Assembly (NCBI GenBank): GCA_029213065.1
Contig: JARGPH010000009.1
Coordinates: 107,620-161,459 of the forward strand
Reading direction: 5' to 3'
DNA from: Verrucomicrobiales bacterium
GTDB lineage: Bacteria > Verrucomicrobiota > Verrucomicrobiia > Verrucomicrobiales > DEV007
Length of the DNA: 53,840 nucleotides
A program made the position numbers and the translations under genes. Each line of letters starts with the position of its first letter. Within the stretch, counting starts at the first letter, position 1. The notes under the pieces were generated by a model. It saw only the letters and a program-made list of their open reading frames with translations. It was not told where the DNA came from and made no database searches. Positions 1-53,840 of the stretch are shown here, piece after piece.

Positions 1-733
1 CGAGCGTTTTCGTTGCCTTGGCGAATTCCGGCAGCGAGAGGGCGGGGAGGGCCGCGAGCTCTGCGTCATTGGTGATCAGCAAGGGGATTCCCGCGAGGCC
101 GGGAGCAGTGGTGAGGTCCCGAAGAAGGGTGGGATGCTCTTTCATTCCGAGGTAGGAGGAACCACCGAGAACGAATCCGGGGCGTATGAAACAGGGGAGG
201 GCTAACAGCACTTTGTCAGGTTGGCATCCGGTTTCTGTCAGGAATTGATTGATGCTCGTGGAGATGAAGGCGGTGAGCATTTTTTGTTGATCGGGCAGTG
301 ATGACGTTTCCTGATCTCCGGCGCAGGGGAGCTCAGCTAGATTTCGCTCGAAACAGGCTGAGCCCTCACGAGAAACCATTTTGATTTGAGTCTGGCCCAC
401 GTCGATGGCGAGGAGGCTTTCATTTGATTGCCTGAATGTTTCCACGGCAGCGATGCAGGCCCCTTGAATGGGATTGACGCCGAAGCAGGTGGGAATGTCG
501 AGCTTTTGAATGGCCGCGCGGATCGCGGGTATTTGAGAGCGGCCTCCGGTGATGAAGACAGAATCGAAGTCGCGGGCGACCGGATTGATCGCTCCTTTCG
601 ATTCGCTCTCGATCGAACCTTCACGCAATCTTTTGAGCGCCTCAAGGAGCAACTCAGGGTAGTCGAGACTGTCCTGCCATTCCCACAAGTTCTTCCCTGC
701 GATAGCGAGATCCCATATCTCGAGCGGGGTCAC
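1..733 (-). CDS. ASKHA-fold (ROK/Hsp70-like) ATPase, permuted motif order, 3' end outside window
   Basis: The reading frame is open to the left edge, so the C-terminus is missing (244 residues visible). I chose the GTG at 733 because it overlaps the stop of the upstream glycosyltransferase by four bases (GTGA), as at several other junctions of this operon; in-frame ATGs at 757 and 799 are alternatives. Two halves of an actin-like ATPase fold are visible in the reverse of the usual order. Residues 25-100 look like the C-terminal part, with the adenosine-type motif ITGGRS at 61-66 and NPIQGA at 87-92. Residues 108-244 look like the N-terminal part, with phosphate-1 motif DVGQT at 111-115 and a ROK-like NDAE at 222-225. 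Family: acetate kinase/sugar kinase/Hsp70/actin superfamily. The substrate is unknown; a sugar or small-molecule kinase serving the glycosyltransferases is a guess. Confidence 0.6.
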   Translation of the reverse strand, partial: MTPLEIWDLAIAGKNLWEWQDSLDYPELLLEALKRLREGSIESESKGAINPVARDFDSVFITGGRSQIPAIRAAIQKLDIPTCFGVNPIQGACIAAVETFRQSNESLLAIDVGQTQIKMVSREGSACFERNLAELPCAGDQETSSLPDQQKMLTAFISTSINQFLTETGCQPDKVLLALPCFIRPGFVLGGSSYLGMKEHPTLLRDLTTAPGLAGIPLLITNDAELAALPALSLPEFAKATKTL

Positions 734-1704
734 TCCGTCCGGTTTCCAACGCTGCATGAGAATGTCTTCGTTTCGACTACGGTGGGCCAGAATGGACATG
801 GGCGTGATGAGAGGTGCGAGTAGTAGATGCGTTCGAGGTGATAGCGGAGCTTACACAATCTGAAGGCTGCTTGAAAGATGAACCAGCCCACCTGTTGGGT
901 GAAGCCGGCCGTTTTTAATCGAGCCCAGTCGGTTCGTCGCTTCGGCCGGTTGGAAGTGTCGGTGTTGAATTCGGGAAAGAGGTAGCTGACTCGCTCCAGC
1001 TCCATGCGCATACGACGGTAGTAGCGGTGCATTCCTTCAAACGTCTCGGCCGCTTGATAGTGAATCTGCGCATCGGGTATCTCACGGATCGCTCCGGGGC
1101 CGTGCTCTTTGAGAACGGATTTGGATAGATAGATGTCGTCGGCGAGAACGCCGGACTCAAAGTGGTAAAACGGATTGTCGGGTAGTTTATCGATCCTCGC
1201 GGAAAGTTCCAAACGGGTGGGGATGTGCCAGTGGCGGATTGCGAAGAGCTTTCCGTTGAAATGGCTGCGTTTCGTTTCGAAACCGTCATTCAAATTGTAG
1301 GTGTGTAGAGCGAATGCGAGAGCGGTCCTGCGGGCCGGCTTTCGCGGCGTTTTAGCGGGGTAGGCGACCTCGAGTGCGGGGTCGGAAAACATTGCCTCTG
1401 TGATTTTTCCTATCGTTTCCGGAGAAACAAGAATGTCAGCATCAGAGAAGATGACGAAGGGCTCCCGATCACCGATGGTGCGTTGCGCTTCAACAAGTCC
1501 GCCTGATGAGAGCGCTGCGGTTACACGGGGGAAGGTTTTCGCAATAGCTTCAGTCGCGTCCGTGCAATCGTCGATAACCACGACGAGATCAAAGCGGGCT
1601 GCGCTTGTGGATTCAGCGAGCTCGATCGAGCTGATGAGTGACCGGAGGCATTCGGCGATGGTTCCCTCTTCATTTTTCGCGGTGACGGCAACCGTGATTC
1701 TCAT
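730..1704 (-). CDS. Family 2 glycosyltransferase
   Basis: 324 residues. The N-terminus is a GT-A fold: a beta strand ending in AVTAKNEEGTI (residues 6-16), VVVIDDCTDAT at 41-51, and a DXD-type metal and nucleotide-sugar motif, FSDADI, with D88 and D90. GT2 enzymes transfer a sugar from a nucleotide donor to an acceptor in the cytoplasm or at the inner membrane face. No membrane segment is obvious, so a soluble enzyme is likely. The start overlaps the stop of the preceding GT1 gene by four bases (ATGA), implying translational coupling. The acceptor cannot be read from the sequence; the neighbours suggest a small aromatic or amide metabolite, but a surface glycan is also possible. Confidence 0.82.
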   Translation of the reverse strand: MRITVAVTAKNEEGTIAECLRSLISSIELAESTSAARFDLVVVIDDCTDATEAIAKTFPRVTAALSSGGLVEAQRTIGDREPFVIFSDADILVSPETIGKITEAMFSDPALEVAYPAKTPRKPARRTALAFALHTYNLNDGFETKRSHFNGKLFAIRHWHIPTRLELSARIDKLPDNPFYHFESGVLADDIYLSKSVLKEHGPGAIREIPDAQIHYQAAETFEGMHRYYRRMRMELERVSYLFPEFNTDTSNRPKRRTDWARLKTAGFTQQVGWFIFQAAFRLCKLRYHLERIYYSHLSSRPCPFWPTVVETKTFSCSVGNRTE

Positions 1705-2891
1705 TTCGGGAGGAGGTTGCGGATGAGGCGGGCGGCGTTCTCAGCGCCGTTCGTTTGATACGACTCAGCGATTTTGCTCACCCGTGAGTTCAAGACCGGA
1801 TCATTCAGGGTTCGCTCGATTATTTCCCGGAGATCGGAAGCCGAAAGTTCATCGAGTTGAATCGTTTCTCCGCATCCGGCTTTCTCCACAAACCATGACT
1901 GATGAAACTGATCGTTGCAGATCGGTTGGATTAAAACGGGCGTGCTCGTCGCGAGCGCTTCCATCACGGAATTGGCCCCGCCGTGGGTGATGAGGAGTTT
2001 TGCCCGCTTCAGGATTTCAAGCTGCGGGGCGTAGCCGCAAACGACGATATTGGCCGGCAGGCCTTGAAAGCGCGCATCGTCCTGAAGTTCGTGAATCGCG
2101 GCAATCAGTCTGACATCCTGTCCCCGGACCGCTTCGATGATCTTCAGGAAGAAGTCCGGTTGGTAGAAAACCTGACTTCCGAAAGAGGCGTAGATCAGTG
2201 GAGAGTCGTCTCCGGGAGAATTCCAATCGAAGGAGGGTGATTCGTCTCCTCGTCGATTGAGGGGACGCGAGGGGCCAACTTGTGCGACTCCTTCCACAGG
2301 CGCGCCGGAGAATGCTTCTGTGGTAAAGGCGATTGTCAGGAATGGAGAGAGTGCATCGCAACCCCGGAACTCAGCGGTGAGGCCGAACTCTGCAAAGAGC
2401 TTGTCGCGATCCTGTGACAGTGACAGGACGGTGTCGAGGAGGTCGCTCTTTATCGCGGGAGGAAGAACCGGGTTCAGGGAATTGGAGAGGGCTACCCAGG
2501 GAATTGCCTCCAGTTGAGCGGCAATCACTGCCGGATAAATCATCGGGTCGGTGATAATGAGATCCGGCTCATAGGCCTGAATTACTTTCCTGAGGGGCGC
2601 CACTGCTTCCCTCGCTCCCTCGATCAGCATTTGCTTGATCCAGTCCCGCAGCCAGCGTTGGTCGCAGACATTCTCTGAAAATGCTTTGCCACGATTCGGA
2701 GAGGGGGGCGCGTTTTTCGGAGGGGCAAGGAATTGACTGAGCCCGGCATGAGTCAGTTGTTCCTCGATGTTCACCTGCGAATGAAAGGCGATCTCGAAGC
2801 CATCGGCCTGGAGATGCTGGGCCACTCCGATGGCGGGATTGATATGGCCCTTTTCAGGAATGACCAAAAACAGGATGCGCTTCGATTTCAT
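1701..2891 (-). CDS. Family 1 (UGT/MGT-like) glycosyltransferase
   Basis: 396 residues with the GT-B layout of UDP-glycosyltransferases acting on small lipophilic or aromatic acceptors (macrolide, flavonoid and carotenoid glucosyltransferases). The N-terminal acceptor domain carries GHINP at 15-19, where H16 aligns with the catalytic base of the family. The C-terminal donor domain has the PSPG-like stretch starting THGGANSVMEA (302-312) and ending near D327/Q328, which contact the sugar in known family members. The start overlaps the stop of the asparagine synthase gene by four bases. In this operon it most plausibly attaches a sugar to the hydroxyl of the chorismate-derived aromatic; that role is inferred from context. 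Confidence 0.85.
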   Translation of the reverse strand: MKSKRILFLVIPEKGHINPAIGVAQHLQADGFEIAFHSQVNIEEQLTHAGLSQFLAPPKNAPPSPNRGKAFSENVCDQRWLRDWIKQMLIEGAREAVAPLRKVIQAYEPDLIITDPMIYPAVIAAQLEAIPWVALSNSLNPVLPPAIKSDLLDTVLSLSQDRDKLFAEFGLTAEFRGCDALSPFLTIAFTTEAFSGAPVEGVAQVGPSRPLNRRGDESPSFDWNSPGDDSPLIYASFGSQVFYQPDFFLKIIEAVRGQDVRLIAAIHELQDDARFQGLPANIVVCGYAPQLEILKRAKLLITHGGANSVMEALATSTPVLIQPICNDQFHQSWFVEKAGCGETIQLDELSASDLREIIERTLNDPVLNSRVSKIAESYQTNGAENAARLIRNLLPK

Positions 2892-4672
2892 GACCAGCTG
2901 ACCTCGAAGTGTTTAAACCAGTGCTTCATCGCTGCCAATCGGAAAAGGAGGCTTTGCTCGGCTTCGGTCACAGGAGCGGCACGATTGATCAGGCTTCGGA
3001 GTGTGTCAGGATCGAGAACCGCCCCGGCTAAATCGAGTGTTGTCTCGAGATCGGATTGCAGTTCACGCTGGAAAGCCTGCCACCCGAGAGGTGGTTTTGG
3101 CAGGGCGGATTTGGTTCGGGTTCTGATCGACTCCGGAAGCAGTCGCCGCGCGGCGTTTCTCAGAAACGATTTTTCTCTGCCTTCGTGAAATCCCAGGTGG
3201 GGAGGGACGGTCTGGGCGAAAGCGAGGAGCTCCGTATCGCCGAAGGGGACGCGGGCTTCGAGTCCGTGAGCCATTGCGTGGATGTCGCCATTGTGGAGGA
3301 GGCGGGGGAGCCAGCGTTTCACGATCAGGTAGGTTGTCGCGCCCCGCCTGTTTTCAGCGGTGTCCCAGTTGTGCGCGCTGTCGGCAACGAGTGTGCGATA
3401 CTTCTCATCGAAATGGGCGATGGGATGACTCATAACGCTGCGCCGAATCGGAGCGGCAAAGCGGTTCTCGAACAGGTGTGAAGGACTGCGGCAGGCCTCG
3501 TCACTGAGGAGGAACTGGTAGCCGTAATGAGTTTCGTCCGCGGCGTCTCCGACGAGAACCGCCTTGTATTGTCTTGCTGCGGCTCGAGCGAGGCTGTGTT
3601 GCGCGAGTTCCTGCTCCCAGGCCGGGAGGGCATCGTTTGTTTTGGTCACTTCCTGTAGCAGGTCGTTGATCGACCGGTCGGCGACAGGAACGAAATCGAG
3701 GTCGACTCCAATCTCGCGGGCGGCTTCACGCGCGAAAGGACAGTCGTCCGAAATGACGATTCCCGAGTGGTCCGTGTCGAACTTTTCATGACCGTCAAAT
3801 GCGATTGAGAAAGCCTTGAGATCACTGTGTCCCCATCGCTTTGCCTGGGCGGTGATCAGGGTGGAGTCGAAGCCGCCGCTGAGGTAGGTGCCGACGGGAA
3901 CATCCGAGGTAAGAGCTCGTGCGACGGCCTTAGGGAGAATGGTTTGCAGTTCGTTAGAATCGGGGAGGCCTTTCCCACTGATCCAGTGATCGGGTTGATC
4001 AAAGAGGTTTGTCAAGGTTTCGAGCTGAAGTCCGTCCCGTGAAATCTCGAGGCATTGCCCCGGCTGAAGGTATTCGATATCCTGAAAAGGTGAGGTCGAA
4101 ACGCCGCTGAAACAAGGCGCGACGAGATACTCGAGAATCGCTTCGAGGTCCGCTTTGGGAGAGGTGTCAGGAATCGTGAGAAGGGCCTTTGCTTCCGATG
4201 CAAAAGCGAAGGTCCCGTTCTTGAAGCAGTAAGCGAGTGGCTTGATGCCGAGGGTGTCCCGGGCCGCGAATCCAGTCCGGCTTTCGCGATCCCAGATGAA
4301 GAAGGCGAACATGCCGTTGAGGCGTGAGAGGCAATCTTTCCCCCAACGGGTCCAGGCTGCGAGGAGGACTTCGGTGTCGCTTTCGGTTTGAAACGGATAT
4401 TCTGATTTCAGTTCGTTGCGGAGTTCCCTGTAGTTGTAAATCTCCCCGTTGAATACGAGCACGAAACGGTCGGCGGGATCTGTGATGGGTTGGTGGCCTC
4501 CTTCGAGGTCAATCAACGCGAGACGTCGATGAGAAAGGGCGACGTTGGGCTCGTGCCAACTGCCTTCACTGTCGGGCCCCCGGTGCGCGAGAGACTTCGA
4601 CATCTTGAGCGATGCTGAAAGGAGCCATTCAGCAGGTCGGTTCCAATCAACTATTCCGGCGACAGCGCACAT
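2888..4672 (-). CDS. asnB: Glutamine-hydrolysing asparagine synthase (AsnB family)
   Basis: 594 residues, full two-domain architecture. Removal of Met1 exposes Cys2 (MCAVAGIVDW), the Ntn glutaminase nucleophile; RGPDS at 31-35 and NGEIYNYRE at 75-83 are further glutaminase motifs. The synthetase domain has the PP-loop SGGFDS at 265-270 for ATP. Known family reaction: ATP-dependent transfer of glutamine-derived ammonia to an acyl-adenylate, classically aspartate to asparagine. Many cluster-encoded AsnB paralogues amidate other carboxylates. It overlaps the upstream synthetase-like gene by 22 bases and has a strong Shine-Dalgarno at 4677-4684. Its place between glycosyltransferases and a second synthetase domain argues for a biosynthetic rather than housekeeping role, but housekeeping activity is not excluded. 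Confidence 0.88.
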   Translation of the reverse strand: MCAVAGIVDWNRPAEWLLSASLKMSKSLAHRGPDSEGSWHEPNVALSHRRLALIDLEGGHQPITDPADRFVLVFNGEIYNYRELRNELKSEYPFQTESDTEVLLAAWTRWGKDCLSRLNGMFAFFIWDRESRTGFAARDTLGIKPLAYCFKNGTFAFASEAKALLTIPDTSPKADLEAILEYLVAPCFSGVSTSPFQDIEYLQPGQCLEISRDGLQLETLTNLFDQPDHWISGKGLPDSNELQTILPKAVARALTSDVPVGTYLSGGFDSTLITAQAKRWGHSDLKAFSIAFDGHEKFDTDHSGIVISDDCPFAREAAREIGVDLDFVPVADRSINDLLQEVTKTNDALPAWEQELAQHSLARAAARQYKAVLVGDAADETHYGYQFLLSDEACRSPSHLFENRFAAPIRRSVMSHPIAHFDEKYRTLVADSAHNWDTAENRRGATTYLIVKRWLPRLLHNGDIHAMAHGLEARVPFGDTELLAFAQTVPPHLGFHEGREKSFLRNAARRLLPESIRTRTKSALPKPPLGWQAFQRELQSDLETTLDLAGAVLDPDTLRSLINRAAPVTEAEQSLLFRLAAMKHWFKHFEVSWS

Positions 4673-5643
4673 GCTTCCTCCTCTTTGAGATGGCTTTGTT
4701 CCAACAGTTTGAGTGTGACCCGGAAAGTGTTTTCGCGATCACTCAGCCGATTCTTCGTTCCCTCGTAGCCTGAAATGTCCATTGGCGGCGTGAAGCACGG
4801 TCTCTTTGGTTGATGCATGAAGTCGTCCGGCAAGTATCCCATCGCGAGTTCGCGAATGACCTGTTTGTCAGGATCGGCACCTCTCGACTGGATGGACTCA
4901 ATCACCGGCGGGGAGAGAAACGGACAAACGGGTTCGATACCCTGATCTTTGAAAAGTGGAGAGAGAAGGGGCAGGTAGTCGTATGCGATTCTCCCGGCCG
5001 CAATCTGGTCGGCGCCGTCGCCGGTGATGCACGAGGTGTAGCCGCGTTTCTGAATCTCCCGGGCGAAGAGCCATTTGGAAACGGGGTGGAGGTTGTAGAG
5101 TGGCACTTCACAGGCGGAAATGACAGAGGGGAGATTTGCGACGAAGGATTCTTCGCTCACTTCAAAGACTTCGACTTCGCCCAGACCAAGGCGCTCGGCG
5201 AGACGCAGTGTTACATCCCCTTCGCAATATCCGGTGAGGTGGCTGGCGAGTGTTGCAACGCGGGGCGGATGACCGAGGATCTCTCTGAGAAGGCAGGCCA
5301 GAAGAAAGGAATCAATCCCACCGCTTAGCGCAATGACAGGGTTTTCTGAGTTGTGAAGGTGGGTCAAAAGCGCCGAGGTGAGGGCGCTCTTGAGGGGAAG
5401 GGGATCTCCGGTCGGTTCCGAGTCGCCTCCGAGTGGAAAGCTGCGGCGAATCTGCTCGAAACAGGTTGAGTGTTCCTCGACGTTTCCACTTCGGAATGCC
5501 TCAACCCCGCAGTCGCTGAAGCGGCGGCGTCGGGGCGGCATTTGAGCGAGGAGTTCTTCGATTCGCTCAGCATCTCCGCTAATCGAATCAGCGGAATACC
5601 TCGGCTGAAGACAGTCGCTCTCAGGGGGCGGGGACACTGGCAT
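4651..5643 (-). CDS. Asparagine-synthase-like ATP-dependent ligase without glutaminase domain
   Basis: 330 residues from the ATG at 5643, which overlaps the preceding radical SAM gene by 23 bases; an upstream ATG at 5691 would add 16 residues and overlap by 71. Only the synthetase half is present: PP-loop ALSGGIDS at 105-112, then a CITGDGADQ stretch typical of asparagine synthase C-terminal domains. About 90 residues precede the PP-loop and contain no catalytic Cys2 or RGPDS motif, so it should not hydrolyse glutamine itself. Relatives lacking a working glutaminase, such as beta-lactam synthetase, adenylate a carboxylate and form an amide without glutamine. Here it may ligate an amine to the aromatic acid or work with the AsnB next door. 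Function is inferred. Confidence 0.75.
   Translation of the reverse strand: MPVSPPPESDCLQPRYSADSISGDAERIEELLAQMPPRRRRFSDCGVEAFRSGNVEEHSTCFEQIRRSFPLGGDSEPTGDPLPLKSALTSALLTHLHNSENPVIALSGGIDSFLLACLLREILGHPPRVATLASHLTGYCEGDVTLRLAERLGLGEVEVFEVSEESFVANLPSVISACEVPLYNLHPVSKWLFAREIQKRGYTSCITGDGADQIAAGRIAYDYLPLLSPLFKDQGIEPVCPFLSPPVIESIQSRGADPDKQVIRELAMGYLPDDFMHQPKRPCFTPPMDISGYEGTKNRLSDRENTFRVTLKLLEQSHLKEEEACALSPE
4677..4684 (-). promoter_or_regulatory. Strong ribosome binding site of the asnB gene
   Basis: Reading on the minus strand, AGAGGAGG lies four bases upstream of the ATG at 4672. It is one of the clearest Shine-Dalgarno sequences in the window. It fixes the start so that the mature protein begins with the catalytic Cys2. 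Confidence 0.75.
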
Positions 5644-6484
5644 TGTCTCGATAAAGTTGGCGTCGAAGGGTTTGCTCCGCGATGATCTCATCCCGCTTCA
5701 GCTGATGATGGGGGCGTGAAGGCGCGTCACCTCCTAAGCATAATCGACAGGTTTCGAGCGGTTTCTTTCCTACGAGGTATTCGAGGATTTGTTCCGCAAG
5801 ATTCGGGTCGTCCGAAAGGGGGATGCCATCATTAAGGTAGGGCGAATCTTCGAGTCCTGAAACGCTGTGAACATGTGAGGGGCGCGTGCAGGTGTAAAAG
5901 CGGTCGTGGGCGATGAGGTGGCAACTGCGCCGGAGCCAGCAGGTTTCGTAAATTGCCTGCGTTTCCACTTCGTCCGCCTTGAGGTCGTCACGGTCCATTC
6001 CCACGAAGTTGTCCTGTTTTTTCCAGTTGAGTTCGACTTCGTGTTCGCGGGCCTTCGCTTTGATCGTCTCGATGACTGATTCAGGGAGCGGCGGATCGGG
6101 GTAGAGTGAAATCGTCATGTGATCGACGAGTTCCCAAAACTCGTCTTTCATACGGGGGAGAAGAAACCCATTGGAAGTAACCGAGAGGCTCGGGGCAACC
6201 TCGGCGGCTCTGGCGATTTCCAGACATTTGATAATCTCAGGATGCAAAAGCGGCTCTCCGCCCACCAGTTTCAACCGGCGCGGCGAGATCGCCTTACCTA
6301 CGAGGCTTAACTGCCGCTTCATGTGGTCTGGATCGTAGAAGCTTTTTGCGGAAACCGGAGAGAGTGAGCAGCATCCCCAACAGCGGAGGTTGCAGTGGTC
6401 AACAATGTGGACTTCGAGGGAACGGGTTTGAATTCTTCCGTTGGCGATCTCGTAGTGCTCGTTTGGATTGAGGTCTGTTTTCAT
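5621..6484 (-). CDS. Radical SAM protein with additional C-terminal cysteines
   Basis: 287 residues. The canonical radical SAM motif CX3CX2C is at C31, C35 and C38 (CNLRCWGC), followed by the GGEP SAM-binding motif at 75-78. Family members cleave SAM with a [4Fe-4S] cluster to start radical chemistry. Five further cysteines, C182, C188, C199, C246 and C249 (CRLC), suggest an auxiliary iron-sulfur cluster of twitch/SPASM type; this is an inference from spacing alone. The start overlaps the stop of the chorismatase gene by four bases and has AAGGAG at 6492-6497. The substrate is unknown. Context suggests modification of the aromatic product or of a small peptide or amide intermediate; no precursor-peptide gene was seen nearby. 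Confidence 0.8.
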   Translation of the reverse strand: MKTDLNPNEHYEIANGRIQTRSLEVHIVDHCNLRCWGCCSLSPVSAKSFYDPDHMKRQLSLVGKAISPRRLKLVGGEPLLHPEIIKCLEIARAAEVAPSLSVTSNGFLLPRMKDEFWELVDHMTISLYPDPPLPESVIETIKAKAREHEVELNWKKQDNFVGMDRDDLKADEVETQAIYETCWLRRSCHLIAHDRFYTCTRPSHVHSVSGLEDSPYLNDGIPLSDDPNLAEQILEYLVGKKPLETCRLCLGGDAPSRPHHQLKRDEIIAEQTLRRQLYRDNASVPAP

Positions 6485-7494
6485 GTGGTGACTCCTTCGA
6501 TTTCAATGAGTAGATCGTCCCGGCAGATATCGGCTTCGACGAGATGGTATGAAGTTCCTTCGGGAAATGCCGCTTCTAAAACAGGCATCAACCTGTCTGC
6601 GGAATCGCGGTGGCGCAGGTAGACTTTTAAGTGTTCGGGTGGTCTGACGGGAGTGTGCTTTTCATCTTGAACGCTCTCGACCAGAGTCGTAATCCGCGCT
6701 GCCGTTTCATGGACCTGTGCTGAGAGGTCGGTGGCGTGAACTGACTGGTGACCGGCAATGCTGGCAGTTCCAGAGAGCCAGAGATGGTGACCGGCGAAAA
6801 GGCTTCGTGAGAATGAGGGGGAAGCGGGGCCATACTGACGCGGGTAGGCATAAGCGCTGATTTGCTCTGGATTCTCGAAGGCTTCGCCACTTGCTTTCCC
6901 TGCTATGAAGCTGATTTGAAACCGATTGTCGTGGGAGCCCACCGCGCTGGCGGCTGGTAATTTCCCACCCGGTAGCCTCTCTTCAGTTACAAGGGCCCTG
7001 TGTCTGCCGAGGCAGAATTGCATGTAGTGATCAAGGTCGCTTTTTCTTTCGTGAATGTCAGGTATTACATTCCAGCACCTCCAGAGATGAAAATGGTTTA
7101 GTTTCCGGAGCGCATCGAGAATGGAGCGATAGGCCCTCAGTGTGGTCTCTTCTACCAGTCCGGGTGAGGGTAGTGTTGTCTCCCAGTGGCCAAAGGCAAA
7201 ATCCCCGGTATAAGAGATACTGAGTTCACCGTTGTGACGACGGACAATGGCGGGGGATTCAGATACATTTTGGAAGCGGTAGAGTTCCACCCATGGCTCT
7301 GTATTAACGGGTTGGAGGCTGCAGATGTTTTCATGCACATTGAGTCCTGTTATCTCGTCCTGTTCCGGAGTGAAGATCGTTGCGCCGAGGATCCGGTCCG
7401 CTTCCCCGGTGCGGATCTCCCAATAGTCCGCGAGTGCCATGACTTCAAAGACCGGTTCGAAAGATGGCATAGTCGATTCAGCCTGTTCGTCCAT
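6481..7494 (-). CDS. Chorismatase (FkbO/Hyg5/XanB2 family)
   Basis: 337 residues from the ATG at 7494, preceded by AAAGG at seven bases; an ATG at 7563 would add 23 low-complexity residues. Family features visible: the run LWRCWNVIPDI at 137-147, QFCLGRHRAL at 159-168, the AASAVGSH loop at 181-188, the core LSGTASIAGH at 240-249, and the C-terminal ADICRDDLLIEIEG at 321-334. E331 matches the position I recall as the catalytic glutamate. Chorismatases hydrolyse chorismate, releasing pyruvate and giving a dihydroxycyclohexadiene carboxylate, 3-hydroxybenzoate, or a 3-/4-hydroxybenzoate mixture depending on subtype. It is the first gene of the operon and probably commits chorismate to the pathway. 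Confidence 0.85.
   Translation of the reverse strand: MDEQAESTMPSFEPVFEVMALADYWEIRTGEADRILGATIFTPEQDEITGLNVHENICSLQPVNTEPWVELYRFQNVSESPAIVRRHNGELSISYTGDFAFGHWETTLPSPGLVEETTLRAYRSILDALRKLNHFHLWRCWNVIPDIHERKSDLDHYMQFCLGRHRALVTEERLPGGKLPAASAVGSHDNRFQISFIAGKASGEAFENPEQISAYAYPRQYGPASPSFSRSLFAGHHLWLSGTASIAGHQSVHATDLSAQVHETAARITTLVESVQDEKHTPVRPPEHLKVYLRHRDSADRLMPVLEAAFPEGTSYHLVEADICRDDLLIEIEGVTT
6492..6497 (-). promoter_or_regulatory. Ribosome binding site of the radical SAM gene
   Basis: AAGGAG on the minus strand sits seven bases upstream of the ATG at 6484 and lies inside the end of the chorismatase gene. It supports the four-base overlap start. Confidence 0.7.
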
Positions 7495-7574
7495 AAGTTG
7501 GCCTTTACGCGGGGGCAACTTCCCGGGTTCACGGCTGGCTGGGGGAAATGGAATGGAGCCCATGATCGTTTAGA

Positions 7575-7588
7575 ATTCCGCGCGGAAT
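7575..7588. promoter_or_regulatory. 14-bp perfect palindrome in the divergent promoter region (candidate operator)
   Basis: ATTCCGCGCGGAAT equals its own reverse complement. It lies in the gap between the chorismatase operon (minus) and the sigma factor gene (plus), about 80 bases upstream of the preferred chorismatase start. The surrounding gap is otherwise AT-rich (around 7605-7635), suitable for promoters. An operator for a dimeric regulator is a reasonable inference; no such regulator is encoded alongside. Confidence 0.4.
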
Positions 7589-7722
7589 CATTCAGTTCAG
7601 AGGATGATAATGTAAAAAATACACTAAGTAAAGGCCGATTGTCTTTTGAATGGCAATTTGAGGATTTCGGAATGTCTCCGGCCCGGGAATAGAGGGTGTT
7701 GTCGCTCCCTGTTTGCTCATTT

Positions 7723-8529
7723 ATGGAGTTGTTACAAACTACGTATCGGGTTCTTTACTCACTTGCTATTCAGGTTGCTGTTTGGTATACAAAAACTGTG
7801 GATTTCAAGAATACTACTATTCGATCGTTTCCTGCGACCCGGTGGTCATTGATTGCCGAGGTAGCGGATCAGGATCCCGTGAAGAAAGCGAAGGCACTGG
7901 AGGAGTTGTGCCGGGTATATTGGCCTCCTGTATATGCCTTTATTCGCTCGAAAGGGGCTAATCAGGCGGAGGCTGAGGATCTGACTCAGGGCTTCTTTCT
8001 GAGCTTTCTGGCTCGCGATGACTTCTCAAAAGCGTCCCGGGAGTGTGGTAAGCTCAGAACCTATATGCTGCGTTCTGTTCAGAACTTCATGAACAATGAC
8101 TGGCGGAGCCGTCAGTGCCTCAAGAGGGGTGGCGGGGTCGAGGTGTTGTCTATCGATATTGAATACGAAGATGGACACGGCAAGTTTATTGAACCGACCG
8201 AAAAGGATACGCCGGAGTCGATTTTTGATCGTCAGTGGGCAATCACGATTCTTCACAATGTTCTCGAGGCGCTCGAGCAGCGATATGAGGCCAAGGGGCA
8301 GGGAAGTCTTTTTCAATCGCTTCGCCATGTTATTTCCACTGGCGAAACCGGTGCCACTTATGCGGAAGTGGCGAAGTCTGAGGGAATGACAGAGAACGCG
8401 GTGAAAGTCGCTGCTCATCGTTTGCGGAACCGCTACGCCACTTTACTCAGGAAGACGGTATCTGATACCTTGTTAGAGGGTGGCGGCACGGGGAAGGAAT
8501 TGGAGGAATTGATGGCGGCTTTCGAGTGA
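7723..8529 (+). CDS. ECF-like RNA polymerase sigma factor (PVC type)
   Basis: Region 2 is recognisable from FPATRWSLIAEV through YWPPVYAFIR and AEDLTQGFFLSF. Region 4 is near the C-terminus (ATYAEVAKSEGMTENAVKVA), a helix-turn-helix for -35 recognition. The combination FPxTRW plus EDLTQGFF is characteristic of ECF-like sigma factors common in Verrucomicrobia and Planctomycetes, often encoded next to Ser/Thr protein kinases. The start is uncertain: ATG 7723 is used here, GTG 7696 is possible, and GTG 7798 would remove a poorly conserved hydrophobic leader and begin ten residues before FPATRW. No anti-sigma gene is adjacent. The next gene is only a kinase N-terminal stub. Confidence 0.85.
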   Translation: MELLQTTYRVLYSLAIQVAVWYTKTVDFKNTTIRSFPATRWSLIAEVADQDPVKKAKALEELCRVYWPPVYAFIRSKGANQAEAEDLTQGFFLSFLARDDFSKASRECGKLRTYMLRSVQNFMNNDWRSRQCLKRGGGVEVLSIDIEYEDGHGKFIEPTEKDTPESIFDRQWAITILHNVLEALEQRYEAKGQGSLFQSLRHVISTGETGATYAEVAKSEGMTENAVKVAAHRLRNRYATLLRKTVSDTLLEGGGTGKELEELMAAFE

Positions 8530-8691
8530 GTCAGCCTGGTTCGTTGCTCTTCGTGAAGTGTTGCGATGTCATTCGGTGGTAACCTTTTCTGATTATTGGT
8601 ATAGAGAAGGAAGGGGAATGGAAGACCTGTGAGGGCACTGCTCAATCTATCTTCGATTCCCGACTGGCCCATGTTTGATACTATGTTTTAA

Positions 8692-8964
8692 TTGAGTGCC
8701 GATGACTCCAGCCTCTGTCCTGAATGCGGCACCCGGATTCCGCTTGCCGCCCCGGGCGGGATGTGTCCGCGATGCCTTTTGAATCGTGACGTTTTTTCAC
8801 GACCGCCTCAAGCCGGAGAAGCGTTCACCGAACCCGGTTCCGGTAAAGCCGGGGGAACGCGACCGGCGGGGGAGAGGCGGGAGGGTCCCTCTGCGAAAGA
8901 CGGGGCGGGCGAAAACCGGGACGACTGGCCTGAGGGGAACGGTGCGGCGACAGGCCCGGATTGA
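8692..8964 (+). pseudogene. Stub of a Ser/Thr-kinase-type protein: N-terminal zinc finger only
   Basis: 90 codons from a TTG start. The first 30 residues contain CPECGTRIP (C9, C12) and the CPRCLL motif, with its cysteines 16 residues apart from the first pair. This matches the N-terminal zinc-ribbon found on many PVC protein kinases encoded after ECF-like sigma factors. After about residue 40 the sequence becomes Gly/Arg/Glu-rich and low-complexity and stops; no kinase domain follows in any frame before the opposite-strand PhnA gene. It is most simply a truncated relic of the sigma factor's partner kinase, though a short zinc-finger protein is possible. Confidence 0.5.
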
Positions 8965-8972
8965 AGAGGGGA

Positions 8973-9377
8973 TCACTCCGCCTCAAGCGACCAGGCTTCC
9001 ACTTCCTCGTCGAGGAACACTCCGTCGAGCGCTTCCTGTGCCCAGGGCTGGCTTTTGGCCTGACGGCGAAGCATTCGTGAGGCGAGAACCTGGACCGCGG
9101 GTGTTTCGCTCCATACGGTTTGGGCAAGGCAGCGCCAGTGTTCGCCGGGCTTGAAGCGTTTCAAATTACCGGCCTGCTCATGGCAGTTTTCACAGAGAAA
9201 GAGACAGCGGTCCACCTCCGGTTCATTCTTTGATTCCGGTGGGATTTCAAAGACCGAAAGCGCGGCGCCGGTCGTTTCGCAGAGTTCGCATTTTGAGCGC
9301 GAGCGTCTTGCTAGCTCTTTGCCAAACGACTTGATAATCGCGACCCGATCCTGATTTGCCTGATAGCCTTTTGCCAT
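8973..9377 (-). CDS. PhnA/YjdM-family zinc-ribbon protein
   Basis: 134 residues. The N-terminal FGKELARRSRSKCELC and the later CENC pair form a zinc ribbon typical of the family. The C-terminal core HWRCLAQTVWSE...AVQVLASRML is the conserved PhnA body. Despite its name, PhnA (YjdM) is not required for phosphonate breakdown in E. coli and its role remains unclear. No phn genes are nearby. It is transcribed alone or after the helicase gene, which ends 85 bases upstream on the same strand. Confidence 0.85.
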   Translation of the reverse strand: MAKGYQANQDRVAIIKSFGKELARRSRSKCELCETTGAALSVFEIPPESKNEPEVDRCLFLCENCHEQAGNLKRFKPGEHWRCLAQTVWSETPAVQVLASRMLRRQAKSQPWAQEALDGVFLDEEVEAWSLEAE

Positions 9378-9461
9378 GAGGGATCTTAAACCAACTTGCT
9401 GAAAACTCCGGTGAAATGATTTTCTTCCGGAATTTTACTCGAGGAGAATGAGCGAATTCTC

Positions 9462-11393
9462 CTAACCTGCCAGCTCAACACTTGATGATGCTTCGTGCCT
9501 TGGAAAAACGGTGCAGGCGGGTGATTTCATGATGGTGTCTAATTCGGAAGATTTTCCGCTACCGGTCATCGCGAGGAAACTTTCGGCGCGGGTCATTGCG
9601 ACGTAGAGAAGGCGGCGGTTTTCGGCTTCGGCTTCCGGAAGTGCGTCGTTGGATCTTGCGAAAGGTCGAGAGCCTGCCCAGAGAATGATCACGGCGCGGA
9701 ACTGAAGCCCTTTCGCGGAGTGGATCGTTTGAATGCGAACTGCCTCAGCGTAGCTCGCTGATTTCCCTTTTTGGTTGATCCATCGACCGGCCACTCCGGC
9801 TCTCTCCTGCAGTCGGGTCGGCAGCTCGGAAAGAAGTGTTTTGTCAGTGTCAAAGGAACGAGGGTAGAGGATCGCGATATCCTGAGGGGCGATCGGGGGA
9901 ATGGAGCGCCCCTGCCAGCGGCCGGCAAGGAGTCGGCGAACGATTTCAATCGCGGCATCGACTTCGGTGGCGTGGTTCTCGCTGAGGAGGAGCCAGGGGG
10001 AGACGCCAATGCTGCGATCGGAGAGTTCGGGATTCACCCGCATTGAGTGGGCTTCCTCTTCGTCGGCGTCTCCAAAGTCGGAGCGGCTCGCGAAGGTTTC
10101 TGCGAGTGACAGGATCTCGGACGAGTTGCGATAGTTCCGGTCGAGATCGAATTTTTTGGATGCGGTTCGTCCCTGAGCTTTGATTCCAAGTGATTTCCAA
10201 CTGATCGGATTGCGGCGGTAGAGACTTTGCGCTCCGTCGGCAACGATAAGAAGGTCGCCGTCTTCAGGATCTTTCATTGCCTTGAGGAGACATTGGAACC
10301 AAACCGGTTCGAAATCCTGGGCTTCGTCGACGAGGATAGCATCGTATTTCCCGGCTTCGGGCGATCCGTTCCCAAGTTGTTCGAAAAGGGCCTCACCGTG
10401 CTTCTCGTCGCTGCGGTTGAAGACAAAGTCGACACCGGCGTGGACGCTCCAGGCGTGAAACGTTGAAACGGTGACCTGCGGGTAGTCCACCAGTTGGCAT
10501 TGCAGCCATTTAGCGAGTTCCCGGTTGTAGCAAACCAGCAAAATATTTGCCCATGGCTGTCGCTGTGCGAGGAGTCGTGCCCGCATCAGAAGAATGATCG
10601 TTTTGCCGGAGCCGGCTACGCCGAAAAGAATGCGGTGCCCTTCGCCAACCGCCCGGGCGACGTCCTCCTGACGCAGATCGAGCGTCTTCAGGAGGTCGAG
10701 CTGATCATGCACCGGCTCGGGTTCGGCGACGAGTGCATCGGTCGAAAACTGTGCAAACAACTCGATCTCCGGATGAATGAGAGCGCGGACCGCGTTGACT
10801 TGTTGTTCTGAAAGTCGTGCAATCGGCCACCACGGGTTAAAGAAATCTTTGAGCCGGTTCAGGATTTCCAGTGGTGAGCTTTCCTCCCATTTCAACAGTT
10901 CATCACGGGTGACCGTTTCCGTATCAGGAAATACTTCGCGGAATCCCCGACCTGATTCGTCGAGCTGGTCAGAGGTAATGTTCGATAGAGTAACGAGATG
11001 TCCAACGGGGAAGGTGAGTCGTCCTTTATGAGGGCCGTGGGTATGGAGGAATGTCTGGCCGAATCGACTTTTCTCCGCGATCTCACGGAGCTTGTTGTTG
11101 TAAGACCGTGCTTGTTTGATGGGATGGGTGATCGACTTTTCCTGGCCTTCTGTCGTTCGAATCGTGATCTGTTGGCGATTGCCTCCCCGGATTGTGGCGG
11201 GTCTCCAGTTTTTATCCTCTATCACGAGTACCCCTAGACTCGGGCAGAGAATAACGAAGTCAGGATGGCGCCCTTCGAGATCCGGCTCGTAATAGACAAC
11301 ACAATCGTCGGGTAACCGCTCGAGAAGACGGTGAAGACGTTTCTCCCCGGCAGTTGCCGAGGTCGGAATGCTCGAAGGTATAATTGTAGCCAT
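9462..11393 (-). CDS. NERD nuclease-related domain fused to UvrD/Rep-type superfamily 1 helicase
   Basis: 643 residues. Residues about 15-125 form a NERD domain: PDFVIL followed by GVLVIEDKNW gives the D...ExK pattern of the restriction-nuclease-like fold. A superfamily 1 helicase follows, with Walker A GVAGSGKT near residue 260, the DEAQDFEPVW Walker B-like motif, and late motifs TIHSAKGLQF and LLYVAMTRA. The combination suggests a DNA-processing nuclease-helicase for repair or defence. No recognised defence partner is adjacent. The promoter region is probably the AT-rich stretch 11400-11460. Confidence 0.85.
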   Translation of the reverse strand: MATIIPSSIPTSATAGEKRLHRLLERLPDDCVVYYEPDLEGRHPDFVILCPSLGVLVIEDKNWRPATIRGGNRQQITIRTTEGQEKSITHPIKQARSYNNKLREIAEKSRFGQTFLHTHGPHKGRLTFPVGHLVTLSNITSDQLDESGRGFREVFPDTETVTRDELLKWEESSPLEILNRLKDFFNPWWPIARLSEQQVNAVRALIHPEIELFAQFSTDALVAEPEPVHDQLDLLKTLDLRQEDVARAVGEGHRILFGVAGSGKTIILLMRARLLAQRQPWANILLVCYNRELAKWLQCQLVDYPQVTVSTFHAWSVHAGVDFVFNRSDEKHGEALFEQLGNGSPEAGKYDAILVDEAQDFEPVWFQCLLKAMKDPEDGDLLIVADGAQSLYRRNPISWKSLGIKAQGRTASKKFDLDRNYRNSSEILSLAETFASRSDFGDADEEEAHSMRVNPELSDRSIGVSPWLLLSENHATEVDAAIEIVRRLLAGRWQGRSIPPIAPQDIAILYPRSFDTDKTLLSELPTRLQERAGVAGRWINQKGKSASYAEAVRIQTIHSAKGLQFRAVIILWAGSRPFARSNDALPEAEAENRRLLYVAMTRAESFLAMTGSGKSSELDTIMKSPACTVFPRHEASSSVELAG

Positions 11394-11471
11394 TGCCAGA
11401 TAATCACTATAATAATTTAATTATGGAAATTATAAAGTGGAAAAGTGTTAGTTAAGTAATAAAAATCTCTA
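11394..11471 (-). other. AT-rich intergenic promoter region of the helicase gene
   Basis: A run of A/T-dominated sequence lies immediately upstream of the helicase ATG. On the minus strand it includes a TATTATAGT stretch about 15 bases before the start. No defined -35 could be assigned. The rest of the 11394-11712 gap is the haem-protein remnant described separately. Confidence 0.3.
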
Positions 11472-11640
11472 TTACCCGGTAAGGGTCATTAAGTAGGCCA
11501 TGACATCAGCCAGTTCCTGAGGCTTCAGGAGGACTCCCATCGGTGGCATTGGGGAGACCTGAGCGGGGAATCCCTCTGCGAGTTTGTCCCCGGTCTCTTG
11601 TCGCGTCGAGACAGGCCTTATCAAATTCTGGCCATAATTT
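11472..11640 (-). pseudogene. 3' remnant of a PVC-type cytochrome c/haem-binding protein gene
   Basis: On the minus strand the last ~50 codons before the TAA at 11472 encode a protein tail containing SPMPPMGVLLKPQELADV followed by MAYLMTL. This is the distal part of a class I cytochrome c domain: the Met-containing loop, then the C-terminal helix EL-D-AYL. It is common at the end of large haem-binding proteins of Verrucomicrobia and Planctomycetes. No CXXCH or start precedes it; upstream is the oppositely oriented threonine aldolase gene. It therefore looks like the surviving end of a deleted gene. Confidence 0.5.
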
Positions 11641-11712
11641 CGTTTTGCCTGAAACCAGCGCGAGGGGCAATAGAATCGCTTTTGTTTCCCACTGTTTTCT
11701 TTAGGTTGGGGG

Positions 11713-12729
11713 ATGATCGATCTTCGAAGTGATACGGTAACTCGTCCGACTGATGAGATGCGAAAGGTCATGGCCTCTGCTTCGGTGGGGGATGATGTTT
11801 TTCGTGAGGATCCGACAGTTCGCGAGCTGGAGGGGAAAGCAGCAGCGATGCTGGGAAAAGAAGACGCGCTCTTTGCACCGAGTGCGACGCAGAGTAATCT
11901 GATCGCTCTCCTCACGCACTGTCAACGCGGGGATGAGTTCATCGTGGGGCAGGAGGCTCATAATTACCTATACGAATCGGGTGGTGCGGCGGCATTGGGC
12001 GGAATTCAACCTCAACCGCTTTGGCAGAAAAGTGACGGGACTCTCGATCTGAATGAAGTTCAGCAAGTGATCAAACCCGATGATTTTCACTTTGCGAGAA
12101 CTCGTCTTCTTTCCCTCGAGAATACAACCTGGGGCAAGGTGCTGCCGGAAGGTTACGGCGACTTGGCAAGGACACTGGCTGATGCTCACGATCTAAAAAT
12201 GCATCTCGACGGAGCCCGTCTTTTTAACGCGGTCGTGGCATCAGGAGAAAGAGTGGATTTGATCGCCGCTCCCTTTGACTCGATCTCTGTTTGTCTTTCA
12301 AAAGGCCTCGGCGCTCCCGTCGGCTCTCTGTTGGTTGGTGGCGCAGAATTCATTGAGGAGGGGAGGCGCTGGCGAAAAATGCTGGGAGGTGGAATGCGGC
12401 AATCGGGAATCCTCGCGGCCGCGGGGATCTATGCGCTGGACCATCACATCGAGCGATTGGAGGAGGATCATGAGAAAGCGAGGGTTCTCGCAAAAGGACT
12501 CGAGGCGCTCGGTGGGCTTTCAGTCGACCCTGTTCAAACCAATATGGTTTTTGTTTCGCTACCGTCGGAAATGAAAGAGGGGATCGATCGATTTTTCTCG
12601 GAAAGCGGAATCCGGATCGGTGGCTACATCAGTGGGAAACTCCGCCTCGTGACCCATCTTGATGTCTCACTGTCAGACATGGAAAAAGTGATCGCGACTT
12701 TCAGGGATTGGAAAGCCCAATCTCTCTAG
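11713..12729 (+). CDS. ltaE: Low-specificity L-threonine aldolase
   Basis: 338 residues, typical length. A fold-type I PLP enzyme beginning MIDLRSDTVTRPTDEM, the family signature. The PLP lysine is K197 in SKGLGAPVGS. The HLDGARLFNA stretch carries the aspartate that contacts the PLP nitrogen. It cleaves L-threonine or L-allo-threonine to glycine and acetaldehyde in the cytoplasm. It is followed after 48 bases by malic enzyme in the same direction; co-transcription is possible but no functional link is obvious. Confidence 0.92.
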   Translation: MIDLRSDTVTRPTDEMRKVMASASVGDDVFREDPTVRELEGKAAAMLGKEDALFAPSATQSNLIALLTHCQRGDEFIVGQEAHNYLYESGGAAALGGIQPQPLWQKSDGTLDLNEVQQVIKPDDFHFARTRLLSLENTTWGKVLPEGYGDLARTLADAHDLKMHLDGARLFNAVVASGERVDLIAAPFDSISVCLSKGLGAPVGSLLVGGAEFIEEGRRWRKMLGGGMRQSGILAAAGIYALDHHIERLEEDHEKARVLAKGLEALGGLSVDPVQTNMVFVSLPSEMKEGIDRFFSESGIRIGGYISGKLRLVTHLDVSLSDMEKVIATFRDWKAQSL

Positions 12730-12777
12730 CGGTCACAATTAGCTGGCAGACACGATTGCTACCTCTACAGTTCCTGC

Positions 12778-13944
12778 ATGGATTACGGCGAACGCTCACT
12801 CATCATTCACGAACAGCTTCGCGGGAAAATTGCGGTCAGTTCCAAGCTTCCCATTGAATCACAGGATGATCTTTCAATCGCCTACACGCCGGGGGTGGCA
12901 AGACCCTGTGAGGTGATCGCGGAGGATCCTTCGAAGGCGAGGGATCTGACTTTGAAACGCAATACGGTCGCGGTGGTTTCGGACGGTTCATCCGTTCTCG
13001 GGCTGGGAAATATCGGTCCGCTCGCGGCGATTCCGGTGATGGAGGGGAAGGCTGTTCTCTTCAAGCAATATGCCAATATCGATGCCTGGCCGATCTGTGT
13101 CGATACCCAGGATGCCGATGAAATCATTGAAACCGTGCGTCGCATTGCTCCGGTATTTGGCGGGATCAATCTGGAGGATATCTCGGCTCCCCGATGCTTC
13201 GAAGTGGAGGATCGACTACAGGATCTCGGGATTCCTGTGTTTCACGATGATCAGCACGGCACCGCAATCGTCCTCCTCGCGGCAATGTTGAATGCCGCGA
13301 AAGTCGTGGGGAAGAAGCCTGAGGATTTACGAATTGTTATCAACGGCGCCGGAGCTGCGGGAACGGCTATTGCCAAGCTCCTCCGCTGTATTGATCAGGA
13401 TCCTGAGGTGTGCACCCCCGTCTCAGATGTCGTTATCTGTGATAGCAAAGGGGCGATTCACAGCGGGCGTGAAGATTTGAACCCGCAGAAGAAGGCGCTC
13501 CTGAGATTTACCAACCGCGAAAATCATGCAGGAAATTTAAAGGAGGTTCTCGAAGGGGCGGATGTCTTTGTCGGGGTGAGTAAAGGCAACCTCATTGACC
13601 GCCACGACGTTGCCCGGATGGCGAAAGATTCCATCATCCTCGCGATGGCGAACCCGACCCCTGAGATTATGCCGGATGAAGCGAAAGCCGGAGGTGCTGC
13701 CGTCGTCGGAACAGGACGAAGTGACTTTCCCAACCAGGTGAACAACGTGCTCGCCTTTCCGGGGATTTTTCGCGGAGCGCTCGATGCCCAGGCAAGGCAA
13801 ATCACGCCGGAAATGAAAATCGCGGCGGCTCACGCCCTTGCCGGAACGGTCGAAGAACTGTGTGCGGAAAAGATCCTGCCATCACCCTTGAATCCCACGG
13901 TTGCACCGCTGGTTGCACGGGCTGTAGCCGCAGCTTGTAAATAA
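12778..13944 (+). CDS. NAD(P)-dependent malic enzyme
   Basis: 388 residues, the short bacterial form without the C-terminal phosphotransacetylase-like domain of MaeB. Visible motifs: IAYTPGVARPCEVI near the N-terminus, KAVLFKQYANIDAWPI, the metal-binding stretch FGGINLEDISAPRCFE, HDDQHGTA, and the Rossmann loop INGAGAAGTAIAKLL. It catalyses oxidative decarboxylation of malate to pyruvate and CO2. Cofactor preference cannot be judged reliably from sequence alone. Confidence 0.93.
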   Translation: MDYGERSLIIHEQLRGKIAVSSKLPIESQDDLSIAYTPGVARPCEVIAEDPSKARDLTLKRNTVAVVSDGSSVLGLGNIGPLAAIPVMEGKAVLFKQYANIDAWPICVDTQDADEIIETVRRIAPVFGGINLEDISAPRCFEVEDRLQDLGIPVFHDDQHGTAIVLLAAMLNAAKVVGKKPEDLRIVINGAGAAGTAIAKLLRCIDQDPEVCTPVSDVVICDSKGAIHSGREDLNPQKKALLRFTNRENHAGNLKEVLEGADVFVGVSKGNLIDRHDVARMAKDSIILAMANPTPEIMPDEAKAGGAAVVGTGRSDFPNQVNNVLAFPGIFRGALDAQARQITPEMKIAAAHALAGTVEELCAEKILPSPLNPTVAPLVARAVAAACK

Positions 13945-13970
13945 GTGGCTCATCGCTAAGACTTGTTCGT

Positions 13971-14405
13971 ATGCCTGACTCCAGTTTAAACGGATTGATT
14001 GGTGGCTGCCTCATCGGATTGGGGAGCCTTCTCGCCATGATTGCGAATGGAAAAGTGCCGGGAGTGTCCGGTGTCTTTGGCCGCCTGCTTCGTTCCTCGA
14101 CGAAAGACAAGGGGTGGCGCATTCTGTTTCTGACAGGACTGATGGCAGGGGCATTCTTGCTCTTTCACTTCAATGCTGATGCGGCGCGTTTCGTCATCCC
14201 TGAAGGTCGCGCCTCTCTTTGGATGTTCGCGGTTGCCGGACTCGTCGTCGGTTTTGGAACGCGGCTGGGTGGCGGTTGCACCAGTGGCCACGGCGTATGC
14301 GGGATGGGGATGGGAGTGAAGGATTCCATCGTGGCCACGATCGTGTTTATGGCCGCGGGATTTCTCACCGTTTACCTCTTTAAACTCATGATTCCCGCCT
14401 CATGA
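13971..14405 (+). CDS. YeeE/YedE-family sulfur transporter, N-terminal half protein
   Basis: 144 residues with about four hydrophobic helices. The hallmark [12 protein letters not shown] lies around residues 100-111; the equivalent conserved cysteine in TsuA lies on the thiosulfate path. It is followed by a second half-size protein overlapping by four bases (ATGA), the usual split arrangement in which the two proteins together form one YeeE/YedE unit. The cargo is probably thiosulfate or another reduced sulfur species; this is family knowledge, not read from the sequence. Confidence 0.85.
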
Positions 14406-14803
14406 AAAAGAATCTTCTCACGCTTCTCGCCGGATTGCTTTTCGGGGCCGGGCTTGCTCTGTCGGGGATGACCGATCCTTCCCGGGTGATCGGTTTTCTC
14501 GACCTCGCCGGGGAATGGGACCCGACCCTTGCCTTTGTCATGGCCGGCGCACTGCTCGTCTTTTCCACCGGCTACTTTTTCCTGCGGAAGAAATGTCGAC
14601 TTCCCGGAAATGAGTCTGATTCCGTCTCAAAGAAGCTGATACTCGGGGCGATTCTCTTCGGAGTCGGCTGGGGGCTCGGGGGTTTCTGTCCCGGCCCTGC
14701 TATCGCCAATCTCGCCGCGCTCAGAACCGAAGCGCTCATCTTTGTCCCGATGATGGCGGTGGGAATGTTCCTCGCGCAACGATTGTGCGGAGTGGATCGG
14801 TGA
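14402..14803 (+). CDS. YeeE/YedE-family sulfur transporter, C-terminal half protein (DUF6691-like)
   Basis: 133 residues, about four membrane helices. The start [20 protein letters not shown] and the motif GGFCPGPA near residues 97-104 are typical of the second half of split YeeE/YedE transporters. It is translationally coupled to the preceding half. No rhodanese, sulfurtransferase or metallo-hydrolase gene, which often accompany such pairs, is adjacent. Confidence 0.85.
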   Translation: MKKNLLTLLAGLLFGAGLALSGMTDPSRVIGFLDLAGEWDPTLAFVMAGALLVFSTGYFFLRKKCRLPGNESDSVSKKLILGAILFGVGWGLGGFCPGPAIANLAALRTEALIFVPMMAVGMFLAQRLCGVDR

Positions 14804-14826
14804 GCAAGGTTCGACGATAACAAGGA

Positions 14827-15543
14827 ATGAAACTACGTGATAGGAATGGGCGAATCCAGTTCGGGAGATGGGAGTTTCTGATCCAGTTGATCATTTTACT
14901 CAATCTTTTTGCCTTTGCTTTTGAGACTCTGCCGAATCTATCTGAGACGTGGCGTAACTATCTCTACTATTTTGAAGTTTTCACGGTGAGTCTATTTACG
15001 GTTGAGTATCTTTTAAGGCTGTTTTTAAGCCGCCCCCGATTCTCCTATGCTCGCTCTTTTTTCGGGGTGATTGATTTGCTGGCTATACTGCCGTTTTACA
15101 TTTCTACGGGAATCGATCTCCGTGCTGTTCGATCATTCCGGTTACTCAGACTTTTTCAGCTGTTCAAACTGGCTCGGTATAATTCGGCAATACAGCGTTT
15201 TCATCGCGCCTTTCTGATTGCGCGCGAGGAGCTGATTCTCTTCGGTGCGGTTGCATTGATAGTCCTGTATCTAGCGTCGGTCGGGATCTATCATTTTGAG
15301 CACGAGGCGCAGCCGGAGGTGTTTCAATCTGTCCTCCACTCCATGTGGTGGGCCGTCACAACGCTAACGACGGTCGGTTATGGCGACAGCTTTCCAGTTA
15401 CACTGGGGGGTAAGTTTTTTACCTTCGTGGTCCTCGTTATCGGGTTGGGAATCGTGGCCGTTCCCACCGGACTTTTCGCTTCAGCTTTATCTCAGGCGAG
15501 AGCCTCTGAGCAGGCAGAGTGTTCTGAGAATTTGCGTGATTGA
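14827..15543 (+). CDS. Voltage-gated potassium channel (Kv-like, single subunit)
   Basis: 238 residues with six transmembrane segments: an S1-S4 voltage-sensor region, then a pore. The S4-like helix AVRSFRLLRLFQLFKLA carries regularly spaced arginines. The selectivity filter is TTVGYGD at 181-187, the potassium-channel signature. It forms a tetrameric inner-membrane channel. It lacks a C-terminal RCK domain; the short tail after the last helix is only about 25 residues. It begins 24 bases after the transporter pair. Confidence 0.9.
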   Translation: MKLRDRNGRIQFGRWEFLIQLIILLNLFAFAFETLPNLSETWRNYLYYFEVFTVSLFTVEYLLRLFLSRPRFSYARSFFGVIDLLAILPFYISTGIDLRAVRSFRLLRLFQLFKLARYNSAIQRFHRAFLIAREELILFGAVALIVLYLASVGIYHFEHEAQPEVFQSVLHSMWWAVTTLTTVGYGDSFPVTLGGKFFTFVVLVIGLGIVAVPTGLFASALSQARASEQAECSENLRD

Positions 15544-15559
15544 AAATGAGTGAGTCAGG

Positions 15560-15919
15560 CTACTTCACCAAGGCCTTTTTGAGCACGAACCATTCCACGG
15601 GAAGCTCTTTGAGTGGCTCACGCATTTTCTCGAGTTCGGATTCGGCACCGTGGATTTCGAGGCGGATGAGGTCTGAAACTTCAAGAGCCGCTTGAATGAT
15701 GTCGTCGACGTTTGCGAGGTGGGCGAGGGCTCCTTCGCTGCCGACATAGGCTTCACGACAGAACGCGATCTCACCTGACATGGTGAAGTCGTAGAAAAGA
15801 ACCGCTTCCTCACTGGAGGTTCTCTCCACAAAGGTATCCATGATCGCAGTGAACTCATCGAGTTTGCCTTCATGCAGTTTGAAGTAGGGGTGGATTGATA
15901 CAGTTGTCTCGGAAGTCAT
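15560..15919 (-). CDS. Antibiotic biosynthesis monooxygenase (ABM)-fold protein
   Basis: 119 residues from the ATG at 15919; the open frame extends further upstream but without family-like sequence. The N-terminal YFKLHEGKLDEF and later LFYDFTMSGEIAFCREAYVG resemble dimeric alpha-beta barrel ABM-domain proteins. Some are quinol monooxygenases, but many have no known activity. It is convergent with the potassium channel gene, with 16 bases between stops. Function is not assignable beyond the fold. Confidence 0.65.
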   Translation of the reverse strand: MTSETTVSIHPYFKLHEGKLDEFTAIMDTFVERTSSEEAVLFYDFTMSGEIAFCREAYVGSEGALAHLANVDDIIQAALEVSDLIRLEIHGAESELEKMREPLKELPVEWFVLKKALVK

Positions 15920-16032
15920 CGTGGAAACTTTGCCGGAAGGTTTCGGGGAAGCAAGTTTTGAATTGATTCGGATTCGATTACGGGGTGACGAATTTCCTTG
16001 AAGGAATTTTCCGTGACTGGTTTTCTTCAGGT

Positions 16033-17166
16033 ATGGATCAAACACATCGCCCCGTTCAAACCTCCGGCTTCGCTATTGCGAGTTTAGTTCTCGGTATACT
16101 GGGGCTTTGTGTGGTTCCTCTCGGAGTCGGTGCTGTTATTTTCGGACATCTTTCTCTAAGGCAAATCAAAAAGTCGTCAGGGCTGACAGGTGGCTATGGT
16201 ATTGCAATGGCAGGGCTGATTACCGGCTATATCGGAACTTTGATTGCGGTTGCTTTCGGGGTCATTCTTGGCCTCTCAATCGTTTCCGAGCAGAAGGAAG
16301 CGGCGAAAGCAGAGGAGCCGTTCTCACTCGAGGGGACGGTGATTCCTTCCTTTCCGGAACCCGGAAAATTGCGGGAGGTTGGAGAAAAAGGTGTTCGGTT
16401 TTACGATGTATCCACCCGGGGGCAGGGGGTTGGTGAGTCGATGCAATTTCGCGTCTATTTGCCGCCCGGCGAAGGCTCGGCGGGGAGTCTTTCATGCGTG
16501 TTGGTTCCTCCCGCGGGATCAAATCTGCTCAGTGGCTTGAGCCTCGATGGTGGCGATTATCACGATGAAACGCTACCCTACGCCGAAGCTGGAATGGTGG
16601 TGATCAACTATTCCATCGATGGGGTTGTAGAGGATGATGAAGACACTGATGAGATTAAGGAGGCTTACGAAGCGTTTCGAAGAGCGGGCGCTGGTGTGAT
16701 CAATGGGAGGAATGCGTTCGAGCTGGCGAAGCAAACCCTTCCGCAGGTGAACCCTCACAAGATCTTTTCGGCCGGGCACAGCTCAGCGGGGACCTTGTCC
16801 CTGCTTCTCGCTTCTCATCTTCCTGAATTAGCGGGAGCGGTGGCCTATGCCCCGATATGCGATCTGGAAAGTGATTATGGAGAGTTTGCGAATGACTTTT
16901 CAGTGAAGTTACAGTATCCGGGGCTTCCGGCATTTATGGTCCGCTCTTCGCCGATCACTCATACTGACGAGGTTGACGTTCCGGTTTTCCTCTTTTTTGC
17001 CAAAGACGACGAGCGAGTCAGTTTAGAGGACGGAAGGAGCTTCGGGCGTCTCATTGGAGATCGCGGCGGAGATTCCGAGGTGTCGACGGTTTCCGAAGGA
17101 GGGCACTACAACTCAATGATCACGGATGGAATACCGCGCGGCATCGAGTGGATTCTGAAACACTAG
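16033..17166 (+). CDS. Membrane-anchored alpha/beta hydrolase with N-terminal DUF4190-like segment
   Basis: 377 residues from the ATG at 16033 ([11 protein letters not shown]); an ATG at 15985 would add 16 residues. Residues about 10-85 resemble the DUF4190 two-helix module: [13 protein letters not shown], then a [15 protein letters not shown] helix. The rest is an alpha/beta hydrolase with the nucleophile elbow GHSSAG. A DDE stretch after FLFFAKD supplies a candidate acid residue, and the GGHYN histidine lies near the C-terminus. An esterase or peptidase S9-like activity facing outside the membrane is plausible. Its stop codon overlaps the convergent nitrate reductase gene by four bases. Confidence 0.7.
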
Positions 17167-19382
17167 GAAATGCGTTTCTCCACCTTCACGGCACAGCTTT
17201 TGTAGTTCGGCTGATGTGAATGAGGATCAAAGGAAGGGAGGGTGAGCCGGTTCGTGGTTTCCTCGTGCATCGGGATGAAGACGGTTCCTTTCTGAACCGT
17301 CGAGGTGATAAACGCTTTGATTTGGATACTACCGCGACGCGAGGCGACGGTGATGAGTTCTCCCGAGCTGACTCCCAGTGATCCGGCATCGGCGGGATGA
17401 AGCTCGACGTAGTTCTCTTTCGGACCAAGTTTGCGGAGGACCGCAGACTGTCGAGTTCGCGTCTGGGTATGCCATTGCGAGGAACTGCCTCTTCCAGTGA
17501 GGAGCCGCATTGGGTAGTCATTGCAGGGTGGCTCGGGATCTTCACCGATCGTATCGTAGACAAACCTGGCTTTTTTATTCGCAGTGAAAAACTCTCCATC
17601 GGAAAAGAGGCGGCGTTGTTTCTCCGTCTTGGTTGTTCCGGCAGGGTAGGGCCACTGGACACCGCCTTCCTCGTCGATTTGGCGGTAGCCATCGATTCCG
17701 CTGATGTCGCACGGTTGCCCCTTGCTGAGTTTCTGAAGGATCTCAAAGGCGGCTTCCGGATTCTGCCACTTTTTGAACCAGTCTCCGCAGCCCCAGACAT
17801 TGGCGAGCAGTTTGATGATAGAGAAATCAGTGAGTGCCTCTCCGGGGGCTTTCGCGACCTTTTTGACGATGCCGATGCGACGCTCGGAATTGATGAGGGT
17901 GCCGTCTTTCTCGCCCCACGCCGCGGCGGGTAGAATCAAGTCGGCACAGGCAGCTGTTTCGGTGGTCGAATACATGTCCTGGACGACGAGAAAATCGAGG
18001 TTATCGAGAACGGCTGCGAAGTCCTCACGTCCAATCCACGAGTGGGCCGGATTGGTTGCGATAATCCAGAGGCCTTTGATCTTTCCGCTGTTCACCCCTT
18101 CGATGATGGCGTGGTAGGGAAGGCTGTTTTGGTCGGGGATGCGCTCCGTCGGAATTTCGAGGATCCCGGCAACTTTGTCCCGGTCCGCTTCCTTTTCAAA
18201 ATCGTGGCCGCCGAGGAGATTTGTCGTGTTGCTGAAAAGGCGGGAGCCCATCGCGTTGCACTGGCCGGTGATGGAATTCGCTCCCGTTCCCGGCTTCCCG
18301 ATGTTTCCGGTCATGAGCGCGAGATTGATGATGGACTGCGCGGTGCGGGTCGCTTCGTAGCTTTGGTTCACCCCCATGGTCCACCAGAAGGAAACCCGTT
18401 TTCCGCTGCCGATCAATTCGGCGAGCGCGTTCAGTTCTTCAATAGCAATGCCGCTTTTCTCTGCAACGCGATCAGGAGTGAAGTCTTTAACGTGCTCGGC
18501 GAAGGCTTCAAAATCATCGCAATGTTCGCGGATGAAATCGTTGTCGAGCAACCCTTTATCAATGAGGAGATGGGCAAGGCCGTAGAAAAAGGTCAGGTCC
18601 GACTTGGGCTTGATCGGGACATGTTGTGTCGCCTGCATCGCGGTCTCGGTTCGCCTGGGATCGATCACGATGATCTCCGGGCTGCGTTTGTTTTGAAGGA
18701 CCCGTTGCCACATGATGGGATGGGCAATGCACAGGTTTGAGCCAACCAGCACGATGACGTCGGACTCTTCAAAGTCTTCGTAGGTGTACGGCGGGGAGTC
18801 GAATCCGAAGGACTCTTTGTAGGCGCGAACAGCCGTCGCCATGCACTGGCGGGTGTTGCCGTCGCCATGAATCATTCCCATTCCAAACTTGGCGAAGGAA
18901 CCGAGAAAAGCCATCTCTTCGCTGCAAATTTGCCCGGTGCTGAGGAAGGCAACTGACTCGGGACCATGTTCGTCGATGATGGGGTTAAACCGGTCACGGA
19001 AGGTTTCGGCAGCCGTTTGCCAATCGACGGGCCGGGGGGCTTCTCCGCGTTTTTCGCGCAGCATCGGGGTCGTTGCCCGCTCGTTCGATTTCAATGGAGC
19101 GAGTGCTTCCCAGCCCTTGGGGCAGGCCATTCCCCGATTGACGGGGTAATCGAAGTTGGCGGTGAGATTGGTCGCTTCACCGCTGCGAAGATGAATGTTG
19201 AGAGAGCAGCCCGTCGCGCAGAATCCGCAGACCATGGAGGTGGTTGCTTCCGGTGCGACGGAGGAGGGCACCTGCCCGAGCCCGTAGGCTCCCGGTTCCC
19301 TCACGAGCGATTCGGTGAGAGGGCCGGAAAATGAACGAATCCGTTTTTGAATCTCTTTGCCGGCTCGGGTAAAAGTGCTCAT
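17163..19382 (-). CDS. nasA: Assimilatory nitrate reductase catalytic subunit (NasA/NarB type)
   Basis: 739 residues from the ATG at 19382, which overlaps the preceding gene by four bases; further upstream ATGs would lie inside that gene. It is a Mo-bisPGD enzyme of the DMSO reductase family. The N-terminal [4Fe-4S] ligands are C52, C55, C59 and C87. The sequence [12 protein letters not shown] follows later, and [10 protein letters not shown] includes C-containing active-site regions typical of nitrate reductases. There is no twin-arginine signal, so the enzyme is cytoplasmic. There is no C-terminal BFD-like [2Fe-2S] domain as in Klebsiella NasA; the protein ends shortly after the molydopterin-dinucleotide-binding domain. 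Reaction: nitrate to nitrite. It is the last gene of the operon. Confidence 0.93.
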
Positions 19383-20914
19383 GATCCTGTGATGTTGCCC
19401 GGCATTTTGGGTTCTTTGACGGCCTGGAAATAGAGCGCTCTTGCGAGACATTCACCGGCCACGAGGATGATGAAGCCCGGAAAAGCGAGCGCCGGAATGG
19501 CAATCGAACCGGCAATCAATGCGAGAGCAGTGAGTCCGGAGATGAGGCGTCCGGTCCACAGTCTTCGCAGTGGGCCATTGATCACCTTCGCTGAATGAAG
19601 GAAAGGCGAACGCGCTTCGTCGCGGAGGTAAAACTCGAACCCGAGTTTCACGGCGAGAGCGATAAGGCTGAGAACAGGGAAGGTGAAGCAACTTCCTGCC
19701 GCGAGCAAGGTGAGGCCGAAGCGGGTGCCCGTTTGGGGGAGGCTCCAGAAAGGGCGTTTCGTAAAAACGTAAACCATGACAGAACAGTAAACTCCAGCGA
19801 GTCCACTCGCAGCGGCTCCGAGGGCAACACCGTTCTCAATGAACTTCGGCAGTTCGAGCCAGAGCGTTGCGACGTAGGCAAAAGCGGCTCCCGACCAGGC
19901 TCCGAAGACAAGGATTTCCCGACTGAGCCACGATTTTCTCCATCCGAGAAAACTCTTCCACGCCTGGAGAGGGCGACCGAGGTGAAGGGTTGCGGCGATC
20001 AATCCCGCGATAGCGAGACAGGCGCCAAGGATGGCATGCCATTTACCCGGGCCGGCGGTTTCTCCGGACATGAGTCTTGCGACAACGTCGAAAAGGAGAA
20101 CTCCTGCTGCGACCTGCGTTAGCACTAACATAATCACCAGTGGGAGGTGGGCGTGAGCGGGGGCGAGGTTGCTCTCGTCAGCCGCCATCGTCGCAGACCC
20201 GGCGGATCCTCTAAGATTGAGAAACGTCGTCGATGGCTTTGTGATTGCGGAAGGGGCCGCGCCGGGAACGAGAGTGTTTCCGTTCACGGCCCGGTTGTGG
20301 ATGACCTCGACCGGAACGATGCGAATGCGAATCGCCTCGCTGGGGCAGGCCTGAACGCAGGCGGGCGCTTCGCCCTCCTTGAGGCGTGACTGGCACATGT
20401 CGCATTTCCTGACAATACCAAGCCGGTCGTTGTATTTCGGCACTTCGTAGGGGCACGTCATGGTGCAGTACTGGCATCCGATACATTGATCATCGAGATG
20501 GCTCACGATTCCGGTATCGGCATCTTTCTCGTAGGCGAGAGTGGGGCAGCCATTGGCGCAGGCGGGATCACTGCAGTGATGACAGGCCGAGGTCACGGTT
20601 TGTTGAACCGCTTCGGGGACGGCCGGTGTGACCAGTGTCCCGACGTCGCGCCAGGATTCGCCGTCATCGAGTCCGTTGAGACTATGGCAGGCCGTGACGC
20701 AGGCTTTGCAACCGCTGCAGGCATCGAGATCGACTTCAAAGCTGTATTGTTCCCCGGGGCCGGGTTTGCTCAGGGGGATGAGACTCCGGTAGTGGGATTC
20801 CAGCACCGGGGTCGTGGTATCCCTGTGCGCCTGAGAGAAACGTTCGACGGCTGTGAGAGACTGTTGATCTGCCAACAGCTCGTCGATCAGGTTTCTGGCG
20901 GGCGCGAGACTCAT
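19379..20914 (-). CDS. Fused iron-sulfur/membrane-anchor electron transfer protein (DmsB-DmsC fusion)
   Basis: 511 residues. The N-terminal half is a DmsB/NrfC-type four-cluster ferredoxin. The first cluster uses C66, C69, C72 and C76; further motifs are [21 protein letters not shown] and CDMC with a later CVQACP. From about residue 260 the protein has roughly eight hydrophobic helices resembling DmsC, the quinol-oxidising anchor of DMSO reductase. Dms-type subunits are normally separate genes. There is no Tat or Sec signal before the clusters, so they should face the cytoplasm with NasA. Predicted role: pass electrons from the quinol pool to the nitrate reductase. Overlaps of four bases on both sides couple it to nirA and nasA. 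Confidence 0.85.
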
Positions 20915-22635
20915 GCGGCTACCGGGCTGGCGAATGCGTCGAGCTCCTCGATGGAATGACGGGTTGTGAAGGATTGGAAGCTTTCGTTGTTTTCCCGTTT
21001 CTCGAGATAGGCGAGAAGAAGGGCCTCGACCTTCTCATGAAGGATGGGACCGGCGGGAACGCTTTTCCACAGTTGGCGCCCGAGTTTCTTTTTCTCTGCG
21101 CCGAAGCCACCTCCGACAAAGACGTGGTAGCCTTCGACAGGATCTGTCTGATCTTCCACTTTAACTTTGCAGGCGAGGAGTCCGAGGTCTCCGATGTAGT
21201 GCTGCGCACAGGAGTGGGGGCAGCCTGTCGTGTGAATGTTGACAGGCTGATCAAGCGTCAGCTTCGATTCGAGATACTCGATTAGAGAAATGGTGTTTCC
21301 TTTCGTGTCCGCACTCGCAAACTTGCAGTAGCGGTTCCCGGTGCAGGCGGCGGCACCTCCGCGAATGTGACTGGCTTCGAATCCAATTCCGGCAGCGGTG
21401 AGAGCGGCTTTAGCGGCTTCCAGTTTTTCATCCGGGATATTGGGGATGAGAAGGTTCTGGAAAATAGTGAGGCGGAGCTCCCCACTTCCGAATTCGTCGG
21501 CGATCTCTGCGATGGCCCGTGCTTCTTCGGTTGGCAGATTTCCCACGGGGACATAAACGCCGAGGTAATTCAGTCCCGCTTGCTTCTGCGGGTAGGCCCC
21601 GATCTGCGGGTGTGGCACATCGGGCTTTTCGATTCTTTCCAGTTTACTCTCATCGAGCGGGATCAAATCAAATCCGAGGAGCTTCTGAGTCTCCTCCATG
21701 TATTTTTCGTAGCCCCACTCTTTGATCAGATAGATCATCCTCGCTTTGCCCCGGCTGGCCCGGCTTCCGTTCTGAATCCAGACACGGGTGAGAGCGGCGC
21801 AAACGTCGACGGAGTCTTCCGGTTTGCAGAGGAATCCGCTGTCTTCTGCGAACTCTTCGTGTCCGGTGACGCCGCCTAGCAAAATACGAAAGTAAACTTC
21901 GCCATCCATCTTCACGGCCCGCATTCCGATGTCGTTGGTGTCTTCGGCGACGCCGATCAAACCACCGTTGTCATAGGAAATGTTGAACTTCCGCGGCAGG
22001 TCGTAAAACTCAGCCGAGTTCTGCACCATGTGGGCGAGATCGTGAATGTAGGGGAGCACATCAATGAGCTCGTGCGGATCGAGTCCCGAGGCGGGGTTCG
22101 AAGTGAAGTTTCTCAAGTTGTCGGCACCTGACCCCCGTGATTTGAGGCCGCAGGCTTCGACTCGCTGGAGCAGCTCGAGGGTGTCTTTCGGCTGGATGAT
22201 GCGGAGCTGAAGATTGTTGCGCGTTGTGAACTGGAGGTACCCACTCGCGATGTCGTCTGCGATCGAAGCGAGTTCACGGAATTGCGTCGTCGTGATGTCT
22301 CCTCCGGGAATGCGCAGGCGGCACATGTAACCCTCGTGAACCGGTGCGAGCCAGAAGAGCCCGTTCCATTTGAAGCGAAAGATATCCGCCTTTTCAGGTG
22401 GCGTATTTGTTTTCGCCTTGGCCCGTAACTCGGGAAGGGCGTCAAAGGGATTCATCTCCGCCTTGATCTGCTCTTCCGCAGTGAGTTTTTTCTTTTTCGG
22501 TTTGGGCCCGTCTTCAGGAGCGGCATCTGAAAACGAAAGCCCGCGGTTCTTCATTCCAGTGAAGAATCCGTCGAGGTATTGCTCCTGCTCCGAGGAAATG
22601 GGAGCGCCTGCAACTGTTTTTGGAAGGATGCTCAT
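20911..22635 (-). CDS. nirA: Assimilatory nitrite reductase (NirA family, sirohaem)
   Basis: 574 residues from the ATG at 22635 (MSILPKTVAG); an upstream ATG at 22689 adds 18 residues without family-like sequence. It has two ferredoxin-like plus nitrite/sulfite reductase repeats. The [4Fe-4S]-sirohaem ligands are C431, C437, C472 and C476 (CX5C...CX3C). Motifs such as TTRNNLQLR and LPRKFNISYDN are typical. NirA reduces nitrite to ammonium with six electrons. Assimilatory sulfite reductases are close relatives, but the nitrate operon favours nitrite. The 154-base gap upstream (22636-22789) shows no clear promoter or terminator. Confidence 0.9.
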   Translation of the reverse strand: MSILPKTVAGAPISSEQEQYLDGFFTGMKNRGLSFSDAAPEDGPKPKKKKLTAEEQIKAEMNPFDALPELRAKAKTNTPPEKADIFRFKWNGLFWLAPVHEGYMCRLRIPGGDITTTQFRELASIADDIASGYLQFTTRNNLQLRIIQPKDTLELLQRVEACGLKSRGSGADNLRNFTSNPASGLDPHELIDVLPYIHDLAHMVQNSAEFYDLPRKFNISYDNGGLIGVAEDTNDIGMRAVKMDGEVYFRILLGGVTGHEEFAEDSGFLCKPEDSVDVCAALTRVWIQNGSRASRGKARMIYLIKEWGYEKYMEETQKLLGFDLIPLDESKLERIEKPDVPHPQIGAYPQKQAGLNYLGVYVPVGNLPTEEARAIAEIADEFGSGELRLTIFQNLLIPNIPDEKLEAAKAALTAAGIGFEASHIRGGAAACTGNRYCKFASADTKGNTISLIEYLESKLTLDQPVNIHTTGCPHSCAQHYIGDLGLLACKVKVEDQTDPVEGYHVFVGGGFGAEKKKLGRQLWKSVPAGPILHEKVEALLLAYLEKRENNESFQSFTTRHSIEELDAFASPVAA

Positions 22636-22789
22636 GGTAGTTGAAAATTGATTCTGGGGTTCTCTCCCGACTTTTCGAGAGCTGTGCACTTGTAAAAGCA
22701 GCGCCCGTGCCGATTGGTATTTCTACTCGCCAAATCCCGTGGAAAGAATTTGATCCCCGTGATGAGCGGAATTCATTGATTTTCGTATT

Positions 22790-24547
22790 TCAATAAACAT
22801 CCCGTTGATATCGCTTTTCCTTTTTCATGGTCGACAGGTAGCTGGCGGCTTCGGTTTCTGTTTTGCCTCCGTGTTGGGCGACAATGGAGTGAAGGGCGTC
22901 ATCTACGTCCTTGGCCATGCGTTTCGCGTCTCCGCAAACGTAAAAGTGCGCGCCCTCTTCGAGCCACTTCCAGAGTTCCGCACCGGCTTCGATCATGCGT
23001 TGCTGGACATAAATTTTCTCCTCCTGATCACGTGACCAGGCCGTGTCGAGTCGAGTGAGAACACCTTCGCTCTGCAGCTCTTCGAGCTGCTCTCGATAGA
23101 GAAAGTCGTCAGCTTCATGTGGATTACCGAAAAACAGCCAGTTGAGCCCGGGGGCCTCAGTGGCTTTGCGTTCTTCGAGAAAGGCGCGAAACGGGGCGAT
23201 TCCGGTTCCGGGGCCAACCATGATCACCGGTGTGTCGAGACTCCCGGGAAGCTTGAAGTGTTTCGCTTCCTGAAGGAACACTTTCACTTCGCCTTCGGGG
23301 TAAACGCGGTCGGACAAATAGGTTGAGCAAACGCCGAATCGGCGGCGACCATGCGCCTCGTAGCCAACTCGTGCAATCGTGAGGTGCACTTCACCGGGGT
23401 GGGCTTTGGGGCTGGATGAAATCGAATAGAGCCGGGGCCCGAGCTTTCGAAGCAAGGCGAGGAAATCGCTTGGATCGGCGAAGCGGGGACGGTGCTCAGC
23501 TACGAGGTCGATGATCTCCCGACCCCACAGGTAGTCTTCGACTGCAGAGGCGTCGTTTTCGTCGGCGAGCAATTGCTGCAGTGATTCGGATTCGGTAATC
23601 CGGGCCCATGCTTCGAGAAGGGGGCGATTGACGGTTCGGATATCAAAACGTTCAATCAGCGCAGTTCGCAGCGACATCGATTCGCCGTCTGTCAGGGTGA
23701 CGATGCTGTCGCCATCGAAAGCGAGCAGGGCGGTCAGTTCGTCGACCGCCTGAGGATGATTGTGGCCGTATAGTCCCAGGACGTCGCCTACTTCGTAGCT
23801 GAGGCCTGAACCGGTCAGCTCAATCTCAAAATGACGTGTGTCGCGTGCCGAATTTTCGCCGTTGAGGCGTCGGTTCATGAGGAGGCGGGCGGGGAAGGGA
23901 TTCTTCTTCGACCATTTGGGTTCGTTCGGGGCGGCGTGGCTGCTTTTCGCCGCAGAAGCAGGTGCGTCATCTCCCTGCTCTTTTGCGAGAATTCCGCGGA
24001 CGGATTCAAACCAGGCTTCCGCTGCCTCTTCAAAATCGGTGTCGCAATCAGCGCGGTCGATGAAACGTTTGGCGCCCAGTTCTTCCAGCCTTTTGTCGAA
24101 TGCTTTTCCCTGCGCGCAGAACTCGAGGTAGTTGGTGTCTCCCAGTGCGAGAACTCCGTAGCTGAGGTTCTCTAAACGAGGATGCTCATCGGACTGAAGG
24201 GCGTTCCAGAAATCGATCGCATTATCCGGTGGATCTCCTTCGCCCCAGGTGCTTGAGACGAGAATGAGCCGCTTCTCAGAGGTCAGGTCGATTTCGGAGT
24301 AGTCCTCAGTGCTGAAGCAGGGAGCGTCGAAACCGGCTTCCGAAAGTTGCCCGGCAAAGGATTCGGCGAGTGCCTCGCTGTTTCCCGACTGACTCGCATA
24401 CATCACGGGGACACGGAGTTTCGGCTTGCTGGAAACAGGCGGTGAGTCGTCTGCCTCTGAAATGAGACCTGCGATATAGCCGTTCAGCCAAAGGCGTTGT
24501 GCCTCGGTGAACGGCGAAGAGGTTGGGATAGATGGTAGGGTTTTCAT
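22790..24547 (-). CDS. CysJ-like NADPH diflavin reductase
   Basis: 585 residues from the ATG at 24547; a GTG directly upstream is an alternative. Order: a short N-terminal helix region, a flavodoxin FMN domain (ASQSGNSEA, then SSTWGEGDPPDNA), an FAD-binding ferredoxin-reductase domain (RLYSISSSP), and an NADP-binding domain (GPGTGIAPFRAFLEER, and VCGDAKRMAKDV). It ends KRYQRDVY, the classic CysJ terminus. In sulfite reductase this subunit feeds NADPH electrons to the sirohaem protein. Here it lies directly before nirA and most likely powers nitrite reduction, replacing ferredoxin. A role with sulfite reductase encoded elsewhere cannot be excluded. Confidence 0.88.
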   Translation of the reverse strand: MKTLPSIPTSSPFTEAQRLWLNGYIAGLISEADDSPPVSSKPKLRVPVMYASQSGNSEALAESFAGQLSEAGFDAPCFSTEDYSEIDLTSEKRLILVSSTWGEGDPPDNAIDFWNALQSDEHPRLENLSYGVLALGDTNYLEFCAQGKAFDKRLEELGAKRFIDRADCDTDFEEAAEAWFESVRGILAKEQGDDAPASAAKSSHAAPNEPKWSKKNPFPARLLMNRRLNGENSARDTRHFEIELTGSGLSYEVGDVLGLYGHNHPQAVDELTALLAFDGDSIVTLTDGESMSLRTALIERFDIRTVNRPLLEAWARITESESLQQLLADENDASAVEDYLWGREIIDLVAEHRPRFADPSDFLALLRKLGPRLYSISSSPKAHPGEVHLTIARVGYEAHGRRRFGVCSTYLSDRVYPEGEVKVFLQEAKHFKLPGSLDTPVIMVGPGTGIAPFRAFLEERKATEAPGLNWLFFGNPHEADDFLYREQLEELQSEGVLTRLDTAWSRDQEEKIYVQQRMIEAGAELWKWLEEGAHFYVCGDAKRMAKDVDDALHSIVAQHGGKTETEAASYLSTMKKEKRYQRDVY

Positions 24548-24560
24548 CACAGGATTCCGG

Positions 24561-25352
24561 TTAGGCTGCTTTATCCATCAGGTAGACGCGCTCTTCGAGA
24601 AAGCTGATGAGCTGCTCCCTGTATTCGAGGTATTTGGGATCGGCCATAATGTCGCGGCGGTCCCGAGGGCGCTCGAAATCGATTGTGACGATCTCACCCA
24701 CACGTGCGGCGGGACCGTTCGTCATCATCACGATTCTGTCGGCGAGGTAGATGGCCTCATCGACATCGTGAGTGATCATCATGGCAGTGAGTCTCTCCCG
24801 GTTCCAAAGATCGATGAGCACTTGCTGGAGTTCGAACTTGGTCAGTTTGTCGAGCATTCCGAAAGGCTCGTCGAGGAGGAGCATTTTCGGACTGAGGGCA
24901 AAGGCGCGGGCAAGTCCTACGCGCTGGCGCATTCCCCCGGAGAGTTCCGCGGGGCGCTTGTCTGCGGCCTCGGTTAAGCCGACCGCCGCGAGGTAGTATT
25001 CGACGATTTGATGGCGCTCCTCAGCGGTGGCATGATAGTAGACCTGCTCGACGCCGAGCATGACGTTGTCCCAGGTGGTCATCCATGGAAGGAGGCAGGG
25101 GGATTGAAAGACCACTCCGCGATCGGGGCCGGCTCCCTCAATCTCGCGATTGTCGAGAAGAACGTTGCCGTCGCTGATGTCGTTCAATCCTGCGACCATG
25201 GAAAGCACGGTCGACTTCCCGCAGCCTGAGTGGCCGAGAACGCAGACGAATTCCCCCTTCTTCATTTTAAGGTCGAATCCGTCAACAATGACGGCATCGC
25301 CGGATGGGGTTTTGTAGGTTTTCCCCAAATTAATAGCTTCGAAATAGGACAT
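24561..25352 (-). CDS. nrtD: Nitrate ABC transporter ATP-binding protein (NrtD/SsuB-like)
   Basis: 263 residues. Walker [10 protein letters not shown] at 40-48, signature LSGGMRQR, Walker [12 protein letters not shown] and the switch histidine in ITHDVDEA are all intact. It belongs to the nitrate/taurine/sulfonate transporter ATPase group. It starts four bases before the end spacing of the preceding ATPase gene and is followed after 13 bases by the diflavin reductase. The two ATPases probably form a heterodimer on the cytoplasmic face of the NrtB dimer. Confidence 0.9.
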
Positions 25353-25355
25353 GAT

Positions 25356-26258
25356 TCAGGCGGCGTTAATGGTTTTCTTAGGTTGCGGGCGAAGGCCTAC
25401 GAACCAGCTCGGCTTGTGTCTGCTGATATCCATAGGGCTAATGTTAGGAAGGGAGACCGCTTTGCGGATTGAGCCTGAGCGTTCTTTCTCTTTTTCATTG
25501 AGAAGGAATTCAATAATCTCCTGCCGCATCGGGTGGTATTCCGCTCCGGTTGTAATTGCTCTGCGATCGCGGGGGCGCTCTTTTGCGACGACTGTTTCAG
25601 GGCCGAATGTCGCAGGGGGACCGACGCTGAGGGGAATGATCCGGTCTGCCATATAAAGCCCTTCATCAACATCGTTGGTGATCAGTACAATGGTCTGCCC
25701 GAGTTCTTTCCAGATTCCCAGAATCTCGTCTTGAATCACGGAGCGGGTCAGTGCATCGAGAGCGCTGAGCGGTTCGTCGAGAAGCAAGACCGCCGGATTC
25801 ATCGAGAGTGTTCTCGCTACCGAATTCCGCTGTCGCATTCCGCCGGAAAGTTCACCCGGCTTTTTGTGGGCCGCGTCAGTGAGATTGACACGTTCAATCG
25901 CCTCGCGGATCAGCCTGTCCTTTGTTTCGGGGGATTCATCCGCATAAACTTCGTCCACCGCGAGGCCGACATTTTTGTAAACGTCGAACCAGGGCAGGAG
26001 TGAGTAATTCTGAAAGACGAGGCCGCGATCCGGACTCGGGCCTTCAACTTTTTTCCCGTCCACAATTACTTCGCCCTTATCCGGTTTAACGAGACCGGCG
26101 ATGAGGTTCATGATTGTGGATTTGCCTGTGCCTGAGTATCCGAGAATCGCGACGAACTCTCCTTTCTCCATGTGGAGGTTGATATCGGTCAGGACTTCCG
26201 ACCGGTTCGTCCCCGATCCGAATCCCACTGAAACATTGTTTAGTTCTATGTAAGCCAT
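25356..26258 (-). CDS. nrtC: Nitrate ABC transporter ATP-binding protein (NrtC-like, without substrate-binding extension)
   Basis: 300 residues from the ATG at 26258; the frame is open 40 codons further but with low-complexity serine-rich sequence. Walker A GYSGTGKST at 40-48, signature LSGGMRQR, and Walker B LLLDEPLSALD are present. The switch position reads ITNDVDEG, so the usual His of the H-loop (THD) is Asn here. Cyanobacterial NrtC has a C-terminal NrtA-like regulatory domain; this protein ends in a ~45-residue tail instead. A free NrtA-like cytoplasmic protein is encoded at the head of the operon. Confidence 0.88.
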   Translation of the reverse strand: MAYIELNNVSVGFGSGTNRSEVLTDINLHMEKGEFVAILGYSGTGKSTIMNLIAGLVKPDKGEVIVDGKKVEGPSPDRGLVFQNYSLLPWFDVYKNVGLAVDEVYADESPETKDRLIREAIERVNLTDAAHKKPGELSGGMRQRNSVARTLSMNPAVLLLDEPLSALDALTRSVIQDEILGIWKELGQTIVLITNDVDEGLYMADRIIPLSVGPPATFGPETVVAKERPRDRRAITTGAEYHPMRQEIIEFLLNEKEKERSGSIRKAVSLPNISPMDISRHKPSWFVGLRPQPKKTINAA

Positions 26259-26280
26259 AATATAAATTTCGCGGGATGAA

Positions 26281-27522
26281 CTAGATGGATTGCTCTTCGA
26301 AGGTGACGAGGCGCTGGCAGACGAGCATGACCCGGTCCAACGCGAAGCCGACAGCACCGATGACGAAAACAGCGACAATGATCTGGGCGGTACTCATGGT
26401 GTCCCCGTTCTGATACATATCCCAAACGAATTTCCCGAGGCCCTGGTTCTGGGCCATCATGTCTGCGGCGATGAGCACCATCCAACCGACTCCGATGGAA
26501 AGGCGGAGACCGGTGAAAATAAGTGGAAGTGAGGCGGGCAGGACGATTTTCCAGATCCTTTTGAACCAGCCGAGTTTCAGAACTTTAGCGACATTGAGGT
26601 GGTCCTTGTCGACCGAGGCAACGCCGACTGCGGTGTTGATCAAGGTCGGCCAGAGTGAGCAAAGCATGACCACTCCCGCAGAGGTGAAAAGGGCCCGCTG
26701 CCAGATGGAGTCGGATGGAGGAGCGTCAATGCCCCAGGTCGTGATCACAAATACGATAGGGAACCAGGCGAGCGGGCTCACCGGCTTGAAGAGTTGAATC
26801 AGCGGGTTCATCGCGATGTTGAACATCGGAGAGATTCCGCAGAGCACCCCGATGGGAACAGCGACGAGAGTGGCAATGACAAATCCGATTGAGACGGTGA
26901 GAAGGGAGATCCAGATTTGATCGTAGAAGGTCTTGTTCCCTGCGTAGGTTTTGGACGCGAACATCTCAGCGTTCCCCTTGTACTTTTCGGCTTTCTCAAG
27001 GTCTCCTTCAGCGGCGGCCTCTTTGGAACGTGTCATGAACTTGTCGACCCGTTCCTGTTGGGATTCGATGTAGGATTCTTCGGCAAGGGATTCCGCGTGC
27101 GTAAATCCGTTGATCGATTTTGGGTCGAGCCCTCCGTTCTCTTCGAAATAGGGCTTTGTCAGTCCGTCGATGCTTTCGGGAAAGGGATGAGCGAAGCCGG
27201 GGATCGCGGTTCCGGTGAGAGCATACCATGATTGATGCGGACTTGGGATTTGAACGCTGTCAGTCTTTACTGCGCTCGCGGTGATTGCCCAGAGTGCGAC
27301 GAAGATTAGAAAGGCAACGATGGGAAGGACGGTGTTCGTCACGATTTCGCGAACCTGTTTGGCGGGTTCATCTTTTCCGATGAGCCGGGCAAAAGGAGCG
27401 AAGTATCCGAGTCCCAACTTGTTCAGCGTGTGCGCGACCCGGTTGGGGTTGTAGGAAAATCTTCGCTTTGTCGAAGGTTGATCAACTGGATTGGTTGAGC
27501 TGGCTGTTGCGGTTGTTTCCAT
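26281..27522 (-). CDS. nrtB: Nitrate ABC transporter permease (NrtB-like) with a large external insertion
   Basis: 413 residues, longer than the ~280 usual for NrtB. A ~60-residue charged cytoplasmic N-terminus precedes TM1 (about 65-84). A ~100-residue hydrophilic segment (about 90-185) then separates TM1 from the remaining helices. It is rich in Lys/Glu and includes EKAEKYKGNAEMF. The rest is a BPD transport permease with the EAA-like region around ILKLGWFKRIWKIVLPASLP. Substrate assignment as nitrate/nitrite rests on the operon. Confidence 0.87.
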   Translation of the reverse strand: METTATASSTNPVDQPSTKRRFSYNPNRVAHTLNKLGLGYFAPFARLIGKDEPAKQVREIVTNTVLPIVAFLIFVALWAITASAVKTDSVQIPSPHQSWYALTGTAIPGFAHPFPESIDGLTKPYFEENGGLDPKSINGFTHAESLAEESYIESQQERVDKFMTRSKEAAAEGDLEKAEKYKGNAEMFASKTYAGNKTFYDQIWISLLTVSIGFVIATLVAVPIGVLCGISPMFNIAMNPLIQLFKPVSPLAWFPIVFVITTWGIDAPPSDSIWQRALFTSAGVVMLCSLWPTLINTAVGVASVDKDHLNVAKVLKLGWFKRIWKIVLPASLPLIFTGLRLSIGVGWMVLIAADMMAQNQGLGKFVWDMYQNGDTMSTAQIIVAVFVIGAVGFALDRVMLVCQRLVTFEEQSI

Positions 27523-27563
27523 AGGGATTTCCGGGGTTGTCTTAGAAAGCAGATCTGAGGAGA

Positions 27564-27589
27564 ATCCGGAGGCCTTACGACCTCCGGAT
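27564..27589 (-). repeat. Perfect 9-bp stem hairpin between nrtA and nrtB
   Basis: ATCCGGAGG at 27564-27572 pairs perfectly with CCTCCGGAT at 27581-27589, leaving an eight-base loop. It lies about 33 bases after the nrtA stop in transcription order. No U-run follows on the minus strand. This suggests an mRNA-stabilising or processing hairpin that protects the binding-protein message rather than a full terminator. Such elements are common after solute-binding protein genes in ABC operons. Confidence 0.6.
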
Positions 27590-27622
27590 GTGGTTTATTC
27601 TTACGAGCTTAATTTGTGCCAC

Positions 27623-28987
27623 TCACTTCAATCCAATTCCGAAAGATTTGATGTAGTCGTTCGGTTTAGTTCCGTCGTAGGGCTTTCCGTCAATGAAGTC
27701 GGTTGTCTCGGGTTTGTATCCGCCGGCTTCAAAAGCGGCTGTTGCGTCGGCGAAATCCTCTTCAGTGAATTCCCCGTCATCGATGAGTTCTGCAACGGCT
27801 GACATGTAGACGTCGGGGCGATAAATTTTCTCCGCCATTTCCTTGAAGAAGCTGTCGGGCTTTTGCTCGGTGATCTGTCCCCAGCGAATCATCTGAGTGA
27901 GGAACCAGACGCAGTCGCTGTAGTAGGGGAAGCTGGCGTTGTGGCGGAAGAAGACGTTGAAGTCGGGCATCTCGCGCTTGTCACCTTTCTCAAATTCGAA
28001 GGTTCCCGTCATGCTGTTGCTGATGACTTCGAAAGGAGCGCCTACGTAGTTTGGCTGTGAGAGGATCTCCGCCGCTTCGATGCGGTTTTCCGGAGAGGCG
28101 TCGAGCCAGTGGCCGGCGCGGATGAGTGCTTTGGTTACCGCAATCCATGTTTTGGGATTGGCTTCGGCCCATTCTTTGGAAACACCGAAAACTTTCTCGG
28201 GATTGTTCTTCCAGATGTCGTAGTTGGTGGTCACGGGAACTCCGATGCCTTTGACAACGGCCTGCTGGTTCCAGGGCTCGCCGACGCAGTATCCCACGAT
28301 GGTACCCTGTTCGAGGGTTTGTGGCATTTGAGGTGGAGGCGTTACCGAGAGCTCAACGTCGCCATTGAGGAAGCCGGGGACATCCACCTGGCCTGTTTCG
28401 GGATCGAAATAGAAGCCCGGCTTGATCCCCGCGGCAGCGAGCCAATAGCGGATTTCGTAATTGTGGGTTGAAACGGGAAAGACCATTCCCATTTTGAGTT
28501 TGTTGTTCTGAGCGACTGCTGCGTCGGTGATTGGTTTGAGACTCTCCGCGGTGATGGGGTGAACCGGCTTTCCGTTTTCCATCGGGACGTTGGGCTTCAT
28601 TTGTTCCCAGAGATCATTGGAAACGGTGATGGCGTTCCCGTTGTAGTCGAGGCTGTAGGCGGTCATAATATCCGCCTGCGTTCCGAACCCGACCGTGGCT
28701 CCGATGGGCTGACCTGCGAGCATGTGGGCTCCGTCGAGGTCGCCGGTGATGACCCGGTTGAGCAACTCTTTCCAGTTGCCCTGTGCCTCCACGGTGACGC
28801 TGAGACCCTCGTCGTCGAAGTAGCCTTTTTCTTTGGCTATCACGATGGGGGCGCAGTCGGTTAGTTTAATGAAGCCGAATTTGAGAGTGTCCTTCTCGAC
28901 GGCGAGAAGGTCGGCTCTTGCTGTTGATGTCCCGGCAAGTAGCAGGGCTGCTGCAACGGTGTTTCTAAGTATAGGGATGGTTCTCAT
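27623..28987 (-). CDS. nrtA: Nitrate-binding protein of ABC transporter (NrtA family)
   Basis: 454 residues, close to cyanobacterial NrtA length. A Sec signal peptide spans residues 1-25 (positive start, then VAAALLLAG, ending ARA). The mature N-terminus [21 protein letters not shown] and the later [13 protein letters not shown] are characteristic of NrtA/CmpA. There is no lipobox cysteine, so the protein should be periplasmic and soluble. Relatives bind nitrate/nitrite or bicarbonate; the adjacent reductases favour nitrate. Confidence 0.92.
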
Positions 28988-29023
28988 CTGGTTTGCGTAT
29001 GTTGAATGGAGTAGGAGATTGGA

Positions 29024-30070
29024 TCAGGCGGATACGAGGGTGGGCATGATTGCTTCGTCGTAGATATCTTCGCGGAAAATTTGATTGAGAGGCGGCCCTG
29101 CCTTCGTATTGACGCTGTCGAGGAGGTCGGCGTTGCGCATGTGAGAGACAAGCCAGTTGGCCTTCTCTGCTGTGGGGCGGTTGACCTCGGGGCAGGAGAA
29201 AATGTGAAATGCCTCGCTGGAGAACTCACTTGTTTCGTTCTGGCTTCCTGCAAAGAGACTTGATCGAATCAAGTCGGGATCGAGACCCAGATAGTGTGGT
29301 CGTGATAGGATTTCGAGAGCGGTTTCACGGCCTCCTGTCGTCTCGCAAAGCGCTGCGGCCTCTGCAACGGCTCTAATGATTTCGAGATGGACCTCGTGGT
29401 TGCGACGATCAAAGTGATCACTCACGATAAGTGCTTTCTCGGGATGCATCGGAGCGAGATCGGCAGACTCAGCGAGGATAACCCCGTCTCCTTCTCGAAC
29501 CGCGATGGTATTGAACGGTTCGCCGACGCAGTAGCCGTCGATATCGCCGGAGGCGAGGCAGGATGCCATCAGTGAAGGCGGGAGTGAAATAATCGAGATA
29601 TCTCTCCCCGGGATAATTCCTGAGGGACGCAACCACTGGCGGAGAAGAAAGTGATGGGTGCTGAAGCGGTGTGGAATTCCCAGCCTGATGGGACTTTCCC
29701 TTCTGACCGTTTTGATGTTTTCAGCGAAGCTCTCTGCGTTGGTTGCCCCTTCGTCGAAAAGTTTTTTCGAGATGGTGATGGCATCTCCGTTCGAGTTGAG
29801 GAGATATCCCGTTGCGCACGGGTGACGCAGAACGCCAAGTCCCCAGTTGAGGGCAAAGGCAACCCCGACAGGGGCGTGCGCCATTTCAAGTTCGCCGTAG
29901 GCCATCTTGTCACGGATTGTTGCCCAGCCGGGTTCCCGCATCAGTTCAACGTCGAGACCTCGCTCCCGGAAAATTCCTGTTTCGAATGCGACGGCAAGCG
30001 GTGCGCAGTCTACGAGAGGAACGAATCCGATTCTTGCCCGCGTGGGGTTGCTGTAATTTGTTCTTATCAC
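29024..30070 (-). CDS. Cytoplasmic NrtA-like protein (NasS-type sensor or detached NrtC regulatory domain)
   Basis: 348 residues from a GTG at 30070; no ATG start is near. The core resembles NrtA (GFVPLVDCAPLAVAFETGIF and GYCVGEPFN), but it has no signal peptide, so it should stay in the cytoplasm. Two known counterparts exist: NasS, which binds nitrate and controls the antiterminator NasT, and the C-terminal regulatory domain of cyanobacterial NrtC. No NasT/ANTAR gene is in the window. It is the first gene of the operon and divergent from a LysR regulator, so a sensing role is likely. Confidence 0.8.
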   Translation of the reverse strand: MIRTNYSNPTRARIGFVPLVDCAPLAVAFETGIFRERGLDVELMREPGWATIRDKMAYGELEMAHAPVGVAFALNWGLGVLRHPCATGYLLNSNGDAITISKKLFDEGATNAESFAENIKTVRRESPIRLGIPHRFSTHHFLLRQWLRPSGIIPGRDISIISLPPSLMASCLASGDIDGYCVGEPFNTIAVREGDGVILAESADLAPMHPEKALIVSDHFDRRNHEVHLEIIRAVAEAAALCETTGGRETALEILSRPHYLGLDPDLIRSSLFAGSQNETSEFSSEAFHIFSCPEVNRPTAEKANWLVSHMRNADLLDSVNTKAGPPLNQIFREDIYDEAIMPTLVSA

Positions 30071-30128
30071 GCAATCCTTCTAAAGCCCTTTTTGTGCCAT
30101 TCTGTTGAGGTTGGTCTAAAAGTTGCTT

Positions 30129-30149
30129 TCAATGAATTCATGAAATTGA
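30129..30149. promoter_or_regulatory. Imperfect palindrome in the LysR/nitrate-operon divergent promoter
   Basis: TCAAT at 30129-30133 and ATTGA at 30145-30149 flank a perfect TTCATGAA at 30137-30144. The 21-base element lies 26 bases upstream of the LysR start and about 60 upstream of the operon start. LysR-type regulators bind dyads with T-N11-A spacing close to their own genes, so this is a candidate site. No binding evidence is available. Confidence 0.4.
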
Positions 30150-30174
30150 TGAATGATCTTAATACTGCGGCGTA

Positions 30175-31131
30175 ATGGATTTATTGGATAGTCGGCAACT
30201 CAGGGCATTTCAGGAACTTGCGAGACAGGAGAGCTTCACTGCGGCGGCGCGCTCCCTGTGTCTCACGCAGTCAGCAGTCAGTCATTCGATCAAAGCTTTA
30301 GAGCGTTCGCTCGATACGGTTCTCTTCGAGAGGTTGGGTAAAACGGTCAGATTGACCCGGGCGGGGGAGTCATTATTGCCTCACGCTGACCGAATTCTGT
30401 CCCGTATGGTTCGTGCGCAGGATGAATTGCTTCTCCTTGACCGGCCCGGGCACGGGCGGCTCCGGATTGGCGCGACCGTTACCATTTCCCAGTATGTACT
30501 TCCCTCCGTCCTGAGGGAATTGCGGGAAAGTTTCCCTTCCTTTGACATCTCCGTCGTGACAGATGACTCCCGGGGGTTGATGGCATTGTTGGAAACCGGT
30601 GATATCGATGTTGCGGTCGCTTTGGAAACTTCGTTTTCGGAGAAGTTGAAGATGAGTTCCCTTTTCGAAGATGAGATTCAGATGGCAATCTCGCCGCTGC
30701 ATCCTCTTGCCAGTGCGTCGGAAATTCAGACCCGGGATATCGCGAAGGAAAGCTTCATTTTTTACAGTCAGGCAAGTGAGACATTCCGTCTCCTCGAGCA
30801 GGAGTCCCTTGCCAACGGGATTCAGTTGAAGACGTCTTTGCAGGTGGGAAGCATGGCGGCGATTAAAGAAATGGCGAAAATCGGCATGGGCATCGGGCTT
30901 CTTTCACCCTGGGTGGCTGAGAAGGAAATTGCGGAGGGCAGTCTCGTCTTTCGTCCTCTTCCCTGGAAAAACTTGAGACGAAAGTGGTCAATTCATCGTG
31001 ACCCACGTCATCAGACGCAGATGATCGAAGAAGTCTTTTCGGGGATCTGTCAGAATGTGGTTGATACCCTGATGCTTCGAACCGGGCGACGGTTGAAAGA
31101 TCAGGCAGAGCCGGAGCGGGAGGTTTCCTGA
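30175..31131 (+). CDS. LysR-family transcriptional regulator of nitrate assimilation
   Basis: 318 residues. The N-terminal winged helix-turn-helix, residues about 4-62, includes QESFTAAARSLCLTQSAVSHSIKALE. The effector domain begins near residue 90 (GRLRIGATVTISQYVLP). It is divergent from the nitrate operon with a 104-base gap, the standard layout for LysR regulators such as NtcB or Cbl-type proteins of nitrogen and sulfur assimilation. The effector is unknown; nitrite or a nitrogen-status metabolite would be expected. It shares a bidirectional hairpin terminator with the porin gene. Confidence 0.87.
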   Translation: MDLLDSRQLRAFQELARQESFTAAARSLCLTQSAVSHSIKALERSLDTVLFERLGKTVRLTRAGESLLPHADRILSRMVRAQDELLLLDRPGHGRLRIGATVTISQYVLPSVLRELRESFPSFDISVVTDDSRGLMALLETGDIDVAVALETSFSEKLKMSSLFEDEIQMAISPLHPLASASEIQTRDIAKESFIFYSQASETFRLLEQESLANGIQLKTSLQVGSMAAIKEMAKIGMGIGLLSPWVAEKEIAEGSLVFRPLPWKNLRRKWSIHRDPRHQTQMIEEVFSGICQNVVDTLMLRTGRRLKDQAEPEREVS

Positions 31132-31142
31132 CCGCTCACAAA

Positions 31143-31169
31143 AAAGGCCGGGCGGAACGCCTGGCCTTT
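31143..31169. terminator. Bidirectional intrinsic terminator between LysR gene and porin gene
   Basis: Arms AAAGGCC-G-GGCG and CGCC-T-GGCCTTT form a 12-pair stem with one G-T pair and a three-base GAA loop. A-rich sequence lies on the left and T-rich on the right, so it can act on both convergent transcripts. Confidence 0.85.
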
Positions 31170-31203
31170 CAAGAATATAGAAGAGGTGAAAAGGAATCCA
31201 GGC

Positions 31204-32448
31204 TCAGTAGGCGATGTTCATTTCCACGGAAGCGCGTGTCACATCCGGTTGCGCTCCCTGTCCCATGAAGAAGGCTCCTTTCGCGAGCACTGAAACTTTT
31301 TCGTTGAGCGCTTTGGAAGCGACGAGGTCGACCTCCTGTCCGAGCGCGACGTCAAATCCGTCATCCCAGAAATAGTGGTAGGCGGCAACGAACTTCACCC
31401 CGGCAACGGAGGTGGCTGCTGAGAGATACATGTCGGAAAGTCCGCCGGCAGGGGTTCCCAGAAATCGATCGGCGAAGCCGTTAAATTTGTGAAGGGTGGC
31501 GAGAGGGAACTTGTAACCGACTCCGTTGTCAGACCCGAGATACTCGTATCCAACGGTTGTGGTCACAGCTGAGCCAACTTTGCCGGAGATATTTGCGTGA
31601 GCGTAGCTGGCGTTGTAGTTCAAGGGATTATCGTAGGCATCCGTCTGGTAGCCATACTCAGCGTAGTACTGAGTGTCTCCGATGAAGTCCCCTGAGAGGC
31701 TGAGGCCAAAGCTGTTGTTGCTGTTGGCTGCTCCGGCGACATTCTTCAGATCCATGGAGTAGACGTAAGTGGTCAGTGTTCCGACGGGAAGGTTCTTGAA
31801 CTTGGCGTTGAAGAGATGGGTCTCGCCTTTGAAATCGGTACCGCCGGGGTTCAAATTGTTTGAACCGAAAATGCGATTCACCTGCCAGACGTAACCGTAG
31901 AAAATCTCGAGGTCATCGTTGGGCGTGAGGGTGAGAGTGGCAGCGTCAAACGTCTGCATATTCTGACGCCATCCAACCGTTCCTACATAACGCTGTCCGT
32001 CGAGATTGATCGCCTGACGTCCGCCTTTGATTGCAAGAAGTCCATTGGGATCCTTGTAGGAAATCCATGCCTGATTGAGTTCCTGTGAAGTAGGGTCGGC
32101 GATGATGGTCTTGCCACCGGGAGCGCGGGCTGTGGCATCGTTGTAATCAAAGCGATCTGCAGCGATGGTGCCCTCGTATTCGACATAGCCCTGAAAGCCG
32201 TTCATCTCCCGGGTGAGCAGGCCAAGCCGGTTGCGCACCGTTGCCGCGTGCGAAGGGGCTAAGCCCGACTGGTCTCCGTATTCGTATCGAAAGCGGGTAT
32301 CCAGCGAGACTTTCACCAGTGATGGGACTTTATCGTTAAGAACAAGTCCCTTCCCGGAGATCTCACCAGCCTGTCCAAATGATGCGGCGAAGCATAGCGC
32401 GAGGGCGGCAACAATTGTCGTGTGTGTCATTTTCATCTGTGACGACAT
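31204..32448 (-). CDS. Outer-membrane beta-barrel porin (alginate-export/OprD-like family)
   Basis: 414 residues from ATG 32448; ATGs at 32436 and 32430 are equally possible. A signal peptide is clear (TTIVAALALCFAASFGQA). The mature protein is an alternating, aromatic-rich barrel with repeated strands such as TVGYEYLGSDNGVGY and terminates VEMNIAY, ending in an aromatic residue as outer-membrane barrels do. It resembles alginate-export-type porins. Its position behind the nitrate operon suggests uptake of nitrate or another anion across the outer membrane, but this is positional inference only. Confidence 0.75.
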   Translation of the reverse strand: MSSQMKMTHTTIVAALALCFAASFGQAGEISGKGLVLNDKVPSLVKVSLDTRFRYEYGDQSGLAPSHAATVRNRLGLLTREMNGFQGYVEYEGTIAADRFDYNDATARAPGGKTIIADPTSQELNQAWISYKDPNGLLAIKGGRQAINLDGQRYVGTVGWRQNMQTFDAATLTLTPNDDLEIFYGYVWQVNRIFGSNNLNPGGTDFKGETHLFNAKFKNLPVGTLTTYVYSMDLKNVAGAANSNNSFGLSLSGDFIGDTQYYAEYGYQTDAYDNPLNYNASYAHANISGKVGSAVTTTVGYEYLGSDNGVGYKFPLATLHKFNGFADRFLGTPAGGLSDMYLSAATSVAGVKFVAAYHYFWDDGFDVALGQEVDLVASKALNEKVSVLAKGAFFMGQGAQPDVTRASVEMNIAY

Positions 32449-32579
32449 AGAAGCGGGATTGTCGCCAAACTGCGACCGAAATGTCACCTTCGAAGAAACA
32501 TTTTACTCATGCCTTTCAGTAAGAAGGCTCATTGTCCCGTCGCGCGAATCAGTAAGGCGTTTACCCACAGTGAATTGAG

Positions 32580-33977
32580 CTATTCCTGTTTTCCGTAGAG
32601 ATGTTTGCCGGCGCGGGATGCTTCCAGTGATTCTTTCGTGTCTACGGGGGCGCCGGGGTCTCCCTCGGCCTTCAACCAGGCGTCAAGGGCCGTGCTGAGT
32701 CTCGCTTTGATCTCGTCATAGCCGGCGTCTCCGGCAATGTTTTCGATCTCGTAGCCGTCTTCGAGAGTGTGATAAAGCTGCTCCTCGGGACGCAGCATGT
32801 AGCGTTTGATTTTGTCGTATGACTCCGGGTTTGCCATCGGGTCGTCGCCGACCCAGGTCGCCCAGTAGGGGTTGTTTAACTTCCCGCCACCCATGAGATG
32901 CTTTTCAATGTAGAGTTCACCGTGACTCAAATTCCGGATGTAACGGAATTTTCCATCGGTAATTGAGCGGATTGGATAGGCGGGACCTTCGGGAAGATTG
33001 TTGTGAATGCCATAGGCGAATTCACGATGAATCGCCTCGTTGTCAGTAAGAACTTTCGCAAAGCTCGTCCCGTCAAAAGCGGTCTCTGAATCTACGCCGG
33101 CAAGCTCCAGCAGGGTTGGAACGACATCGGCATACTGAACGAGCGCATCGGTTCGTGCCGACTCGGGAATCCGCCCCGGCCAGGAGGCGATCAGGGCAGT
33201 GTGCAGTCCGGTGTTCCAGTTGGTCCATTTGCAGCCGGGAAACTGCGATCCCTGCTCGGAGGTGAAAAGGACGATGGTTTCGTCCCGCTTACCGGTTTCG
33301 TCGAGCGTCTTCACTATCTCGCCAACCTGTCCATCCATATAAGTGACTTCAGCGAGATAGTCAGCGAAATGATTCCTCGTTTCGGGAGTGTCGGCGAGAT
33401 TGGGTGGAAGCTTGATCTTCGCGGGCGGGTATTGTGAGGCATCTCCCATCACCCAGGGGATGTGGGGTTCGACAAGACATACGACGAGGCAGAACGGATC
33501 GTCGGCGCTCATGTAGTCGCGGATTCCTGAGAGATCGTGGGGACGGGTCGGATTGCGAACACATCCCGGATCAAACCCTGCCACTTTATCAAAAGGGAAG
33601 GACGTCTTCGGCTTCACATGGGTTTTACCGGAGAGGCCGACCCGATAGCCTGCCGGTTGGAGAAAATGGGGAAGGCTCTTCGTTTCGGGGCGGCTTGCAG
33701 AGTGATTCCATGCGCACCCGTTGCTCATCGGGTAGAGTCCCGTATAGAGTTCCGCGCGGCAGGGCTGGCACATCGCGGAAGCGAGATAAGCCTGATTGAA
33801 GATCAAACCTTCGGAGGCGAGTTGATCAATGTTAGGGGTTTTTGCGTTGGCGCCGCCGTAGATAGGAAGATCGTTGTAGGTGCAGTCGTCGGCAACGATG
33901 ATGAGGAAGTTGGGCGAGGCCAGCGCCGCGGAGGAGTAGAGAAGTAGCGTGGTGAAGAAGTAGAGAATCGGCTTCAT
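32580..33977 (-). CDS. Exported sulfatase (formylglycine type, S1 family)
   Basis: 465 residues with a signal peptide (1-20). The metal-binding aspartates D30/D31 (VADDC) and the active-site motif C70-Q-P-C-R74 fit the CxPxR sulfatase signature, in which C70 would be converted to formylglycine. The usual Ser/Ala after Cys and Ser before Arg are replaced by Gln and Cys. The fold resembles heparan N-sulfatase-like enzymes. The start overlaps the murI stop by four bases. Target: probably a sulfated polysaccharide, by family knowledge. Confidence 0.88.
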   Translation of the reverse strand: MKPILYFFTTLLLYSSAALASPNFLIIVADDCTYNDLPIYGGANAKTPNIDQLASEGLIFNQAYLASAMCQPCRAELYTGLYPMSNGCAWNHSASRPETKSLPHFLQPAGYRVGLSGKTHVKPKTSFPFDKVAGFDPGCVRNPTRPHDLSGIRDYMSADDPFCLVVCLVEPHIPWVMGDASQYPPAKIKLPPNLADTPETRNHFADYLAEVTYMDGQVGEIVKTLDETGKRDETIVLFTSEQGSQFPGCKWTNWNTGLHTALIASWPGRIPESARTDALVQYADVVPTLLELAGVDSETAFDGTSFAKVLTDNEAIHREFAYGIHNNLPEGPAYPIRSITDGKFRYIRNLSHGELYIEKHLMGGGKLNNPYWATWVGDDPMANPESYDKIKRYMLRPEEQLYHTLEDGYEIENIAGDAGYDEIKARLSTALDAWLKAEGDPGAPVDTKESLEASRAGKHLYGKQE

Positions 33978-34771
33978 GGGAGTTTCGCGACGGAAGTTCG
34001 GGCTTCAATTCCGGGAAGAAGTTTGGGTAAGAGTAGATTTAACTGCTCAAGATTACCCGTCGTTTCGATGTGAATTTCGGGCGGATTGTTGGAGGAATCG
34101 GAAGTTGTGGAAAGAAGGCTGGCGACGCGTTTGGCAACAGCGGGGCCGGTGTCGACGACATGGCTCCCCGCGGGAACTTCAGCTTCGACAACGGTGCGGA
34201 GAAAAGGGTAGTGGGTGCATCCTAACACAAATACATCAGCATTGGCCTCAGCGAGAGGTGCGATCGCTTCGCTGACGGCCTCGATCGCCTCGGGACCCGA
34301 GAGGATGCCTTTTTCGACAAGCTCAACAAAGCGGGGACAGGGGCGGGTGATAACATTGACCCCGCTTGCGTGCTGATTTACGAGGTGATGAAATTTTTCC
34401 CCGGCGATGGAGGCTTCCGTGGCGAGGACTCCGATGACACCGCTCCTGGTCAGTGCTGCGGCAGGTTTTACGGCGGGTTCCATTCCGACGATGGGAATCG
34501 GATAGGTGGCGCGCAGTGAACCAACCGCGTGAATCGTCGCCGAGTTGCAGGCGATCACAATGATTTCAACGCCCCTGCTTAAGAGGTAGTCGGTGATCGC
34601 GACGACCCGTTCGATGATGACTTCGGGAGACTTCGTTCCGTAAGGGCACCACGCGGAGTCACCGACGTAGTGAAGATCCGCGCAGGGGATAAGAGCGTGG
34701 ATCTCTCTGAGAACAGAAAGCCCGCCGACACCCGAGTCTAGGATTCCGATTTTCGGCAGGCGCGTTTCCAT
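33974..34771 (-). CDS. murI: Glutamate racemase
   Basis: 265 residues, full length. N-terminal GILDSGVGGLSVLREI and both catalytic cysteines are intact: C75 in IACNSAT and C185 in LGCTHYP. It interconverts L- and D-glutamate for peptidoglycan synthesis in the cytoplasm. It lies between a ThuA-domain lipoprotein gene (27-base gap) and a sulfatase gene (four-base overlap), an unusual setting for an essential cell-wall gene. Confidence 0.95.
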   Translation of the reverse strand: METRLPKIGILDSGVGGLSVLREIHALIPCADLHYVGDSAWCPYGTKSPEVIIERVVAITDYLLSRGVEIIVIACNSATIHAVGSLRATYPIPIVGMEPAVKPAAALTRSGVIGVLATEASIAGEKFHHLVNQHASGVNVITRPCPRFVELVEKGILSGPEAIEAVSEAIAPLAEANADVFVLGCTHYPFLRTVVEAEVPAGSHVVDTGPAVAKRVASLLSTTSDSSNNPPEIHIETTGNLEQLNLLLPKLLPGIEARTSVAKLP

Positions 34772-34798
34772 TCTCTACTTCTCGACTCCTCTGCTACT

Positions 34799-35830
34799 TT
34801 ACTTCTTCTCCTTGGGCATCCCCGGCCAACCGTAATCCTTAGGCTCTGCCGCAGGTTGGGTGAGATCGGCTTCGGAGGGAAGCGCGATGTGAACCATGTC
34901 CTTTTTCTCGTCGAGATTCTCATTCAGTTGCGCTTCGGTAACCGGTTCGCTTTTCACCCCTCCTTCAGGAACGTCAATTTTCGCGGTCCAGGCAATTGCA
35001 TTGAGAACGACTTTCCTGAAGTCATCAATCGCCCAGTTCCGGTGCCAGTGGCCGCCGGTAAATCCGATGCCGCGTCCGCCGTCCGGCCGCTCAACCGCCC
35101 ACATCATAGTCTGCTTTTTACCGAGTCCTTTTTCAGCAATCGGGTTCCAGTGGATGTAGCGATTGATGCGTTCGCGGGTGGGAGTTCCCGTGAGAATGTC
35201 GGTGGCGGTTTTGGGGTCTGCGAAACGAATGTTGTAATACCATTCGTCGTTGGCATTGAATCCGGGGACGCCATTGCTGATCGGGTGATCCTCGTTCAGC
35301 TCGACCGCAGCGGTCCAGTGCGGGTTGGCGGAAAACCCGCTCTCATAGTGGCCGCCGATCCATTTTTTGAAATAGTCGCCCTGAGGTCCGGCGGGAACTT
35401 CGACGCCGTAGTGCATGTGCATGAGACCGACACCGCTTTTGACGAGCGCGTCCATTTTCTCTTCATGACCGTTTACGGGGTGCTTCGCGTTTCCGTCGGA
35501 ATAGATGATGACTGCTTTGGCCCCGTCGAAGATTGATTCGTCTTCAGGCCACCCGTCACGGACCACTTTTACGTCTAAAGGGAGTCCGCTCTGTTCGTTG
35601 AGGCAGCGGGCGAGTATTGTCGCGCCTGCGAAAAATTCGTGTTGTCCGGAGGGGTGGCTCGGGAGACCTGCGATGAATACGATTTTAGTCGGATCTTCCG
35701 GCGCGGCTTCCGCGGATGGCTGGCCGCAGGAGGTCAGGGAGATGAGTGCGATTCCTGCTGCGAGGGCGATGGAGGCAGTGACGAAGAGAGGGTTCTTTAA
35801 CCAGTGCATAAATGATGTCTTTGGATGCAT
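34799..35830 (-). CDS. ThuA-domain lipoprotein
   Basis: 343 residues from ATG 35830; ATG 35809 would shorten the leader by seven. A lipoprotein signal ends at LTSC with C35. The remainder is a ThuA (trehalose-utilisation-like) domain, a glutamine-amidotransferase-like fold without obvious catalytic triad; conserved features include GLPSHPSGQHEFF, GLMHMHYGVE and GFTGGHWHRNW. Such exported ThuA proteins are very abundant in Planctomycetes and Verrucomicrobia and are linked to carbohydrate metabolism, but their activity is not settled. It heads the murI-sulfatase operon. Confidence 0.85.
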   Translation of the reverse strand: MHPKTSFMHWLKNPLFVTASIALAAGIALISLTSCGQPSAEAAPEDPTKIVFIAGLPSHPSGQHEFFAGATILARCLNEQSGLPLDVKVVRDGWPEDESIFDGAKAVIIYSDGNAKHPVNGHEEKMDALVKSGVGLMHMHYGVEVPAGPQGDYFKKWIGGHYESGFSANPHWTAAVELNEDHPISNGVPGFNANDEWYYNIRFADPKTATDILTGTPTRERINRYIHWNPIAEKGLGKKQTMMWAVERPDGGRGIGFTGGHWHRNWAIDDFRKVVLNAIAWTAKIDVPEGGVKSEPVTEAQLNENLDEKKDMVHIALPSEADLTQPAAEPKDYGWPGMPKEKK

Positions 35831-35996
35831 ACGCGAAACTATGGCGGAGCATTTCAGATTCGGCCAGTTTTTCTCTGGCGCGGTAGCGTTCCGTTTTTGC
35901 GAAGATTCTGTGTCAAAATTGTGACGCTTGCGTGGCGGTATTCGGCGGAAGTGCCTCTTGCGGGATGAAGTTTGATACGGTAAAACAGCTTCCCTC

Positions 35997-37733
35997 GTGG
36001 ATCTGCCTTCTCTTCATTCTCCATTATATTTGATCGATGCGATCGGCCCGTTCTTTCCGGGTTACGATCGTTTTCGAATCAATTGGTCAAAGCTTCCCTG
36101 GATACGTTTTGAGAAAATGTCAGATCGGGAGCTGACGGAAGCTTTTGACCGGGTGAAGCAGGATATGCGCACCTTCTGTCGCAGCGTTTCTGAGATCGGC
36201 TACAACGGGGTGACTCTGGACGACGTGCCTCATCTCGCTGATCACGAATTTTATGAAGCCACGGTGAGAAAGCGCATCATCCTTTATCGGCGGTATTTCA
36301 AAGAACTGTTTCAGGTGATTCGGGAGGAAGGTCTGAACATCTATCTGACGATGGATATTCTTACGTTCACTCCGGCGCTGGAGCGGCGTTTAGGAAACAG
36401 CGAAAAGAATCAGAGGGAGTTCATGAAATCCCTCCTCGAAGGTTTTTTTACGGACTTCCCCGAAGTGGCAGGTGTCGTTTTTCGCATCGGTGAAAGTGAC
36501 GGTGTCGATATTAAAGAGCAGTTTCGGAGTAAGCTCGTTCTCAAAAGCCCCGCGATGGTGAACCGAACTCTGAAGGCGGTCCTGCCGGTTTTTGAAAAGC
36601 ACAAACGGCGCTGTATTTTTCGAACCTGGACAGTGGGCGCGCACTCGGTCGGCGATTTGATCTGGCATGAACCGACTCTGGAGAAGACAGTCGCGGGGAT
36701 CGACAGCCCTGCCTTCGTCCTCTCGATGAAATACGGCGAATCGGATTTTTTCCGTTACCTCTCACTCAACCGGAATTTCTTCGTAACCGATATTCCGACG
36801 ATCGTTGAGCTGCAGAGCCGGCGTGAATACGAGGGCTGTGGTGAGTTCCCGAGCTTCATCGGAGGCGACTACGAACAGCTCGCGATCGAGCTGCGTGACG
36901 CTCCCAATGTGATTGGTATTTCGGTCTGGTGTCAGACCGGTGGGTGGACGCCGTTCCGTCGACTTGCCTTTATCGATGACTCTGCGATCTGGACTGAGAT
37001 CAACACCTTCGTAACCCTGCGTTTGTTTAAGCATGGAGAGATGGTGGAGGAGGCGTTGACGCATCTTCCGAACGTCGATAATCGTCCCGCTTTGATTGAG
37101 TTGCTTCGCCTGTCGGAAGAGGTGATCACGGAGCTTCTCTATCTGCCGGATTTTGCGAAGCAGCGATTTTACTTCCGGCGAGTGCGTATTCCGCCTCTGA
37201 TCGGGGTCTATTGGCACCATATTTTTGTGGCTCATTCGCTGAAGAAAATGCTCTCCCACGTCGTCGATGACGGGGAAGTCAGTATCCGTTCCGCTCGCGC
37301 CGCGATGGCAAAAATCAAGCGGATGAGAACTCTCGCCCTGATTTGTCACCTTCCCGAAGAGGACATCGAATACATGGAGTACACTCTGGGGATCGTCGCC
37401 CTTGCGCGTGAGTATTTTTTCCGGCCTTTTGACGATGAAATGAAGGCGCGCCTTGAGAAAGCGAAGAAGAAATACAAAAAGCGCTATCCGAAAGGTTCCC
37501 GCTATCGCTACACGGTGAAGCTCGATTTTAAGCCGTTTAAATTAAATCGGCGCTACCTCGGCTTCTTTAAAGCCCATCTCCTGCGCAAGAAGTCGGCCTA
37601 TCGCTTCATCGACAAAATCATCGGGCTGCGTTTGCTATCGCTTGTGTATTTCGCTCTGAAGCGAACACGTCCCAAGATGGTTCCCAAAATTGCGAGGAAG
37701 AGCGCGATGGGACTTGATGCCATCTTCAAATAA
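35997..37733 (+). CDS. Large uncharacterised protein, possibly glycosidase-like TIM barrel
   Basis: 578 residues from a GTG at 35997; TTG 36030 and ATG 36117 are alternatives, and an ATG at 35965 is out of frame. I do not recognise a named family with certainty. Early segments (IDAIGPFFPGYDRFRINW, YNGVTLDDVPHLADHEFY, VAGVVFRIGESDGV, RCIFRTWTVGAHS) read like beta-strand/loop elements of a GH67- or GH20-like barrel that binds a sugar. The last ~130 residues are very basic (KKKYKKRYPKGSRYRY). No signal peptide is seen, so it should be cytoplasmic. Acidic catalytic residues cannot be assigned without an alignment. Confidence 0.55.
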   Translation: MDLPSLHSPLYLIDAIGPFFPGYDRFRINWSKLPWIRFEKMSDRELTEAFDRVKQDMRTFCRSVSEIGYNGVTLDDVPHLADHEFYEATVRKRIILYRRYFKELFQVIREEGLNIYLTMDILTFTPALERRLGNSEKNQREFMKSLLEGFFTDFPEVAGVVFRIGESDGVDIKEQFRSKLVLKSPAMVNRTLKAVLPVFEKHKRRCIFRTWTVGAHSVGDLIWHEPTLEKTVAGIDSPAFVLSMKYGESDFFRYLSLNRNFFVTDIPTIVELQSRREYEGCGEFPSFIGGDYEQLAIELRDAPNVIGISVWCQTGGWTPFRRLAFIDDSAIWTEINTFVTLRLFKHGEMVEEALTHLPNVDNRPALIELLRLSEEVITELLYLPDFAKQRFYFRRVRIPPLIGVYWHHIFVAHSLKKMLSHVVDDGEVSIRSARAAMAKIKRMRTLALICHLPEEDIEYMEYTLGIVALAREYFFRPFDDEMKARLEKAKKKYKKRYPKGSRYRYTVKLDFKPFKLNRRYLGFFKAHLLRKKSAYRFIDKIIGLRLLSLVYFALKRTRPKMVPKIARKSAMGLDAIFK

Positions 37734-37800
37734 GTCCCGCTCTGGTTCCGCCTGACCGTTTTTTGGCGGTGCCGGTGACTTGTCCCTTCCGGCAGGGTAA

Positions 37801-37832
37801 GAAAAAAGCCCTCCGTTTCCGGAGAGCCTTTC
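37801..37832 (-). terminator. Intrinsic terminator of the P-loop protein gene
   Basis: Read on the minus strand, AAAGGCTCTCCGG, AAA, CGGAGGGCTT forms a GC-rich hairpin with one bulge, followed by a run of six T. It lies 50 bases after the stop at 37882. On the plus strand it may also end the 35997-37733 transcript, with a weaker T-tract. Confidence 0.8.
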
Positions 37833-37881
37833 TACTTCAAAAATTTGGGGGATTTGTCTGCCTGACAAATTCAATACCCGA

Positions 37882-38589
37882 TCAGTAATCGAGAGCAACG
37901 ATGCCGATTTCCTCGGGGACGAGGTATTCCTGCGCATTGTTGAGTGAGGCCGAAGTGCGCTCGAGCCACTGGGTGAGAGGCACTTCAGTGAAGCGGGGAA
38001 GACCTGCAGGATTGTTCAAGGCAACGGCGAGTTCCACTTCGGAAGTGGCGAGTGCCGTCGCAAGATCATCTGAAGGAGCGGGGATTTCCACTTCCGTTCC
38101 GCCGAGATAGCGAAGTGCTTTTGCGGCGAGACTTCCTTTCCATGGCACCTCATTGCGAGAGTCACCGGGAAGGTGTGCAATGATGTAGTCCGCCTGATCG
38201 GCAAAAATTTCCGTGATGTCGCAGATCTCTTCGTTGCATCGCTCACTGCGTGTGTCGGTTACGACGAGAGTCATTTCGGTGTCGAGTTCAGCGAGGAGAT
38301 TTTCGAGATCGTGCTCTTCGCAAAGCTCACCCCATACGCGGGCGGCACCGGTGTGCACATCGAGAACGATGGCATCGTGATTATCAATCGCTCCAATCAT
38401 CAGAGAGAGGTCGAACTGGTCCTCAAGGTCCCAGAACTCTCCTGTGAAGGAGTCTGTCATGTCCATTTCATTGGACGTAACAGCGAGGTGATTCACTTCG
38501 AGTGAAGCGAGATGATGGGTGATAGCGCGTGCAACGGAAGACTTCCCGGAGCGCTCTAAGTCATTTACTACGACAATAAGTTTTTTCAT
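37882..38589 (-). CDS. ParA/MinD-like P-loop NTPase, orphan
   Basis: 235 residues. Starts MKKLIVVVNDLERSGKSSVA, a Walker A-like loop with GKSS but lacking the second conserved lysine of true ParA (KGGxGKT). Later VLDVHTG resembles the Walker B strand and LVVTDTRSER the following segment. The protein is acidic. It resembles SIMIBI-class ATPases that move or deliver cargo, but no ParB or mobilisation partner is near. Function unknown. It is monocistronic, with a long AT-rich region upstream and a terminator downstream. Confidence 0.6.
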   Translation of the reverse strand: MKKLIVVVNDLERSGKSSVARAITHHLASLEVNHLAVTSNEMDMTDSFTGEFWDLEDQFDLSLMIGAIDNHDAIVLDVHTGAARVWGELCEEHDLENLLAELDTEMTLVVTDTRSERCNEEICDITEIFADQADYIIAHLPGDSRNEVPWKGSLAAKALRYLGGTEVEIPAPSDDLATALATSEVELAVALNNPAGLPRFTEVPLTQWLERTSASLNNAQEYLVPEEIGIVALDY

Positions 38590-40039
<1,450 letters not shown>

Positions 40040-40075
40040 GGTCGATCTTCAACCAATCAAATTTTGATTCAAGAG

Positions 40076-40110
40076 ACGCCCCCGACTGATTCAGTTGGCG
40101 GGCGTTTTTT
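40076..40110 (+). terminator. Intrinsic terminator after gap, before pgk
   Basis: Arms ACGCCCCCGACTGA and CAGTTGGCGGGCGT pair with small mismatches and a two-base loop, followed by six T. It lies between gap and pgk, so read-through is probably partial, or pgk has its own promoter. Confidence 0.82.
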
Positions 40111-40151
40111 GTTTTGATGGGAATCCTCAGAAGAATACAGAAAGAATTTTT

Positions 40152-41360
40152 ATGAAGCTATCGATTAGAAATATTGAGCCAGCTGGCAAGCGCGTCCTCA
40201 TGCGCGTTGATTTTAACGTCCCACAGGACAAAGACGGAAACATCACTGATGACAGCCGTATCAAAGGGGCAATCCCGTCAATCGAGCACCTCACGAATGC
40301 AGGTGGCCGTGTCGTTCTGATGTCACACCTTGGTCGTCCCAAAGGTGAAAAGAATCCTGAGTTCACCCTCAAGCCGGTTGCTGATCGTCTCGGCGAACTC
40401 ATTTCCGCGAATGTAAAATTCGTCGGTGATTGCGTCGGTGCTGAAGCGGATGCCGCGGTGGCTGATCTCAAGGATGGAGAAGTCCTCCTTCTCGAGAACG
40501 TGCGTTTCTACGCAGGTGAAACTGACAACGACGCTGACTTCGCGAAGCAGCTCGGTGCACACGGCGACATCTTCGTGAACGACGCCTTCGGAACCGCGCA
40601 CCGTGCGCACGCTTCCACTGCCGGAGTGACCGATTACATCGACGTCTGTGCGATGGGATTTCTCATCGAGAAAGAACTCGAATACCTCGTCACCAAACTC
40701 GAAGAACCACAGCGGCCCTTCGTCGTTATCATGGGCGGAGCGAAAGTTTCCGATAAAATCCAGATCCTTGAGCGTCTCATGGAAAAAGCCGACGCCTTCA
40801 TCATTGGTGGAGCGATGGCGAACACCTTCCGTCTCGCCCAGGGATATGAGATGGGCAAAAGCTTTGCCGAGCGCAAAGAGGAAGCGCTCGAAATGGCGCG
40901 TGGCATTCTCAAGACCGCTGAGGAAAACAACACACCGTTTTACCTTCCTGCCGACACCCGTCACACCCATGACTTCGCGGACGACGCTCCAACCGAGTGT
41001 ACCGGAATCTGGGGCGAAGAGGGAACTGCGGTTCCCGCTGACCGCGAAGGCATCGACATCGGTGACGTAGCGATCAAGGAGTTTGAAGAAGTCATCGCCG
41101 GAGCCGGCACCGTGATCTGGAACGGACCAATGGGAGTGTTCGAGAAACGCGGTTTCGATATCGGAACCAAAGCCGTCGGCGCAGCCATCGCCGCGAACGA
41201 GAAAGCCATCACCATCGTAGGTGGCGGCGACTCTGTAACCGCAGCCAACCAATTCGGATTCGGCGAGAAAATGGATCACATGTCCACCGGTGGAGGCGCC
41301 TCCCTCGAGTTGCTCGAAGGAAAAGACCTTCCCGGCATCGCCGCACTCGACGACGCTTAA
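40152..41360 (+). CDS. pgk: Phosphoglycerate kinase
   Basis: 402 residues from the ATG at 40152 (MKLSIRNIEPAGKRVLMRVD); an earlier in-frame ATG at 40095 lies inside the gap terminator and gives a non-family leader. Motifs: MRVDFNVPQD, the MSHLGRPKG substrate loop, ATP-binding GGAKVSDKI, and GGGDSVTAA near the C-terminus. It transfers phosphate from 1,3-bisphosphoglycerate to ADP. It follows gap in the usual glycolytic order. Confidence 0.97.
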   Translation: MKLSIRNIEPAGKRVLMRVDFNVPQDKDGNITDDSRIKGAIPSIEHLTNAGGRVVLMSHLGRPKGEKNPEFTLKPVADRLGELISANVKFVGDCVGAEADAAVADLKDGEVLLLENVRFYAGETDNDADFAKQLGAHGDIFVNDAFGTAHRAHASTAGVTDYIDVCAMGFLIEKELEYLVTKLEEPQRPFVVIMGGAKVSDKIQILERLMEKADAFIIGGAMANTFRLAQGYEMGKSFAERKEEALEMARGILKTAEENNTPFYLPADTRHTHDFADDAPTECTGIWGEEGTAVPADREGIDIGDVAIKEFEEVIAGAGTVIWNGPMGVFEKRGFDIGTKAVGAAIAANEKAITIVGGGDSVTAANQFGFGEKMDHMSTGGGASLELLEGKDLPGIAALDDA

Positions 41361-41371
41361 TCAGCAAATCA

Positions 41372-41402
41372 AACAGGGTTGGGTCGATGAGCCAACCCTG
41401 TT
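41372..41402 (+). terminator. Hairpin after pgk
   Basis: AACAGGGTTGG at 41372-41382 pairs perfectly with CCAACCCTGTT at 41392-41402 across a nine-base loop. Only a weak T/A-rich tail follows, so it may be a weak terminator or stabilising hairpin between pgk and tpiA. Confidence 0.6.
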
Positions 41403-41519
41403 ATATAAGTGACTTCTCTTTCTTCCGTCTCTCTCCGTTTCACTCCGAATCTCTTGAGTCACCGATCTAAGAGGGTTAAGTCACCAAATACCTTTTACTT
41501 TTTACCTTTCACTTTCTAC

Positions 41520-41532
41520 GCGCCTGAGGCGC
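41520..41532. repeat. Short perfect inverted repeat upstream of tpiA
   Basis: GCGCCTGAGGCGC, six-base arms around one base, sits 9 bases before the tpiA ATG and directly after a pyrimidine-rich tract. It occupies the place where a Shine-Dalgarno would be, and none is otherwise visible. It may affect translation initiation. Confidence 0.4.
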
Positions 41533-41541
41533 ACCCCAAAC

Positions 41542-42309
41542 ATGAGCCGTAAACCTATTATCGCCGCCAACTGGAAGATGAACGTGACTCCCTCCGAGGC
41601 TGTTACTTATCTTGATTCATTCCTCGGAACTTTCAAAGAGGCTGTCCCTGTCGACATCGTCATCGGAGCTTCCTTCGTCACTTTGCCGAAAGCCGCTGAG
41701 CTGATCGGACCCAACCCTGCCGTTTCTGTCGCTGCGCAAAACATGTCCCACGAAGCCTCCGGTGCTTTCACAGGTGAGACGAGTGCCGCGATGCTCAACG
41801 ACGTCGGTGTTGATTACGTGATCCTCGGCCACAGCGAGCGTCGCTCACTTTACGGTGAGTGTGACTCTGTCATTAACAAAAAAGTTCACGCCACTCTCGC
41901 AGCGGGGATGAAGCCGATCCTTTGTATCGGTGAATCTCTCGAAGAGCGCGAAGGCGGAAAGCTTGAGAGCGTTCTTTCTGAGCAGCTCGAAGGCAGCCTC
42001 GCTGACGTCAGTGCTGAGCAGATGGCTGATATCGTGATCGCCTATGAGCCCGTCTGGGCCATCGGAACCGGTGTCACCGCGACCTCCGAGCAGGCGCAGG
42101 ACACACAGAAATTCGTTCGCAGTGTTCTCGAGAAGCTCTTCGGAGGAGACGTCGCCGGAGCAACTCGCATCCAGTACGGTGGCAGCGTCAAACCCGGTAA
42201 CGCCGGTGAGCTCATCGGTCAGCCTGACATCGACGGTTTCCTCGTTGGTGGTGCTGCGCTTGACCCAACCAGCTTTGCTGAAATCGTTTCCGCTGGAATC
42301 GCCGGCTAA
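41542..42309 (+). CDS. tpiA: Triosephosphate isomerase
   Basis: 255 residues, full length. N-terminal AANWKMN carries the catalytic lysine, ILGHSERR the histidine, and YEPVWAIGTG the base E169. Phosphate loops near the C-terminus (YGGSVKPGNA, LVGGAALD) are intact. It interconverts dihydroxyacetone phosphate and glyceraldehyde-3-phosphate. It is separated from pgk by 181 bases containing a hairpin and a pyrimidine-rich stretch, so it may have its own promoter. Confidence 0.97.
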   Translation: MSRKPIIAANWKMNVTPSEAVTYLDSFLGTFKEAVPVDIVIGASFVTLPKAAELIGPNPAVSVAAQNMSHEASGAFTGETSAAMLNDVGVDYVILGHSERRSLYGECDSVINKKVHATLAAGMKPILCIGESLEEREGGKLESVLSEQLEGSLADVSAEQMADIVIAYEPVWAIGTGVTATSEQAQDTQKFVRSVLEKLFGGDVAGATRIQYGGSVKPGNAGELIGQPDIDGFLVGGAALDPTSFAEIVSAGIAG

Positions 42310-42352
42310 TTGACGATACGAGCGTCGATTCGGCGCTCAATGATTTAAGAGA

Positions 42353-42384
42353 AAGCCCGCTTCCGAAAGGAGGCGGGCTTTTTT
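42353..42384 (+). terminator. Intrinsic terminator after tpiA
   Basis: AAGCCCGCTTCC, loop GAAA, GGAGGCGGGCTT form a 12-pair stem with one G-T pair, followed by TTTT. This is a textbook terminator closing the glycolytic cluster. The remaining 42385-42595 shows no supported gene. Confidence 0.9.
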
Positions 42385-42595
42385 GTGTTTCGGCGAAACG
42401 GTCCAATTGACATTGATCTCAAAGCAGCTGCGTTTGCAAAAACGCGGCTCAAAGCCTATCCGCTCTTTCCGGAAGCCTTTATCATTTTCCGTCATCCGAA
42501 GGTCGAAGGCATTCGCCGGCCGCATCGGCTTGATCCATGATAAGGAGTATGATTAGGAAAAGGAAAAAGAGGTGGGTGATCGGGGGGATTTAAAA

Positions 42596-43861
42596 TCACT
42601 CCCCAATGCAATAGATTGCCTTTTGTGAACGGAGGAGGATTTTCCCGTCAGAAACGACCGGAGCGGCGTTGAAGATCGTATCGTCACCGGCGATTTTGTT
42701 GTGAGCGATCACTTTCAGTTCCTCTTTTGAGGGCTCGATCACATAGACACCGTTGGCGCGGCTCTGGGCGTAGATTTTTCCTCCGGCGAGAACGGGGGAG
42801 CCATAGAACGGCTTTCCTTTTCCTTCAGTGAGGTCGGGGATGCGGGCCTGCCAGAGTTCGTCAGCTTCACCGGGCATTGCCGCGAAGGCGATCCCGCTGT
42901 CGGCGACCCAGTAGAGAATGCCATCCGCTTCGACAGGGGCTGTCATGTAAGTGGCAGGCTTCTGGGTGTCATAGAGTATTTCGTCGGAAAGATCACCTTT
43001 GCCGCCGACCTTGAGCGCGACGCGGGCGGTGCGGGGGTAGCCCCCTGACACGGTGATAATGTCACCGCTGAGATGAGCGGAGTTTGACATGTTCCCGGGG
43101 AGGTTGTATTCCGCGAACCAGCGCAGTTTTCCGGACTCGGGATTGATTCCCCAGATTTCCCCGACGGCTGCGAAGACGAGATCAGTGCGCGTCTCATCGA
43201 CTTTGACGACAATCGGCGTCCCGTAAGTCTGCACGAGACTGTCGCCTTCGGCGCGCCACTTTTCGACTCCGTCTTTCTTGTTGAACGCGATGATCGCATT
43301 GGTCTCTTCGCCGGCGGGAACGATGAGGAGATCATTAAGTAGAATCGGGCTCGAAGCGGATCCCCAGGCTTTGGGGGAACTGAGGTCTCCTGTTCTCGCT
43401 TTCCAGAGTTGGTTGCCCTCGAAATCGAAGGCGTAGACGCCTGCCTTTCCAAAAAAGCAGTATACCGCTTCACCGTCTGTCACCGGAGTGCTGCTCGCCC
43501 ATCCGTGTTCTGTGATGTAGCCGCGCGCGGGATCTTCGGGGTAGTCGGCGCCAACGGTCTTCGTCCAGAGGATTTCGCCGGTTTTCAGAGAGAGGCGGCT
43601 GAGGTGTCTCTCTCTCGCGCCTTCCTCACCCGAGAATGAGGTCACGAATACGGCATCGCCTGAGATGATGGGTGTCGAGGTGCCTTCTCCGGGAAGCTCT
43701 GTATTCCATAGCATGTTGTTCGTTTCGCTCCAGGTTGTCGGGACAGATTCCGAGCTGATGCCGTCGGCATTTTCGCCGCGAAACTGAGGCCAGTCTGCCT
43801 TAGTTGAGACTGGAAATGAGAGCGAGAGAGCAAGAAGGAGATACGAAAACGGGAATTTCAT
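42596..43861 (-). CDS. Exported PQQ-like beta-propeller repeat protein
   Basis: 421 residues with a signal peptide ending near KA22. The mature start DWPQFRGENADGISSE is a hallmark of PQQ-repeat (WD40-like) proteins abundant in Verrucomicrobia and Planctomycetes. Repeated propeller blades contain motifs such as WSTPIISGD-like and LNDLLIVPAG. It probably folds into an eight-blade propeller. Despite the name, most such proteins have no shown PQQ cofactor or dehydrogenase activity. Likely periplasmic; function unknown. Confidence 0.85.
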   Translation of the reverse strand: MKFPFSYLLLALSLSFPVSTKADWPQFRGENADGISSESVPTTWSETNNMLWNTELPGEGTSTPIISGDAVFVTSFSGEEGARERHLSRLSLKTGEILWTKTVGADYPEDPARGYITEHGWASSTPVTDGEAVYCFFGKAGVYAFDFEGNQLWKARTGDLSSPKAWGSASSPILLNDLLIVPAGEETNAIIAFNKKDGVEKWRAEGDSLVQTYGTPIVVKVDETRTDLVFAAVGEIWGINPESGKLRWFAEYNLPGNMSNSAHLSGDIITVSGGYPRTARVALKVGGKGDLSDEILYDTQKPATYMTAPVEADGILYWVADSGIAFAAMPGEADELWQARIPDLTEGKGKPFYGSPVLAGGKIYAQSRANGVYVIEPSKEELKVIAHNKIAGDDTIFNAAPVVSDGKILLRSQKAIYCIGE

Positions 43862-43949
43862 AGGAATAGAACCCTGGAATGAGGAAAAAGATTCTCACAA
43901 AATTGGCTAAAGAAGGATCGTGGAAACTTAATCTTTGTGAAGCAAAAAA

Positions 43950-44008
43950 ATGCGTCGAGGTGCTTTGCTTTTCCGGAAAGAAGTCCAGAGTGAAGTCTTG
44001 CGACGCAT
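43950..44008. repeat. Inverted repeat spanning the start of the hydrolase gene
   Basis: ATGCGTCG at 43950-43957 and CGACGCAT at 44001-44008 are exact reverse complements. Between them CTTTTCCGGAAAG forms a second small dyad. The first arm contains the annotated ATG. The structure could hide that start, or simply mark that translation begins later, at TTG 43998. Confidence 0.45.
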
Positions 44009-45590
44009 CTTACAGGGAGGGGTAATTGCGTGGGTGCTCTTAACGGTATCCTCGTGCTCAATCGTGCCTGCGAAGTTGATTCGAGTCGATGCTTTGGGAT
44101 TCGGAGGACATTCCGTTGCGAAGCAGTCATTGCACCGTCTCTTTGAAGAGGCGCTCGCAACGCCGAATGAGGGCGCTTCCGCTGACTCGCTTGGTCATGC
44201 GGTTGAGCGCTGGCGAATCCTGAATGGGGATGCTTTGTCAGGTGTGGTCGAGCCGTCATCGGATTCCTCAACGAAGGAGACCTTTCAGGTTCGTTTCCGG
44301 ACTGACGGTGCGTTCCGGTTTTCGCCCGCGTATTTTGACGAGCTCAACCCCGCCTCTGCTTACAAGATCAAAAAAATTGATCGCTATACCCGCGAGGGCG
44401 TCGGAAGTCCGATGCGGGCAGTCCGTGAGAATCGGGGCCTCGATCAATTTGAGCTTTGCTATCCCCCCGAGGGCATCACAAGGGAGGTGACCGCAGTGAT
44501 CCATCCGGGGAAATCGAGAGGCGGGACGCGTTCTCTGGAAATCGAATTGTTGTGCACCCTCGAACGCGAGACGGTGACCGTCGGCGGGCGCACCCGGCCG
44601 CTTGCTGCTGATTATTCGGTGGCTCTTGCGGCTCTTCTCTCCGAGTCCGGAGATCTCAGTCGGCTCGAAGTGGTTGATCTTTTTACCCCGACTCCGAAGC
44701 GTACGCCCAAGCTTTATCTGATGGAGCGATATGACCCTGACAAAGAGCCATTGATTATGATTCACGGGCTCCTTGATTCTACTCTTGCCTGGGCTGATTT
44801 AACCAATGCGCTTCGGGCGGATGAGAAGATTCGCCGGCGTTACCAGATTTGGCACTTTCTCTATAACACTTCGGCTCCGGCCCTTTATTCCGGCCGAATT
44901 CTCCGCACTCAATATAGGGAGGTCCGTGAGAGTTTTGATCCAAGTGGGGGAGATCGTGCCTCGCGGCGAACGACCTTGCTCACGCACAGCATGGGCGGGC
45001 TGGTGGCACGAGGGCTCATCACGGATCCGGGTAATGCGTTTTGGGAAGCTGCATTTACGCAACCGCTCGATTCGCTCAAAATGAGTAGCGAGGACCGGGC
45101 AGGTTTGAAGGACGCGTTTTACTGGAAGCCTGAACCGAGTGTGAAGCGGGTGATCTTCATCTCGGTTCCTCATCGCGGGAGCAACTACGCGGACAATCTC
45201 ATAGGGCAGATCGGCGGGGCTTTCGTGAAGCCTCCGAGCGCTTTTAAGGAATTTTACGAACGTATTTCCTCCTCTAATCCGGGCGCTTTTACTGAGGCGT
45301 ATGCGGAGTTGGGTTCCGGCAAAATGACGAGTGTCAGTGCGCTTTCCCCGCGTCAGCCGACTCTTCAGATTCTGGCAGACTTGCCGCTCGGATATCCGGT
45401 CGCGCTCCACAGTATCATCGGAGATCGGGGGAGAGGCGGGGATCTGGAAAAAAGCTCTGACGGGATTGTTCCCTATTGGAGCAGCCATCTCGACGAAGCT
45501 GTTTCGGAGGAAATCGTTCCGACGAATCACCGGGCTCTGGACGACATCGAGACGATTGAGGAGGTCACGCGGATTCTTTATCTGCCCTAG
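43950..45590 (+). CDS. Alpha/beta hydrolase (lipase-like) lipoprotein
   Basis: 546 residues from ATG 43950; a TTG at 43998 gives a cleaner lipoprotein signal (MRRILQGGVIAW..., then LLTVSSC). The cysteine of SSC is the probable lipidation site. The hydrolase domain is in the C-terminal half: the IMIHGLLDS oxyanion loop, nucleophile S347 in THSMGGLVAR, and late Asp/His candidates in SSDGIVPYWSSH and PTNHRAL. The N-terminal ~250 residues are unrecognised. An outer-membrane lipase or esterase is likely; the substrate is unknown. Confidence 0.78.
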   Translation: MRRGALLFRKEVQSEVLRRILQGGVIAWVLLTVSSCSIVPAKLIRVDALGFGGHSVAKQSLHRLFEEALATPNEGASADSLGHAVERWRILNGDALSGVVEPSSDSSTKETFQVRFRTDGAFRFSPAYFDELNPASAYKIKKIDRYTREGVGSPMRAVRENRGLDQFELCYPPEGITREVTAVIHPGKSRGGTRSLEIELLCTLERETVTVGGRTRPLAADYSVALAALLSESGDLSRLEVVDLFTPTPKRTPKLYLMERYDPDKEPLIMIHGLLDSTLAWADLTNALRADEKIRRRYQIWHFLYNTSAPALYSGRILRTQYREVRESFDPSGGDRASRRTTLLTHSMGGLVARGLITDPGNAFWEAAFTQPLDSLKMSSEDRAGLKDAFYWKPEPSVKRVIFISVPHRGSNYADNLIGQIGGAFVKPPSAFKEFYERISSSNPGAFTEAYAELGSGKMTSVSALSPRQPTLQILADLPLGYPVALHSIIGDRGRGGDLEKSSDGIVPYWSSHLDEAVSEEIVPTNHRALDDIETIEEVTRILYLP

Positions 45591-45657
45591 AGAGCTCATT
45601 CCGCTTCATGGCGCATTGCAGGGCTGGCGTTGTTTTGATGAGGCGGCAGGTTTGGGG

Positions 45658-47157
45658 ATGAAAATCCGAACAGGTCATTTTGCAGGTGTATTGGTTGCCA
45701 TGGCCGGATCGGTCCTTCTGGCGAATGAGCGGCCCAATGTGCTCATGATCGCTGTCGATGACCTTCGTCCCATGTTGGGGTGTTACGGGGATTCCCGGGC
45801 GATCACCCCGAATATCGATGCGCTTGCTGAGGAGGGGATGTTGTTTGAACGGGCATTTTGTCAGTATTCAAAATGCGGGCCTTCGCGGCTTTCTCTGATG
45901 ACGGGATTGAAACCAAAGACGGTTGGTGTGTTCGGCCATGGGATCCGCTCTCTCGAGAGGTTCCGGTCCGGCGATGCCAACGGGATTACGATGGCGGAGT
46001 GGCTCAAGAATCACGGGTATGAAACCCGGAGTTTTGGCAAAGTGGATCACGATGGCTGGAGCCAACTGCGGGACTGGAGTGAACCTCCTTCTCCGGGACG
46101 CGATGGGGAAATGCTTGAAGTTGTGAATGAGGCGGATCTTTCTGCGCCCACTGCGATTGCTGAGCGATGGGACTGTCCTGTCATGCAAAGCCCGGATGTT
46201 CCCGATGATCATCTCTTCGCGGGCCGGATGACCAACGAGGTGATCAGGGAGCTGGAGAGAAGAGAGGATGAGCGGCCTTTTTTCTACGCGGTTGGGTTTC
46301 GTCGACCGCACCTGCCGTTTGTCGCTCCGAAGCGATACTTCGACCTGCACGAGCCCGATGGATCGTGGCTGCCGCGAAATCCTGAACCACCGGCAGGTGT
46401 CCCTCCTGTGTCCTGGTTCAGTTCAGACGGCTACGTTGGCGGAGCGAAGAAAATCGGTATCACAATTCCGGTGCGTCCCAATCGTCAGCAGGCGGTTTTG
46501 CTCAACGGTTTTGAGATGCGAAGCTATGAAGGGGTTCGAAATCTGGGTCTCCTCGAAAAGGCGGATCAACTGAAATTGCAGCAAGCCTATGCGGCCTGCG
46601 TTTCCTATGTGGATGCACAGATTGGACGTTTGCTGGAGTCGTTGAATTTGTCCGGGAAGCGGGAGAATACGATTGTTCTCCTGTGGTCTGATCACGGATG
46701 GCACCTCGGCGAGCTCAGTGTCTGGGGGAAAATGACCAACTACGAAACGGGGACTCATGTGCCGCTGATTATTGATGCGCCGGGCAAGGCGCCGGGACGC
46801 ACGGCTTCATTGGCGGGGCTTATTGATCTTTACCCTACCTTGTGTGATTTGACCGGTGTGGAGAAGCCCCCGCATCTGGAGGGAGTCAGTCTCGTGCCGG
46901 TCCTCGAAGATTCTGATGCGGCGGTTCGGGAGACGGTTCAGAGCTACTATGTTCGATACAACGGAAAGTTCACGGGCGACTCGGTGAGGACAGATCGATA
47001 CCGGTACCAACTCTGGAAGAACCGTGAGGGTGGAGTGGAAAGCGAGGAGCTGTATGATCTTACCGCTGATCCACTCGAGCAGAGAAACCTCGTGAAGCGC
47101 GATCCTGACAGGGCAGAGGAATTTCGTGGACTGGTGGAGTCGGAGTCCGGCGATTGA
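45658..47157 (+). CDS. Exported sulfatase, iduronate-2-sulfatase-like
   Basis: 499 residues from the ATG at 45658; the frame is open much further upstream but that part overlaps the hydrolase gene in another frame. A signal peptide spans about 1-22. Metal ligands D34/D35 (AVDDLRPM) and the formylglycine motif C73-G-P-S-R77, followed by LSLMTG, are intact. LWSDHGWHLGE later supplies the second metal site. The sequence resembles iduronate-2-sulfatases. Its stop codon abuts the convergent pbpC stop with no bases between them. Confidence 0.9.
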   Translation: MKIRTGHFAGVLVAMAGSVLLANERPNVLMIAVDDLRPMLGCYGDSRAITPNIDALAEEGMLFERAFCQYSKCGPSRLSLMTGLKPKTVGVFGHGIRSLERFRSGDANGITMAEWLKNHGYETRSFGKVDHDGWSQLRDWSEPPSPGRDGEMLEVVNEADLSAPTAIAERWDCPVMQSPDVPDDHLFAGRMTNEVIRELERREDERPFFYAVGFRRPHLPFVAPKRYFDLHEPDGSWLPRNPEPPAGVPPVSWFSSDGYVGGAKKIGITIPVRPNRQQAVLLNGFEMRSYEGVRNLGLLEKADQLKLQQAYAACVSYVDAQIGRLLESLNLSGKRENTIVLLWSDHGWHLGELSVWGKMTNYETGTHVPLIIDAPGKAPGRTASLAGLIDLYPTLCDLTGVEKPPHLEGVSLVPVLEDSDAAVRETVQSYYVRYNGKFTGDSVRTDRYRYQLWKNREGGVESEELYDLTADPLEQRNLVKRDPDRAEEFRGLVESESGD

Positions 47158-49467
47158 CTAGAGAGCCCGGATTTCGAACCGGGTTTTTGCCTCCGCGTTG
47201 GTTTTGTTATCGCGGGCTGTGATTTCGTGTTCGCCCGGGGCGAGAATCGCCCAGAATTTTCCGTTCTCGTTTCGGATTGTCAGGGTGGTGCTGCTCCACT
47301 CGATTTCAGAAGTATCGGATGAAGATACTTCGAGGGGGAATCGATTTCCATTTCCCGGTAAATCAGGATCGAGCAGCGCGACAGTGCCTTCCAGCGGGCT
47401 CACGATTCTCAAGGTGGCGGGGAGAGGGGGATTCGCTTCCGATGCTTTAGCGATAGCGGAGAACTGCTTCACGGGAGCGCTCGCATTGACCCACCAGGAA
47501 TGGTAGGTCGAGGGGAGAATCGTAAGACCGGTATCGGAGTAATCCGAGGCGGTCGCGTCGTGGGGAAAATTCCCATTGATGAACCATTCGGCTCTGGTTC
47601 GGGAAGCGGGAAGATCGATCGCTTTGGTCACTGCTTTTCCGCTGATTCGGTCCACCGTTTTGCGTTCGACGCCACCGGGCACTTCATACCAAATCGCTTT
47701 CCGCTTGCGATACAATTCCGCCATGACCTTGTGATAAATCGGTGCTGCGCCGATCGCTCCGGAAACCTTATCCAGTGGCTGGTTGTCGAAACGACCAACC
47801 CAGACGCCAACCGTGTATTCGGGGGTGAAGCCTACCGTCCAGTTGTCGCGAAAATCGGTCGAAGTCCCCGTTTTTGCCGCGGTGCGAAAGGGGAGCTTGA
47901 GCGACGAATTGAGGCCGAAGGCTTTCGCCCGGGCCTGATTGTCGGAGAGTATGTCCGCGATCAGCCAGCAGGCATTGTGATCGAATATACCGGTGGCCGG
48001 GACCGGTGGCTCTTCGGCGAGGAGACGGTAGGGGCGATGTTCACCGAGTCGGGCGATGGTTGCGTATCCATTGGTCAGCTCAAGAAGTCGAACTTCGGCA
48101 TTTCCCAGCGTGAGCCCCAGCCCGTATTTGTCAGCGTCACTTTCGAGGCTGGAAAAGTTCAGTCCCTCTTTGAGTCGGGTATGGAGCGCTTCGGGACCGC
48201 CTACCTCGTTGAGTAATTTAACGGCGGGCACATTCAGAGAATTCGCGAGCGCCTCGCGGATCGAAACCGGTCCGGTGAACTGACGGTCGAAATTCACAGG
48301 CTGATAGGACCCCGTGGATGTGATGTATTCAATCGGTGTGTCAGCGAGAATGGAGGCGGCGGTGTATCCGTTCTCAAAGCCAAGGAGGTAGGTGAACGGT
48401 TTGAGGGTCGAGCCCGCTGATCGGGGGCTCCAGCTTCCGTTGATCTGGCCTGAGCGTGAACCAAAGAAGGAGCGTGATCCGGTCAGGGATTTGATCGCTC
48501 CGGTTTCATTTTGGATGACAACGACGGCTCCCTGAAGGTCATCGCGGGTCCCTGTTTTCTCGACGAGCCTTGAGAGTTCGGAGGTTAGGGTTTGCTCGAC
48601 AAAATTCTGAAGCTGGAAGTTCAATGTCGTTCTTATTGCTTTCTCGTCACAGGTGGTGATCTCAGGGTGTTGACTGGTGATGAGGTCCGTGAAGTGGGGG
48701 GCGTTGAATTCGGCGACGCTCCCCCGCTGAAGTTGGATGGTTTCATGGCAGGCCAAATCGTGGTCCGGCTCCGAAAGGAAGTCCTCTTCAGCCATTCGCA
48801 TCAAAATCCACTTACTGCGTTTCTCTGCTCCTACGAGATTTCGAAAAGGATTCAAACGTGACGGTTTGTTAGGTAAGCCCGCAAGCAGCGCCGCCTCTGC
48901 GGCCGAGAGATCGGAAAGGGGTTTGTTGAAGTAGCCTCTCGCGGCCGCGCGCGCTCCGGTGAACTGGTTTCCGTAGGGAAGCCGATTCAGGTAGGCCGTC
49001 ATGATCTCCTCCTTGGAGGAAAACATTTCCAGCTTCCTCGCTGTCATCGTTTCGATGAGTTTGGTCCGGAAGGTTCGTCTTCTCGGCGGTGAGTAAATCT
49101 TGATTGTCTGTTGGGAGATCGTGGAAGCGCCCGAGGTGAAGCGCCCGTGAGTGAGGGCGTCGCGAATGGAGCGAAGCACCCCGGGAAGATCAATTCCGTT
49201 GTGTTGATAGAATCGACTGTCTTCGGCCGCGAGGGTCGCTTCGATGAGGACCGCGGGGAACTCCTCAAAAGTTGCGGGTGCTTCGGCGCGGAGGTCACCG
49301 TCGAGCATGCGCCGAATGACGGTTCCCTCCTCATCCAGGAAAACGATGCCCTCGGGTGCGCTCGTCCCCAGATTCTCAGGAAGAGGAAAGAACAGCGGGA
49401 CGATGTAGAGAACGATGCCCCCGAGGAGCAGGGAGAATCCGAAGAATTTCAGAATCTTCGATTTCAT
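47158..49467 (-). CDS. pbpC: Penicillin-binding protein 1C (bifunctional transglycosylase/transpeptidase)
   Basis: 769 residues. An N-terminal membrane anchor (FGFSLLLGGIVLYIVPLFF) is followed by the GT51 transglycosylase domain with catalytic E82 in AAEDSRFYQHNGID. The transpeptidase domain has S353-T-L-K356 (the SxxK active serine) and KTGTS further on. The C-terminal ~90 residues match the BiPBP_C domain. It polymerises and crosslinks peptidoglycan in the periplasm. It overlaps the alpha-2-macroglobulin gene by four bases, the same partnership as yfhM-pbpC in E. coli. Confidence 0.93.
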   Translation of the reverse strand: MKSKILKFFGFSLLLGGIVLYIVPLFFPLPENLGTSAPEGIVFLDEEGTVIRRMLDGDLRAEAPATFEEFPAVLIEATLAAEDSRFYQHNGIDLPGVLRSIRDALTHGRFTSGASTISQQTIKIYSPPRRRTFRTKLIETMTARKLEMFSSKEEIMTAYLNRLPYGNQFTGARAAARGYFNKPLSDLSAAEAALLAGLPNKPSRLNPFRNLVGAEKRSKWILMRMAEEDFLSEPDHDLACHETIQLQRGSVAEFNAPHFTDLITSQHPEITTCDEKAIRTTLNFQLQNFVEQTLTSELSRLVEKTGTRDDLQGAVVVIQNETGAIKSLTGSRSFFGSRSGQINGSWSPRSAGSTLKPFTYLLGFENGYTAASILADTPIEYITSTGSYQPVNFDRQFTGPVSIREALANSLNVPAVKLLNEVGGPEALHTRLKEGLNFSSLESDADKYGLGLTLGNAEVRLLELTNGYATIARLGEHRPYRLLAEEPPVPATGIFDHNACWLIADILSDNQARAKAFGLNSSLKLPFRTAAKTGTSTDFRDNWTVGFTPEYTVGVWVGRFDNQPLDKVSGAIGAAPIYHKVMAELYRKRKAIWYEVPGGVERKTVDRISGKAVTKAIDLPASRTRAEWFINGNFPHDATASDYSDTGLTILPSTYHSWWVNASAPVKQFSAIAKASEANPPLPATLRIVSPLEGTVALLDPDLPGNGNRFPLEVSSSDTSEIEWSSTTLTIRNENGKFWAILAPGEHEITARDNKTNAEAKTRFEIRAL

Positions 49468-52400
49468 CTCGCCGCGACCGCTCCACCGTTATCGTTCCGG
49501 GCTCTTGCTGAAATGCTCTCCGTTCCGCTGAGCCCATAACGCTGCGGTTCATACATGGCTTCGATTTTTGCCGGAGGCGCGGTAACATCGCCGGGCGCGT
49601 TAACACGGGCGAGATACTGCAACGTGTAGTCCCCGGCCCGGTAGACACTGTCCGCGAAAAAGAGAACGCGATCTTTCCGGATCTCACGGTAGTTGGTGTA
49701 AAGCGTTCGCGCTTTCCGGTCCGTATTCACCTTCTTCGTTTCCTGTGTTTTGAATTCCGGATTCACCGCTTCGAAAATGGCAGGGAGGGGATCGTCGATC
49801 GCGATGTAGCTTTCCCGCTCGTTGGGAATGTTCACATCGAGGGAAATGAGAATGAGGTCGCCCACCTGAATATTTTCAGCCGGGGCGATGGAACCGTCGT
49901 TGAGTACTTTTTCATAGCGGCGGCTGATCGCAAATCCCTGATTCTCCGGTTTGATCGGCATGATCGCCGGTCTCGATGAGACGATCAGATTGGCGTGGAC
50001 AGGACTGGAGTGGCTCGCTTTGATGGTGAGTTTTGAAGGATCCTGATTCGCCGAAAAGGGAATCGAGATGGTCTTCCCGGCAGGTTTGTCAGGGAGTTGA
50101 ACCTGAAAGGTCTCTTCTCCCATTGTCACCGATATATCATTGGCCCCGAGTTGGTCGCTTGTGGCTTCGCCATATTCAGCAAGGGCGATAAGAGGCCACG
50201 CATTGGAGTAGGTGCTGCCCCAGCCGTTTCGAGGGCCCTTCAGTTTCATCAACTCGGAGACCAGTTTCCCGGATTCCTCCGAGTTCGCATTGAGTTTCGT
50301 TTGAGCGAGCAGCTGTGTCGCGACGATGTAGGGCCGCTTATACCAGGAGACTTCCGCTACCGGAACATTGGGATCCGGATTGAGAAGAACCGCGATTCGT
50401 TCGGGTGCCTGCGTTTCGCTTTCTATCATTGCGAGAGCGAGAAGGGCGCGTGCCTCAGCGGAAAGCTCACTCTGTTTCTGGAAGAGCACTTCGTGATAGG
50501 ACGGCTCTGATTTCCCGGCGAGAGCGAGGGTGTAGCAGGCGAGGCAGCGTTGTGAGAGTTCGTAGGTGTTTTTGATCTCGCCGGCTTTTCGGAGTTGGGC
50601 TGAGAGGTAGTTCCATAGTGCCTCGGCCTGCTCCTCAGGAACCGGTATTTCATGACGTTGTGCAATCGCGATGGCGACGCCGGCGTAGGCGCTGCCCCAG
50701 AGGACTGAGTTGCTAGAGCCGGGCCAGTAACCGAGCCCGCCGTCACCGGTTTGCATCGAGAAAAGCCGGGCGATCCCGGTTTCAATCGTCGCGGCGACTT
50801 CAGCTTCGGTCTTTTCCAAATCGGGAAGAACAGGGCGAAGTTGCTGAGTGCTGAGCCATGGGATCAGGGATGAAGTGGTTTGTTCTACACAACCATAGGG
50901 ATAGTTGAGAAGGTAGCTGAGGGCATCACCTGCTTCTACGAGTCTGGAATTCGAAAGCGTGAGCGCCACCTCCCCCGTTCCTTCGAGGAGGCGAGGAGCG
51001 AACTCGCTGAGAGCGTCCGTGTTTTCTCCGCCATCGCGAAGGCTGAGGGAGTGCGATTCGCGAAGAGTGGGAAGGGGGTAGCCTACCTGAATCTTCGATT
51101 CGGTTGCGTCACGGAGCTGTGTCTCGGTGAGTGATGCGACTTTCCAGGTCCATTTGGCTTCCCCGACTTCGGTGAGTGCCACGGGAAGGGCAAAGGATTC
51201 CGTCTCGCCCGGCTCGATGAATGCGGAGAGGGTTCGCGAGGTTTCGGTTGGAATCGCTGCGTTGGTTGGAGCGGGAGTGCCTATCTTCGTCAGAAAGACG
51301 GCGTGTTCGTCGAGCTCAACGGTGAGCGAGATTTCCTGGCGCTTCTCAGTGTTGTTGTGGACGATCGCGGCGACGTCGATCTGATCGGTTACGTTGGTAA
51401 ACCGCGGAAGCGCGGGCTCGATCATGAGGGGCTTGTTGATTACGAGGGGGGCTTCCGCGTGTCCGAAGCGGTTCTCTTGAGCGACAATCGCCATGACCCG
51501 GAAAGTGGTGAGATTGTCGGGAGCGACAAATTCCGTCGTGACCTTTCCGTCCTCATCGGTTTTCAGGGCCGCTTCCCAGAAGGCGAGTGCTTTAAAGTCT
51601 TTTCTGAGTCGGTCAGGATTGGTTCCATCGCCCATGCCTCCGCCGCCGATAACGTAACCTTTGTTATCGAAATACTGTTCTTGAGGGTTCTCGGCAAGGA
51701 GGTCGCTCAGGCTCTGTCCGGTCCAGACCGCGAGTGGGAACTCTTCGAAAAAGACCCCGGCGGGATCCGGCGTCTCATGATTGGTGAGGCTGAGGACGCC
51801 TTCGTCTACCGCGAAAAAGGTCACTTCCGCATCCGGGACAGGGGTGCCGTCGTGTGAGGTGATCGTCGTGGAAACTTCGACCGTCTCGCCGGGTTGATAG
51901 GATTTTGCTTCACCGGTATCGATCGTCGTCGCGAGGTGTGACGCAGGGTCGTCGACGTTGATCTGGCAATAGCCGAGCCGGTAGTCGGCTGACCGGTGAA
52001 TGTGGGGGCTCTTGTCGGACCCCCGGATGATCATGAGCGATGCAAATATATTGGGAGCGCAATCCGCATCGACGGGGACTTCGAGAACGGTTTCGTAGTC
52101 TGTGATGGCGATGGACTCAGTGGTGCGAACGCCGCCACGCTCGGTCGTGAAAAGCGCCTGTCCGAAAACGGGAGAGCGTGCGAGTAGTTTGGCGGTCTCC
52201 CCGGCTTTATAAGTGGTTTTGTCAGGAATAAGATCGATGCGGATAACGTCGTGCCATGACCACGAAGGTTCTTCAGCCCCGATCACAGTGAAGCGTGAGC
52301 GCGTCAGCACAGGGCGGCCCTGTGCGTCCCGGCCCGAGAGGGTCATGAGATAGTCGCCTGCTTTTTCGAACTGGATCTGCTTTGGATTGGCGGCGGTGAG

Positions 52401-53840
52401 GCCGGTTTTTGCTTCAATCTGAGTGGTGAAGAGAAAGTCCTCTTCCGAGATGGTCTCGAGGCGGCGCTCATTTCGGAAAGTGGGGCGCCCGTTGGCACCG
52501 ATCACTTTTACGGTGTACCAGAGTTCCCGTTCGACGAGGATTTTGGCAGCGACAGGCTCGGTGTATGCTTCACCGTCTGTGGTGACAGCGGCGATGGAGA
52601 AAGTGGCGGTGTCGCCGGCGCGGTGGACCCCGTCAGGTTTCCGGAGCCCGAGGTAAAAGTCGGAACTGTGAACCGTGAAGGCTTTTGAATTGGAGATCGT
52701 TTGTTGATTCGCATCCGTGACCTCAGCGGTGATAGAGACCTTGCGCGGGGCCGGCTTGGGCCCCTGATCGGGAAGGGTGAATTCGATCGTTCCCTCCCCT
52801 TTGGAAGTGAGCTGCCCGGTCCCGTCGGCTGAAAAATTATCGCTATCCTGAGTGTCGTCCCCGAACTGAAATTCGTCGAAGCCTTTGGGGCGGGGGAAGT
52901 CATCGTAGGAATAGAGATTCCACGCGAATGACGCTTTGGAGAGTGATTTGCCCATGTAGTAGCGGGCATTCAGCGGGATGCTGATTTCTTTGCCGGAGAG
53001 ATAGGATGACTCGCCTTTGAGCGATACCTCGAAGGTGTTGACGCGGTAGTCTTCAACTTGAAAGGAACCGTGTGTGATGAGCCTCCAGTCGGGGTGCTCT
53101 CCTTCTTTGAGCTTGTTGAAATCGATTTCGATGGAGTGCCATCCCATTCCCGCTGCGGGGAGTTTGAAGGCGTCATCGAAGCTGCCTAATTCGGAGAAGC
53201 TGATTTCCCGGTCCACGATCTTACGATGACGGGAATTGAAGATGCGCAGTTGCGCGGTTCCGGCGGCGGCCCCGAGGAGGCTGTCTTCATCGACGAATCG
53301 CGATATGGCTTTGAGCTTCACTTCGTCGCCGGGGCGATAGATATTGCGATCGGTGAAGAGGAGGGTGCGACGTTCGCCTGTCACGAGGTCGTCGTAGCGT
53401 TGCGGGATGGAAAAACTCCAGAGTCCGGTTGAGCTGAGATCGCCGTGGAATCGAATGACGTGACGGTCATTTCCAAGGCGGGCGTCGAGGTAGAGAGTGC
53501 CTTCAATATCACTGTAAACTTCGGGTGGAATCGTGGCGGTGCCGTCGACTCCGGTTTTTGTTCGATGCAGTGACTGTGCCGTTTCGGTGGCGACCTCGAC
53601 TTCGAGCCCGGAGAGCGTTTCCCCTGACTTTAAGGAAAAGGCGTAGAGTGAGGTTCCTTTTCCTGATTGCTTCCAGGCGAGGCCGATGTCGGTGAGTTGA
53701 ATGAGACTCTGGGCACCGACAGCGAGATCGTCGCGAGTGGCGGATTTTCCTTCGGAGCAGAGGTAGAAGGCTCCCGTGGTGGCACCGTCGGCGAGCTCGT
53801 TCCAGTCGAGCGTGATGGATTCGGATTTGTCGACTCCCAC
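49464..53840 (-). CDS. Bacterial alpha-2-macroglobulin, 5' end outside window
   Basis: 1458 residues visible; the frame is open to the right edge, so the N-terminus, signal peptide and first domains are missing. MG-type beta domains are followed by a bait-like region. The thioester motif YPYGCVEQ is intact (CVEQ codons at 50880-50891), so the protein should trap proteases covalently. The thioester-domain alpha/alpha toroid follows (GDGGLGYWPGSSN and similar). Known bacterial homologues protect the periplasm during cell-wall damage and are paired with PBP1C. Downstream pbpC overlaps by four bases. Confidence 0.93.
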   Translation of the reverse strand: MGVDKSESITLDWNELADGATTGAFYLCSEGKSATRDDLAVGAQSLIQLTDIGLAWKQSGKGTSLYAFSLKSGETLSGLEVEVATETAQSLHRTKTGVDGTATIPPEVYSDIEGTLYLDARLGNDRHVIRFHGDLSSTGLWSFSIPQRYDDLVTGERRTLLFTDRNIYRPGDEVKLKAISRFVDEDSLLGAAAGTAQLRIFNSRHRKIVDREISFSELGSFDDAFKLPAAGMGWHSIEIDFNKLKEGEHPDWRLITHGSFQVEDYRVNTFEVSLKGESSYLSGKEISIPLNARYYMGKSLSKASFAWNLYSYDDFPRPKGFDEFQFGDDTQDSDNFSADGTGQLTSKGEGTIEFTLPDQGPKPAPRKVSITAEVTDANQQTISNSKAFTVHSSDFYLGLRKPDGVHRAGDTATFSIAAVTTDGEAYTEPVAAKILVERELWYTVKVIGANGRPTFRNERRLETISEEDFLFTTQIEAKTGLTAANPKQIQFEKAGDYLMTLSGRDAQGRPVLTRSRFTVIGAEEPSWSWHDVIRIDLIPDKTTYKAGETAKLLARSPVFGQALFTTERGGVRTTESIAITDYETVLEVPVDADCAPNIFASLMIIRGSDKSPHIHRSADYRLGYCQINVDDPASHLATTIDTGEAKSYQPGETVEVSTTITSHDGTPVPDAEVTFFAVDEGVLSLTNHETPDPAGVFFEEFPLAVWTGQSLSDLLAENPQEQYFDNKGYVIGGGGMGDGTNPDRLRKDFKALAFWEAALKTDEDGKVTTEFVAPDNLTTFRVMAIVAQENRFGHAEAPLVINKPLMIEPALPRFTNVTDQIDVAAIVHNNTEKRQEISLTVELDEHAVFLTKIGTPAPTNAAIPTETSRTLSAFIEPGETESFALPVALTEVGEAKWTWKVASLTETQLRDATESKIQVGYPLPTLRESHSLSLRDGGENTDALSEFAPRLLEGTGEVALTLSNSRLVEAGDALSYLLNYPYGCVEQTTSSLIPWLSTQQLRPVLPDLEKTEAEVAATIETGIARLFSMQTGDGGLGYWPGSSNSVLWGSAYAGVAIAIAQRHEIPVPEEQAEALWNYLSAQLRKAGEIKNTYELSQRCLACYTLALAGKSEPSYHEVLFQKQSELSAEARALLALAMIESETQAPERIAVLLNPDPNVPVAEVSWYKRPYIVATQLLAQTKLNANSEESGKLVSELMKLKGPRNGWGSTYSNAWPLIALAEYGEATSDQLGANDISVTMGEETFQVQLPDKPAGKTISIPFSANQDPSKLTIKASHSSPVHANLIVSSRPAIMPIKPENQGFAISRRYEKVLNDGSIAPAENIQVGDLILISLDVNIPNERESYIAIDDPLPAIFEAVNPEFKTQETKKVNTDRKARTLYTNYREIRKDRVLFFADSVYRAGDYTLQYLARVNAPGDVTAPPAKIEAMYEPQRYGLSGTESISARARNDNGGAVAAR

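Follow-up and report, generated by a model that had tools for sequence, protein, structure and literature searches.

Eight genes, each overlapping its successor by 4 to 28 nt, look like a single biosynthetic operon built around a conserved seven-gene accessory cassette. Judged from sequence, we tentatively propose, with a probability of roughly 45%, that this cassette produces an undescribed small molecule containing an amino-sugar, with no PKS or NRPS present in the operon, and that in the genome studied here an intact chorismatase supplies hydroxybenzoate to it.

Organization of the Operon

The window, meaning the whole analysed stretch of 53,840 nucleotides, carries seven open reading frames (ORFs) listed on the minus strand between positions 2 and 7563, and an eighth gene lies to its left:

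6481-7563, minus strand: chorismatase (PF21168, TIGR04444), first gene of the operon
5621-6484, minus strand: radical SAM (rSAM) protein, HygY-like (PF04055)
4651-5643, minus strand: AsnB-like ligase without glutaminase domain (PF00733 alone); first possible ATG at 5691, start common to relatives at 5643
2888-4672, minus strand: AsnB, a full-length glutamine-dependent asparagine-synthase-like amidotransferase (TIGR01536, PF13537, PF00733)
1701-2891, minus strand: GT1 glycosyltransferase (TIGR01426, PF00201)
730-1704, minus strand: GT2 glycosyltransferase (PF00535)
2-799, minus strand, cut by the window edge: ASKHA/ROK-like protein, so named from motifs; shared start probably at 757
L002:13744-14574, left of the window: PIG-L deacetylase (PF02585), last gene of the operon

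The chorismatase and rSAM genes overlap by 4 nt, the rSAM and AsnB-like genes by 23 nt from the shared start (71 nt from the first ATG), the two ligase genes by 22 nt, AsnB and GT1 as well as GT1 and GT2 by 4 nt, and GT2 and the ASKHA-like gene by 28 nt from the shared start (70 nt from the first ATG). A 10-N scaffold gap sits directly left of the window start. To the left of the window, the end of the ASKHA-like gene overlaps the PIG-L gene by 4 nt, and PIG-L closes the operon; about 200 nt past it lie genes for a SpoU methylase and a cytochrome c-type protein, with AraC-, hom- and thrC-like ORFs, recognised by eye, beyond them. A promoter scan upstream of the chorismatase gave two weak minus-strand matches, 0.7 being expected by chance. 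The single co-directional, overlapping operon described in the earlier note is thus borne out by the seven minus-strand ORFs and by their recurring order, and its suggestion that the operon continues to the left proved right by the one further gene, after which the operon ends.

Pfam searches of the eight operon genes found no PKS or NRPS, in agreement with the earlier claim that no polyketide or peptide synthetase is present, and the operon itself is therefore not a PKS/NRPS cluster using 3-hydroxybenzoate. Nor did they reveal a sugar-nucleotide or aminocyclitol gene, an exporter, a flippase or a polymerase among the eight; inspection by eye of the flanks covered showed none of the last three either.

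Conservation of the Cassette

Two genomes from a different family, G082 and G491, also carry the genes for rSAM, AsnB-like ligase, AsnB, GT1, GT2, ASKHA-like protein and PIG-L in this order, and the proteins encoded there are 27-54% identical to those of the window, with their catalytic motifs kept; because the order recurs in two other genomes, it is not due to chance. Neither of these cassettes includes a chorismatase, and the conserved unit is therefore the seven-gene cassette, not the combination with chorismatase. In G008, a genome of the same genus, rSAM, AsnB-like and AsnB genes overlap by 44 and 25 nt before the contig ends, and a DUF1501 gene lies upstream of rSAM. Since G082 and G491 lack a chorismatase and a different gene stands upstream in G008, the cassette evidently does without one there.

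A chorismatase scan of genome contigs returned at least 599 candidate stretches, of which 575 were confirmed and the best 80, with proteobacterial titles, kept. None of these best 80 of 575 loci carries another cassette gene at E ≤ 1e-3, many contigs ending near the match, which led us to reject the chorismatase as a conserved anchor. Another cassette gene was likewise absent, at E ≤ 1e-2, from 20 chorismatase loci of related genomes. Pfam analysis of two related loci placed their chorismatases next to MMPL exporters, in one case next to a halogenase-like flavoprotein as well. The chorismatase-first gene order which the earlier note had put forward is consequently not conserved, although its part from rSAM to PIG-L is; the lack of co-occurrence elsewhere, named there as grounds for abandoning the idea, applies to the chorismatase and not to the rest of the cassette.

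The cassette is rare. A single-sequence search with the rSAM protein matched 175 of 387 genomes of the phylum at E ≤ 1e-3, mostly as short matches to other rSAMs; neither beside the best match outside its own genome (E 1.4e-18, 26% over 243 residues) nor beside four more such matches were other cassette genes found at E ≤ 1e-2. In plasmids, the rSAM matched three records and the AsnB-like ligase none, and none of the 85 IMG/VR stretches retrieved with the rSAM profile was confirmed. In one genome, only codons 1 to 110 of the rSAM gene are left.

A reduced cluster, in which the N-terminus of a cassette-type rSAM carries a fused chorismatase-like domain and GT1 and AsnB genes lie nearby, occurs in G736, the only match among six genomes of its order searched. 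This domain scores 23 bits against PF21168 and 27 bits against TIGR04444, both below cut-off, and lacks the catalytic Glu and the Cys, among other residues; it may have another role. The fusion nevertheless argues against the chorismatase as a mere bystander, and by way of this degenerate domain the link between chorismatase and cassette drawn in the earlier note is partly rescued.

The Chorismatase

The window chorismatase, a member of the FkbO/Hyg5/XanB2 superfamily, matches PF21168 with 88 bits and TIGR04444 with 162 bits (below the cut-off of 325), and the PDB entries 5ag3, 4bps and 5a3k. The earlier note had made its assignment depend on the active-site residues of the family, and these are kept: Glu354 corresponds to the catalytic E334 of Hyg5, Cys347 to C327, and Gly265 to G240. 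Chorismatases of type CH-II (Hyg5), and probably those of type CH-III (XanB2), are homologous to it in sequence and have the catalytic Glu in common, which is present in all 80 proteobacterial rows (best 80 of 575 confirmed matches), probably XanB2-like, and in 27 of 29 rows from relatives, the remaining two being truncated. PMC7170507 gives the residues of the CH-II subtype as Gly164, Gly231 and Cys318 of Nat-hyg5, which were mapped to Hyg5 positions 173, 240 and 327 via the offset of the catalytic Glu. Gly265 and Cys347 agree with CH-II, while the third position is occupied by Ala207, in place of Hyg5 Gly173, as it is by Ala in 75 of the 80 proteobacterial rows (best 80 of 575). The enzyme thus has the Cys and Gly by which Hyg5 differs from FkbO, the CH-I enzyme (4bps), which has Ala at both 240 and 327, and does not fit the CH-I subtype; the operon differs from CH-II and CH-III systems in having no PKS. 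The window chorismatase sits on a long branch (1.33) whose placement is weakly supported. The predicted product is 3-hydroxybenzoate, possibly also, in view of Ala207, 4-hydroxybenzoate.

The Radical SAM Protein

The rSAM protein matches PF04055 with 38 bits, and its best PDB match is 7wzv, which we take to be SpeY (131 bits over residues 12-265). Cysteines 31/35/38, 182, 188, 199, 246 and 249 are invariant across the rSAMs of four cassettes and in a HygY-like protein from Streptomyces, to which the window protein is 34% identical; it thus has the CX3CX2C motif, four further Cys and the putative hydrogen-donor Cys of the HygY-type twitch rSAMs. The plasmid cluster encoding the HygY-like protein carries a predicted APH(7'') gene. 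Cys188 aligns with residue 183 of that protein, and Cys183 is presumably the hydrogen donor of HygY. For NeoN, PMC10991966 names Cys249 as the donor. Given the Cys at the Cys183 site and the resemblance to HygY-type enzymes, sugar epimerization is the likeliest reaction, and the protein is predicted to be a sugar or cyclitol epimerase of the auxiliary cluster twitch type. HygY, NeoN and SpeY belong to aminoglycoside biosynthesis, whereas the operon has no aminocyclitol or sugar-nucleotide gene among its eight. 2-Deoxystreptamine aminoglycoside clusters carry 2-deoxy-scyllo-inosose synthase and aminotransferases; such a cluster was rejected, as neither occurs among the eight operon genes, the neighbours being read by eye.

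Ligases, Glycosyltransferases, and Accessory Enzymes

The first ligase matches PF00733 alone (85 bits, with no GATase match), its four-sequence profile matches AsnB (1ct9) and beta-lactam synthetase (1jgt), and the motifs SGGxDS and TGDxADQ are kept in 4/4 copies; by sequence it is an ATP-dependent amide ligase of the AsnB type that lacks the glutaminase domain. AsnB proper scores 392 bits against TIGR01536, above cut-off, and retains Cys2, SGGxDS and GDAADE in all five loci, as expected of a glutamine-dependent enzyme. Its best PDB match is 7ylz, a 'hydroxyamidotransferase' (204 bits). Both cassette ligases share the AsnB-type PP-loop with the natural-product enzymes 7ylz and 1jgt, and AsnB keeps the glutaminase Cys; in contrast to those systems, the cassette has two tandem ligase genes, one of them devoid of any glutaminase domain.

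GT1 scores above cut-off against PF00201 and with 169 bits against TIGR01426 (cut-off 260), keeps HGGANSVME and NDQ in 4/4 copies, and in sequence resembles the macrolide (MGT) family. GT2 matches PF00535 with 41 bits and keeps its DAD motif in 3/3. PIG-L scores 44 bits against PF02585, with PHFDD and THIDH as its versions of the PIG-L motifs PHxDD and HxDH, and profile and motifs are found in 3/3. With glycosyltransferase, PIG-L and ligase genes together in its operon, the cassette resembles the known modules of glycosyltransferase and PIG-L deacetylation (NeoD/BtrD of the aminoglycosides and the mycothiol and bacillithiol enzymes); the G491 PIG-L is only weakly like BshB1 (26 bits against a cut-off of 182).

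The ASKHA-like protein has no Pfam or NCBIfam match. D(V/L)GQ(T/S), NDAELAA and a C-terminal F-G-x-G occur in 3/3 copies, and in hhalign its profile matches four ROK proteins locally, only around ND...GTG, with a nominal E of 0.001; it is perhaps a kinase. The motif order suggests a circular permutation, but this reading was not adopted: the window copy and, in native or rotated form, the other two gave no Pfam match, including the ROK profile PF00480, and global profile scores did not favour rotation (24.3 native and 25.5 when cut at column 288 of 293, whereas cuts 120-138, close to where the permutation point would lie, gave about 20-23). A PDB search with the profile gave two chance-level matches, and an AlphaFold model of the protein alone (mean pLDDT 38) was left unused.

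Proposed Pathway and Alternative Readings

Read from protein families and residues, against the observed gene content, conserved order and kept catalytic motifs, the pathway would begin with the conversion of chorismate to 3-hydroxybenzoate and pyruvate. GT1 and GT2 would assemble a glycoside with at least one N-acetylated sugar, which PIG-L would deacetylate to free an amine; the glutaminase-less ligase would adenylate a carboxylate, here most simply that of hydroxybenzoate, and couple it to this amine, and AsnB would use glutamine to convert a second carboxylate to a carboxamide. The rSAM would take hydrogen from a sugar C-H and Cys188 give one back at the opposite face, leaving an inverted centre, and the ASKHA/ROK-like protein might phosphorylate a sugar for activation or self-protection. 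The earlier note had predicted a glycosylated aromatic amide; since this type of rSAM is known from sugar epimerases and dehydrogenases, the likely product shifts towards an amino-sugar scaffold, and the best candidate is a decorated amino-sugar, here probably with a hydroxybenzoate cap.

It is conceivable, if rather doubtful, that the seven genes form a complete pathway to a non-aromatic scaffold and that the chorismatase is a later, promoter-sharing neighbour feeding another pathway, for example to an aromatic pigment. Such an arrangement would fit the chorismatase-free full cassettes of G082 and G491, the DUF1501 gene in G008, the absence of cassette genes from the best 80 of 575 chorismatase loci, and the exporters and flavoprotein beside related chorismatases. 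Against it stand the 4-nt stop/start overlap with rSAM, the fusion in G736, and the fact that the chorismatase is the sole match in its genome and does not group with the main clade that the chorismatases of its order form (24 of 27 order rows, support 100/100). Modification of a cell-surface or membrane glycan, with AsnB amidating a uronic acid, PIG-L deacetylating a GlcNAc unit and the GTs extending a chain, so that no diffusible metabolite would arise, is unlikely. Surface glycans are among the targets that AsnB-type enzymes amidate, glycans and lipids are substrates of PIG-L enzymes, AsnB matches, far below the cut-offs, the exopolysaccharide-associated TIGR03108 with 309 bits and TIGR03104 with 288 bits, and the sole hopanoid-type match of GT2 is HpnB at 18 bits; but flippase, polymerase and exporter are missing from the eight genes and the flanks read by eye, GT1 resembles MGT enzymes, HygY-type rSAMs are known from aminoglycosides, and the closest structure to AsnB is a hydroxyamidotransferase.

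NAD-salvage genes adjoin the cassette in two lineages. In G082 and G491 it lies between pncB and pncA, with macro-domain, KptA or ADP-ribosylglycohydrolase genes in the locus and a 4-nt overlap of rSAM with pncB in G082 and with the macro gene in G491; in G736, a gene resembling NadR-type NMN adenylyltransferases (108 bits against TIGR01526, whose cut-off is 341) shares 4 nt with a PaaK-like gene and is separated from AsnB by 12 nt, and the rSAM fusion is followed by a protein with an isochorismatase-superfamily domain. An NAD-type metabolite or nicotinate is nonetheless very improbable as the substrate of the cassette: in 8 of 12 genus genomes with pncB, pncA comes next without a cassette, and in one of these the space is taken up by a stretch of the endonuclease V family, which marks the site as a variable slot. 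This empty-site comparison weakened the NAD link as a main explanation; by tblastn, moreover, none of the NAD-locus proteins of G491 and G082 is found in the 32 kb left of the window operon, and no NAD genes were recognised by eye at 7.6-14 kb of the window or on the 5.4-kb G008 contig. 3-Hydroxybenzamide inhibits ADP-ribosylation, and a slightly more remote idea is that the cassette yields aryl-carboxamide glycosides that mimic nicotinamide. AsnB would then amidate 3-hydroxybenzoate in the genome studied here and an acid derived from nicotinate in the NAD-salvage lineages, and the amide would be converted by the GTs, the rSAM and the ASKHA-like protein to an antimetabolite or signal resembling NAD or ADP-ribose.

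Implications

Taken together, the operon appears to encode a real and undescribed pathway; among the open-licence papers matched by word searches, one group did not mention chorismatase and a further paper did not mention PIG-L, which does not imply absence in print. It would represent a conserved antibiotic-like cassette that has an aminoglycoside-type rSAM but none of the usual scaffold genes, PKS or NRPS among its own, and clusters of such make-up may be missed by rule-based mining. If the chorismatase belongs to the cassette, AsnB-type ligases would join hydroxybenzoate to an amino-sugar. The complete, reduced and lost states of the cassette among related genomes make the role of each gene testable.

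Operon layout

A conserved seven-gene cassette underlies the gene combination that an earlier note had described as an operon of chorismatase, radical SAM protein, AsnB-like ligase, AsnB, GT1, GT2 and ASKHA-like genes. The observation of the overlapping gene set is sound: all seven co-directional, overlapping genes claimed at 1-7563 were found, on the minus strand, beginning with the chorismatase (7563) and reading toward the left window edge. Family matches bear out the names given to six of them, whereas the ASKHA-like protein has no family match and owes its name to motifs. The suspected continuation beyond the left edge also proved real, in the form of a PIG-L gene overlapping the end of the ASKHA-like gene by 4 nt in L002, the left flank:

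L002:13744-14574, left of the window: PIG-L deacetylase (PF02585, 44 bits)
L002:14611-14620: scaffold gap of 10 N within the ASKHA-like gene, directly to the left of the first base of the window
Window 2-799 (minus strand) with L002:14571-15419; L175:13741-14547; L176:14329-15120: ASKHA/ROK-like protein

About 200 nt beyond the PIG-L gene lie genes for a SpoU methylase and a cytochrome c-type protein, followed by genes that by eye seem unrelated. The PIG-L gene closes the operon on the left, which therefore comprises eight genes. At the other end, a divergent sigma-70 family gene (window 7696-8529, plus strand) starts 132 nt from the chorismatase start and is a possible candidate regulator of the operon.

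The conserved cassette

The combination in the earlier note is not conserved as written; the conserved unit is a cassette without the chorismatase, consisting of the radical SAM (rSAM), AsnB-like ligase, AsnB, GT1, GT2, ASKHA-like and PIG-L genes. All seven occur in unchanged order in G082 and G491, two relatives from another family, and catalytic motifs are retained in the copies examined (the pattern used for one GT2 motif did not match the window copy, where this stretch reads VIDDCTD by eye).

Table. Identity (%) of the G082 and G491 proteins, respectively, to those of the window operon
rSAM: 51, 54
AsnB-like ligase: 35, 35
AsnB: 46, 46
GT1: 47, 51
GT2: 46, 46
ASKHA-like: 27, 29
PIG-L: 32, 42 (the latter over residues 4-175 only)

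Searches at E ≤ 1e-12 matched the window rSAM protein in 2 of 74 family genomes, its own (G000) and the same-genus G008, and the AsnB-like ligase in 4 of 386 order genomes (G000, G008, G082 and G491). In G008, the rSAM, ligase and AsnB genes are followed by the contig end and preceded by a DUF1501 gene instead of a chorismatase; its chorismatase is found on a separate contig beside an MMPL-type protein. At E ≤ 1e-30, an rSAM profile matched 5 of 384 class genomes (G000, G082, G079, G736 and G755). The G755 protein is longer, and in the 19.9 kb searched there none of the remaining cassette genes reached E ≤ 1e-4. In all, the cassette is known complete from three genomes, truncated by a contig end in one, reduced in another and as a remnant in one more. 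It is rare: in the G491 genus, the profile matches 3 of 48 genomes, and one of these holds the remnant. A word search of open-licence literature did not find it.

The chorismatase: residues, product and kinship

The window chorismatase matches PF21168 (88 bits), TIGR04444 (162 bits, not reaching the model cut-off of 325) and chains from the FkbO and Hyg5 structures. A passage of PMC7170507 identifies E334 of Hyg5 as the catalytic Glu; it corresponds to Glu354 here, so that the active-site check raised in the earlier note came out in favor of the family assignment. Cys347 and Gly265, also present, are the Cys and Gly that set Hyg5 apart from FkbO, and the third CH-II-characteristic residue named in that passage falls on Ala207. 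Ala occupies this position in 75 of 80 proteobacterial rows (the best 80 of at least 575 confirmed loci), which are probably XanB2-like. The predicted product is 3-hydroxybenzoate, and 4-hydroxybenzoate is a possible second one.

Chorismatase-like matches are common in related genomes (42 of 95 at E ≤ 1e-3), and the window protein is the sole match in its own. A 57-row tree, for which the 80 proteobacterial rows were thinned to every third (27) and L014 and L027 were omitted as partial, placed it outside the supported clade to which 24 of its order's 27 rows belong, on a long branch beside proteobacterial rows with weak support. The order also harbors longer chorismatase-like proteins (L031-L033, 442-462 aa), which align with the query over its C-terminal part only and carry the active-site Gly, Cys and Glu.

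Partner or bystander

The chorismatase is missing from the two complete cassettes of G082 and G491, and the flanks (up to 10 kb) of 80 chorismatase loci, the best 80 of at least 575, contained no other cassette gene at E ≤ 1e-3. Against a mere bystander counts a fusion in the reduced cluster of G736:

L209:9811-11397 (minus strand): protein joining a degenerate chorismatase-like domain to a HygY-like radical SAM domain

Here the domain forms the N-terminus of a cassette-type rSAM protein (37% identical), adjoined by GT1 and AsnB genes (43% identity each), with the gene of a PaaK-like, AMP-binding protein upstream (scores under family cut-offs); a search of this cluster found no ligase, GT2, ASKHA-like or PIG-L gene. 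The domain scores 23 bits with PF21168 (E 9e-5, cut-off 27), 27 bits with TIGR04444 (cut-off 325) and 31 bits with our own profile. Its catalytic Glu and Cys are gone and other active-site columns differ, so by its residues it is degenerate and no working chorismatase. A chorismatase-type domain is therefore paired with this rSAM in two of the class's families, as overlapping genes in the window and as a fusion in G736.

A variable slot beside NAD genes

The cassettes of G082 and G491 have pncB on one side and pncA on the other, at a locus also holding macro-domain, KptA or ADP-ribosylglycohydrolase genes. Of 48 genomes in the G491 genus, 12 have a pncB match at E ≤ 1e-100: two of these carry the cassette, eight have pncA after pncB without it, one contig ends before pncA, and G079 retains a remnant followed by pncA:

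L190:10380-10745: first 110 rSAM codons, 89% identical to G491

The remaining cassette genes are missing at this site, which reads as cassette loss by deletion. The pncB-pncA gap (L190-L199, L175 and L176) holds about 80 nt, other genes or the cassette, and one wide gap tested contained an endonuclease V family stretch; because these contents differ among genomes, the cassette occupies a variable slot in this genus. In the G736 cluster, the PaaK-like gene and AsnB are separated by a gene resembling NadR-type NMN adenylyltransferases (108 bits, cut-off 341). Close to the NadR-type and PaaK-like genes, beyond the rSAM fusion, a 772-aa protein (L209:6963-9281, minus strand) combines isochorismatase-type, TCAD9 and dual-specificity phosphatase domains. 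An NAD connection of the cassette is a possible reading of low probability.

The ASKHA-like protein and the radical SAM reaction

The ASKHA-like protein has no Pfam match. D(V/L)GQ(T/S), NDAELAA and a C-terminal F-G-x-G are present in three genomes; a GG-type motif precedes D(V/L)GQ(T/S), and the protein ends soon after F-G-x-G. This order differs from that in four ROK proteins compared. Profile comparison supported kinship to ROK proteins for the ND...GTG part only (nominal E 0.001), and rotating the sequence gave no better profile score. A rearranged ASKHA fold, its lobes perhaps in swapped order, is possible.

The closest solved relative of the window rSAM, 7wzv, scores 131 bits over 254 residues. 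Of three matches in a plasmid collection, the best comes from Streptomyces sp. SAT1, where the radical SAM gene shares a stretch with genes for aminotransferases, glycosyltransferases and an APH(7'') (predicted at 95% identity); we read this stretch as a hygromycin B-type cluster and the radical SAM protein as its HygY. HygY is reportedly a twitch epimerase in which mutating one cysteine, taken by us to be Cys183, uncovers a latent dehydrogenase activity. Cys188 of the window rSAM aligns with Cys183 of the SAT1 protein and is invariant in the five proteins compared, whereas 7wzv has Ser at this position (alignment, by eye). In NeoN, according to a passage of PMC10991966, Cys249 supplies the hydrogen atom. 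The window enzyme is a predicted epimerase whose substrate would be a sugar or cyclitol. The cassette is filed as a putative glycoside pathway to a small molecule, featuring a radical SAM enzyme of the aminoglycoside type.
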